In this document: positions 1 to 64,000 of the stretch, one piece after another | How the letters are laid out: every line of letters begins with the position of its first letter | Position numbering within the stretch: the first letter of the stretch is position 1 | Translations under genes and position numbers: made by a program | Origin: Desulforamulus reducens MI-1 | GTDB lineage: Bacteria; Bacillota; Desulfotomaculia; Desulfotomaculales; Desulfotomaculaceae | Reading direction: 5' to 3' | DNA: 64,000 nt | Assembly: GCF_000016165.1 (NCBI RefSeq) | Contig: NC_009253.1 | Coordinates: forward strand, 1,894,332 to 1,958,331 | Notes under the pieces: generated by a model | What the model was told of the DNA's origin: nothing | Seen by the model: the letters and a program-made list of their open reading frames with translations, nothing else | Databases searched by the model: none

Positions 1-2
1 GT

Positions 3-158
3 ATTTTGCCAGCAGATCTGCCTACCGCCCTAGTGTATTATGAAGCCATGAGAGGAACTTTGGGATTAGTCCCAACCTTGGCAGTACCATTGCTTTTGTT
101 ATTGGTATCGATGTTTAAAAAAAATGAGGAGCTAGGCAATGATGACAGCAAAACCTAA
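3..158 (+). CDS. GerAB-family spore germination permease, C-terminal end (partial)
   Basis: The open frame runs in from the left edge and stops at TAA 156-158, so only about 51 residues are visible. They hold one hydrophobic segment (LVPTLAVPLLLLLVSMF) followed by a charged KKNEE tail. This matches the end of GerAB-type amino-acid-permease-like germinant receptor subunits in the spore inner membrane. It overlaps the GerAC-like gene by 20 bases, as is usual in gerA-type operons. The family call rests mainly on that context, because most of the protein lies outside the window. Confidence 0.7.
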   Translation: MLPADLPTALVYYEAMRGTLGLVPTLAVPLLLLLVSMFKKNEELGNDDSKT

Positions 159-1410
159 AAAGAATTGTTACTGGTTAATAATATTTCTGTTACTAATTTT
201 ATCATTAATGGTTACCGGTTGTTGGGGAGGACAGGAAACTGATGAAGTGCTCACAATTTTAGCAATAGGCCTTGATAAAGGAGAGAAAGCACCTCTGAAA
301 ATGACAGTTACAGTAGCCAACCCCAGTGCCTTTGCCGGCGGTGGCGGTGGTGGCGGTGGTAAGGAGGAACGCTTTATTAATTCAACCGTTGAGGGTTCCT
401 CGGTCTGGAATTGTTTTATCCTGCAGCATATGTATGGAAGTGCCAGGACGATAAGTTTCCAGCATACCCAGGCCTTTATTATCGGGGAAGAGTTGGCCAA
501 AGAAGGTATAGCAAAACACATGGGGGAGTTACTGCGTCAACAGGAAGTTCGGAGAAGTAGCTCTCTGTTTATCTGCCGGGGCACAGCAGAGGATTTTATA
601 GAAAATAATAAATCCAAAGTGGAAACCTCCCCCGCAAGACAATACCAATTTATAGATAGGTTATCTCATTATACTAGCTTATTTCCTAGTAGTGATCTTT
701 ATAATTTTTATGATGCACAAAAAACATTATATAGCAGTCCTGTGATTCCTTTAGTGGGGGTATCCAAAGTCTCCAAACAATTGCTGAAAGCAAAGTTCGG
801 AGACCCTCTCAAGGTACCCTATTATGCCGGCGAAGTGCCTGAAAAGGCAGGAACATCTAATGCGCAGTTTATTGGTGCCGCAGTATTTAGAGATGGTAAA
901 ATGGTTGGACAGTTAACTGGGGGTGAATCACGTATTATGTTGCTCCTACAGGGTAAAGCTGGTTTATCAACCTTTACAATGAAAGACCCTAGACATAAGG
1001 ACAAATTGCTTTCCTTCGTACTTAAACAGGCTAAAAAACCTAAAATAGCAATGTCAAATGAGCAAGGGCATTTGAGAATCCACCAGACCATATTTTTAGA
1101 AGGTGAGTTTATGGGTATCCAAAGCGGCGAAAATTATGAAAGTTCCTCACAAAAGAAGTTGGTGGAGCAAGCCTTTAATCAGCAAATGAAACAGCTTACA
1201 AGGGATTTGATAGACAAGACGAAGGAAAAGAACTGGGGCGATATTTTTCACTATGATAGGTTCTATCGCAAGGAATTATGCTGTTGGGAAGAGTGGGATA
1301 AACTAAATTGGCAACAATTGTATAACGAGGCTGACATAACGGTGGAATTTAAGGCTAATATTCGGAGAGTAGGGTTATTAAGAAAAACAGCTACAACTCA
1401 TGGGGAGTAG
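139..1410 (+). CDS. Ger(x)C family spore germination lipoprotein
   Basis: This is the C subunit of a gerA-type nutrient germinant receptor, a lipoprotein on the outer face of the spore inner membrane. A lipoprotein signal peptide ends in the lipobox VTGC with Cys28 as the lipidated residue. It is followed by the family's CW..QE.....ILAIGLDKG start. The protein has 423 residues, slightly longer than the usual 370-400. An eight-glycine run near residue 68 is unusual and sits where the family has a variable loop; the GGT/GGC repeat could be slippage-prone. It overlaps the GerAB-like gene upstream and is followed by a small two-helix gene. The germinant cannot be inferred. Confidence 0.9.
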   Translation: MMTAKPKKNCYWLIIFLLLILSLMVTGCWGGQETDEVLTILAIGLDKGEKAPLKMTVTVANPSAFAGGGGGGGGKEERFINSTVEGSSVWNCFILQHMYGSARTISFQHTQAFIIGEELAKEGIAKHMGELLRQQEVRRSSSLFICRGTAEDFIENNKSKVETSPARQYQFIDRLSHYTSLFPSSDLYNFYDAQKTLYSSPVIPLVGVSKVSKQLLKAKFGDPLKVPYYAGEVPEKAGTSNAQFIGAAVFRDGKMVGQLTGGESRIMLLLQGKAGLSTFTMKDPRHKDKLLSFVLKQAKKPKIAMSNEQGHLRIHQTIFLEGEFMGIQSGENYESSSQKKLVEQAFNQQMKQLTRDLIDKTKEKNWGDIFHYDRFYRKELCCWEEWDKLNWQQLYNEADITVEFKANIRRVGLLRKTATTHGE

Positions 1411-1415
1411 ATACA

Positions 1416-1586
1416 ATGAATTTTATACTGGCCTTGATTCCAATTGCCATCGGAGTTTACACACTCTCCTTTGCCTCCTGGTTGTGGAGACATAATAATA
1501 AGCGAGGGGCTGTTGGTACTTTTCTACTAACTGTTACGACTTTAACCCTATCATTTTATGCCATATTTATTCGGCAAAGCTTTTAA
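1416..1586 (+). CDS. Small two-helix membrane protein, possible germinant-receptor D subunit
   Basis: This 56-residue ORF starts at ATG 1416, five bases after the GerAC-like stop, with GGGGAG just upstream inside that gene. It encodes two hydrophobic segments (about residues 3-22 and 34-52) joined by a basic loop WRHNNKRG. In Bacillus some gerA-type operons carry a fourth, very small two-TM gene, the D subunit, that modulates receptor function. Position, size and topology agree with that role, but there is no conserved motif to prove it. It is easily missed because of its length. Confidence 0.6.
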   Translation: MNFILALIPIAIGVYTLSFASWLWRHNNKRGAVGTFLLTVTTLTLSFYAIFIRQSF

Positions 1587-1698
1587 AAGCGTCTATTTTA
1601 GCTGAAAAAATACCAACAGCTGGATATTCAGTGAAAAAGGATATATCTCGCTCGCTGTGGAATATTACCATTGGATATTATTGGGGGATGTGATTTGA

Positions 1699-3162
1699 TT
1701 GGATATTAAGGTCCAGCCAAGGCCAATGGAAGGGGAAGGTAATTTAGCAGAAGCATTGGAGAAGCTATTTATAGACGAATGGGGTGGTCCCAAGAATCCC
1801 CTGGCCCTTGCCTATTTAAGGGGGACCGTAATTCCTGATCTAATCCATTGCATCAAGAAAAACTGGATTTTTTTAGAGAATAAAACCTTTCAAGAAATTC
1901 TTAGTTCTAAACTCAACACACAGTTTGCTTACCCTCCTGCCTTTGCCGACGGCCTTGCTGGAGAAATCTTGGACTGTGCCAAGCATGTTTTAGGAACCAG
2001 TCCCTTGGCCAATCCTCATCCCTGGCAACCCTGGGAGATTATTTTACGAATGTTTACCATTGGTTATGGTTTGCCTGAAATCGTCCAAAGAACCGGTTAC
2101 CCCGAGGCGTATCTGAATGTTATTTGTAAAAGGTACCATGTTTTGCAGAAGGCTCTAGAACTATTGGGAAAGCCATCTGAAGAACAATTGTATTCCTTTC
2201 TGGAAAAAAACGGCGGCAGCTTGTATTTAATTCGTTTTATGGTGGACTTCCAAAACCGATTTCATGTGTGCAAAAATTATTATGAGCAGCTGCATGCTCA
2301 ACAAATCATTATGGATGTTGAGCTAAATATTGATCCTGACTTATTAATTCGCCTTTTCGAAGGCTTATTTGAGGTTGAAAGAATGGTTAGCCAAGAACGT
2401 TATACCGATTTACTAAAAGGTGCAAAAACTGCCTGGTTAACGGGTGAAAGTTATTATACTAAAACAAAGGGTTACGGACTTCTGCATGACTGGCCTAAAA
2501 AGCAGATTGTCACTTTGTTGGATCGACTACAGGAATGCAATTTAATTTTACAGGATAGTATTCACGAACATCAACTCACCCTCTCGGAGCAAGCTGCCCG
2601 CCTCATTTTACCACAAGTGGTTCCGCTGTTGGCAGATGAAGTTCAAAACATCCTGCGCAGCAAAGCCCGGGATAAAATCTCCCGCAGTACAGCAATCTTG
2701 CAGGGCAAGAACCCTGAAGTAACAGTGCATATTATTAAAGAATTGGTTCGCCGGCAAGATCCCAGTGTGATTATTTGTTTTAAAGCTTTACAACGGAGAG
2801 TACCAAAAAAAGTATTTTTACAGATTATCTGGGCCTGCGGTCAGTTGGGTGGAAAAGACGCCATAAGTTTGCTTTGTAAAGCTATTTTAGATCGTGACAG
2901 CTTAGTGCGCCTAAGGACCTGTCAGGCCATGGGCCAAATGGCAGAACCCTCCTTTTATTTTTGCTTGATTGGCGCCCTTGGGGACCCGGAGGTTATGGTT
3001 AGGGAACAGGCGGTCCGGGCCCTGGGAAATTTAAAAATGCCCAGTGCTCTAAAGCATTTAGAACATCTGATTAATAACCCCGGAGAGGAGCCGCAGGTTC
3101 AACGGGCGGCCAGGGACACAAGGTTAATTTTATTGCAAGAAAAGAATCTTGAAAAGAATTAA
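1699..3162 (+). CDS. HEAT-repeat protein of unknown function
   Basis: The 487-residue protein starts at TTG 1699 with a GGGGGATG ribosome site 8 bases upstream; no ATG fits. It is soluble with no signal peptide. The C-terminal third (about residues 330-480) shows HEAT/PBS-lyase-type helical repeats, for example LVRLRTCQAMGQMA and MVREQAVRALGNL. The N-terminal 300 residues match no domain I recognise. HEAT arrays are usually protein-protein scaffolds. It lies alone between the germination operon and trxB, so context gives no function. Confidence 0.7.
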   Translation: MDIKVQPRPMEGEGNLAEALEKLFIDEWGGPKNPLALAYLRGTVIPDLIHCIKKNWIFLENKTFQEILSSKLNTQFAYPPAFADGLAGEILDCAKHVLGTSPLANPHPWQPWEIILRMFTIGYGLPEIVQRTGYPEAYLNVICKRYHVLQKALELLGKPSEEQLYSFLEKNGGSLYLIRFMVDFQNRFHVCKNYYEQLHAQQIIMDVELNIDPDLLIRLFEGLFEVERMVSQERYTDLLKGAKTAWLTGESYYTKTKGYGLLHDWPKKQIVTLLDRLQECNLILQDSIHEHQLTLSEQAARLILPQVVPLLADEVQNILRSKARDKISRSTAILQGKNPEVTVHIIKELVRRQDPSVIICFKALQRRVPKKVFLQIIWACGQLGGKDAISLLCKAILDRDSLVRLRTCQAMGQMAEPSFYFCLIGALGDPEVMVREQAVRALGNLKMPSALKHLEHLINNPGEEPQVQRAARDTRLILLQEKNLEKN

Positions 3163-3200
3163 TTCTTAATTCTTACATTTTAACTTTCTTAAACAGTTAC

Positions 3201-3230
3201 TTGACGGAGTATTTTTGCAAATGAGATAAT
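3201..3230 (+). promoter_or_regulatory. SigA-type promoter of trxB
   Basis: TTGACG at 3201-3206 and GATAAT at 3225-3230 are separated by 18 bases. The pair lies about 60 bases upstream of the trxB start and is a near-consensus vegetative promoter. Confidence 0.7.
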
Positions 3231-3292
3231 AATCAAGTAATATAAAATTTAAGCCATTTCAACAAAGTGACAATTAATAGGAGGTGCATGTT

Positions 3293-4216
3293 TTGCTAGA
3301 AAAGGAATTGGTTATTATCGGCGGGGGACCAGCCGGGTATGCGGCCGGTCTTTATGCTGCCCGAGCTGATATAAATAGTGTTCTAATTGAGAGAGGAATG
3401 CCTGGTGGTCAGGCTGCCGCCACCGAGTGGATTGAGAACTATCCGGGGTTTCCAGGGGGTATCGGCGGGATTGAATTAGCCATGAAAATGGATGAGCAAG
3501 CTAGATCCTTTGGGTTGGAAGTTACGATGACTGATGTAAGTAAACTGGAACTACAGGGCAGTGAATTTATTGTGTTCACGGGTCAAGAAACCATAAAAAC
3601 AAAAACCGTGATCGTAGCCTCTGGCTCTAAGCCTCAATTTTTAGGTGTCGAAGGCGAAGGGAAATTTCATGGTCGCGGGGTTTCCTATTGTGCAACCTGT
3701 GATGGGGCATTTTTTCGTGATAAAACCGTAGCAGTGGTTGGCGGCGGCGATGCAGCGGTGGAGGAAGCACTTTTTTTAACTAAGTTTGCTGCTAAAGTAT
3801 ACATTATTCACCGCAGAGGCGAGTTGCGTGCTACAAAACTTATTCAAAAACGTGCCATGGCCAATGATAAAATTGCTTTTCTCTGGCACTCTGTAGTAGA
3901 CGATATTTTAGGAGATAGCAAAGTGGAATCAATAAGAATTAAAGATGTTCGTACTGACGAGCTGTCTACTATACCCGTTGATGGTGTATTTATTTATGTG
4001 GGAACCCGGGCAAACTCAGAACTGATAAAGGACTTGGTTGAAATGGACTCCCGTGGTTATATCCTGGCAAATGAGAAAATGCAAACATCCGTTCCGGGAT
4101 TGTACGTTGCTGGTGATGTTCGACAAAAATCCCTGCGTCAGGTCGTTACTGCTGTGGCAGACGGAGCCATTGCCGCCATGGAAGTAGAAAAATATCTGGC
4201 ATCGTTGGAGGAATAA
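3293..4216 (+). CDS. trxB: Thioredoxin reductase
   Basis: NADPH-dependent flavoenzyme that reduces thioredoxin. The FAD motif GGGPAGY is at the N-terminus and the redox CATC lies in SYCATCDG. The NADPH glycine motif GGGDAA is followed by HRR, and the second FAD motif GLYVAGD is near the end. Length is 307 residues, normal for the family. The TTG at 3293 is preferred because AGGAGGTG ends 6 bases before it; a GTG at 3284 lies inside that ribosome site. It has its own SigA promoter and appears monocistronic. Confidence 0.93.
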   Translation: MLEKELVIIGGGPAGYAAGLYAARADINSVLIERGMPGGQAAATEWIENYPGFPGGIGGIELAMKMDEQARSFGLEVTMTDVSKLELQGSEFIVFTGQETIKTKTVIVASGSKPQFLGVEGEGKFHGRGVSYCATCDGAFFRDKTVAVVGGGDAAVEEALFLTKFAAKVYIIHRRGELRATKLIQKRAMANDKIAFLWHSVVDDILGDSKVESIRIKDVRTDELSTIPVDGVFIYVGTRANSELIKDLVEMDSRGYILANEKMQTSVPGLYVAGDVRQKSLRQVVTAVADGAIAAMEVEKYLASLEE

Positions 4217-4228
4217 GAACAAAAAAAA

Positions 4229-4252
4229 GCTGTATCCTAGGTTAGATACAGC
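4229..4252 (-). terminator. Hairpin with T-run on the reverse strand
   Basis: GCTGTATC and GATACAGC form an 8-bp stem. On the forward strand it has no T-run after it but is preceded by eight A residues, so it would work as an intrinsic terminator for reverse-strand transcription. Confidence 0.4.
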
Positions 4253-4347
4253 GAGAAAGGGAGAGGAGATTAGGTTGAGTACTCAACCTACCTTAAGTAG
4301 TATATCCAATAAGCAAAATATTATTTATTTGTAACATAGAATTTATG

Positions 4348-4376
4348 CCGCTACGGAACTTCCGTGGCGGTTTTTT
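4348..4376 (+). terminator. Intrinsic terminator downstream of trxB
   Basis: CCGCTACGGAA pairs with TTCCGTGGCGG (one G-T wobble) over a two-base loop and is followed by six T residues. It sits just before the next promoter. Confidence 0.8.
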
Positions 4377-4380
4377 ATAC

Positions 4381-4409
4381 TTGTAACAAATGGCATTATA
4401 AAGTATAAT
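4381..4409 (+). promoter_or_regulatory. SigA-type promoter of the ATPase/winged-helix pair
   Basis: TTGTAA at 4381-4386, a 17-base spacer and TATAAT at 4404-4409. Transcription would begin near 4416, which rules out an ATG at 4408 as the ATPase start. Confidence 0.7.
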
Positions 4410-4446
4410 GCTTACAAACATATGTTCTAGATTGGGGGTGTTAAAC

Positions 4447-6300
4447 ATGATGGATATTGGTTGGCATAAAATTCTGAGCTTAAAGGTTCAAGGTGGCTTT
4501 TTAGATGGAGAGGTCATTCATTTTAATCCCCATTTAAATTGTTTAATTGGAGGACGAGGTTCCGGAAAAACCACTGTGATTGAAATGCTTCGTTTTGCCT
4601 TGGATGCCTATCCCCCTGGAACTGGCATCAGTAAAAGATTACAACAACATTTGGCAGGTGTTTTAAATGGAGGCAGCATCAGTGTTTTCTTAGAAACCGC
4701 CGGCGGTGAACGGTATAACATAGAAAGATCGGGTTTGACCCATGTCATCAGAGTTACCGATGCTCAGGGAAGAATCATATCAAGGGAAACTGTTCCTAAA
4801 ATTCCATTCGGGGCAGCTATCTATGGACAAAGCGAACTAGAACAGCTGGCCGATGATCCGGAGGCACAGTTATTGATCATCGATGGCAAAAGTTCTTCTA
4901 TTCCTTTGATTAAAACAAGGATAGAAAATAGTCTTAAAAGATTAGATGAAAACCGTACAAAATTGGCAGATCATATTTTAGAAACCTATGATATAAGCAG
5001 TCAAGTTGCTCAACTGCCAGAAATTAAAAAACGTTTACAAGAACTTGCTGGAAAAGACTTGGATGGTTTAATTCAAAGACAACGAAAAAGGGAACGTGAA
5101 AGAATCTATCTATCCGACCTAAAAAGATCTCTAAAACTTTATGTTCAGCAAAATAAGCCCTGTGTGCCAATGCCCTTGCCAATGCAAGAAGAAGAATCTG
5201 CTTTTGAATTCCTGGAACAGGCCCAACAAGTGTACCAAGAGACTAGCCAAGCGACGGCAAAATTTTTAAAGCAAGTAACCTATCTTTGGCAAAATGCCCT
5301 GATTCAACTGGAAGAAATCATGAAAAATATGACTATCAGACATCAGGAGGAAGAACTACAAGACCAAAAAATGCGAGCAAACCTACCGGGGAGAGGACTC
5401 AATGAGGTACTGGCTGAGCGGACCCGCCTAACCTCCCTGGTGTTGGAATTGGAAAATCTGCTGGGAGTACTGATGGAAAGGGAACAAGAAATCAACTCTT
5501 TAAAGATAAAAAGAGAAGAGATGCATGATGAAATTGCACAATTAAAGAAAGACCTTTACTCGGAACGTCAAAAGGTATGCCAAACAATAAACAAGGCACT
5601 GGGTCCTGGCATACAAATAGATTTAATTCAAGGAGGTAACTTGCATTGCTTTAAAAATGCACTGTTAAATTTGTTACATCGCTCTAACCTGCACTACCAT
5701 CGCTGGGTAGATCTCCTGGTGGAGCATTTAACACCTATGGAATTGGTCCAAATCATAAAAGACCAAGATTACTCATCCATAGAACAATACTGTTCTATGG
5801 ATAGAGAAAGGTCTCGGCGCTTGGTGAACTTTTTGTCAATTAATATGTCCCAGGAAGACTTACTAAAATTGGAGGACGTTTGGTTGGAGGATTTACCCCG
5901 GTTACGACTTCAGGACGGAGAAATGTATAAATCTATGAACCAATTGTCCAAAGGGCAGAAATGTACAACAGTCCTGCCTTTATTACTAATGAATGATGCA
6001 CGTCCGCTCATAATTGATCAACCGGAGGATCATTTAGATAATTCTTATATATCTCAAACGGTGGTACCCACACTAAAAAAGGTAAAGCTTCACCGCCAAG
6101 TAATTTTTGCCACGCACAACCCAAACATCCCGGTCTTGGGGGAGGCTGAAAATAATCTAATTCTCAGTTCTGACGGGAATCGAGGCTATTTAAGCTGTCA
6201 AGGGGACATGGCTATTAAAGAAGTTAATCGGGCTCTCCAGCGGGTATTGGAAGGAGGACCAGATGCTTTAAGGGGTAGGCTGGTAAAATATGATAGATAA
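4447..6300 (+). CDS. SMC/TrlF-like AAA ATPase with coiled-coil centre
   Basis: The protein has about 617 residues. An N-terminal ATPase half carries Walker A GGRGSGKTT near residue 38 in the setting HFNPHLNCLIGG typical of SMC/RecF-like proteins. The middle (about residues 160-400) is charged and helical, likely coiled coil. The C-terminal half has the ABC-type signature LSKGQK, the extended Walker B PLIIDQPEDHLDN and the switch histidine in FATHNPN. This Walker B form is typical of TrlF-like and other mobile or defence-associated ABC ATPases. No nuclease, PHP or TOPRIM domain is attached. Start chosen at ATG 4447 after TTGGGGGTG. It overlaps the next gene by 11 bases, so the two products probably act together. 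Confidence 0.8.
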   Translation: MMDIGWHKILSLKVQGGFLDGEVIHFNPHLNCLIGGRGSGKTTVIEMLRFALDAYPPGTGISKRLQQHLAGVLNGGSISVFLETAGGERYNIERSGLTHVIRVTDAQGRIISRETVPKIPFGAAIYGQSELEQLADDPEAQLLIIDGKSSSIPLIKTRIENSLKRLDENRTKLADHILETYDISSQVAQLPEIKKRLQELAGKDLDGLIQRQRKRERERIYLSDLKRSLKLYVQQNKPCVPMPLPMQEEESAFEFLEQAQQVYQETSQATAKFLKQVTYLWQNALIQLEEIMKNMTIRHQEEELQDQKMRANLPGRGLNEVLAERTRLTSLVLELENLLGVLMEREQEINSLKIKREEMHDEIAQLKKDLYSERQKVCQTINKALGPGIQIDLIQGGNLHCFKNALLNLLHRSNLHYHRWVDLLVEHLTPMELVQIIKDQDYSSIEQYCSMDRERSRRLVNFLSINMSQEDLLKLEDVWLEDLPRLRLQDGEMYKSMNQLSKGQKCTTVLPLLLMNDARPLIIDQPEDHLDNSYISQTVVPTLKKVKLHRQVIFATHNPNIPVLGEAENNLILSSDGNRGYLSCQGDMAIKEVNRALQRVLEGGPDALRGRLVKYDR

Positions 6301-7015
6301 AAATGAACAGCCAAAATGTAATAAAAATGAAAAAGTCCTTAGTGCCCTGTTAAGACATCCACAGTATAGCTGCCGCCGTAGGGCCATTGGATTGCTCGCT
6401 CATAAGAAAGACCTTACAACGCTGGAGGAAGTCTTAGGGGAGATTGAATCCTTTCCTGAAGATGTTCGCATGTCGGTTTTAACTTGGATTCGGAATTGGC
6501 ACTGGGCCAGAGGAGCCCAGCCGGGGAGCAAAATTCTAAAGTTATGTCTTGCTTTAATGAATAGTCAAGACAGACAAATCGCTGAGGAAGTAAGTAACCT
6601 ATTGATAAAAATCAGTACCCAGGATTTTTCTGAGTTACGAGAGGAAAGGATGTCTTATGCACTTTCTGATAGGGTAAAGGATAACCCTGCAAAGCTACAA
6701 GAGAAAATGGTTAAATTAATCATTGATCAAGTAAAACAGGAGATTTGGCTAGGAGAAAGGAATCTGGCATTGACCCGTGCACAGGTAAAGATACTCCTTC
6801 GTTTATCATATAGTCCAGGGATCTTTGTTTCTCCAGATTTATTATACGGGGCAATCTATGGGGAATCGTCAGGAATCCCAGGAGACATCAAAAGTCATAT
6901 CAAAAACATCCGCAAGGCCCTGGGAGATAGTAAAGAAAAGCAGCTTTATATCGAAAGTGGCCGAGCCCGGGGATATCGTTTGGTAAAGGGAAATGTGAAC
7001 ATCCTTAGAGCATAA
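6290..7015 (+). CDS. Winged-helix (OmpR C-terminal type) protein with helical N-terminal domain
   Basis: A 241-residue protein translationally coupled to the ATPase gene (11-base overlap). Residues 1-140 are all-helical with HEAT-like character, for example YSCRRRAIGLLAHKKD near residue 28. Residues about 155-235 form a Trans_reg_C winged helix: LTRAQVKILLRLSYSPG, then SDIKSHIKNIRKALGD-like recognition helix (written GDIKSHIKNIRKALGD in this protein) and the wing IESGRARGYRLVK. There is no receiver domain with phospho-Asp, so it is not a standard response regulator. It could be the DNA-binding partner or regulator of the ATPase. Confidence 0.75.
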   Translation: MIDKNEQPKCNKNEKVLSALLRHPQYSCRRRAIGLLAHKKDLTTLEEVLGEIESFPEDVRMSVLTWIRNWHWARGAQPGSKILKLCLALMNSQDRQIAEEVSNLLIKISTQDFSELREERMSYALSDRVKDNPAKLQEKMVKLIIDQVKQEIWLGERNLALTRAQVKILLRLSYSPGIFVSPDLLYGAIYGESSGIPGDIKSHIKNIRKALGDSKEKQLYIESGRARGYRLVKGNVNILRA

Positions 7016-7049
7016 AACCACGCTGTTATTTTTTCAGCGTGGTTTTAAT
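7016..7049 (+). terminator. Intrinsic terminator of the ATPase/winged-helix unit
   Basis: AACCACGCTG pairs perfectly with CAGCGTGGTT over a T-rich loop and is followed by TTAATTTTT. It begins immediately after the stop codon. Confidence 0.85.
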
Positions 7050-7209
7050 TTTTGACAATTAATAACCTTAAATGTAGGTTACCCCATATTTACCAGGCTA
7101 CTAAATATTCCACCAAGGATCTCCCTATAAAACACTTTTCCCCGCTGGATTTCACCATAAATCCACCGGAATGTCATAAAGTTAGGTTAAAAAACGAGGA
7201 GTGAAACAA

Positions 7210-7755
7210 ATGGTAAAGGAACATAAAAGGGATTTTGATCAACCAATTTTATATTTTTGTCCTACTTATTTACCCCAGGGGGATGGAACAATCATTATGT
7301 ATACCAATGGAGATCAGTATACCGATTCGAGAAATATTCGGAGTATCCGTCGGGCCCTTTGTCGATATTATGCACTGGATTACTCCGCCCTGCGTAGCAA
7401 GTGGCGTAATCACTGTAATATAGGCCTTGCTCCTTTACTGTTGGCCCCAGGGTATGTACTAATTCCTGTGAAAACAAGAATTGCTCGGTGCAAAGGGGAT
7501 CCCTGCTATGCCTTTGTTAACCTACACTATATAGACTCTGTCCTGGCTTGCGGCGAACAGATCACAGGGTCAACCATCCTATTCAAAAATGGTGCCAGGC
7601 TAGGTTGTCATAACGGACTCAAGAACATTAAGAATAAAATGCTGGCAGCAAAAGCAATTGAAAGGATTTATTGTGATTCCAGATACACCAATCAGGGATT
7701 AGAAGAGGTATTCTATCGAATTATTGAAATGTTCAAACAGGAAAAAGGTAGTTAA
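7210..7755 (+). CDS. ComK-like protein
   Basis: A 181-residue protein. ATG 7210 is chosen because GAGGAG lies 7 bases upstream; a GTG at 7201 lies within that site. The central part resembles the competence transcription factor ComK: a CRYY..DYSA.R segment, then PLLLAPGYVLIPVKT, then FVNLHYIDSV, then a strand-turn ILFKNGARL and an asparagine-rich NIKNKM helix. In Bacillus ComK is a minor-groove DNA-binding activator of DNA uptake genes. No competence genes are nearby. The assignment is by motif order from memory and is not proven. Confidence 0.55.
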   Translation: MVKEHKRDFDQPILYFCPTYLPQGDGTIIMYTNGDQYTDSRNIRSIRRALCRYYALDYSALRSKWRNHCNIGLAPLLLAPGYVLIPVKTRIARCKGDPCYAFVNLHYIDSVLACGEQITGSTILFKNGARLGCHNGLKNIKNKMLAAKAIERIYCDSRYTNQGLEEVFYRIIEMFKQEKGS

Positions 7756-7850
7756 CCTTGAATATATCTGCTAGAACCATGAAGCTTGTTTGCGTTAAAA
7801 TAATCTGTGGTTAAACTGTAATTAGAATAATAGAACCTGGAGTGATGTAA

Positions 7851-8537
7851 GTGAAACTTACCTTTTTAGGCCATTCAGCATTTTTACTGGAAAACCAGGA
7901 GGTGTCCCTTGTAATTGATCCTTTTTTAACCGGTAACCCCATGGCACCCCACGATATTCCTGTTAAACCCAATTATATTCTGGTTAGCCATGGTCATGGC
8001 GACCACCTTGGCGATGCCATAAGACTTGCCAAAGAAACCTCTGCAACCATTGTATCCGTCTTTGAACTGGCTAATTATTGTGCCCGGCAGGGGGTCTTGA
8101 CACACCCTATGCATATTGGCGGTTCCCATAATTTTGGTCCTATGAAAGTAAAATTGACCCAAGCATTACATGGGAATTCTACTGGCAGTGACAGGGGACC
8201 GGCAGAATATCTTGGCAATCCCTGTGGTTTTTTAATTTATTTGGGCAATAAAACCATTTATCATGCCGGTGATACAGGACTCTTTGGGGATATGCAACTG
8301 ATAGGCGACTTAAATAGTATTGATGTGGCCCTGCTCCCCATTGGGGATAATTTTACTATGGGACCCACAGATGCCTTAGAAGCGGTTAAAATGTTAAAGC
8401 CCCAAAGGGTTATTCCCATGCACTATAACACTTGGCCTCTAATAAGTCAGGACCCAACGGCCTTTAAAAAGGCAGTGGAGCAGGCAACAACCACACAAGT
8501 TGATATCCTGCAGCCCGGAGAATTTCTAAAAATATAA
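7851..8537 (+). CDS. UPF0173 metal-dependent hydrolase (metallo-beta-lactamase fold)
   Basis: A 228-residue cytoplasmic metallo-beta-lactamase-fold protein of the UPF0173 (YtkL) group. The metal motif VSHGHGDHLGD is near residue 46. Further ligands lie in LHGNSTG, HAGDTG and MHYNTWP, in the order expected. The N-terminus MKLTFLGHSAF is diagnostic of the family. The GTG start at 7851 follows GGAGTGATG. The physiological substrate of this family is not known. It ends at a bidirectional terminator. Confidence 0.9.
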   Translation: MKLTFLGHSAFLLENQEVSLVIDPFLTGNPMAPHDIPVKPNYILVSHGHGDHLGDAIRLAKETSATIVSVFELANYCARQGVLTHPMHIGGSHNFGPMKVKLTQALHGNSTGSDRGPAEYLGNPCGFLIYLGNKTIYHAGDTGLFGDMQLIGDLNSIDVALLPIGDNFTMGPTDALEAVKMLKPQRVIPMHYNTWPLISQDPTAFKKAVEQATTTQVDILQPGEFLKI

Positions 8538-8552
8538 TAAAGGTCCTAAAGC

Positions 8553-8595
8553 AAAAAGCAACCCGTATCACTTAACGTGGTACGGGCTGCTTTTT
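8553..8595. terminator. Bidirectional terminator between convergent genes
   Basis: AAAAAGCA..CCGTA..CAC pairs with GTG..TACGG..TGCTTTTT, with a T-run on either strand. It serves the hydrolase gene on the left and the cyclophilin gene on the right. Confidence 0.85.
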
Positions 8596-8604
8596 AGTTA
8601 AAAC

Positions 8605-9039
8605 CTATTCTTCCCAAACTTTAACTTCTTTCATCTTATCGCCAGGTTTAATTTGATCCACGTATTCCTGACCCTCAACTACCTGACCAAAAACGGTATG
8701 TACACCATCTAAATGGGGGAAAGCATCATAGCAGATGAAGAACTGGCTGCCGCCGGTGTCTTTGCCGGCATGGGCCATAGATAAGGCACCCTTTTGGTGT
8801 TTATGGGGATTACCTTTGGTTTCACACTTAATGGTGTAACCAGGACCACCAGTGCCGGTACCGTAGGGGCAGCCACCTTGGGCCACAAAGCCAGGAATTA
8901 CACGGTGAAAGTTTAGGCCGTTGTAGAAACCTTCATTTGCTAATTTCTCAAAGTTAGCGACAGTTCCAGGTGCAGCTTCATCGAAGAATTCGATGATAAT
9001 TTTGCCCCCATTTTCCAGTTCAATACTTCCTTTTTTCAA
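8605..9039 (-). CDS. Peptidylprolyl isomerase, cyclophilin type
   Basis: A 144-residue minimal cyclophilin that catalyses cis-trans isomerisation of X-Pro bonds. Family motifs are present in order: [13 protein letters not shown] with the catalytic Arg, [23 protein letters not shown], and [12 protein letters not shown]. There is no signal peptide, so it is cytoplasmic. The TTG start at 9039 is supported by GGAGGG about 7 bases upstream. Its promoter is visible at 9070-9098. Confidence 0.95.
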
Positions 9040-9069
9040 AAGAGACCCTCCTTTGTTGTAACTCTCATT

Positions 9070-9098
9070 ATTCTACTACAGAGTGCAGGTGCAGGCAA
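9070..9098 (-). promoter_or_regulatory. SigA-type promoter of the cyclophilin gene
   Basis: On the reverse strand TTGCCT, a 17-base spacer and TAGAAT lie about 30 bases upstream of the start codon. Confidence 0.6.
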
Positions 9099-9127
9099 AT
9101 TATGACATAAAAAAATATCCTATTTTT

Positions 9128-9487
9128 TTATTGATTAAAGTCATTTCCTATTTTCTTCATGCGGTCTATGGCTGCTTCATATTGGTCGAGATTCTGTAGT
9201 TGAGTTACCAAACTGTGGTACTCAGGGTGTTGGCAAATCTTTTGTAGCAAATCACTTATTAAAAGCAACTCATATATTCGGTGGGAGCTTGGTTGAATTC
9301 CGGTGAGTTCTGCAATTCCCATTTCTTCCCTTGTTTTATACCATAGTAAAACCAGTGGATGTAATTGGGGAGCAGCCTCAGGATTCCAACCGCCAATCTT
9401 GTGCACCTCTTTTAATATTAGGTCTTGTCCCAGGGTATTTTCTAAAAGAGATAAGGCTTTTCTAATCTTTGTAACTTTATCATTCAT
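9128..9487 (-). CDS. Hypothetical protein, 119 residues
   Basis: A convincing gene: ATG 9487 is preceded by AGGAGG, and the frame is open for 119 codons. The product is soluble, helical and rich in Leu, Ile and Glu, with no signal peptide, cysteines or recognised motif. It is divergent from dinG across a 150-bp spacer that contains an operator-like palindrome, so the two may be co-regulated. I do not recognise the family. Confidence 0.7.
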   Translation of the reverse strand: MNDKVTKIRKALSLLENTLGQDLILKEVHKIGGWNPEAAPQLHPLVLLWYKTREEMGIAELTGIQPSSHRIYELLLISDLLQKICQHPEYHSLVTQLQNLDQYEAAIDRMKKIGNDFNQ

Positions 9488-9535
9488 AATTAAACCTCCT
9501 ACTAATAAGCAATTCTATTATATCAAAAGAATTAC

Positions 9536-9564
9536 TATACGGAAGTTCTAACCTTCGGTATAAT
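9536..9564. promoter_or_regulatory. Palindrome overlapping a -10 box upstream of dinG
   Basis: TATACGGAAG and CTTCGGTATA flank a 7-base spacer (one mismatch). The right arm runs into TATAAT at 9559-9564, a possible -10 for dinG. This looks like an operator between two divergent genes. It is not a Bacillus-type SOS box. Confidence 0.4.
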
Positions 9565-9637
9565 TATTTTTATTTAGGTTAACTGCCGCTCAATTTAAAA
9601 AATAGATTTTTATGTAATACATTGGGGGTTAATAGGT

Positions 9638-12430
9638 ATGCTAAACTTTGTGGCACTAGACTTGGAAACATCAGGTCTAGACTGCTTACAGGATGAAATT
9701 ATTGAGATTGGTTTAGTTAAAATGGTGGATGGGAAAGAGATTGATTCCTTTTCAACACTGATTCGCCCCAAGGGCATATTGCCTGTTAAGATAAAGCGTC
9801 TTACGGGAATAAAAGATCATGAATTGCAAGATGCACCAAAACTTCAGGAAGTGCTGCCAGTAATTTTACAATTTATTGCAGACTTGCCTCTGGTTGGCCA
9901 TAATGTAAAATTTGATTATGATTTTTTATCAACAGCTGTTCAAAGCCCCCTAGCTAACCCACTGTATGATACACTTGAATTATCAAAGTATTTGATGCCT
10001 GGTGCCTCTAACCATCGTTTAGGGTATCTGTGCAGCTATCTGGGCATTGACATCCCCAACCAGCACAGAGCCCTTGATGATGCCAGGGGTGCTGCAATGC
10101 TTCTGATTCATTTGCTTAATCAATGCGAAGAAATGGAACCTGAGTTAATTTGGCAATTGAGCCAGTTCCTTAGCAAAAGTGGATCTCTTTGGCACTCCGT
10201 ACTGGAAACCCTTAGTAGCCGGATGATAAAAATGTTTCCGGATCGGAAAATTACTGCCACTATTCCTGGTGCTACAGAAGAAGATAGTAATCAAAGCGAA
10301 AGAATACCACAACCAAAAACTACGCTAGATTTTGAACAGTGTCTTGCGGTTCTGGGCCCAGAGGGAATACTGGCAACTACACTTCCCCGTTTTCGTTACC
10401 GTTCGCAGCAATGTGATATGATGGAGCAAGTAACGAAGGGCCTAAATGGAGATAAGACGGTATTGGTAGAGGCCGGCACCGGCACCGGCAAATCTCTAGC
10501 CTATTTAGTTCCTGCCATTGCTTGGGCTAAACAAAACCATGAACGGGTACTTATTTCTACTCATACCATTAACCTGCAGGAACAGTTGTGGAACAAAGAT
10601 ATTCCTTTATTAGCAAAGCTACCCGAATATGAGTTTAAATCAGCCATTATGAAGGGACGCGGCAATTATATATGTCTTAGAAGATGGCACTCCTTTATGA
10701 AGGAAGACAATCATACACCGGACGAAGCGGCATTCTTAGCAAAAATTTTGATTTGGATCTATCAGACAAACACCGGAGACAAGGGCGAACTGGTTCTTAA
10801 TTACAGCGACTTTGAATATTGGTACCGGGTTTGTAGTGAAAGTGATGGATGTCTTGGCAATCGTTGTCAATATTTTAAAGAAAAATGTTATTTTATGGCC
10901 GCTAAACGGAAGGCCGAGCGTGCAGATATTGTGATTGTTAATCATTCTCTTTTGTTAAGTGATGCAAATGCTGACAATATGATTTTACCATCATATGGAC
11001 CGTTGATTATAGATGAGGCCCATCACTTAGAAAACTGCGCCACTGATCATCTGGGCAGAGCAGTAACCCGAGTTGGGGTTTTGCGTTGGCTAGCTGTTGC
11101 TACGAAGTTACTCAGCAAATTAGAAAAAATTGCTTTTTTGACAATAGATGGAAGATGGGAAAAACTATTATTACAAAGTAGCGAAACCAAACAAAGGACA
11201 AGGGAAGCGGCAACAAGTTTCTTTGAAATGGCATTAAGCTGGATAAAAAGTATCGATAGAAACGGTGAAGGTCGGTGTAGTATGCGTTTCGACCGCGGGG
11301 GAAATATAGATGGTATCCCCAGTATACCTGTGGCAGTGGATGCTGAACTAGATAACCTTCTGGTAAATCTACGAACCCTTTGTCAGGCCTTAGTAAAAAT
11401 ATCAGACCAACTGGAAGAGGGAACCGTTATTACAGGCGGTGGGCCAGGAATCATTAGAGATTTAGCGGCCTGGGCTTCTGTGGGTCAAGAATTAAGCGAT
11501 AACTTGGAATGGATTTGTCGTCACCAAGAGGAGTCGCAAGTTTACTGGGTAGAGGGGGGCGGTGATTCTCCTGAGGTTGTCTTTCGGTCTGCTCCCATTG
11601 ATGTCGGCCCATTACTATACGAAAAATTGTTTTCTGAGAATAGGCCGGTTGTTTTAACATCAGCCACGCTATCTGTAGATGGGAATTTTAAACATTATAT
11701 AAATAGTGTAGGGTTAGACTTTTTACCACAAGAAAATATCCTTGAAAAACATTTGAACTCTCCCTTTAATTATAATGAGCAGGCCATATTATGTGTGGCC
11801 AGAGATATTTTACCGCCCGGTCAAGTAAGTAATAAAGAATATCACGATGAACTGTCCAAGGCAATCTTTCATATATCTATGGCCGCAGAGGGTCGTTCTC
11901 TGGTCCTATTTACTTCCCATCGGTCTTTGCGGGAGACATATCAACGCTTAAAGGATCAGTACGAAAATGAGGATATTTGTTTGTTAGGTCATGAATTGGA
12001 TGGCAGTAGAAGGCGTTTAGTTGAACAATTTATGGAAGGTAGGAGAACAGTTTTGTTTGGTGCTTCCAGCTTTTGGGAAGGGGTCGATATACCAGGCGAG
12101 GCTTTATCCTGTGTGATCATTGTTAAACTGCCCTTTGCACCCCCAAATCATCCTGTTACAGAGGCAAGACTCCAAAAGCTCTCCCGCCAGGGTAGGAACG
12201 GATTTATGGAGCATCAAATTCCCCAGGCAGTCATAAAGTTCAAACAAGGTTTTGGCAGGTTAATTAGGGGACCCGAGGACAGGGGAGTGGTTGTTGTATT
12301 AGATGGTCGTTTGGTCGAAAAGAGATATGGTTACAAGTTTTTTAATTCTTTACCCATAGCACAACATATTCGAGATAGCTGGTTAGGAATATCAAAAAAA
12401 GCGAGATTTTGGTTAACTACTGGAAAATAG
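9638..12430 (+). CDS. dinG: DinG-family helicase with N-terminal DEDD exonuclease domain
   Basis: A 930-residue fusion of a DnaQ-like 3'-5' exonuclease and an XPD/DinG-type superfamily 2 helicase. The exonuclease motifs are ALDLETSGLD, GHNVKFDYDF and HRALDDARG within the first 160 residues. The helicase has Walker A AGTGTGKS, the DEAH box IDEAHHLEN and motif VI QGFGRLIRG. Cysteines in ICLRR and SDGCLGNRCQYFKEKC occupy the position of the XPD-type Fe-S cluster domain. The exonuclease fusion is the usual form in Firmicutes. It probably acts in DNA repair or R-loop and G4 removal. A 48-base gap separates it from the next ORF frame. Confidence 0.92.
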   Translation: MLNFVALDLETSGLDCLQDEIIEIGLVKMVDGKEIDSFSTLIRPKGILPVKIKRLTGIKDHELQDAPKLQEVLPVILQFIADLPLVGHNVKFDYDFLSTAVQSPLANPLYDTLELSKYLMPGASNHRLGYLCSYLGIDIPNQHRALDDARGAAMLLIHLLNQCEEMEPELIWQLSQFLSKSGSLWHSVLETLSSRMIKMFPDRKITATIPGATEEDSNQSERIPQPKTTLDFEQCLAVLGPEGILATTLPRFRYRSQQCDMMEQVTKGLNGDKTVLVEAGTGTGKSLAYLVPAIAWAKQNHERVLISTHTINLQEQLWNKDIPLLAKLPEYEFKSAIMKGRGNYICLRRWHSFMKEDNHTPDEAAFLAKILIWIYQTNTGDKGELVLNYSDFEYWYRVCSESDGCLGNRCQYFKEKCYFMAAKRKAERADIVIVNHSLLLSDANADNMILPSYGPLIIDEAHHLENCATDHLGRAVTRVGVLRWLAVATKLLSKLEKIAFLTIDGRWEKLLLQSSETKQRTREAATSFFEMALSWIKSIDRNGEGRCSMRFDRGGNIDGIPSIPVAVDAELDNLLVNLRTLCQALVKISDQLEEGTVITGGGPGIIRDLAAWASVGQELSDNLEWICRHQEESQVYWVEGGGDSPEVVFRSAPIDVGPLLYEKLFSENRPVVLTSATLSVDGNFKHYINSVGLDFLPQENILEKHLNSPFNYNEQAILCVARDILPPGQVSNKEYHDELSKAIFHISMAAEGRSLVLFTSHRSLRETYQRLKDQYENEDICLLGHELDGSRRRLVEQFMEGRRTVLFGASSFWEGVDIPGEALSCVIIVKLPFAPPNHPVTEARLQKLSRQGRNGFMEHQIPQAVIKFKQGFGRLIRGPEDRGVVVVLDGRLVEKRYGYKFFNSLPIAQHIRDSWLGISKKARFWLTTGK

Positions 12431-12525
12431 TTGCCATACCCCTTTTACTAAAGACATTACAATGCTAAAATAGAATAATGCAGAAAAGGGTTTTCTGTCT
12501 TAAAACCAAAACGGGGAGGTTCCCG

Positions 12526-13029
12526 ATGAAGGGTCAGCACATACCCAGTATGTTTACAATGGGAAATTTATTGCTTGGTGTCTTTGCCTTAGTTCTTGCT
12601 CTGGACCAGGAATATATCCAAGGCGGTTTTATGGTATTACTGGCTGGTGTTATGGATTACTTTGATGGTAAAGTAGCTAGAAAACTTCAGGTTTCTTCGG
12701 AATTTGGCAAAGAATTAGATTCTTTGGCAGATCTTGTATCCTTTGGCGTGGCACCGGCTATACTGGCATATGCTTTAAAGTTATCTGAGTGGGGATATTG
12801 GGGATTAGCAATTTCTTTAACCTTTGTTATGTGTGGTGCTTTACGACTGGCAAGATTTAATGTGACCACATTTTCAGGAAGTTTTATGGGTGTACCGATT
12901 ACGGTGGCAGGTGGTATTGTAGCACTAATGGTAATTGGTATGGGAAAACTACCGGACTTAACTCTACCTGTGGTAATGTTATTTTTAGCCTGGCTGATGA
13001 TCAGTAAAATAAAGGTACCAAAGTTCTAA
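12526..13029 (+). CDS. pssA: CDP-diacylglycerol--serine O-phosphatidyltransferase
   Basis: An integral membrane enzyme making phosphatidylserine from CDP-diacylglycerol and serine, the first step to phosphatidylethanolamine. The CDP-alcohol phosphatidyltransferase motif is complete: DYFDGKVAR, then G at +8 and ELDSLAD. The N-terminal IPSMFTMGNLLLG is typical of PssA. ATG 12526 (167 residues) is chosen because GGGGAGG lies 6 bases upstream; an ATG at 12478 has no ribosome site. It has five or six hydrophobic segments. No decarboxylase gene (psd) is adjacent. Confidence 0.88.
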   Translation: MKGQHIPSMFTMGNLLLGVFALVLALDQEYIQGGFMVLLAGVMDYFDGKVARKLQVSSEFGKELDSLADLVSFGVAPAILAYALKLSEWGYWGLAISLTFVMCGALRLARFNVTTFSGSFMGVPITVAGGIVALMVIGMGKLPDLTLPVVMLFLAWLMISKIKVPKF

Positions 13030-13062
13030 CAGTTATTACATGGCATTTTTTTCTCAGAGCCG

Positions 13063-13089
13063 TCATATTGATACACAAATGCACAAAAT
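13063..13089 (+). promoter_or_regulatory. Possible sigma-E-type promoter for spoVM
   Basis: TCATATT at 13063-13069 matches the sporulation sigma-E -35 element. CACAAAAT at 13082-13089 matches 6 of 8 bases of the -10 element. The spacer is slightly short. Mother-cell expression of spoVM would agree with this. Confidence 0.3.
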
Positions 13090-13144
13090 CGACCCCAAAC
13101 TAATACTATGATAAGGAATTAAAGATTAAAGAGGGGTGAATGGA

Positions 13145-13210
13145 ATGCGCGTGTACTTTGTACGGCTTCCCAACTTTGTACGGACTTTATTATTAAAAAT
13201 TTGGAGTTAA
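13145..13210 (+). CDS. spoVM: Stage V sporulation protein M (SpoVM), 21 residues
   Basis: This tiny ORF reads MRVYFVRLPNFVRTLLLKIW plus a final Ser. It matches the Bacillus SpoVM pattern MKFYTIKLPKFLGG at Met1, the basic residue 2, Tyr4, basic 7, Leu8, Pro9 and Phe11. SpoVM is an amphipathic helix that recognises the convex forespore membrane and anchors the SpoIVA coat basement layer; Pro9 is known to matter for that. GAGGGGTG lies about 9 bases upstream. A strong terminator follows at once, so it is monocistronic. It is shorter than the 26 residues in Bacillus. Confidence 0.8.
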   Translation: MRVYFVRLPNFVRTLLLKIWS

Positions 13211-13247
13211 GATCCAAGGCAGGCCGAACGGCTTGCCTTGATCTTTT
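13211..13247 (+). terminator. Intrinsic terminator of spoVM
   Basis: GATCCAAGGCAGGCC pairs with GGCTTGCCTTGATC over a four-base loop, then TTTT. It starts one base after the spoVM stop codon. Confidence 0.85.
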
Positions 13248-13314
13248 ATAACATGACAAATTGCTGTCTAATAAAAACAATAATTATTATATTATTGCAG
13301 GATAACAAATAAAA

Positions 13315-14667
13315 ATGTCGTATTTACAATATATAACATTTTTGCCAGCTTTCGTACAGGTATTAAAGAAATTTTCTGGTGAATCCTTTAATATGTATTT
13401 TTGTAGGAAGAGGGTGCCTAACCTGACCCGGTACTTTTTGCTCACTTGGCTTGGAATCGTATTTTTACTCGGTGTACAAGGGTTTTATTTACCAGATATT
13501 GTCGATAGGTGGCTTTTTTTGGGGGCAATGCTGCTATTCATGACAGGAATGTTTATTATCCTGCATCATAAGCACCAAATCCAAGTAACCCAATTGGAGA
13601 CGAAAATAAAAAAATATAAAGAAACAAGTCACAAAAATGATAAAAATTTATTTGAAGAACTACCTGTGGCAATTATTGTGGTAAATGAAGTTGGCGAAAT
13701 TATAAAAATAAACAGTTATGCCAGACGGATTTCAGGAATTTCTAAGGAAGAATACCGAATAAATGTATTACAGAGAACCAATGCTATTGATACCCCACTA
13801 TATTTTCTTGCTCAAACCCTTAGAGGGGAAGAAGAGTTTCATGAGCAATATTACAATTATCAAGGAGAGCAGGAGTTATCCTATCTGTATGTAAATACGA
13901 GTAAAATGGTTGATTGTCAAGGAAAGACGGTTGGCGCCATTTTAATAGCTTGCCAGGTATCTGAGCAATCATTTTTGGGCAGACATTTAAGTCAACGTGG
14001 TAAGTTAGCCCTGATTGGTGAGTTGGCAGCGGGAACTGCCCATGAAATTCGTAACCCATTGACAACGGTTAAAGGCCTTATCCAGCTAATAGCACAGCGT
14101 TTTCCACAGGGAGATCGAGCAAGGCAGCATTTTGATGTGATTATGAAAGAAATTGAACAGATTAACAGTATTATCAAAGAATTACTCTTATTAGCCAGAA
14201 GAACTACACCAAACCTAAGCTTTGCCTCATTGCCAGCGGTTTTAGATCAAGTTCTCCTGTTAATAGAAGGTGAAGCAAATTGCAGGGGAATCCAAATAAT
14301 TAGGGATTATAACGACCAGTTGCCATTAGTTATAATTGACGAGGATCAGATTAAACAGGTTTTTATTCACCTAGCAACCAATGCAATTCATGCCATGCCG
14401 TCCGGCGGAGAATTACATATCTCCGCCCGAACACATGATATTAGTAATGCACTTGAAATTTCCTTTGCGGATACCGGGATCGGTATCAAAAAAGAACATT
14501 TAGCAAGAATATTTCAACCCTTTTTTACTACCACTCCTGAAAATACAGGCCTGGGACTACCAGTAAGCTACCAAATTATTGATAATCATGGTGGAAATCT
14601 ATCCGTTAGGTCGCAGCTCGGAAAGGGGAGTACTTTTTCTGTTACCTTACCCCTTGTGAATTATTAG
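13315..14667 (+). CDS. PAS-containing sensor histidine kinase, sporulation-kinase type
   Basis: A 450-residue membrane kinase. Two TM segments (about residues 40-58 and 63-85) are separated by a very short loop, so sensing is probably intramembrane or cytoplasmic. A PAS domain spans about 110-220. The HisKA box is AHEIRNPLTTVKG with the phospho-His. The HATPase domain has N (HLATNAIHAM), G1 (DTGIGI), F (FQPFFTT) and G2 (GLGLP) boxes. No response regulator is adjacent, as for orphan kinases that feed Spo0A. The order is like KinB/KinC. The start is uncertain; an internal ATG at 13393 is possible. Confidence 0.85.
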   Translation: MSYLQYITFLPAFVQVLKKFSGESFNMYFCRKRVPNLTRYFLLTWLGIVFLLGVQGFYLPDIVDRWLFLGAMLLFMTGMFIILHHKHQIQVTQLETKIKKYKETSHKNDKNLFEELPVAIIVVNEVGEIIKINSYARRISGISKEEYRINVLQRTNAIDTPLYFLAQTLRGEEEFHEQYYNYQGEQELSYLYVNTSKMVDCQGKTVGAILIACQVSEQSFLGRHLSQRGKLALIGELAAGTAHEIRNPLTTVKGLIQLIAQRFPQGDRARQHFDVIMKEIEQINSIIKELLLLARRTTPNLSFASLPAVLDQVLLLIEGEANCRGIQIIRDYNDQLPLVIIDEDQIKQVFIHLATNAIHAMPSGGELHISARTHDISNALEISFADTGIGIKKEHLARIFQPFFTTTPENTGLGLPVSYQIIDNHGGNLSVRSQLGKGSTFSVTLPLVNY

Positions 14668-14709
14668 TAACTAAAATATTTCTTATTTAAGAAAAGACCC
14701 TTGCTTCTG

Positions 14710-15111
14710 CTAAGAGCTAAGACCCACACCTAACATTCCGCCAAGCCCGCCAGCCACTACGGTTAGGACTAATTTCCCAAGGACACCAACGAATAAAATC
14801 TTTCCTGGCAGGAATAGGCCAACCATTAACCAAATAACTATAAAAGTAGCCAAGCCGACCCCCAGACCATTAAAAAGACCTTTACTGCGTGCTCTTTTTG
14901 CAGCATAGCCACTTCCAAGGAAAACACTTGCAAAAAGGACCACGACTGCAACCCAAGACATAGAATTTTCAGGAATGTCGGTAAAATAATAGGCCAAACC
15001 TGCTAATATACTAAAACCTAATGAAAAGCTCAGTGCTACTAAAGTACCCCGGTATATAGAAGAAAAGCTAAATAAGGCAGTTCCGGGAGTTTCCTGCTTA
15101 AATGATGCCAT
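14710..15111 (-). CDS. TIGR04086-type four-helix membrane protein
   Basis: A 133-residue protein with four hydrophobic segments separated by short loops and a basic AAKRARSKG turn between helices 2 and 3. Size, topology and the glycine-rich C-terminal helix fit the TIGR04086 (YrzE-like) family of Firmicute membrane proteins of unknown function. The ATG at 15111 follows AGGAGGTAAAAAATC. It is convergent with the histidine kinase. Confidence 0.7.
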   Translation of the reverse strand: MASFKQETPGTALFSFSSIYRGTLVALSFSLGFSILAGLAYYFTDIPENSMSWVAVVVLFASVFLGSGYAAKRARSKGLFNGLGVGLATFIVIWLMVGLFLPGKILFVGVLGKLVLTVVAGGLGGMLGVGLSS

Positions 15112-15193
15112 GATTTTTTACCTCCTTACACTATTTAACATATTTTTATGTAGTAAACTTTGGATTATGCCATAAAAGAAAGGGACGACTCAT

Positions 15194-15790
15194 ATGGACA
15201 GGCAATTTATCATAAGTTATCAAATCGATGAAACTTTGTATTTGAATATTACTAACCAATGTATGAACCAATGCGTTTTTTGTATTCGGGAAACTGAAAC
15301 TGGTGTTGGATATAATCTGTGGTTAAATAAGGAACCTACTGTTGAAGAGGTATTAGATAGTGTGAAAAATCCGCAATCTTATAATGAAATTGTTTTTTGT
15401 GGTTACGGAGAACCCCTATCACGTTTAGAGGTTGTTAAAGGAGTAGCATCTAAATTGAAAGAAATGGGTGCTAGGTCAATTCGAATCAATACCAACGGAC
15501 AAGCCAATAAATACTACGGTCATAACATTATCCCGGAATTAGCAGGATTAATTGATACCATGTCTATTTCTCTAAATGCCCAAAATGCTACAGTTTACAC
15601 AGAGATATGCAGGCCAGCCGACGGTGAAAATGCATATTTCTCGATGCTTGAATTTGCACGAAAATGTGTAGGGGTTATACCCCGTGTTATTTTATCTGTG
15701 GTGGAATGGCCAGGGGTAGATATCGAGGCCTGTGAAACCATTGCACAGAATCTAGGAACAGAATTTAGACTTAGAAAACCCACTCTTTAA
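15194..15790 (+). CDS. TatD-associated radical SAM protein
   Basis: A 198-residue radical SAM enzyme. The N-terminal cluster motif is CMNQCVFC (CxxxCxxC), which binds a 4Fe-4S cluster and S-adenosylmethionine. GYGEPL is the SAM-contacting GGE-like motif, and INTNGQ and SLNAQN are conserved core strands. It belongs to the short subgroup often found beside TatD nucleases, although no tatD is next to it here. The substrate is unknown. A structured repeat begins 13 bases after the stop. Confidence 0.85.
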   Translation: MDRQFIISYQIDETLYLNITNQCMNQCVFCIRETETGVGYNLWLNKEPTVEEVLDSVKNPQSYNEIVFCGYGEPLSRLEVVKGVASKLKEMGARSIRINTNGQANKYYGHNIIPELAGLIDTMSISLNAQNATVYTEICRPADGENAYFSMLEFARKCVGVIPRVILSVVEWPGVDIEACETIAQNLGTEFRLRKPTL

Positions 15791-15803
15791 TAAAGTAGCT
15801 TAA

Positions 15804-15904
15804 AAAAACTTGGCTTACGCCATAGGGCACAAGAGCCTTTAGGCGACGGCGTAAGCCTTAGTTACCCTTATGCAAATCGGAAAGTTTTATACTTTCTGAT
15901 TTGC
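15804..15904 (+). repeat. Two-hairpin repeat, copy 1
   Basis: An about 100-bp element with two stems. Stem A is GGCTTACGCC with GGCGTAAGCC around a 26-base loop. Stem B is GCAAATCGGAAAGT with ACTTTCTGATTTGC. A second copy lies in the opposite orientation at 39107-39195. Paired positions differ together between the copies (GCAAATC/GATTTGC here, GCATATC/GATATGC there). A further hairpin, AGAAACAAC with GTTGTTTCT, follows at 15911-15940. No protein is encoded. Confidence 0.8.
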
Positions 15905-16018
15905 TAAAATAGAAACAACACCTCGCAGGGCGTTGTTTCTATTGATATACAGATAATAAATTCCCTTTTCATACTTTTTTGAAGTGTATAAACGTCCTGA
16001 AACCTAGCGCGTTGTTTC

Positions 16019-16213
16019 TCATTCTGCCAAGGGATTATCTCCCGTACCACCGGAACGATTCTTTCCTTTTTTAGTATCGTAAAAATCATGCTCCCACTTT
16101 CCATCAACATTGATATGGGTTGCAGATCCTGTTGGTTCATGAACAAATTTTTTACCGGTATCGTAGTGCTTCTCTTCTTCTAATTGATAATTATCTCTAT
16201 TATCTTGATCCAT
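16019..16213 (-). CDS. Small hydrophilic protein, 64 residues
   Basis: ATG 16213 is preceded by GGAGGTAATTATA, a strong ribosome site. The product is highly charged with no hydrophobic stretch (starts MDQDNRDNYQLEEEKHY, ends TGDNPLAE). Composition resembles small unstructured spore or stress proteins, but I do not recognise a family. It is divergent from the next gene. Confidence 0.65.
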   Translation of the reverse strand: MDQDNRDNYQLEEEKHYDTGKKFVHEPTGSATHINVDGKWEHDFYDTKKGKNRSGGTGDNPLAE

Positions 16214-16338
16214 TATAATTACCTCCTTGAATCATTTCTATTAGTCTTACCCGGTTTCTCTTAGATATACCATAAGCATTTTGATAAAAAAAAGGTACGG
16301 GGATAGAATAATAAAAAAGAAAAGGAGGGTTTCTTAAA

Positions 16339-16860
16339 ATGAATTTATGGAGGTTCTCTGCTTTAGCAGGAGTGATGTTTTTTGGCTTCCTATTGGGTAT
16401 TTGGTTAGCTCCCGCCATGGGGTTTGGCATAAAGGAACCTGCCGCAAAACCTACTCCAAACCTAAACAATGTATCAGAAAATGAAATTATGGCTTACATA
16501 GTAAACAAAAATAACCGAAAAGAGATGGCAGATATTATGAGTTCCGATCGTGCATACCGTTCCATGACTGAAATTATGAGTACAGAAAAAATGCAAATGG
16601 GTTATGTCCGCATGATGCAGGACCCCGACGTACAAAGGGCCATGGCCATGGAAATGCAACAACCCCAGATGCAGACTGCCATGGTGAATGTCTATTCACT
16701 TCCAAACGGCCACATTCCTTTGGCTAGGATTTTAAGTGATCCAACATTAAGGCCAACTCTTATCAAGGCATTTAAATCTCCTCAATTAAGTAATACCTTT
16801 AATGACATGGCTAAGGATTCTACGTTGAGGCAAGCCATGCAGAGGGCTATTAAACAATAA
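16339..16860 (+). CDS. Membrane-anchored, methionine-rich protein of unknown function
   Basis: A 173-residue protein with one N-terminal TM segment (about residues 8-30), a short Pro-rich linker, and a soluble region with many methionines arranged in helical repeats (IMSSDRAYRSMTEIMS, MMQDPDVQRAMAMEM). The D-x-x-x-R/L pattern recurs every 20-25 residues, which suggests a helical repeat fold outside the membrane. AAAGGAGGG lies 10 bases upstream of ATG 16339. It may share a transcript with the following flavoprotein gene. Confidence 0.65.
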   Translation: MNLWRFSALAGVMFFGFLLGIWLAPAMGFGIKEPAAKPTPNLNNVSENEIMAYIVNKNNRKEMADIMSSDRAYRSMTEIMSTEKMQMGYVRMMQDPDVQRAMAMEMQQPQMQTAMVNVYSLPNGHIPLARILSDPTLRPTLIKAFKSPQLSNTFNDMAKDSTLRQAMQRAIKQ

Positions 16861-16928
16861 AGGTATAAATTGAAGATTTTTTCCAGTCATTTTTTATAAT
16901 AAACATTATAAGAAAGAGGTACTAGATT

Positions 16929-17858
16929 ATGAACGAAATGAACATAGTCAGCGAATATGACATTGCTATTGTTGGTTGTGGGCCAGCTGGCCTATCTGCA
17001 GCAATAAACGCGGTTATCCGCAAAAAGAAAATTGGTGTCTTTGGTACGGAATTTTGTAGCCCTAAATTACACCATGCACCTCATGTGGATAATTACTTGG
17101 GATTTCAACATATAACGGGTGAGGACCTGCGCCTAAAATTTTTGAACCATGCAAAGGATATGGGAATTACTATTAACAAAAACAAAGTTACAGGTGTTTT
17201 CCCAGATAAGAAGGGTTTTACCTTACAATCCCGCGACAAATTCTATCTAGCGAAATCTGTGATCTTAGCTACAGGAGTGAGTACCTTAAAACCAATTGAA
17301 CAGGAAATTGAATATTTGGGAAGAGGGGTAAGTTATTGTGCTACCTGTGATGGACCTTTGTACAAAGGGAAAAAGGTCATTGTTTTGGCCTATAACCGCG
17401 AAGGGTTGGAAGAAGCCAATTTTTTAGCCGAGTTGGCCTCCGAGGTGATTCTGGTTTCCCTGGTTAAGGAAAAAGACTCCCAAGGGATTAGGCTTTCTGA
17501 CAACATTAGCAGGGTAAACGGTAAGCCACAGGCTATTATTGGGGAGATGTGGGCCTCCGGAGTTGCTCTTGAAAATGAAAAAATCTATGCAGATGGAATT
17601 TTTATCATTCGTGAATCTGTTTTGCCGGATCAATTAGTCCCGGGCCTTGAGGTTAGTCAGAAAGGGATTTTAGTTGAGCGTTCAGGGGCCACCAACATAC
17701 CAGGGATTTTTGCTGCAGGTGACTGCATAGGAGCGCCCTATCAATTAAGTAAAGCCACCGGGGAAGGACAAGTGGCAGCTTTATCTGCGGTGAAATATCT
17801 CGATGAATTTAATTATTCCAATAAAGAAGAAGCAGAAAAGGTTTCTGCAAGTGTGTAA
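16929..17858 (+). CDS. Thioredoxin reductase-like flavoprotein lacking NADPH motifs
   Basis: A 309-residue paralog of TrxB. The FAD motif GCGPAGL and the redox-active CATC in SYCATCDG are present, as is the C-terminal GIFAAGD. The region that should hold the NADPH glycine motif reads VIVLAYNREGLEE, with no GxGxxA, and the HRR arginines are absent (VSLVKEKDSQ). This resembles pyridine-nucleotide-independent thioredoxin reductases such as ferredoxin-linked FFTR of clostridia. So the electron donor may be ferredoxin or another carrier. It is 61 bases downstream of the Met-rich gene. Confidence 0.8.
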   Translation: MNEMNIVSEYDIAIVGCGPAGLSAAINAVIRKKKIGVFGTEFCSPKLHHAPHVDNYLGFQHITGEDLRLKFLNHAKDMGITINKNKVTGVFPDKKGFTLQSRDKFYLAKSVILATGVSTLKPIEQEIEYLGRGVSYCATCDGPLYKGKKVIVLAYNREGLEEANFLAELASEVILVSLVKEKDSQGIRLSDNISRVNGKPQAIIGEMWASGVALENEKIYADGIFIIRESVLPDQLVPGLEVSQKGILVERSGATNIPGIFAAGDCIGAPYQLSKATGEGQVAALSAVKYLDEFNYSNKEEAEKVSASV

Positions 17859-17886
17859 AAGAGAAGGCCTAATAGCCTTCTCTTTT
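17857..17886 (+). terminator. Intrinsic terminator
   Basis: AAAAGAGAAGGC pairs perfectly with GCCTTCTCTTTT over a 6-base loop. It overlaps the stop codon of the flavoprotein gene. Confidence 0.85.
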
Positions 17887-18022
17887 AGCATAGGTTCTCT
17901 AATCTGTTCAACTTAGCTGGTACTTACAAAAAGTGAATTTTATATACCAAGGAGTTTTTGAGAGAAGAAAAGCCAGTTTTTATTTTCTAGGGTATTTGCT
18001 TTAGGTTATAGGTTTTTGTACC

Positions 18023-19819
18023 TTAGTGAAAGCATTTTAATTTTTTAATAATCTTCATAATCATTTCAACTCGGTTAAATGGTGTAATAAAATAAAAACC
18101 ATCAACGCTTTCTTTAATTTTATTAGCAATTTCTACAGCTATTTCAATTCCAATAATTTCAGCTTCATCTTTTCCCATATTACTATTATATTTATTTATT
18201 ATTCTTTCCGGTATTTTAATACCCGCCACTTCATTATTCAAAAATAGAGCATTTTTATAGCTTACAAGAGGCATAATACCACCTAAGATTTTAATACCAT
18301 CATTTTTGTTTATTAGGCGTAATATATTTATTACATAATCCTCGAATATAGGTTGAGTTAGAAAAAAAGTTGCTCCACTATTGATCTTTTTTACCATTTT
18401 AGCCAGCTCAGCTTCTGGTTTCAATAGGTTTAAGTTTAATGCTCCTCCCACATTGATTGGATCTTCAGGAAAAAGTTCTTTGTTCATTGTAGAAATAAGT
18501 TGAATTAATTTCATGGAATTAAGGTTAAATACACCCTTAATATCATTCTTATCAGCTATAGCAACAGGATCGCCCGTTATAGCTAACACATTTCTGATGT
18601 TTTCGATGTAGCCAGCTAAAAGGGCGGATTTCAGGGCGTTTAAGTTTTTATCACGACAACAAAGATGAGGCAAAACCTCTATGCCAACTTCTCTTTTGAT
18701 TTTGGCGGCAATCATGATAGAGTCTGCCCTCGCTCTTGCCATGGGAGAATCGGCTATAGTGATTGCATCAACTCCATGGTCTTTGCAAATCCAGGCATTC
18801 TGCAAAATTAAATCTGTATCAGCATTAAATGGCGGATCTAATTCTACAGCTATAACAAATTTACCCTTTCTCATTTTTTCAAAAAAGCCATCAGTTTTTT
18901 CCCTGTCTATAATAACCTTTGGTTTTGCAGAAATTTGCTGCTTAGGAATGGGTGCATTTAAGTATGATTGAATCAGTTCAGACATTTTTTCTATATGAAT
19001 TGGAGTTGTGCCACAGCATCCTCCTAAAATCTTAACGCCTAGTCCACTGATATCCTTCATTTTTTCGGCAAAATAATTAGGGTTTTGAATATATACCATT
19101 CGTTCATGTACAATCTCTGGATATCCCGCATTGGGAGCTGCAGCTACCATATCATCTGCAAAGTTTAGTTTCTTCAAGGAATTAAATAAATGAGTAGGTC
19201 CAACACCACAATTGAATCCATAAGCATCAATACTTTTGCTCTTTTTCACTTCAGCTATGATATGCTTATTACTTAAGCCTTTTCTGGTAAAACCTTCTGG
19301 GGTTGTTGCAAATTGTGTGACAATAAATGCCGAACTATCTTTTACTTTGATATATTTTGTGATTTCTAAAAGATCACTAACATCACTAAAGGTTTCAAAC
19401 ATAAATATTTTGATATCTGAGTTTAGGAAAATATCCACTATAAATTTGTATTCGTCCAAACTGTTTTCTTGATCAGTTTCCATTTTGTCAAACATCTCAG
19501 GAATTGGTCCTATACTGGCAGCAATAAAAATGCTTTTACCTTGGGCAACTTTATTCGCTAGATCCAGGCCAGCTAGAACTATTTTTTTCACTTCTGATTT
19601 CGGAATTTTGAGGACCCTGCTATTAGCAGAAAAAGTATTTGTTTTTATCAATTTTGCCCCGGCATTTATATATTCAGTATGAATTCTTTCAATTATTTCA
19701 GGCTCGTTAATGTTTGCGAATTCGGGAAATACATTATATTTTCCGGTAATTTGGGCGTAATACGTTCCCATTGCACCATCTGTAATAAGAATATTGTTCT
19801 TCAAATACTCTCTTATCAT
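18023..19819 (-). CDS. Bifunctional homocysteine S-methyltransferase / methylenetetrahydrofolate reductase
   Basis: A 598-residue fusion like Bacillus YitJ. The N-terminal half is a homocysteine methyltransferase barrel (TDGAMGT start, zinc cysteines in FNCGVGP and GGCCGTTP). The C-terminal half from about residue 310 is a methylenetetrahydrofolate reductase barrel (VELDPP, DSPMARAR, ITGDP, FLTQPIF). It would make 5-methyl-THF and transfer methyl groups to homocysteine. It lies downstream of metE on the same strand, so both may follow the cobalamin riboswitch. The DNA is visibly AT-rich with many ATA and AAT codons compared with its neighbours. Confidence 0.88.
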   Translation of the reverse strand: MIREYLKNNILITDGAMGTYYAQITGKYNVFPEFANINEPEIIERIHTEYINAGAKLIKTNTFSANSRVLKIPKSEVKKIVLAGLDLANKVAQGKSIFIAASIGPIPEMFDKMETDQENSLDEYKFIVDIFLNSDIKIFMFETFSDVSDLLEITKYIKVKDSSAFIVTQFATTPEGFTRKGLSNKHIIAEVKKSKSIDAYGFNCGVGPTHLFNSLKKLNFADDMVAAAPNAGYPEIVHERMVYIQNPNYFAEKMKDISGLGVKILGGCCGTTPIHIEKMSELIQSYLNAPIPKQQISAKPKVIIDREKTDGFFEKMRKGKFVIAVELDPPFNADTDLILQNAWICKDHGVDAITIADSPMARARADSIMIAAKIKREVGIEVLPHLCCRDKNLNALKSALLAGYIENIRNVLAITGDPVAIADKNDIKGVFNLNSMKLIQLISTMNKELFPEDPINVGGALNLNLLKPEAELAKMVKKINSGATFFLTQPIFEDYVINILRLINKNDGIKILGGIMPLVSYKNALFLNNEVAGIKIPERIINKYNSNMGKDEAEIIGIEIAVEIANKIKESVDGFYFITPFNRVEMIMKIIKKLKCFH

Positions 19820-19878
19820 GTTAATCCACCTTTTAAAATCAAAATATGAGAAAGTTAAATTAGTCTGCTGTTAAAGAC

Positions 19879-19916
19879 AGATGCAAGGCAAGGCATCATT
19901 GCCTTGCCTTGCATCT
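19879..19916 (-). repeat. Perfect 17-bp hairpin between metE and the MTHFR fusion
   Basis: AGATGCAAGGCAAGGCA and its exact complement flank a 4-base loop. The hairpin overlaps the metE stop codon. There is no T-run after it on the reverse strand, so it looks more like an mRNA-stabilising or processing hairpin, or a leaky terminator, than a strong terminator. Confidence 0.7.
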
Positions 19917-22209
19917 AAACAAACATCACCCTTTGCAATCCTAGTCTAATGTGCTGTGCTGCCTTCACCATATTAGACAAACTCCATCTTATCTCATCCC
20001 ACTTGCGAGTTTTAAGGCCACAGTCAGGATTAATCCACAGTTTTGACGGTGGCAAAACTAACATTAAGTTTCTAATCTTCTCTTCCAGTTCTTCAACAGA
20101 TGGAACTCTAGGCGAGTGAATATCATAAATGCCAGGGCCAATCTCATTTTTATACCCTCGAGTTGCAAAAACAGTTAACAGTTTGTTGCCGCTTCTGGAC
20201 GTTTCAATGGTAATAACATCTGCGTCCATCTTTTCTATGGTATGAATAATATCATTAAAGTCACTGTAACACATATGAGTATGGATTTGTGTTTCTATGG
20301 CAGCAGAGCTAACGGCTAATTTGAAAGATTTAACAGCCCAATTTTCATAATATGCAACTTTTTCTTTTCGTAGAGGATATCCTTCTTTGAATGCGGCTTC
20401 ATCAACCTGAATAATTTTGATTCCTGCCTTCTGAAGGTCATTAATCTCATCTCTAATGGCCAACGCAATCTGTTCACAAACAGCAGAACGTTCCATATCA
20501 CTTCGACAATAGGACCAATTAAGAATGGTAACAGGTCCTGTTAACATTCCCTTTACAATTTTATTGGTTTTGCTTTTAGCATACAAAATGGTATCAATGG
20601 TCATTGGTTTTGGTCTACTGACATCACCAAAGATAACCGTTGGCTTTACGCATCTGCTGCCATAGCTTTGTACCCAGCCGTTTTGCGTAAAAACAAAACC
20701 TGAAAGCCGTTCGCCAAAATACTCTACCATATCATTTCTTTCTGGTTCGCCATGTACCAAAACATCCAGCCCAATATCTTCTTGAAATTGAATACATGAA
20801 TCAATGTAGTTCTTAATTCCTGTGTCATATTCTATTTGAGAAATAACATTATTTTTAAAATCCCGTCGTAGCTTTCTAATTTCTTCTGTTTGAGGAAAGC
20901 TACCAATGGTTGTTGTTGGAAGTAATGGTAGGTCTAACTTTTTTCTCTGTGCTTCATTTCTGTCATTAAAAGAGCCATCTCTTTCTCTCCTTTTAATGTT
21001 ACCTACCCGTTCTCGCACTATAGGGTCTATTACTTTCGAAGATTGTTGCTTTTCTCTAAAGATTCTTTGATTATTTTCAAGAATTGTCAGGATATCTTCT
21101 GAATTATTTTCAACAAAAAACAATTTTGCGAGATCCGATAGTTCGTCAAGTTTTTCTCGAGCAAAACTCATCCAGGATTTAATATCTTTGTCCAGATGAT
21201 TTTCATGCTTTAAAGAATAAGGGACATGTAGAAGAGAGCAGGTCGTGGAAAGGATGATATCCTCTTTTTTAACATTTTTTTCGATGTCTTTTAGTAAAGT
21301 CAATGTATTATGATAGTTATTCTTCCAAATATTTCTTCCATCGATAACACCTGCAATCAGTTTTTTTCCATTCAAGGAGTCCAGGACTTTAAGATTTTCC
21401 TGGCCATAAACAAAATCAAGGCCTATACCGTAAATTGGAATATCAGATAGTATTTTTACAGCCTCCACCGCATGATCAAAATAAGTCATTACGATCAGTC
21501 TAAGCCTGTTACTCACGTTGGATAATTCTTTATAGCATAAGTAAAACAGATTTAGTGTTCGTCTGTCGATATCCTTTACAACGATCGGTTCGTCAAATTG
21601 GATGTATACTTCATCATCAAGATCCGCAATTTTTTTGAGAAGAGAAACATAACAAGGCAAAATCTTTGGCAAAAGTTCCAAGGTATCTTGATTACCGTCA
21701 ACAGGCTTGGAAAGAGACAAAAATGTTATTGGCCCAATTAAGTTAATTTTTGTCCGAAGGCCATATTCTTTTGCTTCCCGATACTCATTAATTATTTTAT
21801 CTGCACATAATGAAAAGTTCATGGTATCGGAAAGTTCGGGGACAATATAGTGATAATTGGTATTAAACCACTTAGTCATTTCCATTGCAACAGTATTATT
21901 CGTTCCTCGAGCCATCGCGAAATAAAGCTCTTGCTTGTCATGGATATTACTAAATCTTTCAGGAACTGCATTTAACATTATTGCCGTATCAAGCATGTTA
22001 TCATATAAACTAAAATCATTACTACTAATAAAAGAGATACCTGCCTCTTTTTGGTACAACCAGTGTCTTCGCCGTAAGTTTTTTGCAATCTCGTCAATCT
22101 CACTAAAACTCGTTTTTTGATCCCAATAACGCTCGAGGACTTTTTTTAGTTCTCTTTGTTCTCCGATTCTCGGGAAACCCACCACATAAGTAGTTGCTCC
22201 TGTGTACAA
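19915..22209 (-). CDS. metE: Cobalamin-independent methionine synthase
   Basis: Transfers a methyl group from 5-methyltetrahydropteroyl-triglutamate to homocysteine without B12. The N-terminal GFPRIGEQRELKK motif and the C-terminal zinc and substrate motifs are present (TIGSFPQT, VHGEPERNDMV, HMCYSDF with His and Cys ligands, NPDCGLKTR). The TTG start at 22209 (764 residues, normal for MetE) follows GGAGGAG by 5 bases. A longer in-frame ATG at 22251 would fall inside the riboswitch. Repression of metE when B12 is available is the expected logic. Confidence 0.93.
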   Translation of the reverse strand: MYTGATTYVVGFPRIGEQRELKKVLERYWDQKTSFSEIDEIAKNLRRRHWLYQKEAGISFISSNDFSLYDNMLDTAIMLNAVPERFSNIHDKQELYFAMARGTNNTVAMEMTKWFNTNYHYIVPELSDTMNFSLCADKIINEYREAKEYGLRTKINLIGPITFLSLSKPVDGNQDTLELLPKILPCYVSLLKKIADLDDEVYIQFDEPIVVKDIDRRTLNLFYLCYKELSNVSNRLRLIVMTYFDHAVEAVKILSDIPIYGIGLDFVYGQENLKVLDSLNGKKLIAGVIDGRNIWKNNYHNTLTLLKDIEKNVKKEDIILSTTCSLLHVPYSLKHENHLDKDIKSWMSFAREKLDELSDLAKLFFVENNSEDILTILENNQRIFREKQQSSKVIDPIVRERVGNIKRRERDGSFNDRNEAQRKKLDLPLLPTTTIGSFPQTEEIRKLRRDFKNNVISQIEYDTGIKNYIDSCIQFQEDIGLDVLVHGEPERNDMVEYFGERLSGFVFTQNGWVQSYGSRCVKPTVIFGDVSRPKPMTIDTILYAKSKTNKIVKGMLTGPVTILNWSYCRSDMERSAVCEQIALAIRDEINDLQKAGIKIIQVDEAAFKEGYPLRKEKVAYYENWAVKSFKLAVSSAAIETQIHTHMCYSDFNDIIHTIEKMDADVITIETSRSGNKLLTVFATRGYKNEIGPGIYDIHSPRVPSVEELEEKIRNLMLVLPPSKLWINPDCGLKTRKWDEIRWSLSNMVKAAQHIRLGLQRVMFV

Positions 22210-22250
22210 TTTAACTCCTCCTTTTTTGTTAACGCGACAAAAAATTAGCA

Positions 22251-22348
22251 ATTACCATGGTATTCGGACTCCGGACTTGCCATTAAGGCCTTCCGTTACC
22301 GTAGCGCGACTGTGTCCGATTCTCACGGACTTCCCCATTAGCGGTAAT
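22251..22348 (-). promoter_or_regulatory. Cobalamin riboswitch upstream of metE
   Basis: Read on the reverse strand, a closing stem CAATTACC/GGTAATTG surrounds core segments of the cobalamin riboswitch: GGGGAAGTCCGTGAGAATCG, the ACAGTCGCGCTACGGTAA junction, and AGTCCGGAGTCCGAATACC. It is compact (about 100 nt). The 3' arm of the closing stem runs directly into CTAATTTTTT, which suggests termination linked to the closed, ligand-bound form. It lies just 3' of a SigA promoter and 42 bases from the metE start. Confidence 0.88.
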
Positions 22349-22357
22349 TGATTAACA

Positions 22358-22386
22358 ATTATAAAGTACCATATAATATTTGTCTA
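22358..22386 (-). promoter_or_regulatory. SigA-type promoter for the riboswitch-metE transcript
   Basis: On the reverse strand TAGACA and TATAAT are separated by 17 bases and lie just before the riboswitch. Confidence 0.7.
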
Positions 22387-22448
22387 TACATTCATATTCC
22401 TAAATATTTCATAATATTCAGTAGTATCAATAACCTCGAAGCTATTAA

Positions 22449-22485
22449 TAACGCCGTTATCCTAAACTACAGGAAAACGGCGTTA
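22449..22485. repeat. Inverted repeat in the metE upstream spacer
   Basis: TAACGCCGTT and AACGGCGTTA flank a 17-base loop that adds a short TCC/GGA pair. It may terminate reverse-strand transcription from the GNAT gene, but no clear T-run is present. Nothing else was seen between 22387 and 22585. Confidence 0.4.
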
Positions 22486-22585
22486 CTTTTCACAAATATT
22501 TTAACATATGAAAAATCTACGTTTTGGGGAGACAGCTTTTAGATTCTTAATGTGTTAAAGGAATAAACATAAAAATAAACTGTAG

Positions 22586-23041
22586 CTAATTGAACCTCTT
22601 TACCATGGGAAAATTCTCATCGTTAAAGGCATAGAAGGCGCTGGGCAAAAAACCCTGCCTGCTCCAAAAGCCAACGGAGTTATCTCCAGGGTTTAGTGAG
22701 TTAACCATAGCTTCTAATTCAATGGATAAACAACTTTGGAGTTTTAGGTAATTTTCTAATAAGAGGTATACCTTTGTACCTAAATGTTTGTTCCTCATTT
22801 GCTGAGGCAATTGAAAAAAATGAATTTTAGCCTGCCGAAAACCTTTATGGTCATTTTTAATTTCAAATATTAGATAAAACCTTTCCTCCTCAGATTTAAC
22901 ATTTTGTTCTTCATTAGAAGTTAAGTAAATGCAATTGGGAAACAGCACATGCTTAATGAAACAAAGGGGTTGCTCTACCAAGCCTTCTAAAGTAGCTTGA
23001 AAGGATTCCAAATCTTTGTCCAGAGTTGTCATTATATGCAT
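22586..23041 (-). CDS. GNAT-like acetyltransferase
   Basis: A 151-residue soluble protein. The C-terminal half has a GNAT-like core: IHFFQLPQQMRNKHLGTKVY corresponds to the acetyl-CoA-binding motif A (R-x-x-x-LG), and VGFWSRQGFLP to motif B. The first 60 residues are less typical. AAGGAG is 10 bases upstream of ATG 23041. The substrate is unknown. The fold call rests on these two motifs. Confidence 0.55.
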   Translation of the reverse strand: MHIMTTLDKDLESFQATLEGLVEQPLCFIKHVLFPNCIYLTSNEEQNVKSEEERFYLIFEIKNDHKGFRQAKIHFFQLPQQMRNKHLGTKVYLLLENYLKLQSCLSIELEAMVNSLNPGDNSVGFWSRQGFLPSAFYAFNDENFPMVKRFN

Positions 23042-23255
23042 GAACTATCTACTCCTTATTATTATCTAGCTATAATATACACCTTAGGTCTTGTTTATGG
23101 AATGTTGAATTTCTAGAAATAATAGTTATTTTTTTACGTGAATATTGTCAAAACACAGAGTGATTTGACATACGAATATAGGTATATTTGGAAGGAAAAG
23201 TAAATTATAATCAAGAACTTTATATCTAAAAATTGATATAAGGAGCGGTGCTAGG

Positions 23256-24344
23256 ATGTGGAAGCCAAAAGAGTTGATTGTTAATACCTTTAATAAGGTT
23301 AATTTTTATCAAATTCTGGCCTGTATATTTGAGGTAGCTGGCGCTGGTAAGCCTGCATTACGTTCCATAGAAAAAGCTTTGTTATACAGCCAAAACAAGG
23401 CAGGTCTGCATTTGCGTGCAAGTCGACTATATTTAAAGCTGGGGCAAATTGATCAAGCTGCACTGCATTGTAAAAAAGCAGCCTCTGGTCTCGGTCCTGG
23501 AAGTTTTATTTATTGGTTAGAAAGGGCAAATAAACAGGGTCTCAAAACAAACCGACGGGACTTACCAGAAAACTCTGAGTCCCCAGAGGAAGCTAACCTA
23601 TTTTTCGAAGCACCGATGGGTGATAAAATTTCTGAATTTAACAACAGTGGACTTTGTCTATTGGGAAATGGAAGATATCGGGAGGCCCTTACGTGCTTCC
23701 ATCAGGCCATAGCTTTAGGAGGAAATGACCAAGTTATTTTGCTTAACACGGGTCTTGCCTTAAGTAAATTAAATCGACATGCAGAAGCCCTAGACTATTA
23801 TACGGAGGTACAGGCTACGGGATACAGTAGCCCAGCTCTATTAAATAACAAAGGGTATAGCTTGTTTCATCTTGAACGTTATGAAGAATCTTTGGCTTGT
23901 TATGAAGTTGCTCGTCAATACCTACCAAATGATTTAACTTTGTTAAGTAATTTAGCATCCTGTTATAACTATTTAGGTAAAGTAGATGAGGCCATTGGTT
24001 GCTATCAAAGTGCCATTAAAGTGTATCCCCAGGACGCAACTTTATATAATAATTTGGGAATTTGTCTGGAAAATACTAATAGATTTTCCGATGCCTTGTT
24101 CAATTTTGAAAAGGCAATTGATTTATCCCCTAATAACTGTACTTTTCTCCTTAATTACGCATATTGTCTGGTTAATTTAGGCCGATATGAAGATGCTCAT
24201 AATATTGTATCTAGGATTTTAAAGGATGCACCAAACAACTATCCAGCCTGGAGTTTGCGTGGTGAACTATTAGCACAACAAGGAAATATGAAAGAAGCTA
24301 CTAAATGTTATGGAAAGGCATTAGGATTGGGATTAGCCGGCTGA
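23256..24344 (+). CDS. TPR-repeat protein
   Basis: A 362-residue soluble protein with about seven tetratricopeptide repeats. Clear examples are YREALTCFHQAIALG, YEESLACYEVARQYLPND, VDEAIGCYQSAIKVYPQD and FSDALFNFEKAIDLSPNN. It has no signal peptide or TM segment and no catalytic domain. TPR arrays mediate protein-protein contacts, and its partner is unknown. The start is at ATG 23256 after AGGAGCGG. It sits alone between the GNAT gene and the queuosine cluster. Confidence 0.8.
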   Translation: MWKPKELIVNTFNKVNFYQILACIFEVAGAGKPALRSIEKALLYSQNKAGLHLRASRLYLKLGQIDQAALHCKKAASGLGPGSFIYWLERANKQGLKTNRRDLPENSESPEEANLFFEAPMGDKISEFNNSGLCLLGNGRYREALTCFHQAIALGGNDQVILLNTGLALSKLNRHAEALDYYTEVQATGYSSPALLNNKGYSLFHLERYEESLACYEVARQYLPNDLTLLSNLASCYNYLGKVDEAIGCYQSAIKVYPQDATLYNNLGICLENTNRFSDALFNFEKAIDLSPNNCTFLLNYAYCLVNLGRYEDAHNIVSRILKDAPNNYPAWSLRGELLAQQGNMKEATKCYGKALGLGLAG

Positions 24345-24584
24345 TATATTCTTGTTATAGGTATAGCGAAAGAACCAAATTTTAAATTAGTATAAGGAAA
24401 TCAAATCAAGCTTTCGCCTGTTTGTGTTTACAGAGTATACAAACTTGCGGAAGTTTTGTATTTCTGTAAAATTTTTATTGATTTACAATTTTTTTGTTAT
24501 ATTTAGCAGGGAGAACGGGGGTTGAAGAGAAATATAGTAAAGTTTAGAGCCGGGAGAAATACTATTTTTAAGGGAGGAAGACAC

Positions 24585-24971
24585 ATGTTCGAACTAACAG
24601 TAAAAAACAAATTCTCCGCTGCCCATGTTCTTTGTGGTTATCCCGGTGATTGCGCCAGACTTCATGGACATACCTGGACCGTTGAAGTTAAAGTTTTTGG
24701 TAAAGAGTTAAATGAACTAGGTATGCTGATTGATTTTAAGGATATCAAAAAACAACTGGCCACTATCATCAATGAATTTGACCATTCATATATAAATGAT
24801 TTACCTGGCTTTGGAGAAGATGGAGTAAATCCTACAGCAGAGAATTTATCCTATTATATTTTTCAAACATTGGCTCAAAGAATATCAAGTATTCAAATGG
24901 GAGTGAAATTAAAGGAAGTTTCTGTTTGGGAGTCCCCTGATGCCTATGCCACTTATCGGGAGGATTTTTAA
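24585..24971 (+). CDS. queD: 6-carboxytetrahydropterin synthase
   Basis: Converts 7,8-dihydroneopterin triphosphate to 6-carboxytetrahydropterin, the second step to preQ0 and queuosine. Zinc ligands are in FSAAHVL and LHGHTW, the catalytic Cys is in GDCARLHG, and a DHSYIND segment and the ESPDAYATY end match the family. ATG 24585 (128 residues) follows GGGAGGAAGACAC. The leader (24345-24584) holds AT-rich hairpins but no preQ1 riboswitch that I could recognise. First gene of a five-gene pathway operon. Confidence 0.92.
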   Translation: MFELTVKNKFSAAHVLCGYPGDCARLHGHTWTVEVKVFGKELNELGMLIDFKDIKKQLATIINEFDHSYINDLPGFGEDGVNPTAENLSYYIFQTLAQRISSIQMGVKLKEVSVWESPDAYATYREDF

Positions 24972-24972
24972 A

Positions 24973-25659
24973 ATGAATAGTGTTGTATTATTATCGGGCG
25001 GCTTGGATTCAGCCGTAAACTTGGCCTTTGCCAGGACTGAGGGTAATGTTAAACTGGCTCTTACCATAAACTATCGACAAAGAGCTGCCCATAAAGAAAT
25101 TGCGGCTGCGGCGCAATTAGCCCGGTATTATGCCATACCCCATAGGGTTATAGAATTACCTTGGCTGGCGGAGATCACCAAAACTGCTCTGGTTCGTAGT
25201 GAAAGCCAATTACCTGAACCAAAAACCGAGGAATTGGACCAACTTGAGCTTGCTGGTAAAACTGCAGCAGAGGTTTGGGTGCCAAATCGTAATGGTTTAT
25301 TTGTTAATATAGCGGCGTGTTTTGCCGAAACCCTGCACTGTGAAATAGTAGTTGCGGGCTTTAATTGCGAGGAAGCAGCAACCTTTCCAGATAATACGCC
25401 TGAATTTGCCCTGGCTGCCAGTGCAGCAATGCAATATTCCACTGCCAATCAGGTTAAGGTTTTAAGTTATACCGGACGTCTCAATAAAAAAGATATCGTA
25501 GCCTTAGGGCAAAGACTGCAACTCCCCTGGGAGTTAATTTGGAGTTGTTACCGTGGGGAGGCTCTGATGTGTGGTAAATGTGAGAGTTGCCAGCGCATGA
25601 TTCGTGCCTTCCATTCTCTAGGGTTAAACCTCCCACAGAATTTTTTAATGACTGAATAA
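24973..25659 (+). CDS. queC: 7-cyano-7-deazaguanine synthase
   Basis: ATP-dependent conversion of 7-carboxy-7-deazaguanine to preQ0. The PP-loop LLSGGLDSAV is at the N-terminus and VPNRNGLFVN in the middle. The zinc cysteines sit in WSCYRGEALMCGKCESCQ. Its ATG is one base past the queD stop, so translation is coupled. Length is 228 residues, normal for QueC. Confidence 0.93.
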   Translation: MNSVVLLSGGLDSAVNLAFARTEGNVKLALTINYRQRAAHKEIAAAAQLARYYAIPHRVIELPWLAEITKTALVRSESQLPEPKTEELDQLELAGKTAAEVWVPNRNGLFVNIAACFAETLHCEIVVAGFNCEEAATFPDNTPEFALAASAAMQYSTANQVKVLSYTGRLNKKDIVALGQRLQLPWELIWSCYRGEALMCGKCESCQRMIRAFHSLGLNLPQNFLMTE

Positions 25660-25673
25660 TAGAGGTGAGTAGT

Positions 25674-26237
25674 TTGTTAGCCCATGTTTTGAAAGAACCC
25701 TTAACCTATAATGGTACCCAACTATCATCCTTATTTGCCTTTCGTAATTTTGGGGTACAAGGAGATAGCATTCTTTGCTTCCGGGGTGGCTGTCAGGTGG
25801 CTTTGACAGAAATGGTTGATCTGGCAGATGTTCGGGAAAACGCTCCTATTTTTAGTGAAGACATGTTACACTTTATTATCGAACATTTTGACCAGCACTT
25901 AGAAAGTACTGTTATTCGTCAGAGGCTTTTTATTGCTATTATTAAAGAGATTCTAGAAGATAAGACAGGAGTCCGGTTTTCTAGAAAGGGTGATGACCTC
26001 TATAGGGAAAACCTAAAACTATCTGTGTCCATTGCCACAGCTAGCCCAGTTTCTACTATGATTCATACGGGGTTAAACATTTCCTCCATAAATACCCCGG
26101 TACCCGCCATAGGTTTAGTGGATTTGGGGTTATCAGCAGAGAATTGCCTGTCCCTGGGTGCTTTGATAGCTCAAAAATATTCTGATGAAATCAAAAGCAT
26201 TAGAATGGCCCGTTGTAAAGTTAAGGGGGTAAACTAG
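25674..26237 (+). CDS. DUF366 family protein
   Basis: A 187-residue protein with the DUF366 features EPLTYNGTQLSSLFAFRNF, GVQGDSI and a C-terminal SLGALIAQKYSDEI. The function is not established, but the family is repeatedly found with deazapurine genes, and here it sits between queC and queE. It could act in this pathway or on its product. TTG 25674 is chosen because GAGGTGA lies 5 bases upstream; a GTG at 25665 overlaps that site. Confidence 0.8.
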   Translation: MLAHVLKEPLTYNGTQLSSLFAFRNFGVQGDSILCFRGGCQVALTEMVDLADVRENAPIFSEDMLHFIIEHFDQHLESTVIRQRLFIAIIKEILEDKTGVRFSRKGDDLYRENLKLSVSIATASPVSTMIHTGLNISSINTPVPAIGLVDLGLSAENCLSLGALIAQKYSDEIKSIRMARCKVKGVN

Positions 26238-26238
26238 T

Positions 26239-26982
26239 TTGTTAGGAGCACATTTTGTGGAAATATTTTCTTCGGTGCAGGGAGAAGGTCCCTATGTAGG
26301 TTTACGCCAAATTTTTATCCGTTTTGCCGGTTGCAACTGGAAATGTGCCTTCTGTGACACACCTACCAACCCAAGGCCAGAATACTTTACTATGGAAAAA
26401 ACACCGGGTCAAAGGGATTTTATACAAGTAGCAAATCCTGTAAAACCCGAAAGACTGTCTGAACTAATCAAGCAGTATTACAATCTTTCTCATCATCATT
26501 CCATTAGTCTAACGGGTGGTGAACCCCTCATATATCATGATTATATTACTCGTTTAGTGCCTGCCCTTCAGGGCACTCGTAAAGGAATTTATTTAGAAAC
26601 CAACGGAACATTACCGGAAGAATTAGCGTCTGTAATTAATTTGTGTAATATGATTAGTATGGATATTAAATTGGAGAGCGCCACCAAGGAAAAAACTCCC
26701 TGGGAACTGCACAGGGAGTTTCTAAAAGTGGCCTCCCAAAGGGATGTCTATGTAAAGATCGTCGTTTCAAATAAAACAAACTCCCATGAGCTAGAGCGTG
26801 CCATTGAGATAATTCAAAGCATTGACCCGAATATTGAATTGGTATTTCAGCCTGTTACTCCGAAGGGGGGAGTTTTACCCCCAACCAACGATTCAATACT
26901 CAGGTTTCAGGAGCTTGCCCTAAGTGCAATTAAAAATGTCAGAGTCATTCCGCAAACCCACCTGATGATGGGGCAATTGTAG
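26239..26982 (+). CDS. queE: 7-carboxy-7-deazaguanine synthase
   Basis: Radical SAM enzyme that converts 6-carboxytetrahydropterin to 7-carboxy-7-deazaguanine. FSSVQGEG is at the N-terminus, the cluster motif [12 protein letters not shown] has the CxxxCxxC form, and LTGGEPL is the SAM-binding motif. Length is 247 residues. The TTG start at 26239 follows the DUF366 stop at once, with GGGGG about 10 bases upstream. Confidence 0.92.
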
Positions 26983-26995
26983 AGGAGTTGATGCA

Positions 26996-27559
26996 ATGTT
27001 TGATCTACCGAAAATCGAAAAAGCTGTGAAAATGATTCTAGAAGCAATTGGTGAAGACCCCAACAGAGAAGGGTTAGAGGAGACGCCGGCCAGGGTGGCC
27101 AGAATGTACCAAGAAATATTTGCTGGTCTTGGGGAAGATCCAGAGGAGCACTTAGGAAAAACCTTTTCCGAAGAACATGAGGAAATGGTAATTGTTAAAG
27201 ATATACGCTTGTTCAGCATGTGTGAGCACCATCTTATACCCTTTATTGGCAAAGCCCATGTATGTTATATTCCTAGGAATGGAAATGTGACAGGATTATC
27301 CAAACTGGCAAGGTTAGTAAATGGGTATGCTCGTCGCCCCCAACTTCAAGAACGTCTAACCAAACAAATAGCTGATGCAATTATGAAGCGTTTAAACCCC
27401 TATGGAGTTGTGGTTGTAGTGGAAGCAGAGCATCTTTGTATGTCCATGAGAGGTGTAAGATCACCGGGGGCCAGAACGGTAACTTCTGCAGTAAGGGGTA
27501 TTTTCAAAAAGAATGAAGCCTCCCGTGCTGAAGCCATGAGCCTAATTATGAAAAGTTAG
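26996..27559 (+). CDS. folE: GTP cyclohydrolase I
   Basis: Makes 7,8-dihydroneopterin triphosphate from GTP, the common precursor for folate and for queuosine through QueD. Motifs include [19 protein letters not shown], the zinc site [17 protein letters not shown] and CMSMRGVR. Length is 187 residues. The presence of queDCE suggests it mainly feeds preQ0 synthesis here. It follows queE by 13 bases. Confidence 0.94.
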
Positions 27560-27580
27560 TTGAAATCGGAGGAAAACTTA

Positions 27581-27763
27581 GTGAGTATTGAAAACAACAA
27601 ACCAGATAAATTAGAGCTTATTGCCCAAAAGAGTTTTGAAAACTATAAAGAAATGTATAAAGTGGTAGACTTTCTCAATAGAACATTAAAGGAAAAACAA
27701 GTGATTTTTGGTTTAACTAAAGGTAAGGACGGTAACATGACCATTTCTATTTATGAAACATAG
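27581..27763 (+). CDS. YpmA-like DUF4264 protein
   Basis: A 60-residue protein whose core YKVVDFLNRTLKEKQVIFGL closely resembles Bacillus YpmA (DUF4264), a small protein of unknown role. GTG 27581 is chosen because GGAGGAAA lies 7 bases upstream; an in-frame TTG at 27560 has no ribosome site. It is co-directional with folE and surE, with 10-20 base gaps. Confidence 0.7.
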   Translation: MSIENNKPDKLELIAQKSFENYKEMYKVVDFLNRTLKEKQVIFGLTKGKDGNMTISIYET

Positions 27764-27772
27764 GAGGTAGTA

Positions 27773-28534
27773 ATGCGGATACTAATTTCTAACGATGACG
27801 GAATTTATGCAGACGGCATAGGTCAACTTAGAAAAGCTATGGAGACCATTGCATCTGAAGTATATGTAGTGGCCCCGGATCGCGAAAGAAGTGCCTGCGG
27901 TCATGGCATTACTGTTACTAGGCCCTTAAGAGCAAAGGTGCATCCGTTTAAATCGGGTCATGCAAAGGGATGGGTCATCGATGGTACTCCTGCAGATTGT
28001 GTTAAATTGGGCTTAGAATCTCTTCTGGAGAATCCACCGGATCTAGTTGTATCAGGCATTAATTTGGGTCCAAATCTTGGTACCGATGTTTTATATTCCG
28101 GTACCGTATCAGCTGCCTATGAGGCCATCATAAATCATGTACCAGCCATTGCAGTGTCTCTGGCAGCTTGGGAAGAACTTAACTATCAAGTGGCAGCCGA
28201 CTTTATGAAAGATTTTATTCCAATGTTAAAAGAACATCCCATGGGAGAAGGGATGTTACTAAACATTAATATTCCCAACAACTATAACGGACGGGGTATC
28301 AAAGTTACACGCTTGGGACGTCGACGCTACATAAAGTGTTTTGACAAACGGGTAGACCCAAGAGGCAAGACCTATTTTTGGATGGCAGGAGAACCACAAA
28401 ATCTTGATGACGATGATCCTGAAACCGATGCAGCAGCTGTTAATGACGGATACGTTTCGGTTACACCTTTACATTTGGATCTTACGGATTACTCTTATAA
28501 AAAGAAATTGGCCGGCTGGTTGCCGACCAAGTAA
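27773..28534 (+). CDS. surE: 5'/3'-nucleotidase SurE
   Basis: Metal-dependent phosphatase acting on nucleoside monophosphates. The N-terminal metal motif ISNDDGIYADG is intact. VVAPDRERSACGHGIT and the GTPADCVKLG and SGINLGPNLGTD segments are typical. Length is 253 residues. GGAGGTAGTA lies upstream of ATG 27773. It is the last gene of the run and ends at a terminator. Confidence 0.94.
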   Translation: MRILISNDDGIYADGIGQLRKAMETIASEVYVVAPDRERSACGHGITVTRPLRAKVHPFKSGHAKGWVIDGTPADCVKLGLESLLENPPDLVVSGINLGPNLGTDVLYSGTVSAAYEAIINHVPAIAVSLAAWEELNYQVAADFMKDFIPMLKEHPMGEGMLLNINIPNNYNGRGIKVTRLGRRRYIKCFDKRVDPRGKTYFWMAGEPQNLDDDDPETDAAAVNDGYVSVTPLHLDLTDYSYKKKLAGWLPTK

Positions 28535-28541
28535 CGTAAGA

Positions 28542-28566
28542 AGCTCTCTGCTAAGAGGGCTTTTTT
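28542..28566 (+). terminator. Intrinsic terminator after surE
   Basis: AGCTCTCT pairs with AGAGGGCT over GCTA and is followed by six T residues. It abuts the convergent SASP-like gene. Confidence 0.8.
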
Positions 28567-28732
28567 ATACTAATTCATTGGCCCTTGCTAACGCAATTTT
28601 TACAAAGTTGCCACACTGTCGGGAAGTCAAATTTCCGTAATCACTATGCTCCCCTTCAATTAAACCCTCTACTCCCTGCTGGCTGGCAGCATAATGTTTC
28701 ATTTTCCAATTCATTACCTTTTCTCTTCCCAT
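28565..28732 (-). CDS. Small acid-soluble spore protein, alpha/beta-like
   Basis: A 55-residue ORF with AAGGAGGAATCGAT before its ATG at 28732. It has the SASP hallmarks in reduced form: an N-terminal MNWKMKHYAA helix in place of the usual MKYEIA segment, then GNLTSRQCGNFVK matching the DNA-binding core G-x-LTSRQNG. The family coats spore DNA and protects it. The usual GPR cleavage sequence around E-I-A is altered to Y-A-A, so processing may differ. A TGAATA at 28772-28777 (reverse strand) could be a sigma-G -35 element. Confidence 0.7.
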   Translation of the reverse strand: MGREKVMNWKMKHYAASQQGVEGLIEGEHSDYGNLTSRQCGNFVKIALARANELV

Positions 28733-28988
28733 ATCGATTCCTCCTTATAAGGATAAATTTTATTGTCCGAATATTCATCCCACTGGTTAAAATCACGTAA
28801 AAGTTGATTTAACCAAAAGGCCTGCATTCGGCAAAGGAAGGGGAAGGTTACCTTTTGAGATTAGTTTAGGAAATAAGACTAGAATTATCAAAATCAAACA
28901 TTATATTATTTCCTTTCTGTGATCCTAGTATGTGATACTGGTGAGAATAATATTACGCAAAGATTTTGGTGTTTTGACCAAAAAAAGT

Positions 28989-30536
28989 TTAGAAACGTCT
29001 GTTAATTATGTTTTTTATTAATTTAAAGTCATTACGGTGGAGTCCTCCCAACAAAAACAAAATCAAAACATAGATAATACAACCCGCAGGTAAAGCCACA
29101 AGCAAAGTCACAAGTGAAGAAAATGAGAAGAGCATTTTTATTTTCCAAATAAATATTGCCATGGCTACCGAGGAAAGAACGGGTTTAACAATATCATGAG
29201 ACCAATGAATTTGGTAACCAATTAGTTTTCGAAGATCAATATAATTTAACAAGGCCATCAAAATAAATCCAAGATTTAAAGACGCTGCAGCACCCAGAAC
29301 GCCAAAGTGGGGAATGGATGTTAAGTAATATAGGCCCAGTATTTTAAAAACAGAAGCAATAGCCATGTTCTTAAATGGTTTCATGGCTTCACCCATTCCT
29401 TGTAATATTCCAGTAGTTGTTTGCTGAAAATATAAGAAGGGTCCCCCAATGGCTAGCACAGCTAAAATAGTTCCGGACTCTGCATAACCAAAGAGCACAC
29501 CGCACATCTCATTGGGAATTAAAAGAAAAGATACAACACAAGGTAAACCAACCACAATGGTGATTCTCAATGCCTTGGCTGTTCGATTTTGTACTAGCCT
29601 GTAGTTTTCAAGGGCCAGAGCATCTGCAATGGCGGGAATCAAAGCTGTGGCCAGAGCAATGGTTATCATGGAAGGAGTGTATAACAAAGTTTGTGCTATG
29701 CCAACCAGTTGGCCATAGACTGATGTTGCTTCGCCCACAGACATACCTGCTGCTTGCAGTCTCTGAGGTATTAAGATTGCTTCCACTGACAGAAGCAGGG
29801 TGCTGAAGAAGCGCATTAAGGTAACTGGTATGCCCAACCCAAATATTCTTGAAATGGTTGTTTTAAAGGGCTCGTAAAGCCTATGTTTTCCAAAGGCATG
29901 GGGTCTTTGATGGTTAAAGTAAAGATAGATGATTGTTAAACACCCAGTAAACTCGCCAATCACTACACCTAAAGCGGCACCCATGGCAGCATATTCCACG
30001 CCCCTAGGCAGTAGGAGATAGGCTATGAACAGACCGGAGACAACCCGCACGAATTGTTCAAGGGTTTGCGTAATGGCAGTGGGTGTCATTTGCTGCAGTC
30101 CCTGAAAATAACCACGGAAGGCTGAGCAAATGGAAACCACAATGATTGCTGGAACAAGACACAGAAAGATATAATATACCTTGGGGTTTGGAAACAGGTA
30201 TTTGGTTAGTAGTGGAGCACAGAAAAATAATAATACAGTAAAGAACACACTGGAGACAAACAAAATAGACAAAGAAATTTTAAAAATCCTTTTTGCACCA
30301 TGTATATTATTTTTTGCCATTTCCTCTGCAAGAAGTTTAGAAATGGCAACGGGTATTCCCATCGTTGCCATTACCAAAATTAAAATGTAAATGGGAAAAA
30401 CCATATTGAATAAGCCGATTCCTTCGGGTTTAATTAGTCGGATAATAACCATTTGATAAACAAAACCAATGACTCTATTAATAAAGCTTGCTGAAAGTAA
30501 AATCAAAGCACCAGTTATAAAAGATTGTCGAGACAT
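28989..30536 (-). CDS. spoVB: Stage V sporulation protein B / MOP-family lipid flippase
   Basis: A 515-residue polytopic protein (about 14 TM segments) of the MOP/MATE-like polysaccharide exporter family. The N-terminus SFITGALILLSASFINRVIGF and the GIGLFNMVFPIY loop are typical of SpoVB/YtgP proteins. SpoVB is needed for spore cortex peptidoglycan and probably flips lipid-linked precursors. YtgP or MurJ roles cannot be excluded from sequence alone. It lies beside the SASP-like gene on the same strand. The 28733-28988 spacer has only a weak GGTTAAAATC/GATTTAACC stem. Confidence 0.85.
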   Translation of the reverse strand: MSRQSFITGALILLSASFINRVIGFVYQMVIIRLIKPEGIGLFNMVFPIYILILVMATMGIPVAISKLLAEEMAKNNIHGAKRIFKISLSILFVSSVFFTVLLFFCAPLLTKYLFPNPKVYYIFLCLVPAIIVVSICSAFRGYFQGLQQMTPTAITQTLEQFVRVVSGLFIAYLLLPRGVEYAAMGAALGVVIGEFTGCLTIIYLYFNHQRPHAFGKHRLYEPFKTTISRIFGLGIPVTLMRFFSTLLLSVEAILIPQRLQAAGMSVGEATSVYGQLVGIAQTLLYTPSMITIALATALIPAIADALALENYRLVQNRTAKALRITIVVGLPCVVSFLLIPNEMCGVLFGYAESGTILAVLAIGGPFLYFQQTTTGILQGMGEAMKPFKNMAIASVFKILGLYYLTSIPHFGVLGAAASLNLGFILMALLNYIDLRKLIGYQIHWSHDIVKPVLSSVAMAIFIWKIKMLFSFSSLVTLLVALPAGCIIYVLILFLLGGLHRNDFKLIKNIINRRF

Positions 30537-30832
30537 GCCTATTTTCCTTTCGTACTGGTCAAGCCAGATAGTCCACTATTATGTGTATGATCTGGGCTTA
30601 ATTGGTATGAAAGGAAGACATATGGAATCTGAATGCAAAAATTTATATCAATTTTCTCTATATTAAGAGGATTTGGATAACAGATGTAGAAATGTTAACA
30701 TAATTTTAATATCATTTATGTTATTAGAATTGGGTATAAGCAGAAAGACAGTGCTAACCCAAACCATAAATGGTATAGGTATATAATATAGCAATTGGGG
30801 ATACCATTATTTACAAAAAGGAGGCCTGAACT

Positions 30833-32836
30833 TTGAAAAATTACCAGTCCAATCAACTCCGAAATGTTGCAGTGGTGGCCCACGGCGGTTCTGGCAAGAC
30901 GTCTCTAGTAGAAGCAATGATATTTAATACCGGCACTCTTTCACGGCTTGGGAGAATAGAAGACGGTACAACTGTTTCAGATTACCATCCTGAAGAAACT
31001 GCACGAAAAATGACCATCCACACAAGTCTGGTTCCGGTTGAATGGAATAACACGAAGATTAACTTACTGGATACACCGGGTTTTTCTGACTTTATTGGTG
31101 AAATTAAAGGCTCTTTACGTGTTTCTGACGGCGCTCTATTTGTGGTATCTGCAGTGGACGGTGTTCAGGTACAACACGAAGTAATTTGGGACATGACACC
31201 GGAATTACCAAAAATAGTAGTTATTAATAAAATGGATCGTGAAAATGCGAACTTTGATAAGACTTTAGATGAATTGAAGAATAAATTTGGTGCTAACTTT
31301 GTACCTATCCAACTCCCCATTGGGGCTTTCAATGATTTCAACGGAGTTGTTAACGTTATAGAACAAATGGCCTTAGAAGGAGAAGGTAAGGGTAAAGAGA
31401 CTGCTGTTGCCGGTGATTTAACCGATCAACTGGAACTATATCGTGAGGCCCTAATTGAAGCAGCTGCTGAGGGCGATGATGACCTAACCATGAAATATTT
31501 GGAAGGGGAAGAGCTTACAGTTGATGAAATAAGGGATGGTTTCCGTAAGTCTCTGGCCATGGGTAAAGTGATTCCTGTACTTGCCTGCAGTGCTACTAAA
31601 AACATTGGAGTAGCCTCATTACTGGATTTTATTTCTGTTTACTTCCCTTCTCCTAAGGTGGAAGATGGTCCAATGGCTGCATTAATATTTAAAACCATTG
31701 CAGATCCCTATGTGGGTAAGATGAATTTCTTTAAAGTATTTAGAGGACAATTTAAAAACGATACTCCAATCGTAAATGCCAGCAAAGAAAAAGCTGAAAA
31801 AATTAGTCAAATTCTTTATGTACGTGGTAAGTCTACAGTTCAAACCGATGTGGTTCCCTGTGGTGACTTAGCTGTTCTAGTTAAGCTGCAAGATACCTCC
31901 ACAGGTGATACTTTATCTCATCGTGATAACCCACAGGTATTAGAAGGTATAGAGTTCCCAACTCCCACATTAACAATCGCTGTTGCTCCCAAGAGTAAGA
32001 ACGATGAAGATAAATTAGGTGATGCTTTATTAAAATTAGTAGACGAAGATCCAACCGTTAAGATTCATAAAAATACTGAAACTAAACAAACTCTATTAAT
32101 AACCATGGGTGAAGCACAGACCCAGATTATGGTTGATCGTCTTAAGAAAAAATATGGTGTTGATGTAACATTAGAAGAAGCAAAGGTGCCTTATCGAGAA
32201 ACAGTACGTAAAAAGGTTGAAGTAGAAGGAAAGCATAAAAAACAATCTGGTGGTCGTGGTCAATATGGTCATGTTTGGATCCGCTTTGAGCCTACTGACG
32301 AACACTTTGTTTTTGGCGAAGAAGTATTTGGCGGTGCCGTTCCCAGAAACTTTTTCCCAGCTGTTGAAAAAGGTTTAAAAGAAGCAATGGAAGAAGGGGT
32401 ACTAGCAGGGTTCCCGATGACAGGACTGAAGGCTACATTATATGATGGCTCATACCATCCAGTTGATTCCTCTGAAATGGCTTTCAAAATTGCAGCTCAT
32501 TTAGCTTTTAAGAAGGGTTGTGAACAAGCCAGTCCAGTTCTTTTAGAACCCATTCAAAACGTTGAAGTTACTGTTCCTGAAAGTTTCATGGGGGATATTA
32601 TCAGTGATTTTAATACCAAACGTGGCCGTGTGTTAGGGACTGAGCCTATGGGTAAATTTGTTATGATACGTGCTCAGGTTCCTCTGTCAGAAATGTATCG
32701 TTACGCAATTGATCTAAAATCAATGACCCAGGGACGAGGTTCATTTACTATGGAGTTTGCCAGCTACGAAGAATTCTCAGGCCGTGAAGCAGAATTGGTT
32801 ATTAAGAAGGCAAAAGAAGAGCGTGAAGCTAAATAA
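30833..32836 (+). CDS. Elongation factor G-like translational GTPase (EF-G paralog)
   Basis: A 667-residue five-domain translational GTPase, about 25 shorter than canonical EF-G. The P-loop is AHGGSGKTS in place of AHIDAGKT. G3 is DTPGFSDF and G4 is NKMDRE. Domain II-V markers include GRGQYGHVWI and the C-terminal SMTQGRGSFTMEF. The altered P-loop and the absence of str-operon neighbours (rpsL, rpsG, tuf) point to the second EF-G type (FusA2-like), whose role in translocation or recycling is less clear. TTG start at 30833 follows AAAGGAGG. Confidence 0.88.
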   Translation: MKNYQSNQLRNVAVVAHGGSGKTSLVEAMIFNTGTLSRLGRIEDGTTVSDYHPEETARKMTIHTSLVPVEWNNTKINLLDTPGFSDFIGEIKGSLRVSDGALFVVSAVDGVQVQHEVIWDMTPELPKIVVINKMDRENANFDKTLDELKNKFGANFVPIQLPIGAFNDFNGVVNVIEQMALEGEGKGKETAVAGDLTDQLELYREALIEAAAEGDDDLTMKYLEGEELTVDEIRDGFRKSLAMGKVIPVLACSATKNIGVASLLDFISVYFPSPKVEDGPMAALIFKTIADPYVGKMNFFKVFRGQFKNDTPIVNASKEKAEKISQILYVRGKSTVQTDVVPCGDLAVLVKLQDTSTGDTLSHRDNPQVLEGIEFPTPTLTIAVAPKSKNDEDKLGDALLKLVDEDPTVKIHKNTETKQTLLITMGEAQTQIMVDRLKKKYGVDVTLEEAKVPYRETVRKKVEVEGKHKKQSGGRGQYGHVWIRFEPTDEHFVFGEEVFGGAVPRNFFPAVEKGLKEAMEEGVLAGFPMTGLKATLYDGSYHPVDSSEMAFKIAAHLAFKKGCEQASPVLLEPIQNVEVTVPESFMGDIISDFNTKRGRVLGTEPMGKFVMIRAQVPLSEMYRYAIDLKSMTQGRGSFTMEFASYEEFSGREAELVIKKAKEEREAK

Positions 32837-32918
32837 TCTTCATTAGAAATACTCGTTTCGCAACATTTTATTTGTCGCTATCTTCAAGCATTATCTAATA
32901 GTCACAGGAAAAATTATA

Positions 32919-32971
32919 AATGCTAAAATAGCCCTAAACCTGATATTATGGTTTAGGGCTATTTTAGCATT
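32919..32971. terminator. Perfect 22-bp palindrome between convergent units
   Basis: AATGCTAAAATAGCCCTAAACC and its exact complement flank a 9-base loop. It ends the EF-G-like transcript and overlaps the end of the pseudogene on the other strand, so it is a likely bidirectional terminator, although T-runs are short. Confidence 0.7.
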
Positions 32972-33292
32972 TAGAACCAACAAGTTGAACCAAACGTTTT
33001 AAGAAATCGGTCATCAAATTGCTGAACAGTATCATAGGCTCATCGCGTTTTTCATTATTAGATATTCTACCTGTGATCATATTCAAAGCCATAACTGATA
33101 CTGTTAAGGCACCACACATACCTCCCGCATGTCCCAATCCACCGCCAAAACAGGTTAATAATTTTACCGTCTCTTGATTGATTTCCGGAGCTAAATACCC
33201 ACGAAAAGCTAAAAAACTGCTTCTGCACAGTTATAGCCTTCCTTAAAATAGGTGCCTGCTTTCAAACTTTTAAAAATAGTTTTTTGTTTCAT
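32964..33292 (-). pseudogene. Frameshifted C_GCAxxG_C_C family gene
   Basis: Reverse-strand reading from ATG 33292 gives MKQKTIFKSLKAGTYFKEGY, then NCAEAV, followed by a stop after a T-run. Restoring one T continues in frame as LAFRGYLAPEIN, then LTCFGGGLGHAGGMCGALTV. These carry the C, GxGGG and GxxCGA motifs of the C_GCAxxG_C_C (putative redox cofactor) family. Near the end a second slip turns FGSTC into LVQLVG, and the C-terminal part is missing. Family members are usually about 140 residues. Both lesions are single-base changes in T-runs or near them. Confidence 0.75.
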
Positions 33293-33709
33293 AGTTATTG
33301 GTAGGTTCGGTATGACTGTTGCATTCTTTAGTAATTCAAAACGAATATAATATACCAATACTTTGGTTCAAATTTCTATGTTGCGCATTGGAGTTAGGTG
33401 TTGTCTGATTGCAGTTGCTTTTTATTCTTCCATTTTATTGTCTTAGCCTCATAACTAAATTTTCTAGATTTTTATTTATTTTAGATGTTTATACTTTTTA
33501 AAAGACGTCCGTAAGTGTAAAATAATATATGGAAGCAATTGGGAAAAATAACAAAAAAAGCAAATATATTTTTTTTATTAATACAAATACACCTAATGAT
33601 GAGAACTATTTCTTCCCTCTCCAATGCACTTATTCTTTCTGATATACCAAGGAAAAGACAAAAAAAGTCTACTTTATATTTGAAAACAATCAGGAAAGAG
33701 GTGATTTAT

Positions 33710-35824
33710 TTGAAAATATGGGAAATCATGACATCTCCTGTATTGACCTTAAATCCTAGTCAAAAAGTTAGTGAGGTTGTAACCATCTTTATGGGCAATA
33801 AGATAGATGGTGCACCAGTAGTAGATAAAAGCGGCAAATTGGTAGGCCTTTTCACAAAGAGTCATATTTATCGCGTTATAAATAATGGCTTGGATATGAA
33901 TAAAACAAAGGTTAAGGATTTAATGACCAAGCAGCTATTAACTGGTCATCCAGATGATGAGTTTAGTGATGTAATAAACGCTTCGGTACCTCGACTTCCT
34001 GTTATTGATGAAAAAGGACGGGTTGTGGGGATTGTAACTCGCGGGGATATAGCAAAAGCCTTTTTTAATTTGCACCGAAGCATTTCTCTCGAACTGGATA
34101 CGATTATTAACTCAACTCATAATATGATTATCTCGATTGATGAAAAAGGAATAATTAAGGTATGGAACTTGTCTGCTGCAAGATTATTAGATACCAAGGC
34201 AGAAGATGCAATTGGCAAACATTTATTAGATATTCTTCCTAACAGTGATCTTTTAGATGTTATTGAGACTGGAGAAGTTGATACTTTAAAGAAAGTGAAA
34301 TTTAATAAACGTACCTTTATATCGAACCGTTCTCCAATTAAAAAGGATGGTAAAATTATTGGTGCAGTGGCCGTTCTTCAGGATATATCAGAAATAGACA
34401 AAATGTCTAAGGAACTATGTTATGTTAAGGAATTGAATAAAGAATTAGATGCCATTGTTGAATCGTCTTTTGACGGTTTATTTATAACCGATGGTAAAGG
34501 TATAATTTTACGTTACAATAAGGCATTTGAGCAATTAACGGGCATCAAAGCACATGAATATTTGGGACTAAGCGTAGCGGATATTAAAAAAGATGGAATT
34601 ATTTCTGAACCTGTAACCTGCCATGTATTGGAGCAGAAGAAATCTATTACAATTATGCAAAAAAGTAGAAGTGGGAAACTCACACTAACTACGGGAAACC
34701 CGATCATGGAAGGAAACGGAGAAATCATAAGAGTTGTGTGCAATGTAAGGGATATAACTGAACTAAATCTATTAAGACACAAGCTAGAAAAAGCCAAAGG
34801 GTTAAGCCAGCACTATGAGAACCAACTTCGTACTTTGAAGTTACAGTACAATGGCTCTGAAAAAATAATAGCCACTTCTGCCAAAATGAGGAACCTGCTT
34901 GATATGGTTGTAAGGCTGGCCTCCGTTGACTCGACTGTTTTAATAAACGGGGAATCTGGAACTGGGAAAGAACTAATTGCAGAAATCATTCATAGTAATA
35001 GTTCACGGAAAGATAAGCCATTTATCAAGGTTAATTGTGGGGCTATTCCAGAAAATTTATTGGAGTCAGAGTTGTTTGGCTATGATGGCGGAGCATTTAC
35101 GGGGGCTAAAAAAGAGGGTAAGCCAGGATATATAGAAATGGCTTCTGGAGGCACATTATTTCTTGATGAAATTGGTGAAGTCCCGCTTAATTTACAGGTA
35201 AAACTGCTTCGGTTTTTACAGAGTAAGGAAATTATTAGGGTAGGGGGGAAAAATTATATTAATGTTGATGTTCGCATAGTAACTGCTACAAACAGAGATC
35301 TTTGGGACATGGTTCAGAAAAAGCAGTTTCGAGAGGATCTTTATTACCGATTAAATGTAGTACCTGTGCATATACCTCCACTGCGCGATAGAAAAGAAGA
35401 TATACCCGCTCTTGTAGCACATTTTATTCAGGTATTTAACCGCAAATACAAAAGGAATAAAAGTATATCTCCAGAAGTAGTTGATTATATTATGCAATAT
35501 AACTGGCCTGGGAATATAAGGGAATTAGAGAATCTTATTGAGAGAATGGTTGTTATTACAATTAAAGATATTATAACTAGCGAAGATCTTCCTTTCCATT
35601 TGCGGGACACGGTTGGCTTAAGTTCTTCTTATATTTTGGTTTCAGGTATCGTTCCTCTAAGGGAAGCTATAGAAAGCGTAGAAAAGCAGTTATTAGAAAA
35701 GGTCTATTCTAAATATCGTAGTACTAGACAAATGGCTAAGGAACTAAAGGTAAATGCCTCTACAGTTGTAAGAAAGGCAGCAAAATATCAAATATCGAAA
35801 GATTCATCCATACAAAATAATTAG
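33710..35824 (+). CDS. Sigma-54-dependent activator with CBS and PAS domains (copy 1)
   Basis: A 704-residue enhancer-binding protein. Order: two CBS domains (about residues 1-115), two PAS domains (about 125-245 and 250-365), an AAA+ domain with Walker A GESGTGKE, the sigma-54-contacting GAFTGA loop, Walker [11 protein letters not shown] and R-finger region, and a C-terminal Fis-type helix-turn-helix ([19 protein letters not shown]). There is no receiver domain, so it senses an internal signal, perhaps a nucleotide through CBS and a small ligand through PAS. TTG 33710 follows AGAGGTGAT. Its likely targets are the sigma-54 promoters at 36253 and 39383. Confidence 0.9.
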
Positions 35825-35906
35825 ATATATAGTTAGTGCAATGCAATTAGACAACAGTTATTTAAATGGGCAACATATAGTTCTTTTGTAGTTGTAACTA
35901 AATAAA

Positions 35907-35956
35907 GAATAAATAAAAAGGAATAGTTTACTTAAACTATTCCTTTTTATTTATTC
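35907..35956 (+). terminator. Perfect 24-bp palindromic terminator
   Basis: GAATAAATAAAAAGGAATAG plus TTTA and its exact complement meet over a two-base loop, ending in TTTTTATTTATTC. It lies 83 bases after the activator gene. The rest of 35825-36390 holds activator-site candidates and a sigma-54 promoter. Confidence 0.8.
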
Positions 35957-36164
35957 AAGAATGAGCTTGATATTAAATTTATAAACTTTGTAGAGTGAGA
36001 ACAAACATTAAAGTGGCAACCCAACAAAAGAATTTATTGTTGCTTCTATGCGTGAGATGCAAGGGTAGTACTTTATGCTTGCCTTCTTAATGTAAGTAAC
36101 ACTGGTAATATTATCTCTATACTGGCGTTTTTTATGCGAAATGTCTTTAGAAAAGCAATTTATA

Positions 36165-36182
36165 TGTTGAGTCTATGCAACA
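36165..36182 (+). promoter_or_regulatory. Candidate upstream activating site (TGTTG-N8-CAACA)
   Basis: TGTTGAGTCTATGCAACA has TGTTG and CAACA arms with 8 bases between, 88 bases upstream of the sigma-54 -24 element. The same arm arrangement recurs at 53513-53530. Further half-sites (GGCAAC, TTGTTGC) lie at 36015-36043. Confidence 0.5.
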
Positions 36183-36252
36183 ATTTAGCCATTAAAAGAT
36201 AATGATTAATTAAAATACCCATGCTTTGTTAGATAAAGCTAAAATTTGACTC

Positions 36253-36269
36253 TGGCATGAAAGTTGCTT
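36253..36269 (+). promoter_or_regulatory. Sigma-54 promoter
   Basis: TGGCATGAAAGTTGCTT matches the -24/-12 consensus TGGCAC-N5-TTGCW with GG and GC ten bases apart. It drives the small-protein, M24 peptidase and DUF6125-like genes. Confidence 0.85.
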
Positions 36270-36390
36270 ATATGAAAAACTTAAGAACCAGTAATTGAAA
36301 TATACTATGACTGGCTAATATTTAACAATATATCTACTAACCAGGGCTTATATACCTAATAGTTTTATAAATTGAAAGGAGTCGATAAGT

Positions 36391-36612
36391 ATGCCTACGT
36401 TAACAGGTATTACAATTGACGAATATGGTCAATTGCGGTTTCCATTGGAGGTTAGTCAAATACTTAATTTAAAAAACAATGAGATGCTAAAAGTTAAGAT
36501 TCAATCTGACCATCTGGTACTAATCCCTCAAAAAGCTGGAACAGATGAAGAAATACTAGATGAAATGCTTAAGGTTATTATTCATGAAGGGATATTGATA
36601 GACATTAAATAA
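36391..36612 (+). CDS. Small AbrB-like (swapped-hairpin) protein
   Basis: A 73-residue protein. Residues 6-50 (ITIDEYGQLRFPLEVSQILN, then LKNNEMLKVKIQSDHLVLIP) follow the AbrB/SpoVT hairpin pattern: a strand with D-x-x-G, a P at the helix start, then two strands. Such domains are DNA-binding transition-state regulators or antitoxins, but no toxin is adjacent. First gene after the sigma-54 promoter. GAAAGGAG lies upstream of ATG 36391. Confidence 0.6.
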   Translation: MPTLTGITIDEYGQLRFPLEVSQILNLKNNEMLKVKIQSDHLVLIPQKAGTDEEILDEMLKVIIHEGILIDIK

Positions 36613-36663
36613 ACCTGTCCTAAAGTCTTATTTTCAGTGAAAGGAGTATAAGAGAAAAAGAAC

Positions 36664-37857
36664 ATGCAAATGAAATTAACTCCAAAGTCTGAAATAGACG
36701 TTAGAATTTCTAGACTCCAAGAAAAATTAAGAGAACTAACATTAGATGGAACCCTTATTTTACTAAACAGTGACATGTTTTACTTTTCTGGCACGGTACA
36801 AACCTCTTATTTGTATGTACCTGTCAGTGGCGATCCGGTTTTGATGATTAAAAAAAGCTTACAACGTGGCAGGAATGAGTCACCACTAAAAAACATTGTT
36901 TCACTCGAGAGTCCTAAAGAAATTCCTGCTATTCTTTCTACATTTGGTTATGTAAGATTTAACAAAATAGGATTAGAGTTGGATGTACTGCCAGTAAACC
37001 TCTACAAAAGGTATCAAAAGATATTTCATAATTCTCAATTTCTAGATATTTCACCAGTAATTAAAGATATTCGAGCGATAAAATCACCCTATGAAATAGA
37101 ACTTCTTCGCGACGCCTTAAGTGTAATCGATCAAGCTCATAGGGCTGTACCAACATTTTTACGTGAAGGAATGTTGGAAATTGAGTTGGCTGCGCTCTTC
37201 GAAGCCGAAATGCGTAAACGAGGATACTCTGGTTGTTGCAAGATGAGGGCATTTAATCAAGATTTGTTTTTAGGAAATACCTGCACAGGAAATAGCGCTA
37301 GTACACCAAGTTTTTTCGATGGACCAGTTGGCGGAACCGGTGTTTCTGTAACGCATCCTCATGGTGCTGGCTGGAAAAAGGTGTGTCGTAATGAAGTAGT
37401 TTATATTGATTATACGTGTGTTGTTCATGGCTATACGGGTGACCAAACCCGAATATTCTGTATAGGTGAACTAAATCAACAAATGGAAAAAGCATTTGAT
37501 GCCGCCTTGTTGATACAATCCGAAATAATCAAAGCCATTAAACCAGGAACTCCGGCAGAAGAACCATATTTAATGGCTGTTAAGTTGGCGGAGGAAATGG
37601 GCTATAAAGATCATTTTATGGGATACATGAAAGATAAGGTTAGATTTATCGGACATGGAATTGGTTTAGAACTAGATGAATTTCCCATATTGGCAAAGGG
37701 GCTAAAAACTCCGATCTTACCGGGGATGACCTTTGCGCTTGAGCCAAAATTTGTTTTTTCTGAAGGTGCCATCGGTATTGAAAACAGTTTTGTAATGACA
37801 GAGAAGGGCCCGGAGTATTTAAGTGTTACACCAAATGCCATCACCTATATAGAATAG
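36664..37857 (+). CDS. M24 family metallopeptidase (Xaa-Pro peptidase-like)
   Basis: A 397-residue protein with an N-terminal creatinase-like domain (1-150) and a C-terminal pita-bread domain. Metal ligands are found in VYIDYT, GYTGDQTR, GHGIGLELDE, LEPKF and GIENSF, so two Asp, one His and two Glu are in the expected order. Members hydrolyse X-Pro dipeptides or related C-N bonds such as creatine. The residues around the active site do not settle the substrate. Being under a sigma-54 promoter beside carbon-catabolic genes, it may act in peptide or amino acid use. The ribosome site (AAAGGAG) is 17 bases upstream, rather far. Confidence 0.85.
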   Translation: MQMKLTPKSEIDVRISRLQEKLRELTLDGTLILLNSDMFYFSGTVQTSYLYVPVSGDPVLMIKKSLQRGRNESPLKNIVSLESPKEIPAILSTFGYVRFNKIGLELDVLPVNLYKRYQKIFHNSQFLDISPVIKDIRAIKSPYEIELLRDALSVIDQAHRAVPTFLREGMLEIELAALFEAEMRKRGYSGCCKMRAFNQDLFLGNTCTGNSASTPSFFDGPVGGTGVSVTHPHGAGWKKVCRNEVVYIDYTCVVHGYTGDQTRIFCIGELNQQMEKAFDAALLIQSEIIKAIKPGTPAEEPYLMAVKLAEEMGYKDHFMGYMKDKVRFIGHGIGLELDEFPILAKGLKTPILPGMTFALEPKFVFSEGAIGIENSFVMTEKGPEYLSVTPNAITYIE

Positions 37858-37964
37858 TTTAAGTATTTGTTAAATAGTTACTTATCTGGTTGCTCTACTG
37901 AATATACTGCAAGATCCAGAAACTTTTTGGATCTCATGCTCAGTATTCGAAGGAGGGGTCAAAA

Positions 37965-38711
37965 ATGCAAAATAACGTAACATGGGATGATAGGCTTAGT
38001 AATGAGGAATTATCTAAATTGGCAATAGATATGTTTCACCGGATAGTAATTCACCATGCATTATGGTTTAACGAAGTGCGGCATCAGCTTGGTTTTCAAG
38101 AGGCTCTCAAGACTTTGGATACCGCTTTCCAGAAAAGTTTCAGTACCCAAATGAAACGTTTTGCCAAGCTTTTTGGGTTTGAAATGGAAAAAGGGATACC
38201 AAAACCATTATTGGATATGTCAAGGGAAAAACTTCTAGAACTGCTAACCAATACCTCAATAAACTGGTTGGCTAATGATGGGATTTGGTTTCAGGCAGTG
38301 GAATTCAAACATGGAATGAATGATGCAAAACGCTGTAACGATTCTTGTTGGACAAAGTTTTCACCCTTTGAAGCAGACTCAATTAAACGCTTTTTGGGGT
38401 TACCGGAAAAGGCTGGAATAGAAGGGTTAAAGCAAGCATTACAATTTAGAATGTATGCAAGAATTAATGTGCAATCCATTATTGATGAAGGCCCCAATAG
38501 TATTGTTTTTCAAATGAATGACTGTCGGGTGCAGGCCGCTAGAAAACGTCAAGGGCTAGAAGATTATCCCTGTAAGTCAGCCGGATTGGTTGAATATTCC
38601 CAATTTGCCAAAACCATCGATCCCAGGATTCAAACCGAGTGCATTGGTTGCCCACCGGATGCTCATCCGGAAGAATGGTTCTGTGCTTGGCGCTTTACAT
38701 TAGTTGAATAG
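37965..38711 (+). CDS. DUF6125-like cysteine-rich protein
   Basis: A 248-residue soluble protein. The C-terminal third holds conserved-looking cysteines (QMNDCRVQAAR, YPCKSAGLVEYS, TECIGCPPDAH, WFCAWRF). This arrangement resembles DUF6125 and L-2-amino-thiazoline-4-carboxylate hydrolase-type proteins of anaerobes, where Cys residues may bind metal or act in catalysis. The N-terminal part is helical. It follows the M24 gene and ends at a terminator. AGGAGGGG precedes ATG 37965. Function not established. Confidence 0.55.
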   Translation: MQNNVTWDDRLSNEELSKLAIDMFHRIVIHHALWFNEVRHQLGFQEALKTLDTAFQKSFSTQMKRFAKLFGFEMEKGIPKPLLDMSREKLLELLTNTSINWLANDGIWFQAVEFKHGMNDAKRCNDSCWTKFSPFEADSIKRFLGLPEKAGIEGLKQALQFRMYARINVQSIIDEGPNSIVFQMNDCRVQAARKRQGLEDYPCKSAGLVEYSQFAKTIDPRIQTECIGCPPDAHPEEWFCAWRFTLVE

Positions 38712-38791
38712 ACGCCATGTTAACGGAATAAAAATAAACTAACTAATGGTAAACCGGACTAAAACATTGTCTGGATAATAAATACAAATAA

Positions 38792-38820
38792 GCTCCGGTA
38801 CATTGTTACCGGGGTTTTTT
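38792..38820 (+). terminator. Intrinsic terminator of the M24/DUF6125 unit
   Basis: TCCGGTA pairs with TACCGGGG-type arm across CATTGT and is followed by six T residues. From 38821 to 39035 I see no supportable gene; short ORFs exist on both strands but lack ribosome sites. Confidence 0.75.
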
Positions 38821-39072
38821 ATTTGCCGACATATAACTTAGATGAGTTGAGGAAAACCCTGCACCTAGCCAGTGGGAAGATAATTTGAAACCTAACAACA
38901 GTGTTGGAGACACGACCATCATATATACTTAATCCAAAACTTCCATTCTTCTGGGGCGAACCTTTGGCGATACGTTTTACTCTGACTGCACAGCAACAAC
39001 AGGTAAACCAAATGCGCAACATCAAACCTGGAACCGAATCGTTGCCTCTGCGCAACGATTCTAACGGAATAG

Positions 39073-39105
39073 AAGGGAATAGTTCAATAAACTATTCCCT
39101 TTTTT
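39073..39105. terminator. Hairpin with T-run next to repeat copy 2
   Basis: AAGGGAATAGTT pairs exactly with AACTATTCCCTT over CAATA and is followed by T residues. A further perfect hairpin, GAATCGTTGC with GCAACGATTC, lies at 39036-39061. Confidence 0.7.
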
Positions 39106-39106
39106 G

Positions 39107-39195
39107 GCATATCAGAAAGTATAAAACTTTCCGATATGCATAAGGGCAAACTAAGGCTCCGCCGACGTCTAAAGACTTGGCGAAGCCAAGTTTTT
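39107..39195 (-). repeat. Two-hairpin repeat, copy 2 (inverted relative to copy 1)
   Basis: On the reverse strand it reads AAAAACTTGGCTTCGCC, then GGCGGAGCCTTAGT, then a GCATATCGGAAAGT / ACTTTCTGATATGC stem. It aligns over its length with 15804-15904. Both stems are kept although their sequences changed: GGCTTACGCC to GGCTTCGCC with the partner shifting from GGCGTAAGCC to GGCGGAGCC. It lies in the spacer upstream of the adenosyltransferase gene. Confidence 0.8.
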
Positions 39196-39279
39196 CTAAT
39201 TTAAATATGTCAGGTATGAAAGCATAAACAAGTGATGCTATCAAAGGTTGATGATAATCGGATTATGCCCTAAAAAGAT

Positions 39280-39309
39280 GCAACAGTTCTAATCAACCAG
39301 ACGTGTTGC
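39280..39309 (+). promoter_or_regulatory. Candidate upstream activating site
   Basis: GCAACA at 39280-39285 and TGTTGC at 39304-39309 form an inverted pair ending 74 bases before the sigma-54 -24 element at 39383. The same half-site is present near the other sigma-54 promoters. Confidence 0.4.
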
Positions 39310-39382
39310 GGGCATGCTTTAAGGGAGTCGAAACATTCTTTTGTAAAACGGTTTTTAGGCACAGGTATGCTTATTAAAATAC

Positions 39383-39399
39383 TGGCATGAATGTTGCTA
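39383..39399 (+). promoter_or_regulatory. Sigma-54 promoter of the mutase operon
   Basis: TGGCATGAATGTTGCTA has the TGGCAT-N5-TTGC form, nearly identical to the promoter at 36253. It lies 84 bases before the adenosyltransferase start and contains an in-frame ATG at 39387 that is therefore not a real start. Confidence 0.85.
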
Positions 39400-39482
39400 C
39401 TAAGAGATTAAACATTCAGAATTTTCGATACAACAATTACTTGCGTGAAAATCGATGGTTAATAAAAAAGGGGGTGAAAAAG

Positions 39483-40034
39483 TTGGGAGTAATGGAATCC
39501 ACAGCAAGCATAGCGAAACGTGGCCTGGTAATGGTCATTACGGGTAACGGTAAAGGGAAAACAACATCTGCATTTGGTCAGGCTTTGAGAGCCACTGGAC
39601 AGGGATACCAAGTGTGTTTGATTCAGTTTATGAAGGGACGAAAGTACGGGGAAGTCCTTGCGGCAGAAAAGTATCTTCCGGATCTTAAAATTTATCAATT
39701 TGGTCTTGACAGTTTTGTTATGCGGAACAATCCTGCACCTGTAGATGTTGAATTGGCTCGGCAAGGTTTTGAAAAAGCAAAAGAGATCATTGCCAGTGGG
39801 CAGTATAACATGGTCATTCTGGATGAGATTAATGTTGCTGTTGACTTTAATTTAATTCCAGAGGAAGAAGTATTAAGTCTGGCTAAAAATAAACCAGTTG
39901 AATTGGATCTTGTATTAACAGGGCGATATGCTTCCGATAAGTTAAGAGAAATCGCTGATTTGGTAAGTGAAGTGACCGAGATAAAACATCATTATAATGC
40001 AGGGATCAAAGATAGGGCTGGCATTGAGTACTAG
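39483..40034 (+). CDS. cobO: Corrinoid adenosyltransferase (CobO/BtuR type)
   Basis: Transfers the adenosyl group of ATP to cob(I)alamin to make coenzyme B12. The ATP-binding loop TGNGKGKTTSAFGQALRA is diagnostic of the CobA/CobO fold, and VILDEINVA and LTGRYA are also conserved. TTG 39483 (183 residues) is chosen because AAGGGGGTGA lies 6 bases upstream; an upstream ATG overlaps the promoter. Placement directly before a B12-dependent mutase suggests a dedicated cofactor supply for that enzyme. Confidence 0.9.
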   Translation: MGVMESTASIAKRGLVMVITGNGKGKTTSAFGQALRATGQGYQVCLIQFMKGRKYGEVLAAEKYLPDLKIYQFGLDSFVMRNNPAPVDVELARQGFEKAKEIIASGQYNMVILDEINVAVDFNLIPEEEVLSLAKNKPVELDLVLTGRYASDKLREIADLVSEVTEIKHHYNAGIKDRAGIEY

Positions 40035-40069
40035 AATAATAGCAAATATAAGTTAGGAGGGAATACCTT

Positions 40070-41752
40070 TTGTTTACTCAAGAATTGTTAAATCAATCAA
40101 GCCAATTAAGACAAAAATGGGAGGATGAAGTTAAAAAATCCGTTGCAAAACATGCTGACCAAAAAGAAAATTGGACCACAGTTTCTGATCTGGAAATAAA
40201 AAGAATTTATGGCCCTGAGGACATTAAAAATATGGATTTTGAGAAGGATATCGCTTATCCGGGACAGTTTCCATATTTAAGAGGAAACCAGCCCACTGGG
40301 TACCGCGGAAAGTATTGGACCTTTAGAATGTTTGCAGGTATGGGCACGGCTGTTGAGACTAATAAACGTTGGCATTATCTATTAAAAACCGGCCAGACCG
40401 GTCTGAGCACTGCTTTTGATTTCCCGACCCTGATGGGTTACGATACTGACTCCCCCAAAGCTAAGGGTGAGTGTGGAAAATGCGGCGTAGCCATCGATAC
40501 AATTGAAGATTTTAGAGATCTTATTAATGGAATTCCTTTAGATAAGATAACTACATCTATGACAATTAATCCTCCTGCAACTGTATTATGGGCCATGTAC
40601 TGCGCATCTGCTGAGCAGTTGGGAATTCCCCTTACCAAAATTGGTGGTACCATTCAAAATGATATGTTAAAAGAATTTATTGCTCAGAAAACATTTATGT
40701 GTCCGCCTGAGCCATCAGTAAAACTAATCAGTGATACTGTTGAATTTGGTACCAAATACGTCCCTAAATGGAATACCATTAGCATAAGTGGCTATCATAT
40801 CAGAGAAGCTGGGGCAACCGCTGTTCAGGAACTGGCATTCACATTAAGAGATGGCATGGAATATGTTGAGGATGCTATTAGGCGTAAGGGGTTGCATGTT
40901 GATGAATTTGCCCCTAGATTATCTTTCTTCTTCAACTCACATATTGATTTCTTTGAAGAAATCGCTAAATTAAGAGCTGCCCGACGGATCTGGGCGAAGG
41001 CCATGCGGGACCGTTACGGTTCTAAAGATCCGCGTTCCTGGTGGATGAGATTTCATACCCAGACAGCCGGATGTTCACTAACTGCTCAGCAACCATACAA
41101 CAATGTGGTTAGGACTGCTACCGAGGCGTTGGCTGCGGTTCTTGGAGGAACTCAGTCACTTCACACCAATTCACTGGATGAAGTTTTGTGCTTGCCTTCC
41201 GATCATGCTGTACAAATTGCCTTAAGAACACAGCAGATTATTGCTGAAGAAACCGGGGTTGTAAATACCATCGACCCATTGGCCGGTTCATATTTCGTGG
41301 AAGCACTTACAAACGAAATGGAAGAAAAGGCTTGGGAATACATCCATAAGATTGATGATATGGGTGGCATGATTGCTGCCATTGATAAAGGATTCCCACA
41401 GCTAGAGATTTCAGATGCGGCATATAAATTCCAGCAGCAAATAGATGCTCAGGAAAAAGTCATGATCGGTGTTAATAAGTATGTGGAAGCCGATGAAAAA
41501 GTTGACATTCCATTCTTGGAAATTGATGACTCTGTAGAAACAGAACAGTTAGAACGGCTTGCGGCAGTTAAGAGGAAACGTGACGGTCGTAGAGTAGCTG
41601 AAACACTAAAAGATCTTGAAAATGCCTGTAAAAGAGGCGACAATGTTATGCCTTATTGTATTGAAGCAGTTAAAAGTTTTGCAACTGTTCAAGAAATTTG
41701 CGATGTTTACAGAGAAGTTTTCGGTGAATATCGTGATCCTGGAATTTACTAA
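40070..41752 (+). CDS. AdoCbl-dependent acyl-CoA mutase large subunit, isobutyryl-CoA mutase type
   Basis: A 560-residue mutase barrel without a B12 domain, paired with a separate small subunit. Automatic annotation would call it methylmalonyl-CoA mutase. Aligned by spacing to Propionibacterium MCM residues Tyr89, Arg207 and His244, this protein has Phe88 (WTFRMFAG), Gln206 (KEFIAQKTF) and His243 (SGYHIREAG); the intervals of 118 and 37 residues are identical. Phe and Gln are the residues known in isobutyryl-CoA mutase, since Arg207 binds the methylmalonyl carboxylate. The 560 + 135 size split also matches Streptomyces IcmA/IcmB. Pivalyl-CoA mutase is an alternative. TTG start after AGGAGGG. 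Confidence 0.85.
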   Translation: MFTQELLNQSSQLRQKWEDEVKKSVAKHADQKENWTTVSDLEIKRIYGPEDIKNMDFEKDIAYPGQFPYLRGNQPTGYRGKYWTFRMFAGMGTAVETNKRWHYLLKTGQTGLSTAFDFPTLMGYDTDSPKAKGECGKCGVAIDTIEDFRDLINGIPLDKITTSMTINPPATVLWAMYCASAEQLGIPLTKIGGTIQNDMLKEFIAQKTFMCPPEPSVKLISDTVEFGTKYVPKWNTISISGYHIREAGATAVQELAFTLRDGMEYVEDAIRRKGLHVDEFAPRLSFFFNSHIDFFEEIAKLRAARRIWAKAMRDRYGSKDPRSWWMRFHTQTAGCSLTAQQPYNNVVRTATEALAAVLGGTQSLHTNSLDEVLCLPSDHAVQIALRTQQIIAEETGVVNTIDPLAGSYFVEALTNEMEEKAWEYIHKIDDMGGMIAAIDKGFPQLEISDAAYKFQQQIDAQEKVMIGVNKYVEADEKVDIPFLEIDDSVETEQLERLAAVKRKRDGRRVAETLKDLENACKRGDNVMPYCIEAVKSFATVQEICDVYREVFGEYRDPGIY

Positions 41753-41786
41753 TTTAATTTTTTAAATCTATGAAGGAGGAATTGTG

Positions 41787-42191
41787 ATGTCAGTTAGAAG
41801 AATTCGCATACTGCTCGCTAAACCTGGTCTTGATGGTCATGATCGTGGTGCCAAGGTATTGGCCAGATGCTTCCGAGATGCCGGTTTTGAGGTAATCTAT
41901 ACTGGTTGTCATCAAACTCCAGAGCAAATAGCTGCTGCTGCCCTTCAGGAAGATGTTGATGTTGTGGGGTTAAGCTGTTTATCGGGTGCACATAAGTATT
42001 TATTCCCTCAAGTAGCCAAACTTTTAAAGGATGAAGGAGCCGACGATATAGTGGTTATAGGCGGGGGTATTATACCAGAACAGGATATGGATGCCCTTTA
42101 TGAGGCAGGTCTTAAAGCTATTTTTACTCCAGGAGCCACTCTTGAATCATTGGTGGAGTGGATTAATACAAATGTAACCCCAAGGGCGTGA
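41787..42191 (+). CDS. B12-binding small subunit of the acyl-CoA mutase
   Basis: A 134-residue Rossmann-like cobalamin-binding subunit. DGHDRG at residues 16-21 carries His18, the lower axial cobalt ligand. GLSCLSGAH and VIGGGIIP are the other two B12 motifs (SxL and GG). AAGGAGGAATTGTG precedes ATG 41787. It forms the active mutase with the upstream large subunit, and its 4-base overlap with the chaperone gene couples their translation. Confidence 0.93.
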
Positions 42192-43165
42192 GTAACATGA
42201 AAGAATTAGGTAAAAGAGTTTTATCTGGAGATATCCGTGCAGCATCTCGCCTCATTAGGAATCTGGAAGACCAAGTACCCAATACCTATATAGCCATGCA
42301 AGAAATATTTACAAAAACCGGTAATTCCCATGTAATAGGAATTACCGGTGCACCAGGAGCTGGTAAAAGTACACTTACTGATGAACTTATCTACTCCTAT
42401 CGCCAAAAAGATAAGTCTGTAGGCGTATTGGCAGTTGACCCAACCAGCCCCTTTACCGGGGGAGCACTTTTGGGAGATAGAGTACGTATGCTGAGACATG
42501 CTGAGGATAAAAGAGTGTTTGTAAGAAGCCTAGCCACCAGAGGGTCAATGGGGGGGTTATCCAAAGCAGTTGGTGAAGGAATTCATGTATTGGACGCACT
42601 GGGAAAAGCAAAAGTAATAGTCGAAACCTGCGGTGTAGGGCAGCAAGAGGTAGAAATTATCAATCATGCACATACTGTAATAGTAGTTCTGGTGCCTGGC
42701 ATGGGGGATGAGATTCAAGCCCTAAAAGCGGGTTTAATGGAAGTCGCCGATATCTTTGTCATTAATAAGGCAGACCGTGAAGGTGCCGGAAAATTATATA
42801 AGGAAACCTTGAATATGGTCCACATGTCCAAAGGTTCCAAAGAAGATGCTAAAGGTTGGAATATACCTGTACTATTGGTCGAGAGCGTGCTTGAACCTCA
42901 TAAATTTGCTAAAAGTGTTGATGTTTTACGCGAAAAGGTGGATGAGCATTACCAGTATTTAATTGATAATAATCTTTTATCTGATCGTATGCGCCGTAAG
43001 ACTTCAGCGGAAATTAATGAAGCACTGTGGGCGGCGATACTTCAACCCGTATTAAACGACTTGGAAAAAGATGGAAAACTTGATAAGATGGTTGATAAAG
43101 TATTGAAAAAAGAAGTAGATCCCTATAGCTTGGCAGAGGAAATTGCTTGTAGGTATATCAAATAA
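42188..43165 (+). CDS. MeaB/ArgK-type G-protein chaperone of the mutase
   Basis: A 325-residue P-loop GTPase that guards AdoCbl-dependent mutases and gates cofactor loading. Walker A is [21 protein letters not shown] follows the switch region, and NKADRE is the base-specificity motif. The C-terminal dimerisation helices are present. GTG 42188 overlaps the small-subunit stop (GTGA); ATG 42197 is an alternative. In the isobutyryl-CoA system this protein corresponds to MeaI or to the G domain of IcmF. Confidence 0.92.
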
Positions 43166-43334
43166 GCTCTAAGAAAGAACAGGCCATTAATTGGTTGAGT
43201 AATGTTATTAACTAATAATCTTATCAATTATTCAACCAATTATGATTGGCATATTCAATTTGCAAAGGGCAATTAAAGCTTATTCCGTTGCTTAAACCAA
43301 GTTTTATAACAATATTAATAAAGGGTGTCAAGGC

Positions 43335-43781
43335 ATGGATAATCAGGGAATCAAGGTTTTGCTAGCGAAAGTAGGACTGGATAATCAAGATAAGGAAATT
43401 CGCTTATTAGCCCGAAGTTTGAAAAATCAAGGTGGCATAAAAGTTATTTATACAGGCTTGTATTGTACTCTGGAAGAAATCGTTCAATCAGCATTACAAG
43501 AAAAGGTTGATCTAGTTGGGGTGAGTGTGCACAACGGTTCTCACAATGAAATATTTCCCCGCCTACGTGGATTACTTGATGCCAAGAAAGCTAGCGATAT
43601 CTTGGTTTTCGGAGGAGGCATGATTCCTGAGAAACATAGGCAAGAACTAAAAGCTTCAGGAGTAGTCGATGAGATATTTGGACCTAGTACCTCCATCAGT
43701 ATAATTGTAGATTGGATTTATAAACAATGGCTGCCCAGAAGGAAAAAAGGCATCTTAAATCTTTCTAGCATGGTTGATTAA
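43335..43781 (+). CDS. Degenerate B12-binding-domain paralog lacking the cobalt-ligating His
   Basis: A 148-residue homolog of the mutase small subunit, aligned without gaps at the start (IKVLLAKVGLD versus [11 protein letters not shown]). The cobalamin motif DGHDRG is replaced by DNQDKE at residues 16-21, so His18 is Gln and Gly21 is Glu. SVHNGSH and FGGGMIP keep the rest of the fold. It cannot bind cobalamin base-off/His-on in the normal way. It may be a regulatory or structural subunit, or be decaying. It begins 169 bases after the chaperone gene, following an inverted repeat at 43190-43240. Confidence 0.85.
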   Translation: MDNQGIKVLLAKVGLDNQDKEIRLLARSLKNQGGIKVIYTGLYCTLEEIVQSALQEKVDLVGVSVHNGSHNEIFPRLRGLLDAKKASDILVFGGGMIPEKHRQELKASGVVDEIFGPSTSISIIVDWIYKQWLPRRKKGILNLSSMVD

Positions 43782-43811
43782 AGGAAAATATTTGATATTG
43801 AGGGTGATAAT

Positions 43812-44588
43812 ATGGCTGACAATGTTATTTTAAAGGAAAAAAAGGGTCATATAGGTATAATTACTTTAAATCGACCAGATCAATTAAACACTTTTAGTTC
43901 TTCACTAGCAACTGGATTTAATAATGCTCTAATAGATTTTGAACAAGATGATGAAACAAGAGTTGTAATTATTAAAGGTGCAGGAAAAAGTTTTTGCGCA
44001 GGGATAGATGTTTCGGAACTTGAGGGCAAAAATGTCTTGGAATACTATGAATGGATTACATTAATGGAGAATCCATTTATAACTATCTCCAAAATGGGAA
44101 AGCCTGTGATTGCATCTGCACATAACATTGCTGTTGCTAATGGTATTGGAATTGTAGCTGCTTCAGACTTGGCTATAGCTACTGAAGGAACTAAATTTGG
44201 CGCCACAGCTGTAAATGTAGGACTATTCTGTATGGGACCAGCAATTCCCTTATCACGTAATCTAGGAAGGAAAAAAACGCTGGAATTATTATTGACTGGC
44301 GATTTGATAGAAGCTGCGGAAGCTGAAAGAATTGGTCTAATAAATAAGGTAGTTCCCAAAGATAAGCTAGAAGAAAAAACTATGGAATTGGCCGAAAAAT
44401 TGGCAGCTAAAAGTCCATTAGGTGTTCAACTGGGCAAAAAATCTTTCTATAAGATGTCTGATTTGGAATATGACAAAGCATTTGAGTTAACTGCCAATCA
44501 TTTCGCTACATTGTGTACAACTGAAGATGCTCATGAAGGTGTAGATGCATTTTTAAATAAGAGAAAACCAAATTGGAAACTAAAATAA
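43812..44588 (+). CDS. Crotonase-superfamily protein lacking both hydratase glutamates (ECHDC3-like)
   Basis: A 258-residue crotonase-fold protein with the oxyanion-hole segment SFCAGIDVSEL and a C-terminal FLNKRKPNW. Where enoyl-CoA hydratases have the first catalytic Glu (GGGCELA) it reads ANGIGIV, and the second Glu (QPEVGLG) is replaced by ATAVNVGLF. The VNVGLFC segment resembles ECHDC3-type proteins, whose reaction is not established. So hydratase activity is unlikely; a decarboxylase, isomerase or hydrolase role on an acyl-CoA is possible. It follows the degenerate B12 protein by 30 bases. Confidence 0.8.
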   Translation: MADNVILKEKKGHIGIITLNRPDQLNTFSSSLATGFNNALIDFEQDDETRVVIIKGAGKSFCAGIDVSELEGKNVLEYYEWITLMENPFITISKMGKPVIASAHNIAVANGIGIVAASDLAIATEGTKFGATAVNVGLFCMGPAIPLSRNLGRKKTLELLLTGDLIEAAEAERIGLINKVVPKDKLEEKTMELAEKLAAKSPLGVQLGKKSFYKMSDLEYDKAFELTANHFATLCTTEDAHEGVDAFLNKRKPNWKLK

Positions 44589-44620
44589 AGGGAAATCAAG
44601 CAAACTATTAAATACTTGAA

Positions 44621-44658
44621 TTGCTGCTTTACACATCTTTTGAGGTGTAAAGCAGCAA
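44621..44658 (+). terminator. Perfect 14-bp hairpin after the crotonase-like gene
   Basis: TTGCTGCTTTACAC pairs exactly with GTGTAAAGCAGCAA over a 10-base loop, with a weak T-rich tail (CATTTATTG). Confidence 0.65.
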
Positions 44659-44779
44659 CATTTATTGATAGAAAAACCTGCTAATATTTATATTTAAAAT
44701 CATGACTCGAGAAAATGATAAGAAAACGTTATCTAATTGGAAACTTAATGCTTTTAGGATGAAAAGGAGGGAGAGGCGA

Positions 44780-45811
44780 TTGAAAGAACCCCTGTTAATG
44801 TATACAAACAATACAGTTTTTTTAAGGGATGAATTACTCATCATTTTAGATCGCCGTCGTTTTCCTCATGAAGTAATTGAGGTAGTATGTCATGATTATG
44901 AAGAAGTGGCAAAAAGTATTGAAGATATGGTAGTACAAGGAGCAGGAGATATTGCGATAACCGCTGGCTATGGTCTTTATCTGGCAGCTCGCTACGTGGA
45001 ATCCATTGCAGGAATAAAAAGTGATGAAGCACAGGAATATTTAGTTAAAGTTAGAGAACGGTTGGAAAATACTCGACCAACTGGTTATCATATGAAAGTT
45101 TTGTTGAGGCGATTAATCGATCAAGTAGACTGGAAACAGCCTAATTGGTCGGAACAAATATTAAAAAGAATAGATAAGATTATAAAAAAAGCAGAAACTC
45201 GTTGTGAATTAACTGGTAAATGGGCAGAGACTCTGGTGGAAGATGGGGATTGCATTCTTACACATTGTTTTCCCGGCCCAGCACTATTATATATGCTACG
45301 ACTTGCACGAGAGCATGACAAAAGAATACAATTAATGGCTACTGAAACGAGACCTTATCTTCAGGGAGCTCGGCTAACTGCCTGGTCGGTTTCTGAGCTT
45401 GGAATTCCAGTAACGTTAATTAATGATAACATGGCAGCTTATTGTATGAGCCAGGGGATGATAGCAAAGGTTTTTACCGCAGCAGACCGAATCGCCCTGG
45501 ATGGTACAGTGGTTAATAAAGTAGGCACTTTTCAACTGGCAATTGCAGCTCACCACCATCAACTGCCTTTTTACATATTTGGTTATGGGGGACCAGACAA
45601 AAAGTGCCAAAGAGGTGAAGACATCCCTATCGAATTACGAAATCCTAATGAAGTGCTATTTTTTAATGGAATCAATATTAGCAGTAAAAAAGTAAAAGGC
45701 TTTTACCCGGCCTTTGATTGTACTCCCCCCCAGTTACTGGCTGGAATCATAACAGATCGGGGAATTATTCGACCTGATGAAATTCAAATCTACTGGTCAT
45801 TGCCTTTTTAA
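44780..45811 (+). CDS. MtnA/eIF2B-like sugar-phosphate isomerase family protein
   Basis: A 343-residue member of the methylthioribose-1-phosphate isomerase/aIF-2B family. The catalytic Cys163 lies in LTHCFPGPAL and Asp236 in TAADRIAL. ETRPYLQGARLTAW and INDNMAAY are conserved. Two regions are unusual: the N-terminal RGAPAIG motif of MtnA reads QGAGDIAI, losing the Arg, and the TRPTAVNL helix reads TRPTGYHM. So it is probably not a standard MtnA. No other methionine-salvage gene is nearby. TTG 44780 is chosen after AGGAGGGAGAGG. Confidence 0.75.
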   Translation: MKEPLLMYTNNTVFLRDELLIILDRRRFPHEVIEVVCHDYEEVAKSIEDMVVQGAGDIAITAGYGLYLAARYVESIAGIKSDEAQEYLVKVRERLENTRPTGYHMKVLLRRLIDQVDWKQPNWSEQILKRIDKIIKKAETRCELTGKWAETLVEDGDCILTHCFPGPALLYMLRLAREHDKRIQLMATETRPYLQGARLTAWSVSELGIPVTLINDNMAAYCMSQGMIAKVFTAADRIALDGTVVNKVGTFQLAIAAHHHQLPFYIFGYGGPDKKCQRGEDIPIELRNPNEVLFFNGINISSKKVKGFYPAFDCTPPQLLAGIITDRGIIRPDEIQIYWSLPF

Positions 45812-45842
45812 ATGAAAAGAAAATTATTGAGGAGGTAAAGAA

Positions 45843-46040
45843 ATGGCTATATTGAAAGATTCTGTTATCATTCCGCTAAATCGTCCTTTATTTATCCCCA
45901 AAGAGGGAGGACTTGAAGTGAATGACTTGATTGTTGAATCCAATGGTGAATATAAGGTGATAGATAAGCCGGATTGTATTATCATACAAAATGATCATTG
46001 CTGCAGAAGCATCAAAGTTACCATTAAAACAAAAGATTAA
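45843..46040 (+). CDS. Small protein of unknown function, 65 residues
   Basis: Starts at ATG 45843 with GAGGAGG 7 bases upstream and follows the MtnA-like gene by 31 bases. The product is a small beta-rich protein (VIIPLNRPLFIP, then LEVNDLIVES) with two adjacent cysteines near residue 51. Its size and hairpin-like strands recall the AbrB-like gene at 36391, but I cannot show homology. It ends at a terminator. Confidence 0.6.
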   Translation: MAILKDSVIIPLNRPLFIPKEGGLEVNDLIVESNGEYKVIDKPDCIIIQNDHCCRSIKVTIKTKD

Positions 46041-46073
46041 ATAATGAGTTATTAAGCTTAGACTGATTATAAA

Positions 46074-46110
46074 AAGCCTTTTGAGTTTTGGAATACTCAA
46101 AGGGCCTTCT
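46074..46110 (+). terminator. Intrinsic terminator
   Basis: AAGCCTTTTGAGT pairs with ACTCAAAGGGCCTT (one bulge or wobble) over an 8-base loop, followed by a pyrimidine-rich tail. Confidence 0.6.
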
Positions 46111-46171
46111 CAATTTTACCCCGCCTTGGCAATGTCAAGGGACTAGTGCAATACGAGGAGGAGAAATGATA

Positions 46172-46678
46172 ATGCAGTTATTTAGGGCTTGGTCAGTATT
46201 AGATCATTATAAAGGGCAGAATGAGGTGACGTTTAACTGGTTCGTAGTTGGTAGGAAAAAACCTATAGCTCCTTATGAAGAACTCATCGAAAATTACGAT
46301 GATAATAACGCTGAAGCTTGGTGCGATAATTTATTTGTGAATGAATTTTTCACTAATGAAGAAATAAAAGAACTAAAGGAGTATCTTCTACTTTCACACC
46401 AAATGGAGGTTCAAGTAGAAGAAGTATCACTGCCGGTAAGGTCCGGCGGGCTTAGTTATGGACTTTTGCTTATAAATGGAGCAATTGGTTTTTACTCACT
46501 TGCAGATGAAGAAGGGTACAACTTAAGTGTATCAGTTCTAGGGCATTATGAAGTGGAAGAACAGGATTTTTCAAATCTCTTAACCTCTAAGGATTTACAA
46601 AATGGTCTAGATTTTTTGAAACTAGTATTAAATAATTTGAACTTGAAATCGGAAAGTAGCTTCCCGAGCTTGACTTAA
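46172..46678 (+). CDS. Hypothetical protein, 168 residues
   Basis: ATG 46172 follows GAGGAGGAG by 8 bases; an ATG at 46166 is too close to that site. The product is an acidic soluble protein (EELIENYDDNNAEAW, EVEEQDFSNL) with a hydrophobic strand SYGLLLINGAIGFY near residue 105. No signal peptide or known motif. It lies just left of the insertion element and is intact. Confidence 0.65.
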   Translation: MQLFRAWSVLDHYKGQNEVTFNWFVVGRKKPIAPYEELIENYDDNNAEAWCDNLFVNEFFTNEEIKELKEYLLLSHQMEVQVEEVSLPVRSGGLSYGLLLINGAIGFYSLADEEGYNLSVSVLGHYEVEEQDFSNLLTSKDLQNGLDFLKLVLNNLNLKSESSFPSLT

Positions 46679-46791
46679 TCCCTCAAATAACCAAATTTTA
46701 GGGCATTAAACCACTGTTTTTATGGTCTCTGAAATTCTTGGCGTCTGGAATATGGTATTACTCCTAAGTACCCCAATAAAGGCTAGGTTTT

Positions 46792-48390
46792 AGGGTACAG
46801 TTAATAAGACCCCTTTTGGGGGATCAGTGACACCAGATATTTAGGTCGTCCGATGTTTGTTTAACCGGAACTTACTGCAACCCATGCCTGTGTGCAGAGA
46901 AATTCTTGTAGTTTTTCCTTGGCATTTTTCAAAACCTTTTGTAGCCAGGGATTAGGGGCTAACTTTATATGGCGGTAACGGTCGTTGCCTACAATGTTCC
47001 CAGGTACATTCAGTATTTTGCGGCGGATAGTTGGCACTTCAGCACGACTGTCTTTGCCATCCAATAAGACCAAGCGAAACCAGTTGAGAATGTTATACGA
47101 TAATACTTTGAGCCACATAAAGGCTATATTTCGATCCAACTCTGCCTGACTCATTTTTTCAAAGCCTAGACCAACCTTGAGTTCATCAATTTTGTTTTCA
47201 ATATTGCAACGCTTATTGTATTGGTGCCATACCTCCTCTGGGTTGTACTCGTCGCTAGAAGTAATTATCACTTGGTAATCAAATGTCTTTAGGTCAAAGT
47301 TAAGTTGCTCACCAGATACCTTTGGTTCTTGAGTTTCACGGATAAATACAAACCTGCGGGCTTTGGACCATTTAGGCAATGGAAGAGTAATTTCTGCTGC
47401 AGCGTAGTGGTTGCTCAAAGGCTGCCATCGTTCCTGATCATCAAGGTATTTAATGACTTTTTTCATATTACTGGTGAGCTTAGCCTTACAAATATACTCA
47501 ATGCCCTGTTCTTCCAGGTAGGCGAAGTTATCTTCATCAAAAAAACCTTTATCCATGCGTATGCCTTTTACGAGGATATTCTGGTTGGCTAAGATCTCTA
47601 GTGTCTCTTTAAGAAACTCCATAAATTGGCCGTTACTGGCGACATTCCCACTATATAAGCCAGCATTGACCAGTTCGCAAGTTCCGGAGATAAACGCTAC
47701 TTTTACTTTGTAGGAAGGTCGCCCGTGATACCGGGGATTGTAACCGACTTTTGATCCCTCCTGTTTACCGAAAACAGTGAGGACACTGTCGTCAATATCC
47801 AGCCAGACTTCGCGGGATTGGTCGCATTTGGCCTTTAAGGATAACAGTTCCTGATTCACCAGAGACAATTGGTCTAATGCCTCCTGCTCACATATAAGAG
47901 ATACAAAGTTTCGCAAGGTGCTCTCGTCAGGCACTTGTGTTACTTCCTTAATTTTCTGGTACCCAGGATCAGTTTGTAGAGCATTCATATGAGAAAACCG
48001 CAATAATCCCAATGAGAGGGCATCAATGATCGTATCCAACAACTCTGTATCAGAGTATTTACAGTTATGATGCCGCTTAAGAGAGACCCGTTTAAGCATA
48101 CCGGGTAAATCAACAGCCTTCTTAAAAGCCTCTAGTATACCAAAACTTCCATAAGCGGTTACAGACGAATTGTCAAACCTAAGCGGAAGATCGCTTTTGC
48201 TAGTCTGGTGTTGTAGGGAATTTAATTTCTTTTGGTATTTGCGTTCCAAGTTACGTCGTTGTTGACGGGACATAGTTTCAAGTTGATTTGTGGTAATAAG
48301 TTGTGATACCATCATTTTAGAGGGTCACCATCCTTTGGAATGATTTGGTTTGGTCACTAAAACATTTCCAGCTAAGGAGTGGTGTACCCT
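46792..48390 (-). mobile_element. IS1380-family insertion sequence
   Basis: A 1,599-bp element with one reverse-strand transposase gene. The ends carry short inverted repeats, AGGGTACA at 46792 and TGTACCCT ending at 48390. TTTT lies on both sides, consistent with the 4-bp target duplication of this family, although the site is T-rich and therefore not decisive. The right end lies next to a gene remnant. The size is typical for IS1380. Confidence 0.8.
46861..48315 (-). CDS. IS1380 family transposase
   Basis: A 484-residue DDE transposase. Features include the N-terminal LERKYQKKLN region, the first acidic motif WLDIDDSVL, the second GIRMDKGFF and a downstream YNKRCNIENKIDELK segment containing the catalytic Glu (Y-2-R-3-E-6-K signature). 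The C-terminal FMWLKVLSYNILNWFR is typical of the family. It is full length with no stop codon, so the element may be active. ATG 48315 has GGTGACCC upstream. Confidence 0.9.
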   Translation of the reverse strand: MMVSQLITTNQLETMSRQQRRNLERKYQKKLNSLQHQTSKSDLPLRFDNSSVTAYGSFGILEAFKKAVDLPGMLKRVSLKRHHNCKYSDTELLDTIIDALSLGLLRFSHMNALQTDPGYQKIKEVTQVPDESTLRNFVSLICEQEALDQLSLVNQELLSLKAKCDQSREVWLDIDDSVLTVFGKQEGSKVGYNPRYHGRPSYKVKVAFISGTCELVNAGLYSGNVASNGQFMEFLKETLEILANQNILVKGIRMDKGFFDEDNFAYLEEQGIEYICKAKLTSNMKKVIKYLDDQERWQPLSNHYAAAEITLPLPKWSKARRFVFIRETQEPKVSGEQLNFDLKTFDYQVIITSSDEYNPEEVWHQYNKRCNIENKIDELKVGLGFEKMSQAELDRNIAFMWLKVLSYNILNWFRLVLLDGKDSRAEVPTIRRKILNVPGNIVGNDRYRHIKLAPNPWLQKVLKNAKEKLQEFLCTQAWVAVSSG

Positions 48391-48589
48391 TTTTTTTGCT
48401 AAAATTTTTACACGTAAAAATGACTTTGAAGCCTTGACGTTAGAGGATTTCTAAAAGTTACTTTCCGAATCCAAGTTGAATATATCTTGTAAACAGGACA
48501 ATGACTTAGCTACTTTGTTAAATAAAATATACGAAGAAACTGGTTTATGTGTACAACAGAAGAATTACATTGCCAAAAGATACAAATAA
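48391..48589 (+). pseudogene. 3' remnant of a gene beside the insertion element
   Basis: One forward frame from the element's right edge reads NDFEALTLEDF, a TAA at 48452-48454, then continues as KLLSESKLN and LATLLNKIYEETGLCVQQKN, ending KRYK and a stop at 48587-48589. The protein-like composition on both sides of one in-frame stop suggests a decayed C-terminus whose 5' part was lost. The family is not recognised. Confidence 0.4.
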
Positions 48590-48825
48590 ACTTGCTTCTA
48601 CAACTTCGACCGCTGTATACAAAAAGATACACTACGGGGTGTAAAGGGTGTAACATTTTATTGTTTGTTCAGCCTGTTGCAACCCGTGTTATCTCATAAA
48701 ATTCTTCGAATCGTCAATTTATGACATGTTTCGTATTATTTTGTCTATAAATGTAGTAATTTTCGCAATAATATCACTTTTCAATTAACATTAATCTATG
48801 ATAAGGTAGGGTTGAGGTGGTGGAA

Positions 48826-50913
48826 GTGAAGCTACGAGATATTATGACCCGCAAGCCCATTGTTCTGACACCGGAGCAAACTGTCCAAGAGGTGGCGGAA
48901 ATCTTCCTGAACCACCAGGTAGATGGTGCACCGGTAATTGATAGCAATGGAAATATTATTGGACTTTTTACGAAGAGTCAAATCTTCAAACTGGTTAGTC
49001 AGGGACTGAGTGTACAGACGACAATTGCTACATTAATTAGAAGAGACGTTAATAATAACTCAAATGATGATGTGGAAGAAATTTTAATGCAGGAATCGGG
49101 GCGGTTCCCCCTTACTGAAGGGCAAGCTTTTGCAGACATGAAAACACGGACGAATCTTTTAAGTGCGTTCAATAATTTTTATCAAGATGTTTCTTGTGAG
49201 TTTGCCACAATCATTAACTCCATTCATGATCTGATTGTTTCTGTGGATGAAGAAGGAAGAATTAAGGTGTTTAACAGATCAGCAGAGAAATTCTTCGGAA
49301 AAACATTACAAGAGGTAAAGGGAAAAAAGATTAATGAACTATTTCCCAACATTGGACTGATGGATGTTATTCAATCAGGCAAAGTTGAAAAGATACATAA
49401 AGTTTTGCTAAATAATCAATATTTTATCATTAATAAATTCCCCGTCAAGATGAATGACAAAATCACCGGAGCCGTAGCTGTCTTTCAACAATTTTCCGAG
49501 TTGGAAAGTATATCTGGGGAGTTAAAATCTGTTAAAGAATTAAATCAAGAATTTGATGCCATTATACAATCTTCCTTTGACGGACTTTTCATTACCGATG
49601 GAAACGGGATAACCCTTCGAACGAACAAAGCCTTTGAACGTATAACCGGTGCAGATGCTTCAACACTTTTAGGGCGTCACATTGAGGATCTAATAGATGA
49701 GGGAATTGTTTCGGAATCAGTGACATCCCTTGTCCTAAAGCAGCGAGAAACCGTTACCATTATGCAAAAAACACAGATTGGCAAGATAACCTTGGCTACA
49801 GGTAATCCAGTCTTTGACGAAAATGGTAATGTCTTTCGAGTGGTTTGTAACATCCGTGATATCACTGAACTGAACTTGCTAAAACAGGAATTGGAACAGG
49901 CCCGGGGATTGAGGCTTCATTACGAGAGACAATTGCGCTCGTTAGGCATTCATTATCCCGGCTCCGACAAGATGGTGGTTAATTCAGCAAAAATGAAGGA
50001 CCTCATGGGGCTCATCATGCGGTTAGCCGAGGTTAATTCAACTATTTTAATCACCGGGGAATCAGGAACAGGGAAAGAATTAATTGCAGAAACACTACAC
50101 AAGAACAGTCCCCGCCAAGATGGACCTTTCATTAAAGTTAATTGTGGAGCAATTCCAGAAAACTTATTGGAATCAGAATTATTTGGTTATGAATATGGTG
50201 CCTTTACAGGTGCTAAAAAACAAGGTAAAGCTGGCTATTTCGAGTTGGCAATGGGGGGGACTCTTTTTCTTGATGAGATTGGGGACTTGCCTCTGAACCT
50301 GCAGGTTAAACTATTACGAGTTCTACAGAGTAGAGAAATTGTCCGGGTTGGGGGAGAAAAACCCCTTAAGATTGATGCTCGCATTTTAGCAGGCACCAAC
50401 CGAAATTTAATTGAAATGGTTCGACATAAAGAGTTTCGGGAGGATCTCTATTATCGATTAAATGTAGTTCCCGTAAATGTACCTCCCCTAAGGGAGAGAA
50501 AAGAGGATATACCAGCACTGGTTACTCACTTTGTTTTGATGTTTAATCTTAAATATAAACTTAACAAAAGAATTTCCCGTGAGGTGATAGACATCTTCCT
50601 TCGGTACAATTGGCCAGGCAATGTTCGGGAACTGGAAAATCTTATTGAAAGATTAGTGGTTGTAACCCCTAGGGACTTATTAACCAGGGAGGATCTCCCT
50701 CCTAATCTGGGAGGAAGTACCCCAGAGAGTTTGCCTGTTCAGGTATCTGGCCTTATGCCCTTGAAAGATGCAGTGGAATATGTAGAAAAACAAGTATTAG
50801 AAAGGGCCTATGCAGAATGCAGAACAACTCGACAAATGGCCAAAGCATTAAAAGTCGATGCTTCTACTATTGTCCGTAAAGCTGCTAAGTATGGAATTTC
50901 AAAAGCACAATAG
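48826..50913 (+). CDS. Sigma-54-dependent activator with CBS and PAS domains (copy 2)
   Basis: A 695-residue paralog of the activator at 33710 with the same order: CBS pair, two PAS domains, AAA+ domain ([24 protein letters not shown]) and Fis-type HTH (TRQMAKALKVDASTIVRKA). The first CBS unit is intact (VDGAPVIDSNGNIIGLFTKS). The second is degraded: where copy 1 has [19 protein letters not shown] this one has FPLTEGQAFADMKTRTNL. GTG 48826 is preferred by comparison with copy 1 and by GAGGTGG 5 bases upstream; GTG 48817 and 48820 are alternatives. Likely activator of the promoters at 51289 and 53841. Confidence 0.9.
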   Translation: MKLRDIMTRKPIVLTPEQTVQEVAEIFLNHQVDGAPVIDSNGNIIGLFTKSQIFKLVSQGLSVQTTIATLIRRDVNNNSNDDVEEILMQESGRFPLTEGQAFADMKTRTNLLSAFNNFYQDVSCEFATIINSIHDLIVSVDEEGRIKVFNRSAEKFFGKTLQEVKGKKINELFPNIGLMDVIQSGKVEKIHKVLLNNQYFIINKFPVKMNDKITGAVAVFQQFSELESISGELKSVKELNQEFDAIIQSSFDGLFITDGNGITLRTNKAFERITGADASTLLGRHIEDLIDEGIVSESVTSLVLKQRETVTIMQKTQIGKITLATGNPVFDENGNVFRVVCNIRDITELNLLKQELEQARGLRLHYERQLRSLGIHYPGSDKMVVNSAKMKDLMGLIMRLAEVNSTILITGESGTGKELIAETLHKNSPRQDGPFIKVNCGAIPENLLESELFGYEYGAFTGAKKQGKAGYFELAMGGTLFLDEIGDLPLNLQVKLLRVLQSREIVRVGGEKPLKIDARILAGTNRNLIEMVRHKEFREDLYYRLNVVPVNVPPLRERKEDIPALVTHFVLMFNLKYKLNKRISREVIDIFLRYNWPGNVRELENLIERLVVVTPRDLLTREDLPPNLGGSTPESLPVQVSGLMPLKDAVEYVEKQVLERAYAECRTTRQMAKALKVDASTIVRKAAKYGISKAQ

Positions 50914-50954
50914 CCTTGAAAAATAATGGTTGCATTTGATGCCAAAATGCAACG

Positions 50955-51006
50955 TGTTGTTGTAATGTGGAAACATTCCGAATAATGCGAAGTTGTTACA
51001 ACAACA
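50955..51006 (+). promoter_or_regulatory. Distal inverted repeat upstream of the Fe-S oxidoreductase gene
   Basis: TGTTGTTGTAA at 50955-50965 and its exact complement TTACAACAACA at 50996-51006 are 30 bases apart. It lies about 334 bases before the sigma-54 promoter, close to the 328-base distance of a similar site upstream of etfB. The rest of 50914-51374 is AT-rich non-coding DNA. Confidence 0.45.
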
Positions 51007-51184
51007 CATAATTATTTCTGCCATTTTAAACCATAATTAAATTTAATATTATGAATTGTTATTTAATTCGTAATATTTTCACAGAATATGTTCTTTATTA
51101 AATATTGTGAATTGGGTTAGCGATAATCTATTTGTATGAATTTACCAAAAGATATATTGTTAATAAAAACAAAAACACTAGTCC

Positions 51185-51211
51185 TGTTGCGATATTGCTA
51201 CGGTTGTTAGG
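51185..51211 (+). promoter_or_regulatory. Conserved 27-bp upstream activating element
   Basis: TGTTGCGATATTGCTACG followed by GTTGTTAGG. It matches 22 of 27 bases of the element at 53737-53763, and both start exactly 104 bases upstream of the TGG of a sigma-54 promoter. Probable binding site of the adjacent activator. Confidence 0.7.
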
Positions 51212-51288
51212 TCGGTTACAAACCCGGATTCCATTTAAACACCCCAAAACTCTCGTTCAACAGGGTTTATACCTTAAATTAGTACAAT

Positions 51289-51305
51289 TGGTATGAGACT
51301 TGCAT
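51289..51305 (+). promoter_or_regulatory. Sigma-54 promoter of the Fe-S oxidoreductase gene
   Basis: TGGTATGAGACTTGCAT has the TGG..-N5-TTGC form with correct GG/GC spacing, 70 bases before the start codon. Confidence 0.85.
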
Positions 51306-51374
51306 TATAGTTATCTGTTGGGAACTCCGCGGGTTCTTGACTAGAAAGAGATAAGGTCGAAGGGAGAGGACAAA

Positions 51375-53411
51375 ATGAGCCCCATAAGATTTATTTTATT
51401 TATTGCATTAATTGCATTTGGTCTGTTTAATATGGTGAAAGGTATTCAAGAACGTTTGAATGCAACCTATTTAGGTAAGAAAGATGACCGCATGGATAAT
51501 ATTGGGGAACGATTGAAAGGTTTGCTAATTTATGCATTAGGTCAAAGAAAAGTTGTACAAGAAGCCGATGGCGGTATCATGCATATTATGATATTTTTTG
51601 GTTCGTCTTTATTTGGTTTAAGAATTCTGGAATTTATTTTATCATCATTAATCCCAGGCATTTTCATTCCGTTTATTAGTGATAACGCAATCTTTTATCT
51701 TTTAACTGACATTTTAGGATTAATAGCCATTGTGGGGATTTTGTATTCCGGTTGGCGACGTTGGGTGCAGAAAGTTGAGCGTCTGGAGCCAGAAGCTTTT
51801 GGTACTCCTGCAGAAAATCTAATTTTAGCAATGGTTAGTGGACTAACACTAATGATTGCTTCTGTTTTTGTGGCGTCTGGATTTAAAGCAGCCTTAACCC
51901 AAGATCCCGCCTCTTCTGTTGCTCCTATTACAGGTTTTTTTGCAAATTCGTTTAATGGCTTACCTAAGGGCGATTTAGAAATAGGTTTTGAAGTATTCTT
52001 CTGGGTACATGTAGTATTTTTATCTGGTTTTATGGTATTTTTTAGATACTCACCGCATGTGCATCCGGTATTTGCACCCTTAAATATCTTCTTCCGTACA
52101 TTGAAACCAAGGGGCGGGATGATTGAACCCATTAATTTTGAAGATGAGAGTATTGAGCAGTATGGTGTAGCAAAATTAGAAGATTTTAATTGGAAACAAA
52201 TTATGGATGCTTATGCTTGCGCCGAGTGCGGTCGCTGTCAGGCTAACTGTCCGGCTTATCTTAGTGGAAAACATCTTTCGCCAAAACATCTTATTCATAA
52301 GCTAAGACTGCATGTAGATGAAAAAGCAAAAATGCTTGGCTCTGCATTGGGAAATCATTCATCTGGCTTAGCGGCAGAAGAGACTGCAGCCAGTAGCGAA
52401 GCATTAGAACAAAATTTAGTACCGGATATTTTTAGTGCTGAAGAAATTTGGGATTGTACAAACTGTGCCAGTTGCATGGAGCAATGTCCGGTTTTAAATG
52501 AACATGTGCCTAAAATTAATCAAATGAGACAAAATCTTGTACTTATGGAAAGTGATTTTCCTGCAGAAGCACAATTGGCATTTACTAACATGGAGCGTAA
52601 CTATAACCCATGGGGTGTAGGTTGGAACTCCAGAGGAGAATGGGCTAAAGATCTAGATATTAAACTGTTAAGTGATGATAGTAACGTAGATGTTGTATAC
52701 TTTACTGGTTGCGCAGGTGCCTTTGATGATCGTAGTCAGAAAGTTGCTACCGCCTTTGTCAAAATAATGAAAGCAGCAGGTGTGAATTTTGGAATTCTTG
52801 GTCCTGAAGAAAAGTGTTGTGGTGATTCTGCCAGACGTTTAGGAAATGAATACTTAGCTCAAGAATTAATTAATAGTAATATTGAGACTTTAAACAATTA
52901 TGGAGTTAAGAAAATCGTAACGACCTGCCCTCACTGTTTAACTGTATTAAAGGATGAGTATCCTCAGTTTGGCGGTAATTATGAAGTACTACACCACACT
53001 CAGTTTATTAATCAGTTAATTCAAGCGGGCAAGTTAAAGTTTAAACAAGCAGATTCAATGAAGAAGATAACATATCATGATTCTTGCTTCCTGGGACGCT
53101 ACCAGGATGAGTATGAAGCTCCTAGACAAATTATTAACCGATTGCCAGGTATCAATCTGGTTGAGATGACAAGAAACAAAACCAAGGGCTTTTGTTGTGG
53201 GGCTGGTGGCGGACGGATGTGGCTAGAAGAACATGGCACTCGAATCAACGTAATGCGTACAGAACAGGCTTTAGAAACAAACGCAGAAATTATAGCAACT
53301 AACTGTCCGTTCTGTCTGACAATGATTGAAGATGGCGTAAAAGATAAAGAAGCAACTGAAAAAGTCAAAGCCTTTGACCTTGCAGAATTAGTAGAACGAA
53401 ATTTACAGTAA
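51375..53411 (+). CDS. Membrane Fe-S oxidoreductase, probable ETF:menaquinone oxidoreductase (EMO)
   Basis: A 678-residue protein with a NarI-like membrane domain (five or six TM segments within about residues 1-235). Two 4Fe-4S motifs follow, CAECGRCQANCP and CTNCASCMEQCP, then two CCG domains (CAGAF..CCGDSARR..TTCPHC and CFLGRY..CCGAGGGRMW..TNCPFC). This architecture is known for the membrane oxidoreductase that takes electrons from ETF and reduces menaquinone during butyrate oxidation in syntrophs and sulfate reducers. It has its own sigma-54 promoter and terminator and lies just before etfBA. Confidence 0.88.
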   Translation: MSPIRFILFIALIAFGLFNMVKGIQERLNATYLGKKDDRMDNIGERLKGLLIYALGQRKVVQEADGGIMHIMIFFGSSLFGLRILEFILSSLIPGIFIPFISDNAIFYLLTDILGLIAIVGILYSGWRRWVQKVERLEPEAFGTPAENLILAMVSGLTLMIASVFVASGFKAALTQDPASSVAPITGFFANSFNGLPKGDLEIGFEVFFWVHVVFLSGFMVFFRYSPHVHPVFAPLNIFFRTLKPRGGMIEPINFEDESIEQYGVAKLEDFNWKQIMDAYACAECGRCQANCPAYLSGKHLSPKHLIHKLRLHVDEKAKMLGSALGNHSSGLAAEETAASSEALEQNLVPDIFSAEEIWDCTNCASCMEQCPVLNEHVPKINQMRQNLVLMESDFPAEAQLAFTNMERNYNPWGVGWNSRGEWAKDLDIKLLSDDSNVDVVYFTGCAGAFDDRSQKVATAFVKIMKAAGVNFGILGPEEKCCGDSARRLGNEYLAQELINSNIETLNNYGVKKIVTTCPHCLTVLKDEYPQFGGNYEVLHHTQFINQLIQAGKLKFKQADSMKKITYHDSCFLGRYQDEYEAPRQIINRLPGINLVEMTRNKTKGFCCGAGGGRMWLEEHGTRINVMRTEQALETNAEIIATNCPFCLTMIEDGVKDKEATEKVKAFDLAELVERNLQ

Positions 53412-53415
53412 TTAT

Positions 53416-53454
53416 ATTGGTATAAGGGTGTATTATTTTCACCCTTATACCAAT
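53416..53454 (+). terminator. Perfect 15-bp hairpin after the Fe-S oxidoreductase gene
   Basis: ATTGGTATAAGGGTG pairs exactly with CACCCTTATACCAAT over a 9-base loop. The T-run is weak (AATTTAATAAT). Confidence 0.65.
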
Positions 53455-53512
53455 AATTTAATAATATATAGGTCGAACTTATTTATCAGAATATTCTATA
53501 TCATTATTTAGT

Positions 53513-53530
53513 TGTTGTATTTTTGCAACA
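53513..53530 (+). promoter_or_regulatory. Candidate upstream activating site (TGTTG-N8-CAACA)
   Basis: TGTTGTATTTTTGCAACA, with the same arm layout as 36165-36182, lies 328 bases before the sigma-54 promoter of etfBA. TTTGTTGC and GTTGTTGC half-sites follow within 40 bases. Confidence 0.5.
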
Positions 53531-53736
53531 TTTGTTGCAGAACAAAAACAAGTTGTTGCTTATTTTTTATATAATATTAAATTATCAAAATCTTTAATAA
53601 TTTAATTATTTGATTATTATGAATTGCAAAAATACACAGACATGGGGGTTCTGGAAAAAGAGGTAGAGAGTAACAAGAATGAATGGTTTATTTTAAATTC
53701 TAACTAATAATATGCTAACGTAAACTTTCTGTAATT

Positions 53737-53763
53737 TGTTGCAATATTGAAACGATTGTTAAG
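53737..53763 (+). promoter_or_regulatory. Conserved 27-bp upstream activating element (second copy)
   Basis: TGTTGCAATATTGAAACG followed by ATTGTTAAG, starting 104 bases upstream of the sigma-54 promoter at 53841. The match and identical spacing to 51185-51211 point to a shared activator. Confidence 0.7.
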
Positions 53764-53840
53764 AGTGTAGCAAACCATTATCTGGCTTATTTGCCTTAAA
53801 CTTCAGTGCTAGCAAGGATAAGTCATGTGCAAGACGATCT

Positions 53841-53857
53841 TGGTATGATATTTGCAC
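53841..53857 (+). promoter_or_regulatory. Sigma-54 promoter of etfBA
   Basis: TGGTATGATATTTGCAC has the TGG..-N5-TTGC form with correct spacing, about 108 bases before the etfB start. Confidence 0.85.
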
Positions 53858-53964
53858 TATAACAATATAAATTAATGATAGTTTTTATAAGTTAGATTCC
53901 CAATTTATGGGCAATTTAAAAAAGTTATGCTCATAATGTTATATAAATAAAAAGGAGGGTGCGT

Positions 53965-54732
53965 ATGAAAATCTTAGTTTTACTAAAACAAGTATTTGAT
54001 ACCGAAGCCGTAATCAAAATTGCAGATGGAAAAATTAGCGGTGATGGTATCACCCAGATCATCAATCCTTATGATGAGTTTGCTGTTGAGGAAGCGCTGA
54101 AAATTGCGGAGGCTACTAAGGGCGAAGTAACTATCGTTTCTGTAGGGGCAGATGTAGAACAAACCGTACGCCAAGCTCTGGCAATGGGTGCAACAAATGG
54201 TTATGTAGTTGAAGACGCTGCTATGACTGATGTCGATGAGTACAGTATAGCTACTATTTTGTCCAAAGCTATTGGTGCTATGCAATACGATCTGATTTTA
54301 GCAGGCTGGCGGGCAATTGATGATGGTTCTGCCCAGGTAGCTAGTCGTGTTGCCCAAGCTTTAAATATTCCTTTAGTTAATTTAGCTATCAAGTTGGATG
54401 TTGCTGACGGAAAAGCCACAGCAGTTACTGAAATTGATGGTGGTACTGCAACGATTGAAGTTCCTTTACCAGCTGTGGTTACTTGCCAGAAAGGCCTTAA
54501 TGAGCCCCGTTACCCATCCATGAAGGGTATTATGCAGGCTAAGAAAAAGAAAATAGAAAAGGTTGGATTGGGAGCTTTAGGTCTTGATGCATCTGCTGTA
54601 GCAGCAAAAGCAAAAACCTTAAATATCTATTTACCACAAACCCGGGCTGCCGGAAAGGTTATTACAGATGAGCCCGCCGTTGCAGCTAAGGAAGTTGCAA
54701 AACTGTTAAGAGAAGAAGCTAAAGTTATTTAA
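53965..54732 (+). CDS. etfB: Electron transfer flavoprotein beta subunit
   Basis: A 255-residue ETF beta subunit that, with EtfA, accepts electrons from acyl-CoA dehydrogenase. The N-terminal KILVLLKQVFDTEA, NPYDEFAVEEAL, AGWRAIDDGSAQV and EPRYPSMKGIMQAKKK segments are family hallmarks. ATG 53965 follows AAGGAGGGTGCGT; a GTG at 53959 lies in that site. It is preceded by a sigma-54 promoter and sits 14 bases before etfA. Confidence 0.94.
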   Translation: MKILVLLKQVFDTEAVIKIADGKISGDGITQIINPYDEFAVEEALKIAEATKGEVTIVSVGADVEQTVRQALAMGATNGYVVEDAAMTDVDEYSIATILSKAIGAMQYDLILAGWRAIDDGSAQVASRVAQALNIPLVNLAIKLDVADGKATAVTEIDGGTATIEVPLPAVVTCQKGLNEPRYPSMKGIMQAKKKKIEKVGLGALGLDASAVAAKAKTLNIYLPQTRAAGKVITDEPAVAAKEVAKLLREEAKVI

Positions 54733-54746
54733 AGGAGGGGAAGCCA

Positions 54747-55724
54747 ATGGCAAAAGGTATTTGGGTATTTGCAGAACAACGTGATGGCAAAATTAAAAAA
54801 GTAACATACGAATTATTAAGCGCTGGTCGTGGTCTGGCTGACAATCTCGGAGAAGAACTTTGTGCTGTATTATTTGGTAAAGATGTTGCCGGAGCAGCTG
54901 CTGCTCTTGGTGAATATGGAGCAGACAAGGTTTTTGTAGCCGATAACGAAAAACTAGCTGAATATACTAATGATGCATATGTTAATACACTGTTTGATTT
55001 GGCAAAAGCCAATGAACCCAATGCAATATTATTCGGATATACCGCTAGTGGTCGTGATTTAGGTGCTAGCATAGCTCAACGTCTTGAAACTGGTATGTTT
55101 TCAGATTGTGTAAGCGTAAAAGTTGATGGTGGTCAGTTAGTATTTGATCGTCCCCTTTATGCAGGCAAAGCCTTTGTATCTGCTTCTTGTCCAGAAGCAC
55201 GCCCTGTTGTTGCTGCAATGCGTCCTAACGTATTAGCAATTAATGAACCTCAGGCAGGTAAGCAAGCCGAGGTAGTAAACGTTGAAGTTTCTGGAGATAT
55301 TCGTCAGGTGATTAAAGAGGTTGCCATGGCAATTTCTTCTCGTCCAGAACTTACTGAAGCTAGTATTATTGTTTCAGCTGGTCGTGGTGTAAAAGCTCCA
55401 GAAAATATGAAACTAATCGAAGAATTTGCAGACTCCATTGGTGCTGCTGTCGGATGTTCAAGGGCAGTTGTTGATGCTGGATGGTATCCCCAGGCTCAAC
55501 AGGTTGGACAAACTGGTAAAACCGTAGCTGCCAATCTATACATTGCATGTGGTATCTCCGGTGCTATTCAGCATTTAGCTGGTATGAGTTCCTCCAAGTG
55601 CATTGTTGCCATCAACAAAGACCCTGAGGCTAATATCTTTAAGGTAGCCGATTATGGTATCGTCGGTGACCTGTTTGAAGTTGTACCTATTCTTAAAGAA
55701 GAGTTGAAAAAACTTTTAGCATAA
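54747..55724 (+). CDS. etfA: Electron transfer flavoprotein alpha subunit
   Basis: A 325-residue ETF alpha subunit with the C-terminal FAD domain: SAGRGVKAPENMKL, GAAVGCSRAVVDAGW, QVGQTGKTV, YIACGISGAIQHLAGM and INKDPEANIFKVADYGIVGD. There is no N-terminal ferredoxin domain. It pairs with the preceding etfB. Proximity to the membrane Fe-S protein suggests electron flow to menaquinone, although an electron-bifurcating role cannot be ruled out by eye. AAAGGAGG precedes ATG 54747. Confidence 0.94.
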   Translation: MAKGIWVFAEQRDGKIKKVTYELLSAGRGLADNLGEELCAVLFGKDVAGAAAALGEYGADKVFVADNEKLAEYTNDAYVNTLFDLAKANEPNAILFGYTASGRDLGASIAQRLETGMFSDCVSVKVDGGQLVFDRPLYAGKAFVSASCPEARPVVAAMRPNVLAINEPQAGKQAEVVNVEVSGDIRQVIKEVAMAISSRPELTEASIIVSAGRGVKAPENMKLIEEFADSIGAAVGCSRAVVDAGWYPQAQQVGQTGKTVAANLYIACGISGAIQHLAGMSSSKCIVAINKDPEANIFKVADYGIVGDLFEVVPILKEELKKLLA

Positions 55725-55787
55725 TTTAAGCTTCAAGTGCCGTGTAATAGGTTTGTAGTATACGGGTTTCAAAGGAGGGTGCGGAAG

Positions 55788-55961
55788 TTGAATGATTTCC
55801 GTTGCGCTAAGTGCCAGAAGCTATTGGCGAGGTACAACAATTGCCAAATGATAGAAATAAAATGTCCAAGATGTGGCTTAACAAATAAGCTTCAAAACAA
55901 CGCATGTTTCTCAACAGAAAGAAAGCAACCCGTATACATAACGGCAGCAGGTATAAAGTAA
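55788..55961 (+). CDS. Com-like zinc-finger protein
   Basis: A 57-residue protein. The first half has two CxxC pairs (FRCAKCQKLLAR and IKCPRCGLTN) spaced like the Mu phage Com translational regulator. Such small zinc ribbons are common near unrelated genes in Firmicutes. TTG 55788 follows AAAGGAGGGTGCGGAAG and fits better than the upstream ATG at 55737, which would extend into the etfA downstream region. Its role is unknown. Confidence 0.6.
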   Translation: MNDFRCAKCQKLLARYNNCQMIEIKCPRCGLTNKLQNNACFSTERKQPVYITAAGIK

Positions 55962-56007
55962 TGTATAACTAACAAAATAAAGCTTAATTTCTGAGATGAG
56001 AGCCTAG

Positions 56008-56038
56008 AGCCCCGCCAGACAATGTTCTGCGGGGTTTT
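56008..56038 (+). terminator. Intrinsic terminator
   Basis: CCCCGC pairs with GCGGGG (an additional AGA/TCT pair inside) and is followed by TTTT. It ends the etfBA-Com unit. Confidence 0.8.
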
Positions 56039-56158
56039 AGCTTTCAATTTGAAGTAGGCTATAAATCTCTATGTCTGCTGCTATGGGGCAGAACATGGTG
56101 GTGTATTTATAATCATTATTGCTTCTTTCCATAACATAAATTAATGAGGAGGATGAAA

Positions 56159-57013
56159 ATGGAAATTAAAAAGGTAATGGTTGTTGGAGCAGGCCAAATG
56201 GGTAGTGGTATCGCACAGGTCTTTGCTCAGGCAGGTATCTCTGTAGTTCTAAACGACATAGCCCCAGAATTTGTTCAAAAGGGTTTTAAAAACATTGAAA
56301 AGAATCTGGCCCGCAGCGTAGATAAGGGTAAAATGGCAGCTGAAGCTAAGGATGCCGCCCTTGCTCTTATTGCTCAGTCCACCAGTCTGCAAGATGCTAA
56401 AGATTGTGATTTGGTAATAGAAGCTGCTATTGAAAATATGTCAATTAAAGCAAAAATCTTTAGCGAGTTGGATGAGATATGTCCACCACATGCAATTTTA
56501 GCTTCAAATACCTCCTCATTGCCCATCACCGAAATTGCAGCAACAACAAAACGTCCAGCCCAAGTAATTGGTATGCACTTCATGAATCCCGTACCAGTTA
56601 TGAAACTGGTTGAGGTTATCCGGGGTCTGGCTACCACAGACGAAGTTTACAATGTTATCAAGGAAACCAGTATTAAAATTGGCAAAGTACCCGTTGAAGT
56701 TAATGATGTTCCTGGTTTTGTTTCAAACCGTGTTCTGCAACTAATGATTAACGAAGCTATCTTCTGTGTCTATGAAGGAGTAGCTACACCAGAAGGAATT
56801 GACGATGTAATGAAACTGGGTTGCAACCACCCAATGGGACCCCTTGCATTAGCTGACCTAATTGGTCTGGACACCATTCTTGCCATTATGAACGTTCTTT
56901 ATGAAGGCTATGGTGATTCCAAATATCGCCCCTGCCCACTGCTCCGTCAATATGTAAAAGCCGGCTGGCTTGGTAGAAAATCCGGTAAAGGCTTCTACGA
57001 TTACAGTAAATAG
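56159..57013 (+). CDS. hbd: 3-hydroxybutyryl-CoA dehydrogenase
   Basis: NAD(P)-dependent oxidation of (S)-3-hydroxybutyryl-CoA to acetoacetyl-CoA. The Rossmann motif [16 protein letters not shown] is near the start. The catalytic His is in [15 protein letters not shown], and [11 protein letters not shown] and [16 protein letters not shown] are conserved. ATG 56159 (284 residues) follows GAGGAGGATG. It is followed 16 bases later by crotonase, the preceding step in beta-oxidation. Confidence 0.94.
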
Positions 57014-57029
57014 TTAGGAGGTCAACCCA

Positions 57030-57812
57030 ATGGAATGGAATACCATTCTCCTTGAAAAAGAAGGCAATATTGCTTTGTTGACCATCAATCGTCCCAAAGC
57101 ATTAAATGCCCTAAATCCCGAAGTTCTTACCGAATTAGGGCAAGCTGTTGACGCAATTAGTGCGGATGATGAAATATTTGTCGTAATCCTAAAAGGTGCT
57201 GGAGAAAAGGCTTTTGTGGCTGGTGCAGATATTACAGCAATGAAAGATATGACAGCCCTCGAGGGCCGGAACTTTGGTCAACTGGGACAAGAAGTATTCA
57301 AAAAACTAGAATATATGCCAAAACCAATCATTGCGGCCATTAACGGCTTTGCTCTGGGCGGAGGTTGTGAATTGGCTATGGCTTGTGATATCCGTGTAGC
57401 CTCTGAAAAAAGTAAGTTTGGGCAACCGGAAGTTGGGTTAGGCATCACCCCTGGATTTGCCGGAACCCAAAGATTGCCTCGTTTAGTAGGAAAAGGTCGT
57501 GCCAAAGAACTGATCTATACAGCCGATATTATCGGGGCTGCAGATGCTCATCGTATTGGTTTAGTGAATCATGTTGTGCCAGAAGATCAATTACTTGAAT
57601 TCTGTAAGAACATGGCCAAACGAATTGCATCCAAAGGTCAAATTGCTGTTCGCCTTTGCAAATCTGCCATTGATCAAGGTCTAGAGATGGATGTTGATAA
57701 GGGAATAGCATATGAAGCCGAAGTATTTGGTCTTTGCTTTGCTACAACCGATCAAACAGAAGGCATGACTGCTTTTGTAGAAAAGAGAAAGCCTAACTTT
57801 ACTGGCAAATAA
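57030..57812 (+). CDS. crt: Enoyl-CoA hydratase (crotonase / 3-hydroxybutyryl-CoA dehydratase)
   Basis: A 260-residue hydratase that interconverts crotonyl-CoA and 3-hydroxybutyryl-CoA. Unlike the crotonase-like protein at 43812 it has both catalytic glutamates, in GGGCELAMACD and FGQPEVGLGI. The oxyanion-hole segment KAFVAGADI and the terminal VEKRKPNF are typical. TTAGGAGGTC lies upstream of ATG 57030. It is 16 bases after hbd and 85 before the dehydrogenase gene. Confidence 0.94.
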   Translation: MEWNTILLEKEGNIALLTINRPKALNALNPEVLTELGQAVDAISADDEIFVVILKGAGEKAFVAGADITAMKDMTALEGRNFGQLGQEVFKKLEYMPKPIIAAINGFALGGGCELAMACDIRVASEKSKFGQPEVGLGITPGFAGTQRLPRLVGKGRAKELIYTADIIGAADAHRIGLVNHVVPEDQLLEFCKNMAKRIASKGQIAVRLCKSAIDQGLEMDVDKGIAYEAEVFGLCFATTDQTEGMTAFVEKRKPNFTGK

Positions 57813-57897
57813 ACTTGAATTTTTTTAGAGTTTCAGCTTGGCCATTTAGGCAGAGCAGAAAAAAGGTTGAATTCCATAAAATTAGGAGGGAAAGAAT

Positions 57898-59037
57898 ATG
57901 ATATTCAAATTAACTGAAGAACAAGAAATGCTTCGTAAAGCAGTGCGTGACTTTGCTGAGGGAGAAATTAAAGCAAAGGCAGCAGAAATGGATGAAAATG
58001 AACAGTACGATTACGGTCTGTGGACAAAAATGGCTGAGATGGGCCTTGCTGGCATACCTTTTTCCGATGAGTATGAAGGTGCAGGCATGGATAACGTTAG
58101 CTATGCCATTGCTGTTGAAGAATTAAGCCGCGTATGTGCTTCCAGCGGTGTGTTGGTATCCGCTCATACTTCCCTGTGTGCATGGCCTATTTATGCCTTT
58201 GGTACCGAAGAACAAAGGAAAAAATATTTAGTTCCTTTGTGCAGTGGTGAAAAAATCGGTGCTCTGGGACTTACCGAACCTGGTGCAGGATCTGATGCTG
58301 TTGGACAAAAGACCACTGCAGTATTAGATGGCGATGAGTATGTATTAAACGGCAACAAAATCTTTATTACTAACGGTTATTATGCTGACACCTATGTCAT
58401 CATTGCTGTTACAGATAAGTCTAAGAAATCTAAGGGTATATCCTCTTTCATAGTTGAAAAAGGAACTCCCGGCTTCTCCTTTGGTAAAAAAGAACATAAG
58501 ATGGGTATCCGGGCCTCCGCTACCTACGAACTAGTCTTTGAGAATTGCCGTATCCCCAAAGCTAACCTGCTGGGTGAAGAAGGTCAAGGCTTTAAGCAAG
58601 TTATGATGACCTTAGATGGCGGTCGTATCGGTATTGCCTCCCAAGCTCTGGGTATTGCCCAGGGAGCTTTGGATGCTGCTATCGAATACAGTAAGATCCG
58701 TGAACAATTTGGCAAGCCAATCTCCGCTAACCAAGGACTTCAGTGGATGATGGCTGATATGGCTACTCAAGTTGAAGCTGCAAGACTTATGGTTTATCAG
58801 GCTGCCTATCGCAAGGACAATAAGATGCCCTACAGTAAAGAGGCCGCTATGGCTAAACTCTTTGCTGCTGAGACAGCAATGGCTGTTACCACCAAAGCTG
58901 TTCAAATATTCGGCGGATATGGTTATACAAGAGAATATCCTGTAGAGCGTATGATGCGTGATGCTAAGATTACCGAAATCTATGAAGGTACCAGTGAAGT
59001 ACAACGTATGGTTATTGCAGCTAATATTCTGAAGTAA
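57898..59037 (+). CDS. bcd: Short-chain (butyryl-CoA) acyl-CoA dehydrogenase
   Basis: A 379-residue FAD enzyme that oxidises butyryl-CoA to crotonyl-CoA and passes electrons to ETF. Signatures are [23 protein letters not shown], and the C-terminal [20 protein letters not shown] followed by the catalytic Glu in IYEGTSEVQ. Chain-length preference is inferred from the butanoate gene set, since isobutyryl-CoA dehydrogenases look similar. AGGAGGGAAAGAAT precedes ATG 57898. A terminator follows. Confidence 0.92.
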
Positions 59038-59043
59038 TTACCC

Positions 59044-59097
59044 AATCGAGTAGAGTATCGAAATATAAAGACACGTCCGTTACTCTACTCGATTTTC
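59044..59097 (+). terminator. Terminator of the hbd-crt-bcd unit
   Basis: AATCGAGTAGAGTA pairs exactly with TACTCTACTCGATT over a 23-base loop, followed by TTCTT. I see no gene in the rest of 59098-59453. Confidence 0.75.
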
Positions 59098-59453
59098 TTA
59101 AATTTTTATACTGACGTAAGTAGATAATTGAACAAGTAAGTTGAAATATTTTTATCTAGTTCTGTTACTTTGTTCACATAATCTAATTATGATTTGGCTT
59201 TTTACAGTCTTTTAAGGAAAAAACTTTTAAAATAGTCCCAGATCTCGCGAAGTATACTCCGACCAGTCGTACCAGTTTAAGGAATAATAGGAAGTCAGCT
59301 TAGAATGTACACAATACATAAGTCTTAATTTTCACCATCCAGTTCCAAGTATGTTGGTATATAGAGATTTTGCAGCATATGGAAACTGGTAGGAACTTAA
59401 AAATCAATCAAAGTTCCTAACACATTTTGACTTGTAGAAGGAGAGGAAAAGTT

Positions 59454-60614
59454 ATGAGTGAAGCAGCAACCTATTTTTTAGAAGTCAGAGATGCAATCGT
59501 AGAGATGGGTGGCGAAAACATCAACCTTTGTATGCAATGCGGAACCTGTGCCGGTACTTGCCCATGGGGTAGACTGGAAGAAAAAAGTCCCTTTAATATT
59601 CGTAAAATGATTTATCAAGGCCGAATGGGCTTAGAAGGTTATGAAACAGATGACATCCTATATGCTTGTACAACCTGTGGCCACTGTGTGACTCGCTGCC
59701 CCCGGGGCGTAAAAATTACTGACGTAGTAAGGGCCATGCGTAGCGTCATCGGTGAAACAGGTGGTATACCAAAGAACCTTAAAGCTGCTGTGGGAAGTAT
59801 TAACAGTCAAGGTAACCCCTGGTCTCAACCTAGAGAAAAACGCGATACATGGGCCAAGGACCTTGATATCAATAAATTTACCCCTGAAACAGAGTATCTT
59901 TTATTTGTCTGTTGTACCTCAGCCTTTGATGGTAGAAGTCAAAAAATTGCCCGTTCTATCGCTGAACTTCTTAAAAAAGCCGGCGTCAGCTTTGGTATCA
60001 TCGGCAATCAGGAACAGTGTTGTGGTGAGTCCATACGTAAGATTGGGGCTGAAAGCGAGTTTTCAATGCTAGCAGAATCCAATATTAAACTTTTTAAAGA
60101 AAATGGTGTAAAAAAGATCATTACAACATCACCTCATTGTCTTTCTGCATTTAAAAACGATTATCCAGAATTTGGCGGTGAGTTTGAAGTTTTCCATTAC
60201 ACTCAAATACTTGATGATCTAGTTAAGGAAGGTAAACTTTCCTTTACCAATGCCAAAAACCAAAAGGTTATTTACCATGAACCCTGTTACCTTGGACGCC
60301 ATAGTCAAATCTTTGAAGCCCCAAGGGAACTACTATCCCAGGTACCTGGAGTCGAAACCATTGAATTTGCAAAGTCCCAGAAGGACAGCCTATGCTGTGG
60401 CGGCGGGGGAGCTAGGATCTGGATGGAAACTGAATCAGGTCAGCGTTTTTCCGATTTTAAAGTGCAGGAGGCCTCTGACAAAGAGGCAGATATTCTGGTT
60501 ACTGCATGCCCTTATTGTGTGGTCATGATGGAAGATAGTGCTAAGACTTTAAACAAAGATGAGGAAATAAAGATTATGGATATCAGTGAAATCCTCAAAG
60601 AAAATCTTGGCTAA
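59454..60614 (+). CDS. HdrD-like Fe-S oxidoreductase (two CCG domains), cytosolic
   Basis: A 386-residue soluble protein with two 4Fe-4S motifs (CMQCGTCAGTCPWG and CTTCGHCVTRCPRG) and two CCG domains. The second CCG domain is complete (CYLGRH..LCCGGGGARIW..TACPYC). In the first, CCTSAF and CCGESI are present, but the last CxxC reads TTSPHC, so one Cys is Ser. It resembles the C-terminal half of the membrane protein at 51375, which keeps TTCPHC there. It could be a soluble electron carrier or subunit for ETF or other donors. ATG 59454 follows AAGGAGAGG. Confidence 0.85.
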   Translation: MSEAATYFLEVRDAIVEMGGENINLCMQCGTCAGTCPWGRLEEKSPFNIRKMIYQGRMGLEGYETDDILYACTTCGHCVTRCPRGVKITDVVRAMRSVIGETGGIPKNLKAAVGSINSQGNPWSQPREKRDTWAKDLDINKFTPETEYLLFVCCTSAFDGRSQKIARSIAELLKKAGVSFGIIGNQEQCCGESIRKIGAESEFSMLAESNIKLFKENGVKKIITTSPHCLSAFKNDYPEFGGEFEVFHYTQILDDLVKEGKLSFTNAKNQKVIYHEPCYLGRHSQIFEAPRELLSQVPGVETIEFAKSQKDSLCCGGGGARIWMETESGQRFSDFKVQEASDKEADILVTACPYCVVMMEDSAKTLNKDEEIKIMDISEILKENLG

Positions 60615-60662
60615 TTCTGGTTTTATCAGCATAGATTCTGAACAATCTGATATAGAAAAATG

Positions 60663-60702
60663 AATCCTCTTTAAAGTTTTAGCATTTTTAAGAGGAATTT
60701 TT
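60663..60702 (+). terminator. Intrinsic terminator
   Basis: AATCCTCTT-type arm pairs with AAGAGGAATT across a T-rich loop and is followed by TTTTTAAAAAT. Confidence 0.55.
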
Positions 60703-60851
60703 AAAAATAATTTGTCCGTTTCGATATATATTCTCTTTTTGAACAAATTTTAAAGTGACATATTTTATGGTTTAAGGGAATATTTATGAGAACCCGGACC
60801 TTCATACCCTGATCTTACAACCCCGTTACTTTACAAGCTTCCGATGGTGAT

Positions 60852-60903
60852 AGATCCCTACACCCTATAATCTTCTCACAAAACATCTTTTGGGATCTTT
60901 TTT
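60852..60903 (+). promoter_or_regulatory. Possible leader terminator upstream of thiolase
   Basis: AGATCCC and GGGATCT are separated by 33 bases, and the second arm runs into TTTTTT. It lies about 65 bases before the thiolase start and may be a terminator or attenuator. The rest of 60703-60967 shows no gene. Confidence 0.35.
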
Positions 60904-60967
60904 GTACCTACACATCCACCAGATTAAAAGCAAATCTGCTTAATAAAAAAATGGAGGTTTGATTGTT

Positions 60968-62152
60968 ATGAGTAAGCGTGAAGTTGTTATCGTTAGTGCG
61001 GTCCGTACACCTATTGGTAGTTTCGGGGGTACCCTGTGTAATATCCCCGCTGCAGAATTGGGTGCTATCGCCGTAAAGGAAGCCCTGCAGCGTATTGGCT
61101 TAGATGGCAAAGATGTTGATGAAGTAATTTTAGGTAATGTCATTCAGGCAGCGCAAGGGCAAAACCCTGCTCGTCAAGCATCTTTAAAAGCGGGTATTCC
61201 CATAGAAGTGCCTGCCTATGCTGTAAATATGGTTTGTGGTTCTGGTCTTAAGACAGTAGCCATGGCTGCCAATGATATCATATGTGGGGAAGCCGAAATA
61301 GTTGTAGCAGGTGGCTTTGAGAATATGAGTATTGCCCCCTACGCCATTGAGAAGGCACGTTATGGTTACCGCATGGGGGATGGAAAAATTGTAGATACCA
61401 TGATTAAAGATGGTCTTACCTGTGCTTTTAATCATTACCACATGGGTATTACGGCAGAAAATATTGCAGAACGTTACGGCCTTACCCGTGAAGCCCAAGA
61501 CAACTTTGCATTAGCTAGTCAACAAAAGGCAATTGCTGCCATTGACCGGGGAGCATTTAAGGAAGAGATTGTACCTGTTGTCATTCCGCAAAGAAAAGGT
61601 GATCCTAAAATATTTGACACCGATGAATTCCCCAGAAGAGGAACAACAATAGAAGGGCTATCTAAACTAAAGCCTGCCTTCAAAAAAGATGGAACAGTAA
61701 CAGCGGGGAATGCCTCTGGCATTAATGATGGTGCAGCGGCTTTGGTAGTTATGTCTGCAGAAAAAGCTGCTCAACTGGGCCTAAAACCTATGGCTACTAT
61801 TTTATCCGGCGGATCTGCCGGTGTGGATCCTTCTGTTATGGGTCTTGGTCCCATTCCTGCCAGCCGGAAAGCCCTAGCTAAGGCTGGTATGACAGTAGAT
61901 CAAATGGACCTTATAGAAGCAAACGAAGCCTTTGCTGCTCAATCTCTGGCAGTGGTAAAAGATTTAGAATTGCCTACAGAAAAGGTAAATGTTAACGGTG
62001 GTGCCATTGCTATTGGTCACCCTGTGGGAGCCAGCGGTGCCCGTATTTTAGTAACCCTGCTCTATGAAATGAAACGTAGAGATTCCCGTTTCGGTTTAGC
62101 TACCCTTTGTATTGGTGGTGGTCAGGGGCAAGCTTTGGTTGTAGCTAGATAG
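60968..62152 (+). CDS. thl: Acetyl-CoA acetyltransferase (thiolase)
   Basis: Cleaves acetoacetyl-CoA into two acetyl-CoA, the last step of butyrate oxidation. The nucleophile Cys90 is in [10 protein letters not shown]. His is in [10 protein letters not shown], and the acid/base Cys in [23 protein letters not shown] and EANEAFA are also present. ATG 60968 (394 residues) is 9 bases after GGAGG; the in-frame TTG at 60959 is too close to that site. Confidence 0.94.
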
Positions 62153-62213
62153 TTAGTTTTGTATAATATAGATTTCTGCAGATAGATCTAATATCAAATT
62201 TTTCAGCATCGTA

Positions 62214-62248
62214 GAAACGACTAAAGCAAATTTAGCTTTAGTCGTTTC
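62214..62248 (+). terminator. Perfect 14-bp hairpin after thiolase
   Basis: GAAACGACTAAAGC pairs exactly with GCTTTAGTCGTTTC over a 7-base loop. There is no T-run after it. Confidence 0.6.
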
Positions 62249-62441
62249 AATACCCAACTTGTAACATACATCTATCATAATGGTGTTTTTTATATGAATT
62301 AGAACTTATTCATTAGATAGTAACCATTAAAGGATGGAAATTGCCAATTTCATTATCTATCAAACAAGATTAATATAACAAAATATACAAAACTTACAGA
62401 CTATTCAAAAAATATAAGCTATAATGTACGAAAGGGTGAAC

Positions 62442-63785
62442 ATGATGAGCTCCTATGCTGATGAGTACAAAAGGAAACTAGTATCTGCCGATGAGGCAGT
62501 AAAGGTTATAAAGTCTGGTGATTGGATAGATTATGGTCAATTTGCTGGCCAAGTTATTAGCTTAGATAAAGCTTTGGCAGCCAGAAAAGAAGAATTAAAG
62601 GATGTTAAAGTCCGCGCCATGATGAGGGTTTCTGGTATGCCAGAAATAATAAAAGCAGATCCCGAGGCCGAATCCTTCTCTTTTATGAGCTGGCACTGCA
62701 GTGGTATAGATAGAAAGCTTTGTGATCAAAACCTCTGTCACTATCTGCCAATGACCTTCAGAGAACTTCCTGTCATGTATGAACGAGACTGTCATGTGGA
62801 TGTAGGAATGACTCAGGTCTCACCTATGGATGAACATGGTTATTTCTATTTTGGTTTGCAGAATTCCGCAACTAAAAGAATGCTTGATAAAGCAAAGGTC
62901 GTCATCGTAGAAGTAAACAAGAATCAACCAAAGGTTTTTGGCGGAAACGAAGAATGCATTCACATTTCCGAAGTGGATTATATTGTAGAACACGACTCAC
63001 CGATGCCACTCATTCCATCCGCTCCTATCTCTGAACTAGATAAGAAAATTGCCAGCTATATTGTACCGTTGATTGAAGATGGTTCCACGATTCAACTTGG
63101 TGTTGGTGGAATGCCAAATGCTGTGGGCAACGCCATTGCACAATCTGATCTGAAAGATCTGGGTATCCACACCGAAATGTTCGTGGATGCAATGGTCGAT
63201 ATGGTTGAAGCAGGCCGTGTCACTGGTAAGAAAAAGAATATTGATAAAGGAAAAATAGTTTTTACTTTCGGCTTAGGTTCTCAGAAACTGTATGACTTTG
63301 TGCACGCTAATCCCATGATTGCAACTTATCCCGTTGACTATTGTAACTACCCAAATTACATTGCCATGAATGACAAAGTTATAGCCATTAATAACATTAT
63401 TGAAATGGACCTTTTTGGTCAGGCTTGCTCTGAATCAGCTGGACCAAGACATATTAGCGGTACTGGTGGTCAGCTTGATTTTGGAGAGGGGGCGTACTTC
63501 TCCAAGGATGGAAAAGCCTTCTTATGTTTCTCCTCTACCTTTACTAAAAAAGACGGTACTTTGATGTCCCGTATTCGTCCAATGCTGACAGAAGGAGCGG
63601 TGGTTACTACACATCGTGCTGTAACAAACTATGTTGTTACAGAATATGGCATAGTCAATCTGAAAGGGCGCAGCACCTGGGAAAAAGCAGAGGCCTTGAT
63701 TTCAGTGGCCCACCCTGATTTCAGAGATCAATTAATCAAAGAAGCTCAGAAAATGAATATTTGGCGCAAAAGCAATAAGAAGTAA
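62442..63785 (+). CDS. Acetyl-CoA hydrolase/transferase family, probable butyryl-CoA:acetate CoA-transferase
   Basis: A 447-residue CoA-transferase that could activate butyrate or isobutyrate with acetyl-CoA as donor. The active-site Glu is in [17 protein letters not shown], followed by [15 protein letters not shown], and the CoA site [12 protein letters not shown] is present. These are typical of the butyryl-CoA:acetate and 4-hydroxybutyrate CoA-transferase group. Specificity within the group cannot be fixed by eye. ATG 62442 follows AAAGGGTGAAC; ATG 62445 is an alternative. Succinate or propionate specificity is less likely from the neighbours. Confidence 0.85.
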
Positions 63786-63805
63786 AAACATATTATTAAC
63801 CTCTT

Positions 63806-63835
63806 TAGTAGCCGACCACATCCGGTCGGCTACTA
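63806..63835 (+). terminator. Perfect 12-bp hairpin after the CoA-transferase gene
   Basis: TAGTAGCCGACC pairs exactly with GGTCGGCTACTA over a 6-base loop, without a T-run. Confidence 0.6.
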
Positions 63836-63936
63836 TTAAAACCAGGTGGTTATCAAACTGAATGAAAGGGGGAGATTATCAAGATCACTGTTGTGTAAGA
63901 GTAGGCCCGATTAAAAATTTTAAAGGAGGTTTTTTA

Positions 63937-64000
63937 ATGTCTCAAGGACACGGAACGGTGAATCCAGGACCGGCTGGTCTAGTTGCCCTCGCAATGGCTT
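63937..64000 (+). CDS. YaaH/SatP-family acetate (monocarboxylate) transporter, N-terminal fragment
   Basis: The window ends 21 codons into this gene. MSQGHGTVNPGPAGLVALAM matches the N-terminus of the GPR1/FUN34/YaaH family, where NPGPAGL leads into the first TM helix. These channels move acetate and related short-chain acids, which fits the release or uptake of acetate and butyrate by the upstream enzymes. AAAGGAGG precedes ATG 63937. Confidence 0.75.
   Translation, partial: MSQGHGTVNPGPAGLVALAMA

Follow-up and report, generated by a model that had tools for sequence, protein, structure and literature searches.

Most of what is known of TrlF-family ATPases comes from defence or conflict genes that include a PHP region. 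RecN, an ABC ATPase of SMC-like type with ties to DNA damage, also bears a likeness to the ATPase described here. ABC ATPases were reportedly classified in a 2020 NAR study. According to PMC7554251, the name TrlF refers to temperature restriction in Photorhabdus.

The locus analysed here lies in a stretch of 64,000 nucleotides (the window) from the 3,608,104-base, single-contig genome of Desulforamulus reducens MI-1, and comprises two genes on the plus strand. The first (4447..6300) encodes a 617-aa, stand-alone TrlF-type ABC/SMC-like ATPase without a PHP region. The second (6290..7015) encodes a 241-aa partner with a HEAT-like N-terminal half and an OmpR/PhoB-type winged helix. No description of this pair was found in the literature searched; it represents a new branch, so far unstudied, within a family whose other members are associated with phage defence.

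The entire ATPase aligned to the C-terminal two thirds of the NCBIfam TrlF model NF045780 (residues 12-615 to positions 293-943 of 944) and had the same DQPED Walker B and LSxGQ signature. The score of 278 bits was below the curated cut-off of 350; the six full-length clade proteins gave 265-291 bits, the five relatives spanning the same 265-291 range. Since the match was limited to positions 293-943, model positions 1-292, the PHP region, are missing, and, judged from this alignment, the ATPase corresponds to the ATP-binding portion of the TrlF/Ppl family and begins at the end of the N-terminal (PHP) region. The Pfam scan of the ATPase gave no PHP match either; the earlier note had claimed that the protein carries no effector domain. 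The best PADLOC match was Ppl (PDLC02208, 7.9e-32), with which the similarity lay in the C-terminal ATPase; however, the protein scored 146 bits with the Ppl model NF042955, far under the cut-off of 1000, and had no N-terminal effector region. RecN differs in that it is encoded separately in the same genomes as the pair, and its model, TIGR00634, was absent among the best 25 NCBIfam matches of the ATPase.

By motif reading, Walker A (GGRGSGKT) was located at 4549..4572, the ABC signature LSKGQK at 5944..5961, and Walker B with the D-loop, LIIDQPEDHLDN, at 6007..6042, all on the plus strand; the signature and Walker B had been named beforehand, and both are present. The protein also carries an ATHN motif. 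Walker A, the signature, Walker B (DQPED) and the H-loop were intact in 6/6 full-length clade proteins; in G008, Walker B reads DEPEV. The histidine that follows PED in the window protein is common to plasmid stand-alone ATPases.

These plasmid relatives came from a tblastn search of 72,556 plasmid records, 31 of which matched the ATPase at E ≤ 1e-20. Nine stand-alone loci were fetched, and all nine had a histidine-kinase-like gene and a receiver-kinase gene behind the ATPase. The plasmid operon (L073-L081, about 3990-8170) encodes a TrlF-type ATPase, a histidine-kinase-like protein and a receiver-APH/TCAD9 kinase, and occurs in several bacterial orders. PADLOC gave no match for the plasmid kinase-like proteins scanned, and we found no name for the three-gene system.

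A tree of 31 ATPase regions, unrooted and with long branches, separated winged-helix-linked (6), kinase-linked (9) and long forms (16), each branch with support of at least 99/99; of the 34 loci given for the tree, nine partial ones (L058, L059, L066-L072) were dropped. Pfam detected PHP (E ≤ 0.001) in 4/10 long forms tested, so the "PHP group" of the tree is to be read as the long form. The window ATPase grouped with the plasmid stand-alone ATPases, apart from the long TrlF forms, from which it also differs in having its own partner gene and an SOS box. The histidine after PED followed the same division: it was found in 6/6 winged-helix-linked and 8/8 kinase-linked proteins read (one of the nine was unread), and in 0/16 long forms. 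The kinase-linked ATPases thus share with the window protein its size, the missing PHP region, the side of the 99/99 branch and this histidine, whereas their systems reside on plasmids and combine the ATPase with a kinase-like protein and a receiver-kinase instead of a winged helix. Simple box patterns found no SOS box in these sister systems or in the long TrlF forms (0/25), a search that would miss boxes of other types.

Operon structure, partner protein and chromosomal place

The two ORFs share 11 bases (6290-6300). A promoter-like site, TTGTAA-17-TATAAT, was identified by consensus match at 4381..4409 on the plus strand, and TATAAT likewise lay upstream of the pair in the five relatives examined. 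The ribosome-binding site, a GGGGGT region, was read from the sequence at 4434..4439 (plus strand). An in-frame ATG occurs at 4408, but the start at ATG 4447 was preferred because the SOS box and the ribosome site fall between the two. The operon ends in a hairpin at 7013..7047 on the plus strand, found by folding (-19.3 kcal/mol, z -7.1) and missed by the pattern scan because of its loop of nine bases. By a second terminator, at 4347-4371, the operon is set off from trxB upstream. The 11-base overlap, single promoter and single terminator described previously were therefore all recovered from the ORF calls, the consensus match and the folded hairpin. We also observed a perfect 8-base inverted repeat, GCATTATA-AAG-TATAATGC, at 4393-4411, which covers the -10 box; it was not found in the upstream regions of relatives. 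An Rfam scan of window positions 3000-8000 returned nothing over threshold.

In the partner, Pfam identified a Trans_reg_C winged helix (residues 157-231; 6758..6982, plus strand; 2.2e-10) and no receiver domain, also in the other family members. This agrees with the earlier reading of the protein as a DNA-binding-type winged helix lacking a receiver. Its HEAT-like character, proposed in the same place, was weak in the window protein alone (E 0.042, 14.6 bits against a Pfam cut-off of 27.7) and clearer across the family, with HEAT_2 matches in 4/6 members (E ≤ 1), the best at 1.4e-5. A single-sequence structure model had a helical N-terminus and was poor overall (mean pLDDT 46.9).

Among 113 genomes of the order, ten matched the ATPase at E ≤ 1e-30, seven as stand-alone proteins and three within frames of 894-1092 aa. 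The seven stand-alone loci belong to two genera and two families. At 6/6 contiguous loci the winged-helix partner came directly after the ATPase, and the genes overlapped at every one. At the seventh (G011), which has a frame break, the ATPase and partner sit at contig ends, the partner together with the next gene on another contig. The coupling of the two genes claimed from the window alone thus recurs in two genera, and their co-occurrence extends beyond this species. In a wider search of the phylum, at most three candidates were scored per genome, and absence counts from it are therefore weak. A scan of genome contigs with the single protein gave two weak loci, and no ATPase relatives were found in viral contigs.

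Gene order was conserved at the seven loci: a HEAT/RQC gene, trxB and the pair, with a putative Trk-type gene between the HEAT/RQC gene and trxB at three loci of genus g4. A homolog of the gene at 7201-7755 lay downstream at all seven, either directly or after an insert (G008 and G053); the foreign insert of G053, between the pair and the next gene, is of putative arsenic type. The six intact contiguous loci had conserved housekeeping neighbours and no recognisable defence genes adjoining the pair. A defence island was rejected on this gene order, the one foreign insert being that in G053.

Two genomes (G002 and G006) cleanly lack the pair at the same chromosomal place. In G005, a large deletion has left a remnant of 180 codons (L049:8780-9322, minus strand) in which the first ATPase residues run straight into the winged helix; transposase-like ORFs were seen near this decayed copy. 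Two further genomes of the genus (G003 and G007) lacked both the pair and any close copy of gene 7201-7755, to which they had distant matches at other places. Since the stand-alone form occurs in 7/113 genomes and is lost within the genus, the pair is not essential. On the dN/dS values over G001-G004 (ATPase 0.105, partner 0.179) and the gene losses, it is under purifying selection with several losses.

The LexA-type box

A LexA/SOS box, CAAACATATGTTCT, with the core AAACATATGTTC at 4416-4427, was located at 4415..4428 on the plus strand, downstream of the -10 box and ahead of the ribosome site; its motif, shared with lexA, recA and recG, resembles the Gram-positive LexA box. The form AAACANNTGTTC occurred just upstream of the ATPase at 7/7 stand-alone loci. 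In all six upstream regions compared, which otherwise share little near the promoter, the box CAAACNNNTGTTC stood in this same interval. In G011, CGAACATATGTTTG in the same place is the same box reversed. The decayed copy in G005 retained a 9/10 match to the box upstream, and the box was absent at 2/2 loci where the pair is cleanly missing.

The motif AAACANNTGTTC was also present in the lexA promoters of 6/6 genomes, before recA in five of the six, recG in four, dinB in two and uvrA in one. In the genome of the window it occurred at 14 sites, against 12 for the reversed-pattern control; eight of the 14 lay outside genes, of which two preceded a 68-aa ORF, one lay at L128 and the others stood before lexA, recA, recG, the ATPase and an integrase. 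The five relatives had 62 sites against 36 for the control, their promoter sites including recA, lexA, dinB, recG, uvrA, a repair radical-SAM protein and a spore-photolyase-like protein. Over the six genomes this makes a mild excess (76 against 48), to which six G008 sites contribute that sit inside copies of one 508-aa ORF and not in promoters. With so mild an excess, the case rests on which promoters carry the motif: the evidence for an SOS box lies, at the level of sequence, in its placement before established SOS genes and in its being conserved at the ATPase, not in its count. Ten box-associated representatives were name-checked against NCBIfam, and for seven the score or an unambiguous top match identified a repair or SOS protein. 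Two RecA proteins, LexA, Pol IV and the radical-SAM protein passed the cut-off, whereas UvrA and RecG, both cut proteins, stayed below it. The check was weaker for the spore-photolyase-like protein and the integrase, and the 68-aa ORF had no match. Control of the operon by LexA, as indicated by these promoters, is very probable and constitutes the best-supported step of our interpretation.

Two further genes with such boxes were observed. An ORF of 67-74 aa lies behind two SOS boxes in four genomes (L126:1287-1490, minus strand; L135, L161, L167) and could be a damage-induced small protein, e.g., a division inhibitor. G001 has a second RecA gene (L176:465-1511, minus strand) behind two SOS boxes and beside a putative serine-recombinase-like gene; it likely sits on a mobile element.

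Proposed function and its alternatives

The overlap and co-occurrence of the two genes make it likely that their products act jointly, and the ATPase family and the winged helix suggest that they would act on DNA. In our estimate, there is an even chance that the locus is a LexA-repressed, DNA-damage-inducible operon of an SMC/RecN-like ATPase and a DNA-docking partner for repair or chromosome upkeep. Cleavage of LexA would allow the ATPase and partner to be made together. The ATPase would dimerise on ATP like the heads of SMC, Rad50 and RecN, while the helical half of the partner would bind the ATPase and its winged helix DNA. The complex may then act on damaged or stalled chromosomal DNA in repair, tethering or fork protection. 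It would do so as an accessory to RecN and not as its replacement; the latter was rejected, as RecN was separately matched in 12/12 genomes, 11 of them over the cut-off.

As the predicted output, repair or chromosome upkeep is favoured over regulation or defence because the promoters that share the box belong to repair genes and because the locus is not a mobile one. The earlier note had left the choice between a defence, DNA-repair or chromosome-linked system; the LexA box common to recA and lexA and the fixed location point to the repair or chromosome-linked part. Regarding defence, the context, with no recognisable defence genes adjoining, lends it no support; the ATPase is related to the anti-phage Ppl. 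For defence triggered by the SOS response, the ATPase would have to detect DNA that is foreign or damaged, a capacity that other TrlF/Ppl relatives may have, and LexA would release the ATPase on infection or prophage induction. Such a role would suit the Ppl match in PADLOC and the plasmid location of the nearest relatives outside the clade. Nevertheless, we consider it unlikely, given the missing effector domain, a neighbourhood without recognisable defence genes, a fixed locus inherited in two genera, and phage records in which 0/7 matches cover 80% of the ATPase.

It is also possible, if somewhat improbable, that the pair is regulatory, with the ATPase as a sensor or switch and the partner as a transcription factor bringing additional genes under the SOS response, the winged-helix protein replacing the histidine kinase and receiver proteins of the plasmid relatives. 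The OmpR/PhoB type of the winged helix and the constant company of kinase and receiver protein in the sister clade (9/9) speak for this reading. However, the partner has no receiver domain, no partner-specific operator was identified, and gene 7201-7755 survives loss of the pair and carries no exact SOS box in any of its seven upstream regions. That the ATPase is a decaying leftover of a TrlF gene on its way out after PHP loss is highly improbable: the losses in G002 and G006, the fused remnant in G005 and the frame break in G011 would fit, but dN/dS is low, the motifs are intact, the promoter box is conserved and two genera have retained a distinct partner, all of which speaks against decay.

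Returning to repair or chromosome upkeep, we tentatively envisage an SOS-inducible DNA-maintenance machine of Desulfotomaculum-type bacteria, in which an SMC/RecN-like ATPase of the TrlF lineage, lacking the PHP region, would have been tamed from mobile conflict systems into the LexA regulon and the HEAT-like/winged-helix protein would serve as its DNA-loading subunit. If this is true, a PHP-less, chromosomally fixed and LexA-wired branch would tie the TrlF family to the DNA-damage response of the host itself, and the system lends itself to a simple test of the part that such ATPases play in repair, in defence or in both.

Neighbouring genes and a candidate small RNA

The gene at 7201-7755, whose product may be a ComK-like protein, is fast-evolving and of no recognised family, Pfam giving nothing useful. 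It was found in 12/113 genomes, all of them in the two pair-bearing genera. It may be a third member of the system, but it persists at loci that lost the pair and has no SOS box of its own. The gene at 1699-3162, which encodes HEAT repeats and has a weak RQC-like winged-helix match, precedes trxB at each of the loci looked at.

Finally, a candidate small RNA was observed on the minus strand at window positions of about 4292-4222, convergent to trxB. It consists of the C-rich AATCTCCTCTCCCTTT followed by a terminator hairpin and a T run, and matched no Rfam family over threshold. The exact 16-mer was present in 46/113 genomes of the order, with 47 matches (one genome had two) against 2 for the reversed control; trxB lay beside it in 28 of the 30 loci fetched from these 47 matches. 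Among ten sequences, 2/9 pairs of the hairpin had a two-sided change. As the C-rich stretch is complementary to ribosome-binding sites, our guess is that the RNA may be a trans-acting regulator.

Follow-up and report, generated by a model that had tools for sequence, protein, structure and literature searches.

Gene content of the locus

Within the window (the whole stretch of 64,000 nucleotides of Desulforamulus reducens MI-1 DNA analysed here), the gene for a sigma-54 activator, designated copy 2 (48817..50913, + strand), is followed by a gene for an EMO-type (EtfAB:menaquinone oxidoreductase type) membrane Fe-S oxidoreductase (51375..53411, +) and by etfB and etfA, which encode the electron transfer flavoprotein subunits (53965..55724, +). 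Copy 2 combines one CBS domain and two PAS domains with a Sigma54_activat domain containing GAFTGA, an AAA lid and an HTH. These are the features of sigma-54 EBPs (PF00158, 3.2e-70; HTH_50, 5.3e-11; GAFTGA at residue 461), and we propose copy 2 as the cognate activator of the sites described below, with the EMO-type gene as a predicted regulated gene. By family and gene context, the Fe-S oxidoreductase corresponds to the proposed EtfAB:menaquinone oxidoreductase of Syntrophomonas wolfei, which adjoins etfAB2 (PMC4324140).

A search of the same genome revealed two close relatives of copy 2, namely copy 1 (56% identical; 33539..35824, +) and copy 3 at C1:432988 (67%). Pfam matches gave two CBS domains in copy 1 and one in copy 2, and copy 3 heads a cluster of thiolase, enoyl-CoA hydratase, acyl-CoA dehydrogenase and CoA-transferase genes. 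Among 113 genomes of the order, comparably close proteins were encoded only by genomes G032 (58%) and G034 (56%), each within a methylmalonyl-CoA-mutase-like cluster resembling that of copy 1, to which these two activators are orthologous; no copy-2 orthologue with the same gene neighbourhood was found in these 113 genomes. In the phylogenetic tree the three copies and the G032 and G034 activators form one clade with a support of 100/100, in which copies 2 and 3 are sisters and copy 1 groups with the activators of G032 and G034. The HTH segments of the five clade members are alike and differ from the HTH of other homologues.

Two further features were observed near these genes. A DDE transposase gene (PF13701; 46861-48315, - strand) is located between the mutase cluster and copy 2, and a very similar one is present at L122:341-1795. 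A sigma-54-like sequence without a dyad, CGGTATGACTGTTGCAT (33303-33324), lies upstream of copy 1 and may be due to chance or represent the copy 1 promoter.

Paired elements upstream of sigma-54 promoters

As sigma-54 promoters we accepted the pattern TGG(C/T)A(C/T)-N5-TTGC(A/T) at -24/-12 in a genome that carries rpoN. A single rpoN gene was found (C1:3251818, 213 bits), and promoters of this type precede the EMO-like gene (TTGGTATGAGACTTGCA; 51288..51304, +) and etfB (TTGGTATGATATTTGCA; 53840..53856, +). Both match TTGGYATGNNNNTTGCW exactly, for which there are 8 exact matches in the whole genome (3,608,104 bp). The preliminary description of this DNA had reported a pair of 27-bp elements upstream of the two promoters, TGTTGCGATATTGCTACGGTTGTTAGG at 51185-51211 and TGTTGCAATATTGAAACGATTGTTAAG at 53737-53763, which agree at 22 of 27 bases and start 104 bases before the TGG (51289 and 53841, respectively); our analysis reproduced both the identity and the offset. 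In simulated pairs with the same base and neighbour composition as the real upstream DNA, an agreement of 22/27 in the promoter-anchored register was not reached in any of 20,000 first-order Markov simulations (best 20), and about 0.7% of the simulated pairs reached it when any register was allowed. The 22-bp "three-copy" repeats flagged by a repeat finder at the element locus proved to be ordinary AT-rich matches and were rejected.

By comparing the proximal elements of the EMO-like gene and etfB with a third element, found by the search described below, we recognised two parts in the 27-bp element: a dyad of 16 bp, GTTGCA-N4-TGCAAC, and a third half-site, TTGTTR, located 2 bp beyond it. Before the EMO-like gene, the proximal element (51185..51211, +) consists of the dyad GTTGCGATATTGCTAC (51186-51201), 2 bp and the half-site TTGTTA (51204-51209). 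Its counterpart before etfB (53737..53763, +) consists of the dyad GTTGCAATATTGAAAC (53738-53753), 2 bp and TTGTTA (53756-53761); this dyad is a hybrid that combines a GTTGCA and a GTTTCA half-site, and it differs by a single mismatch from the type of site found beside copy 3.

Distal TGTTG/CAACA repeats had also been reported, and these are real and contain the same dyad at -330 (50959) and -327 (53514). The distal half-site cluster before the EMO-like gene (50929..51005, +) comprises GTTGCA-N13-TGCAAC (50929-50953), the dyad GTTGTAATGTGGAAAC (50959-50974) and GTTGTTACAACAAC (50992-51005). The distal element before etfB (53514..53537, +) has all three parts, with the dyad GTTGTATTTTTGCAAC, AT and TTGTTG, and includes the palindrome TGCAACATTTGTTGCA (53524-53539). 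The form TGT-N12-ACA is found at the distal EMO and etfB sites and at two sites in G032; the proximal sites of these two genes have ACG at the end, and the third element has GGT-N12-ACT.

Genome-wide specificity and the pan promoter

With at most three mismatches, the 25-bp consensus matched the whole genome three times, at the two elements in the window and at one site just outside it; the reversed consensus, used as a control, gave no match in the whole genome. The more general pattern GTTGYR-N4-TGMWAC-N2-TTGTTR had four exact matches genome-wide (EMO proximal, etfB distal, etfB proximal and pan proximal), none at one mismatch and four at two mismatches. All four exact matches are located upstream of sigma-54 promoters, three strong promoters in total. 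Since these sites served to define the pattern, their exact matching is in part circular; the informative observation is that other close matches are lacking.

The third element was found by the search and was not chosen beforehand. It lies about 1 kb past the right end of the window (L004:1272-1603; G000:C1:1959271-1959602), where a perfect dyad is positioned at -91 relative to an exact sigma-54 promoter, TTGGTATGATATTTGCA, at C1:1959361. Downstream of this promoter is a pan-motif RNA (RF01749, 56 bits against an Rfam gathering score of 36.2), followed by the genes for a DUF2520 protein, panB and panC. It is unexpected for a pan motif to be preceded by a sigma-54 promoter.

Dyads at activator-linked promoters

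We compared ten sigma-54 promoters linked to activators of the clade (six in this genome, two in G032 and two in G034) with ten control sigma-54 promoters. Allowing at most two mismatches, 17 dyads were found in the linked promoters, against 0.19 expected from Markov shuffles and one in the controls, while searches of the linked promoters with 179 permuted dyads never produced more than two matches. Nine of the ten linked promoters have a dyad at -85 to -105 with up to three mismatches (0.11 expected; one in the controls); the remaining one, at 39383, is without a proximal dyad and has just a weak one at -342. Upstream activator sequences (UAS) of EBPs are expected to be repeated dyads 80-250 bp upstream of EBP-linked sigma-54 promoters and specific to them, and the dyad counts agree with this. 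The preliminary description had named an equal frequency of the motif away from sigma-54 promoters as evidence against its reading, and this is not what was found: all four genome-wide matches lie upstream of such promoters, and the dyads are about 90-fold enriched at the linked promoters of three genomes and not at controls.

Close to copy 1, the dyad GTTGAGTCTATGCAAC (36166..36181, +) lies 87 bp upstream of a sigma-54-type promoter, TGGCATGAAAGTTGCT (36253..36268, +), which is downstream of the copy 1 gene. The only exact GTTTCA-N4-TGAAAC in the genome is found behind copy 3, 277 bp before the sigma-54-like promoter TGGCATAGGCTTTGCG ahead of the thiolase gene. Between copy 3 and the thiolase gene there are tandem dyads 22 bp apart, GTTTCAATATTGAAAC and TTCAATATTGAAAC (L120:10311-10348; G000:C1:435310 onwards), and the copy-3 half-site GTTTCA is a one-base variant of the GTTGCA of copy 2. 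At L119 about 4475 (- strand; G000:C1:2491459), an unrelated-looking promoter that matches the sigma-54 pattern exactly precedes two genes for iron-type alcohol dehydrogenases and has the dyad GTTGCAAAAGTGCAAA at -66; this dyad was left out because it probably belongs to another regulator, possibly another EBP.

Measured from the first dyad base to the T of TGG, the proximal dyads lie at -103 before both the EMO-like gene and etfB, at -91 before the pan operon, at -87 at the copy-1 target and at -92 at the weak copy-3 site; those of the relatives lie at -90 and, weakly, -101 in G032, and at -89 and -97 in G034. The 104-bp distance given for the first two sites in the preliminary description is exact for that pair, but does not hold as a rule, and we dropped a fixed spacing as a meaningful feature because the other proximal sites range from -87 to -101. 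Proximal placement is confined to about 17 bp, -87 to -103, and equality is unnecessary.

Comparison with related genomes

The pattern was fitted in part to the sites in the window, and the pan promoter and genomes G032 and G034 provide independent support for it. The three-part pattern occurs just once in the 4.5 Mb of G032, 90 bp upstream of the sigma-54 promoter that belongs to the activator-bearing cobO/mutase cluster. Genomes of the same genus, searched for a footprint of the two window promoters, were found to lack the activator as well as a close EMO-type gene. Genomes G020 and G032 encode EMO proteins that are 78 and 76% identical, respectively; there, etfBA lies ahead of the EMO gene, and that stretch was found to contain neither a sigma-54 promoter nor a dyad. 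As the EMO and etfB promoters are without orthologous counterparts in the searched genomes, their sites rest on recurrence within the genome and on the activator clade elsewhere, and not on a direct phylogenetic footprint.

In Sporotomaculum and Desulfoscipio, as well as probably Desulfofarcimen (G032), the acd-etfBA-EMO genes are preceded by a sigma-54 promoter but not by this dyad, and two show TGTCTA-N6-TAGACA-like repeats instead. At two Desulfoscipio loci (L062:3401 and L088:3427), an inverted repeat of this type lies upstream of a conserved sigma-54 promoter before acd-etfBA-EMO, and these loci appear as a parallel system with another site.

Proposed regulation and alternative explanations

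We consider it highly probable, from the sequence evidence, that both elements are UAS (enhancers) for a sigma-54 EBP of the CBS-PAS-AAA+-HTH clade, most probably copy 2. The reading of the preliminary description, in which they were predicted sites of a CBS-PAS EBP, gains support from the promoter-specific motif and from its enrichment at activator-linked promoters. The sites themselves are specific to these promoters and conserved with the activator clade. Since copies 1, 2 and 3 have similar HTHs, the assignment to copy 2 rests on adjacency.

It is less likely, although by no means negligible, that copy 1, copy 3 or mixtures of the paralogues bind the sites instead of, or besides, copy 2, so that the clusters form one cross-regulated network. 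The recognition helices of the three copies are close, the copy-1-linked promoters carry the same dyad, and the hybrid etfB proximal site is a single mismatch from a copy-3-type site. However, copy 2 adjoins its presumed targets, and EBP genes are usually found next to their targets (PMC6615313); moreover, the exact GTTTCA-N4-TGAAAC occurs only beside copy 3, which suggests some specificity.

The element might instead be the site of a repressor or other factor, such as a TetR-type fatty-acid regulator or Rex, lying upstream of sigma-54 promoters by coincidence: dimeric repressors, too, typically bind inverted repeats of such a length, and control by TetR or FadR is common for genes of beta-oxidation. 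We disfavour this explanation as highly improbable. The sites are multiple and follow the activator clade across genomes. Their distances from the sigma-54 promoters downstream of them, 87-103 and about 330 bp, are typical of UAS (100-250 bp according to PMC6615313), and we noticed no gene for a repressor among the neighbouring ORFs of the window clusters. Even more remote is the explanation that the similarity of the elements is a functionless relic of one duplicated promoter region. The two promoters are 2552 bp apart and have proximal and distal sites at near-equal positions, but outside the element the upstream regions have 30% in-register identity, compared with 30.7 +/- 2.6% at shifted registers. 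As flank identity is the same in and out of register, the promoter DNA is not generally duplicated; in addition, further promoters and other genomes carry the motif at different spacings.

For the preferred reading, UAS of a clade EBP, the scheme that follows, from binding and the identity of the binder to activation and signal, is predicted from sequence. Activator dimers would bind the dyad GTTGCA-N4-TGCAAC, and the third half-site TTGTTR, 2 bp beyond it, may raise local occupancy or help in hexamer assembly, a role that the distal clusters 200-250 bp further out may share. Through DNA looping, the AAA+ ring would reach the sigma-54 RNA polymerase at the -24/-12 promoter some 90-100 bp away and remodel it through ATP hydrolysis. 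The CBS-PAS part would gate activation in response to a signal, for which an acyl-CoA, a nucleotide or a redox cue would be plausible. Such a switch would co-ordinate the EMO-type gene, etfBA and the pantothenate (CoA supply) operon outside the window, and the beta-oxidation genes behind etfBA are probably co-regulated, given their collinear order.

More tentatively, and with somewhat less than even confidence, we suggest that the activators multiplied in one genome together with their sites and that one half-site base sets specificity, with copies 1 and 2 recognising GTTGCA and copy 3 recognising GTTTCA; a serine-to-alanine change where the recognition helix begins may serve to read this base. 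The same suggestion includes an array of three half-sites and a copy-2 regulon that joins EMO/etfBA electron transfer to CoA supply via a sigma-54 promoter reading into a pan-motif RNA.

Relation to known systems

In sulfate-reducing bacteria of the Desulfotomaculum type, a family of sigma-54 activators that turns on genes of fatty-acid oxidation very probably binds at this element. The concept itself has a precedent, since PMC12316311 reports in general terms that beta-oxidation genes of Clostridia are under sigma-54 control. Gene switches of this type are well known; for these bacteria, we found no description of the site pattern or of the activators in the open-access literature.

PMC6615313 describes reconstructed clostridial EBP regulons with TGT-N10-12-ACA sites, several of them before acyl-CoA and etf operons. 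Those EBP groups, which also include XcgR and YctR, resemble the present system in their PAS-rich one-component EBPs, sigma-54 promoters and multiple UAS before acyl-CoA/etf operons, with UAS that are often TGT-N10-12-ACA inverted repeats. They are named in that text only for Clostridium, Clostridioides or Geosporobacter, whereas the present organism is a sulfate reducer and the process is oxidation. Judged by the same description, the GTTGCA-N4-TGCAAC core with its third half-site, and the EMO-type gene and pan operon as extra targets, also set the present system apart. PrdR, the sigma-54 regulator of proline reductase (NF041552), is the best NCBIfam match to copy 2, and its PAS, AAA+ and HTH align, but copy 2 scores 520.7 bits, below the cut-off of 795 bits, and the target genes differ. 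FhlA- and NifA-type UAS (TGT-N10-ACA) are likewise inverted repeats for a Fis-type HTH upstream of a -24/-12 promoter, but here the core reads GTT-N10-AAC, and TGT-N12-ACA is confined to the distal sites and those of G032. The PAS/sigma-54 regulators of syntrophic fatty-acid oxidisers are a close known system; for one of these, Swol_0456 of Syntrophomonas wolfei, the available text of PMC4324140 gives no binding site or target.

These results provide a concrete predicted binding site for the CBS-PAS activator family of Desulfotomaculales, with a predicted regulon of fatty-acid oxidation electron transfer and CoA synthesis. The three natural pairs of paralogue and site in one genome offer a way to study how duplicated EBPs separate their targets.

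Elsewhere in the window, a cobalamin riboswitch (RF00174, 41.4 bits; 22249-22381, - strand) was detected just upstream of a minus-strand ORF (19915-22251) that reads like a cobalamin-independent methionine synthase.
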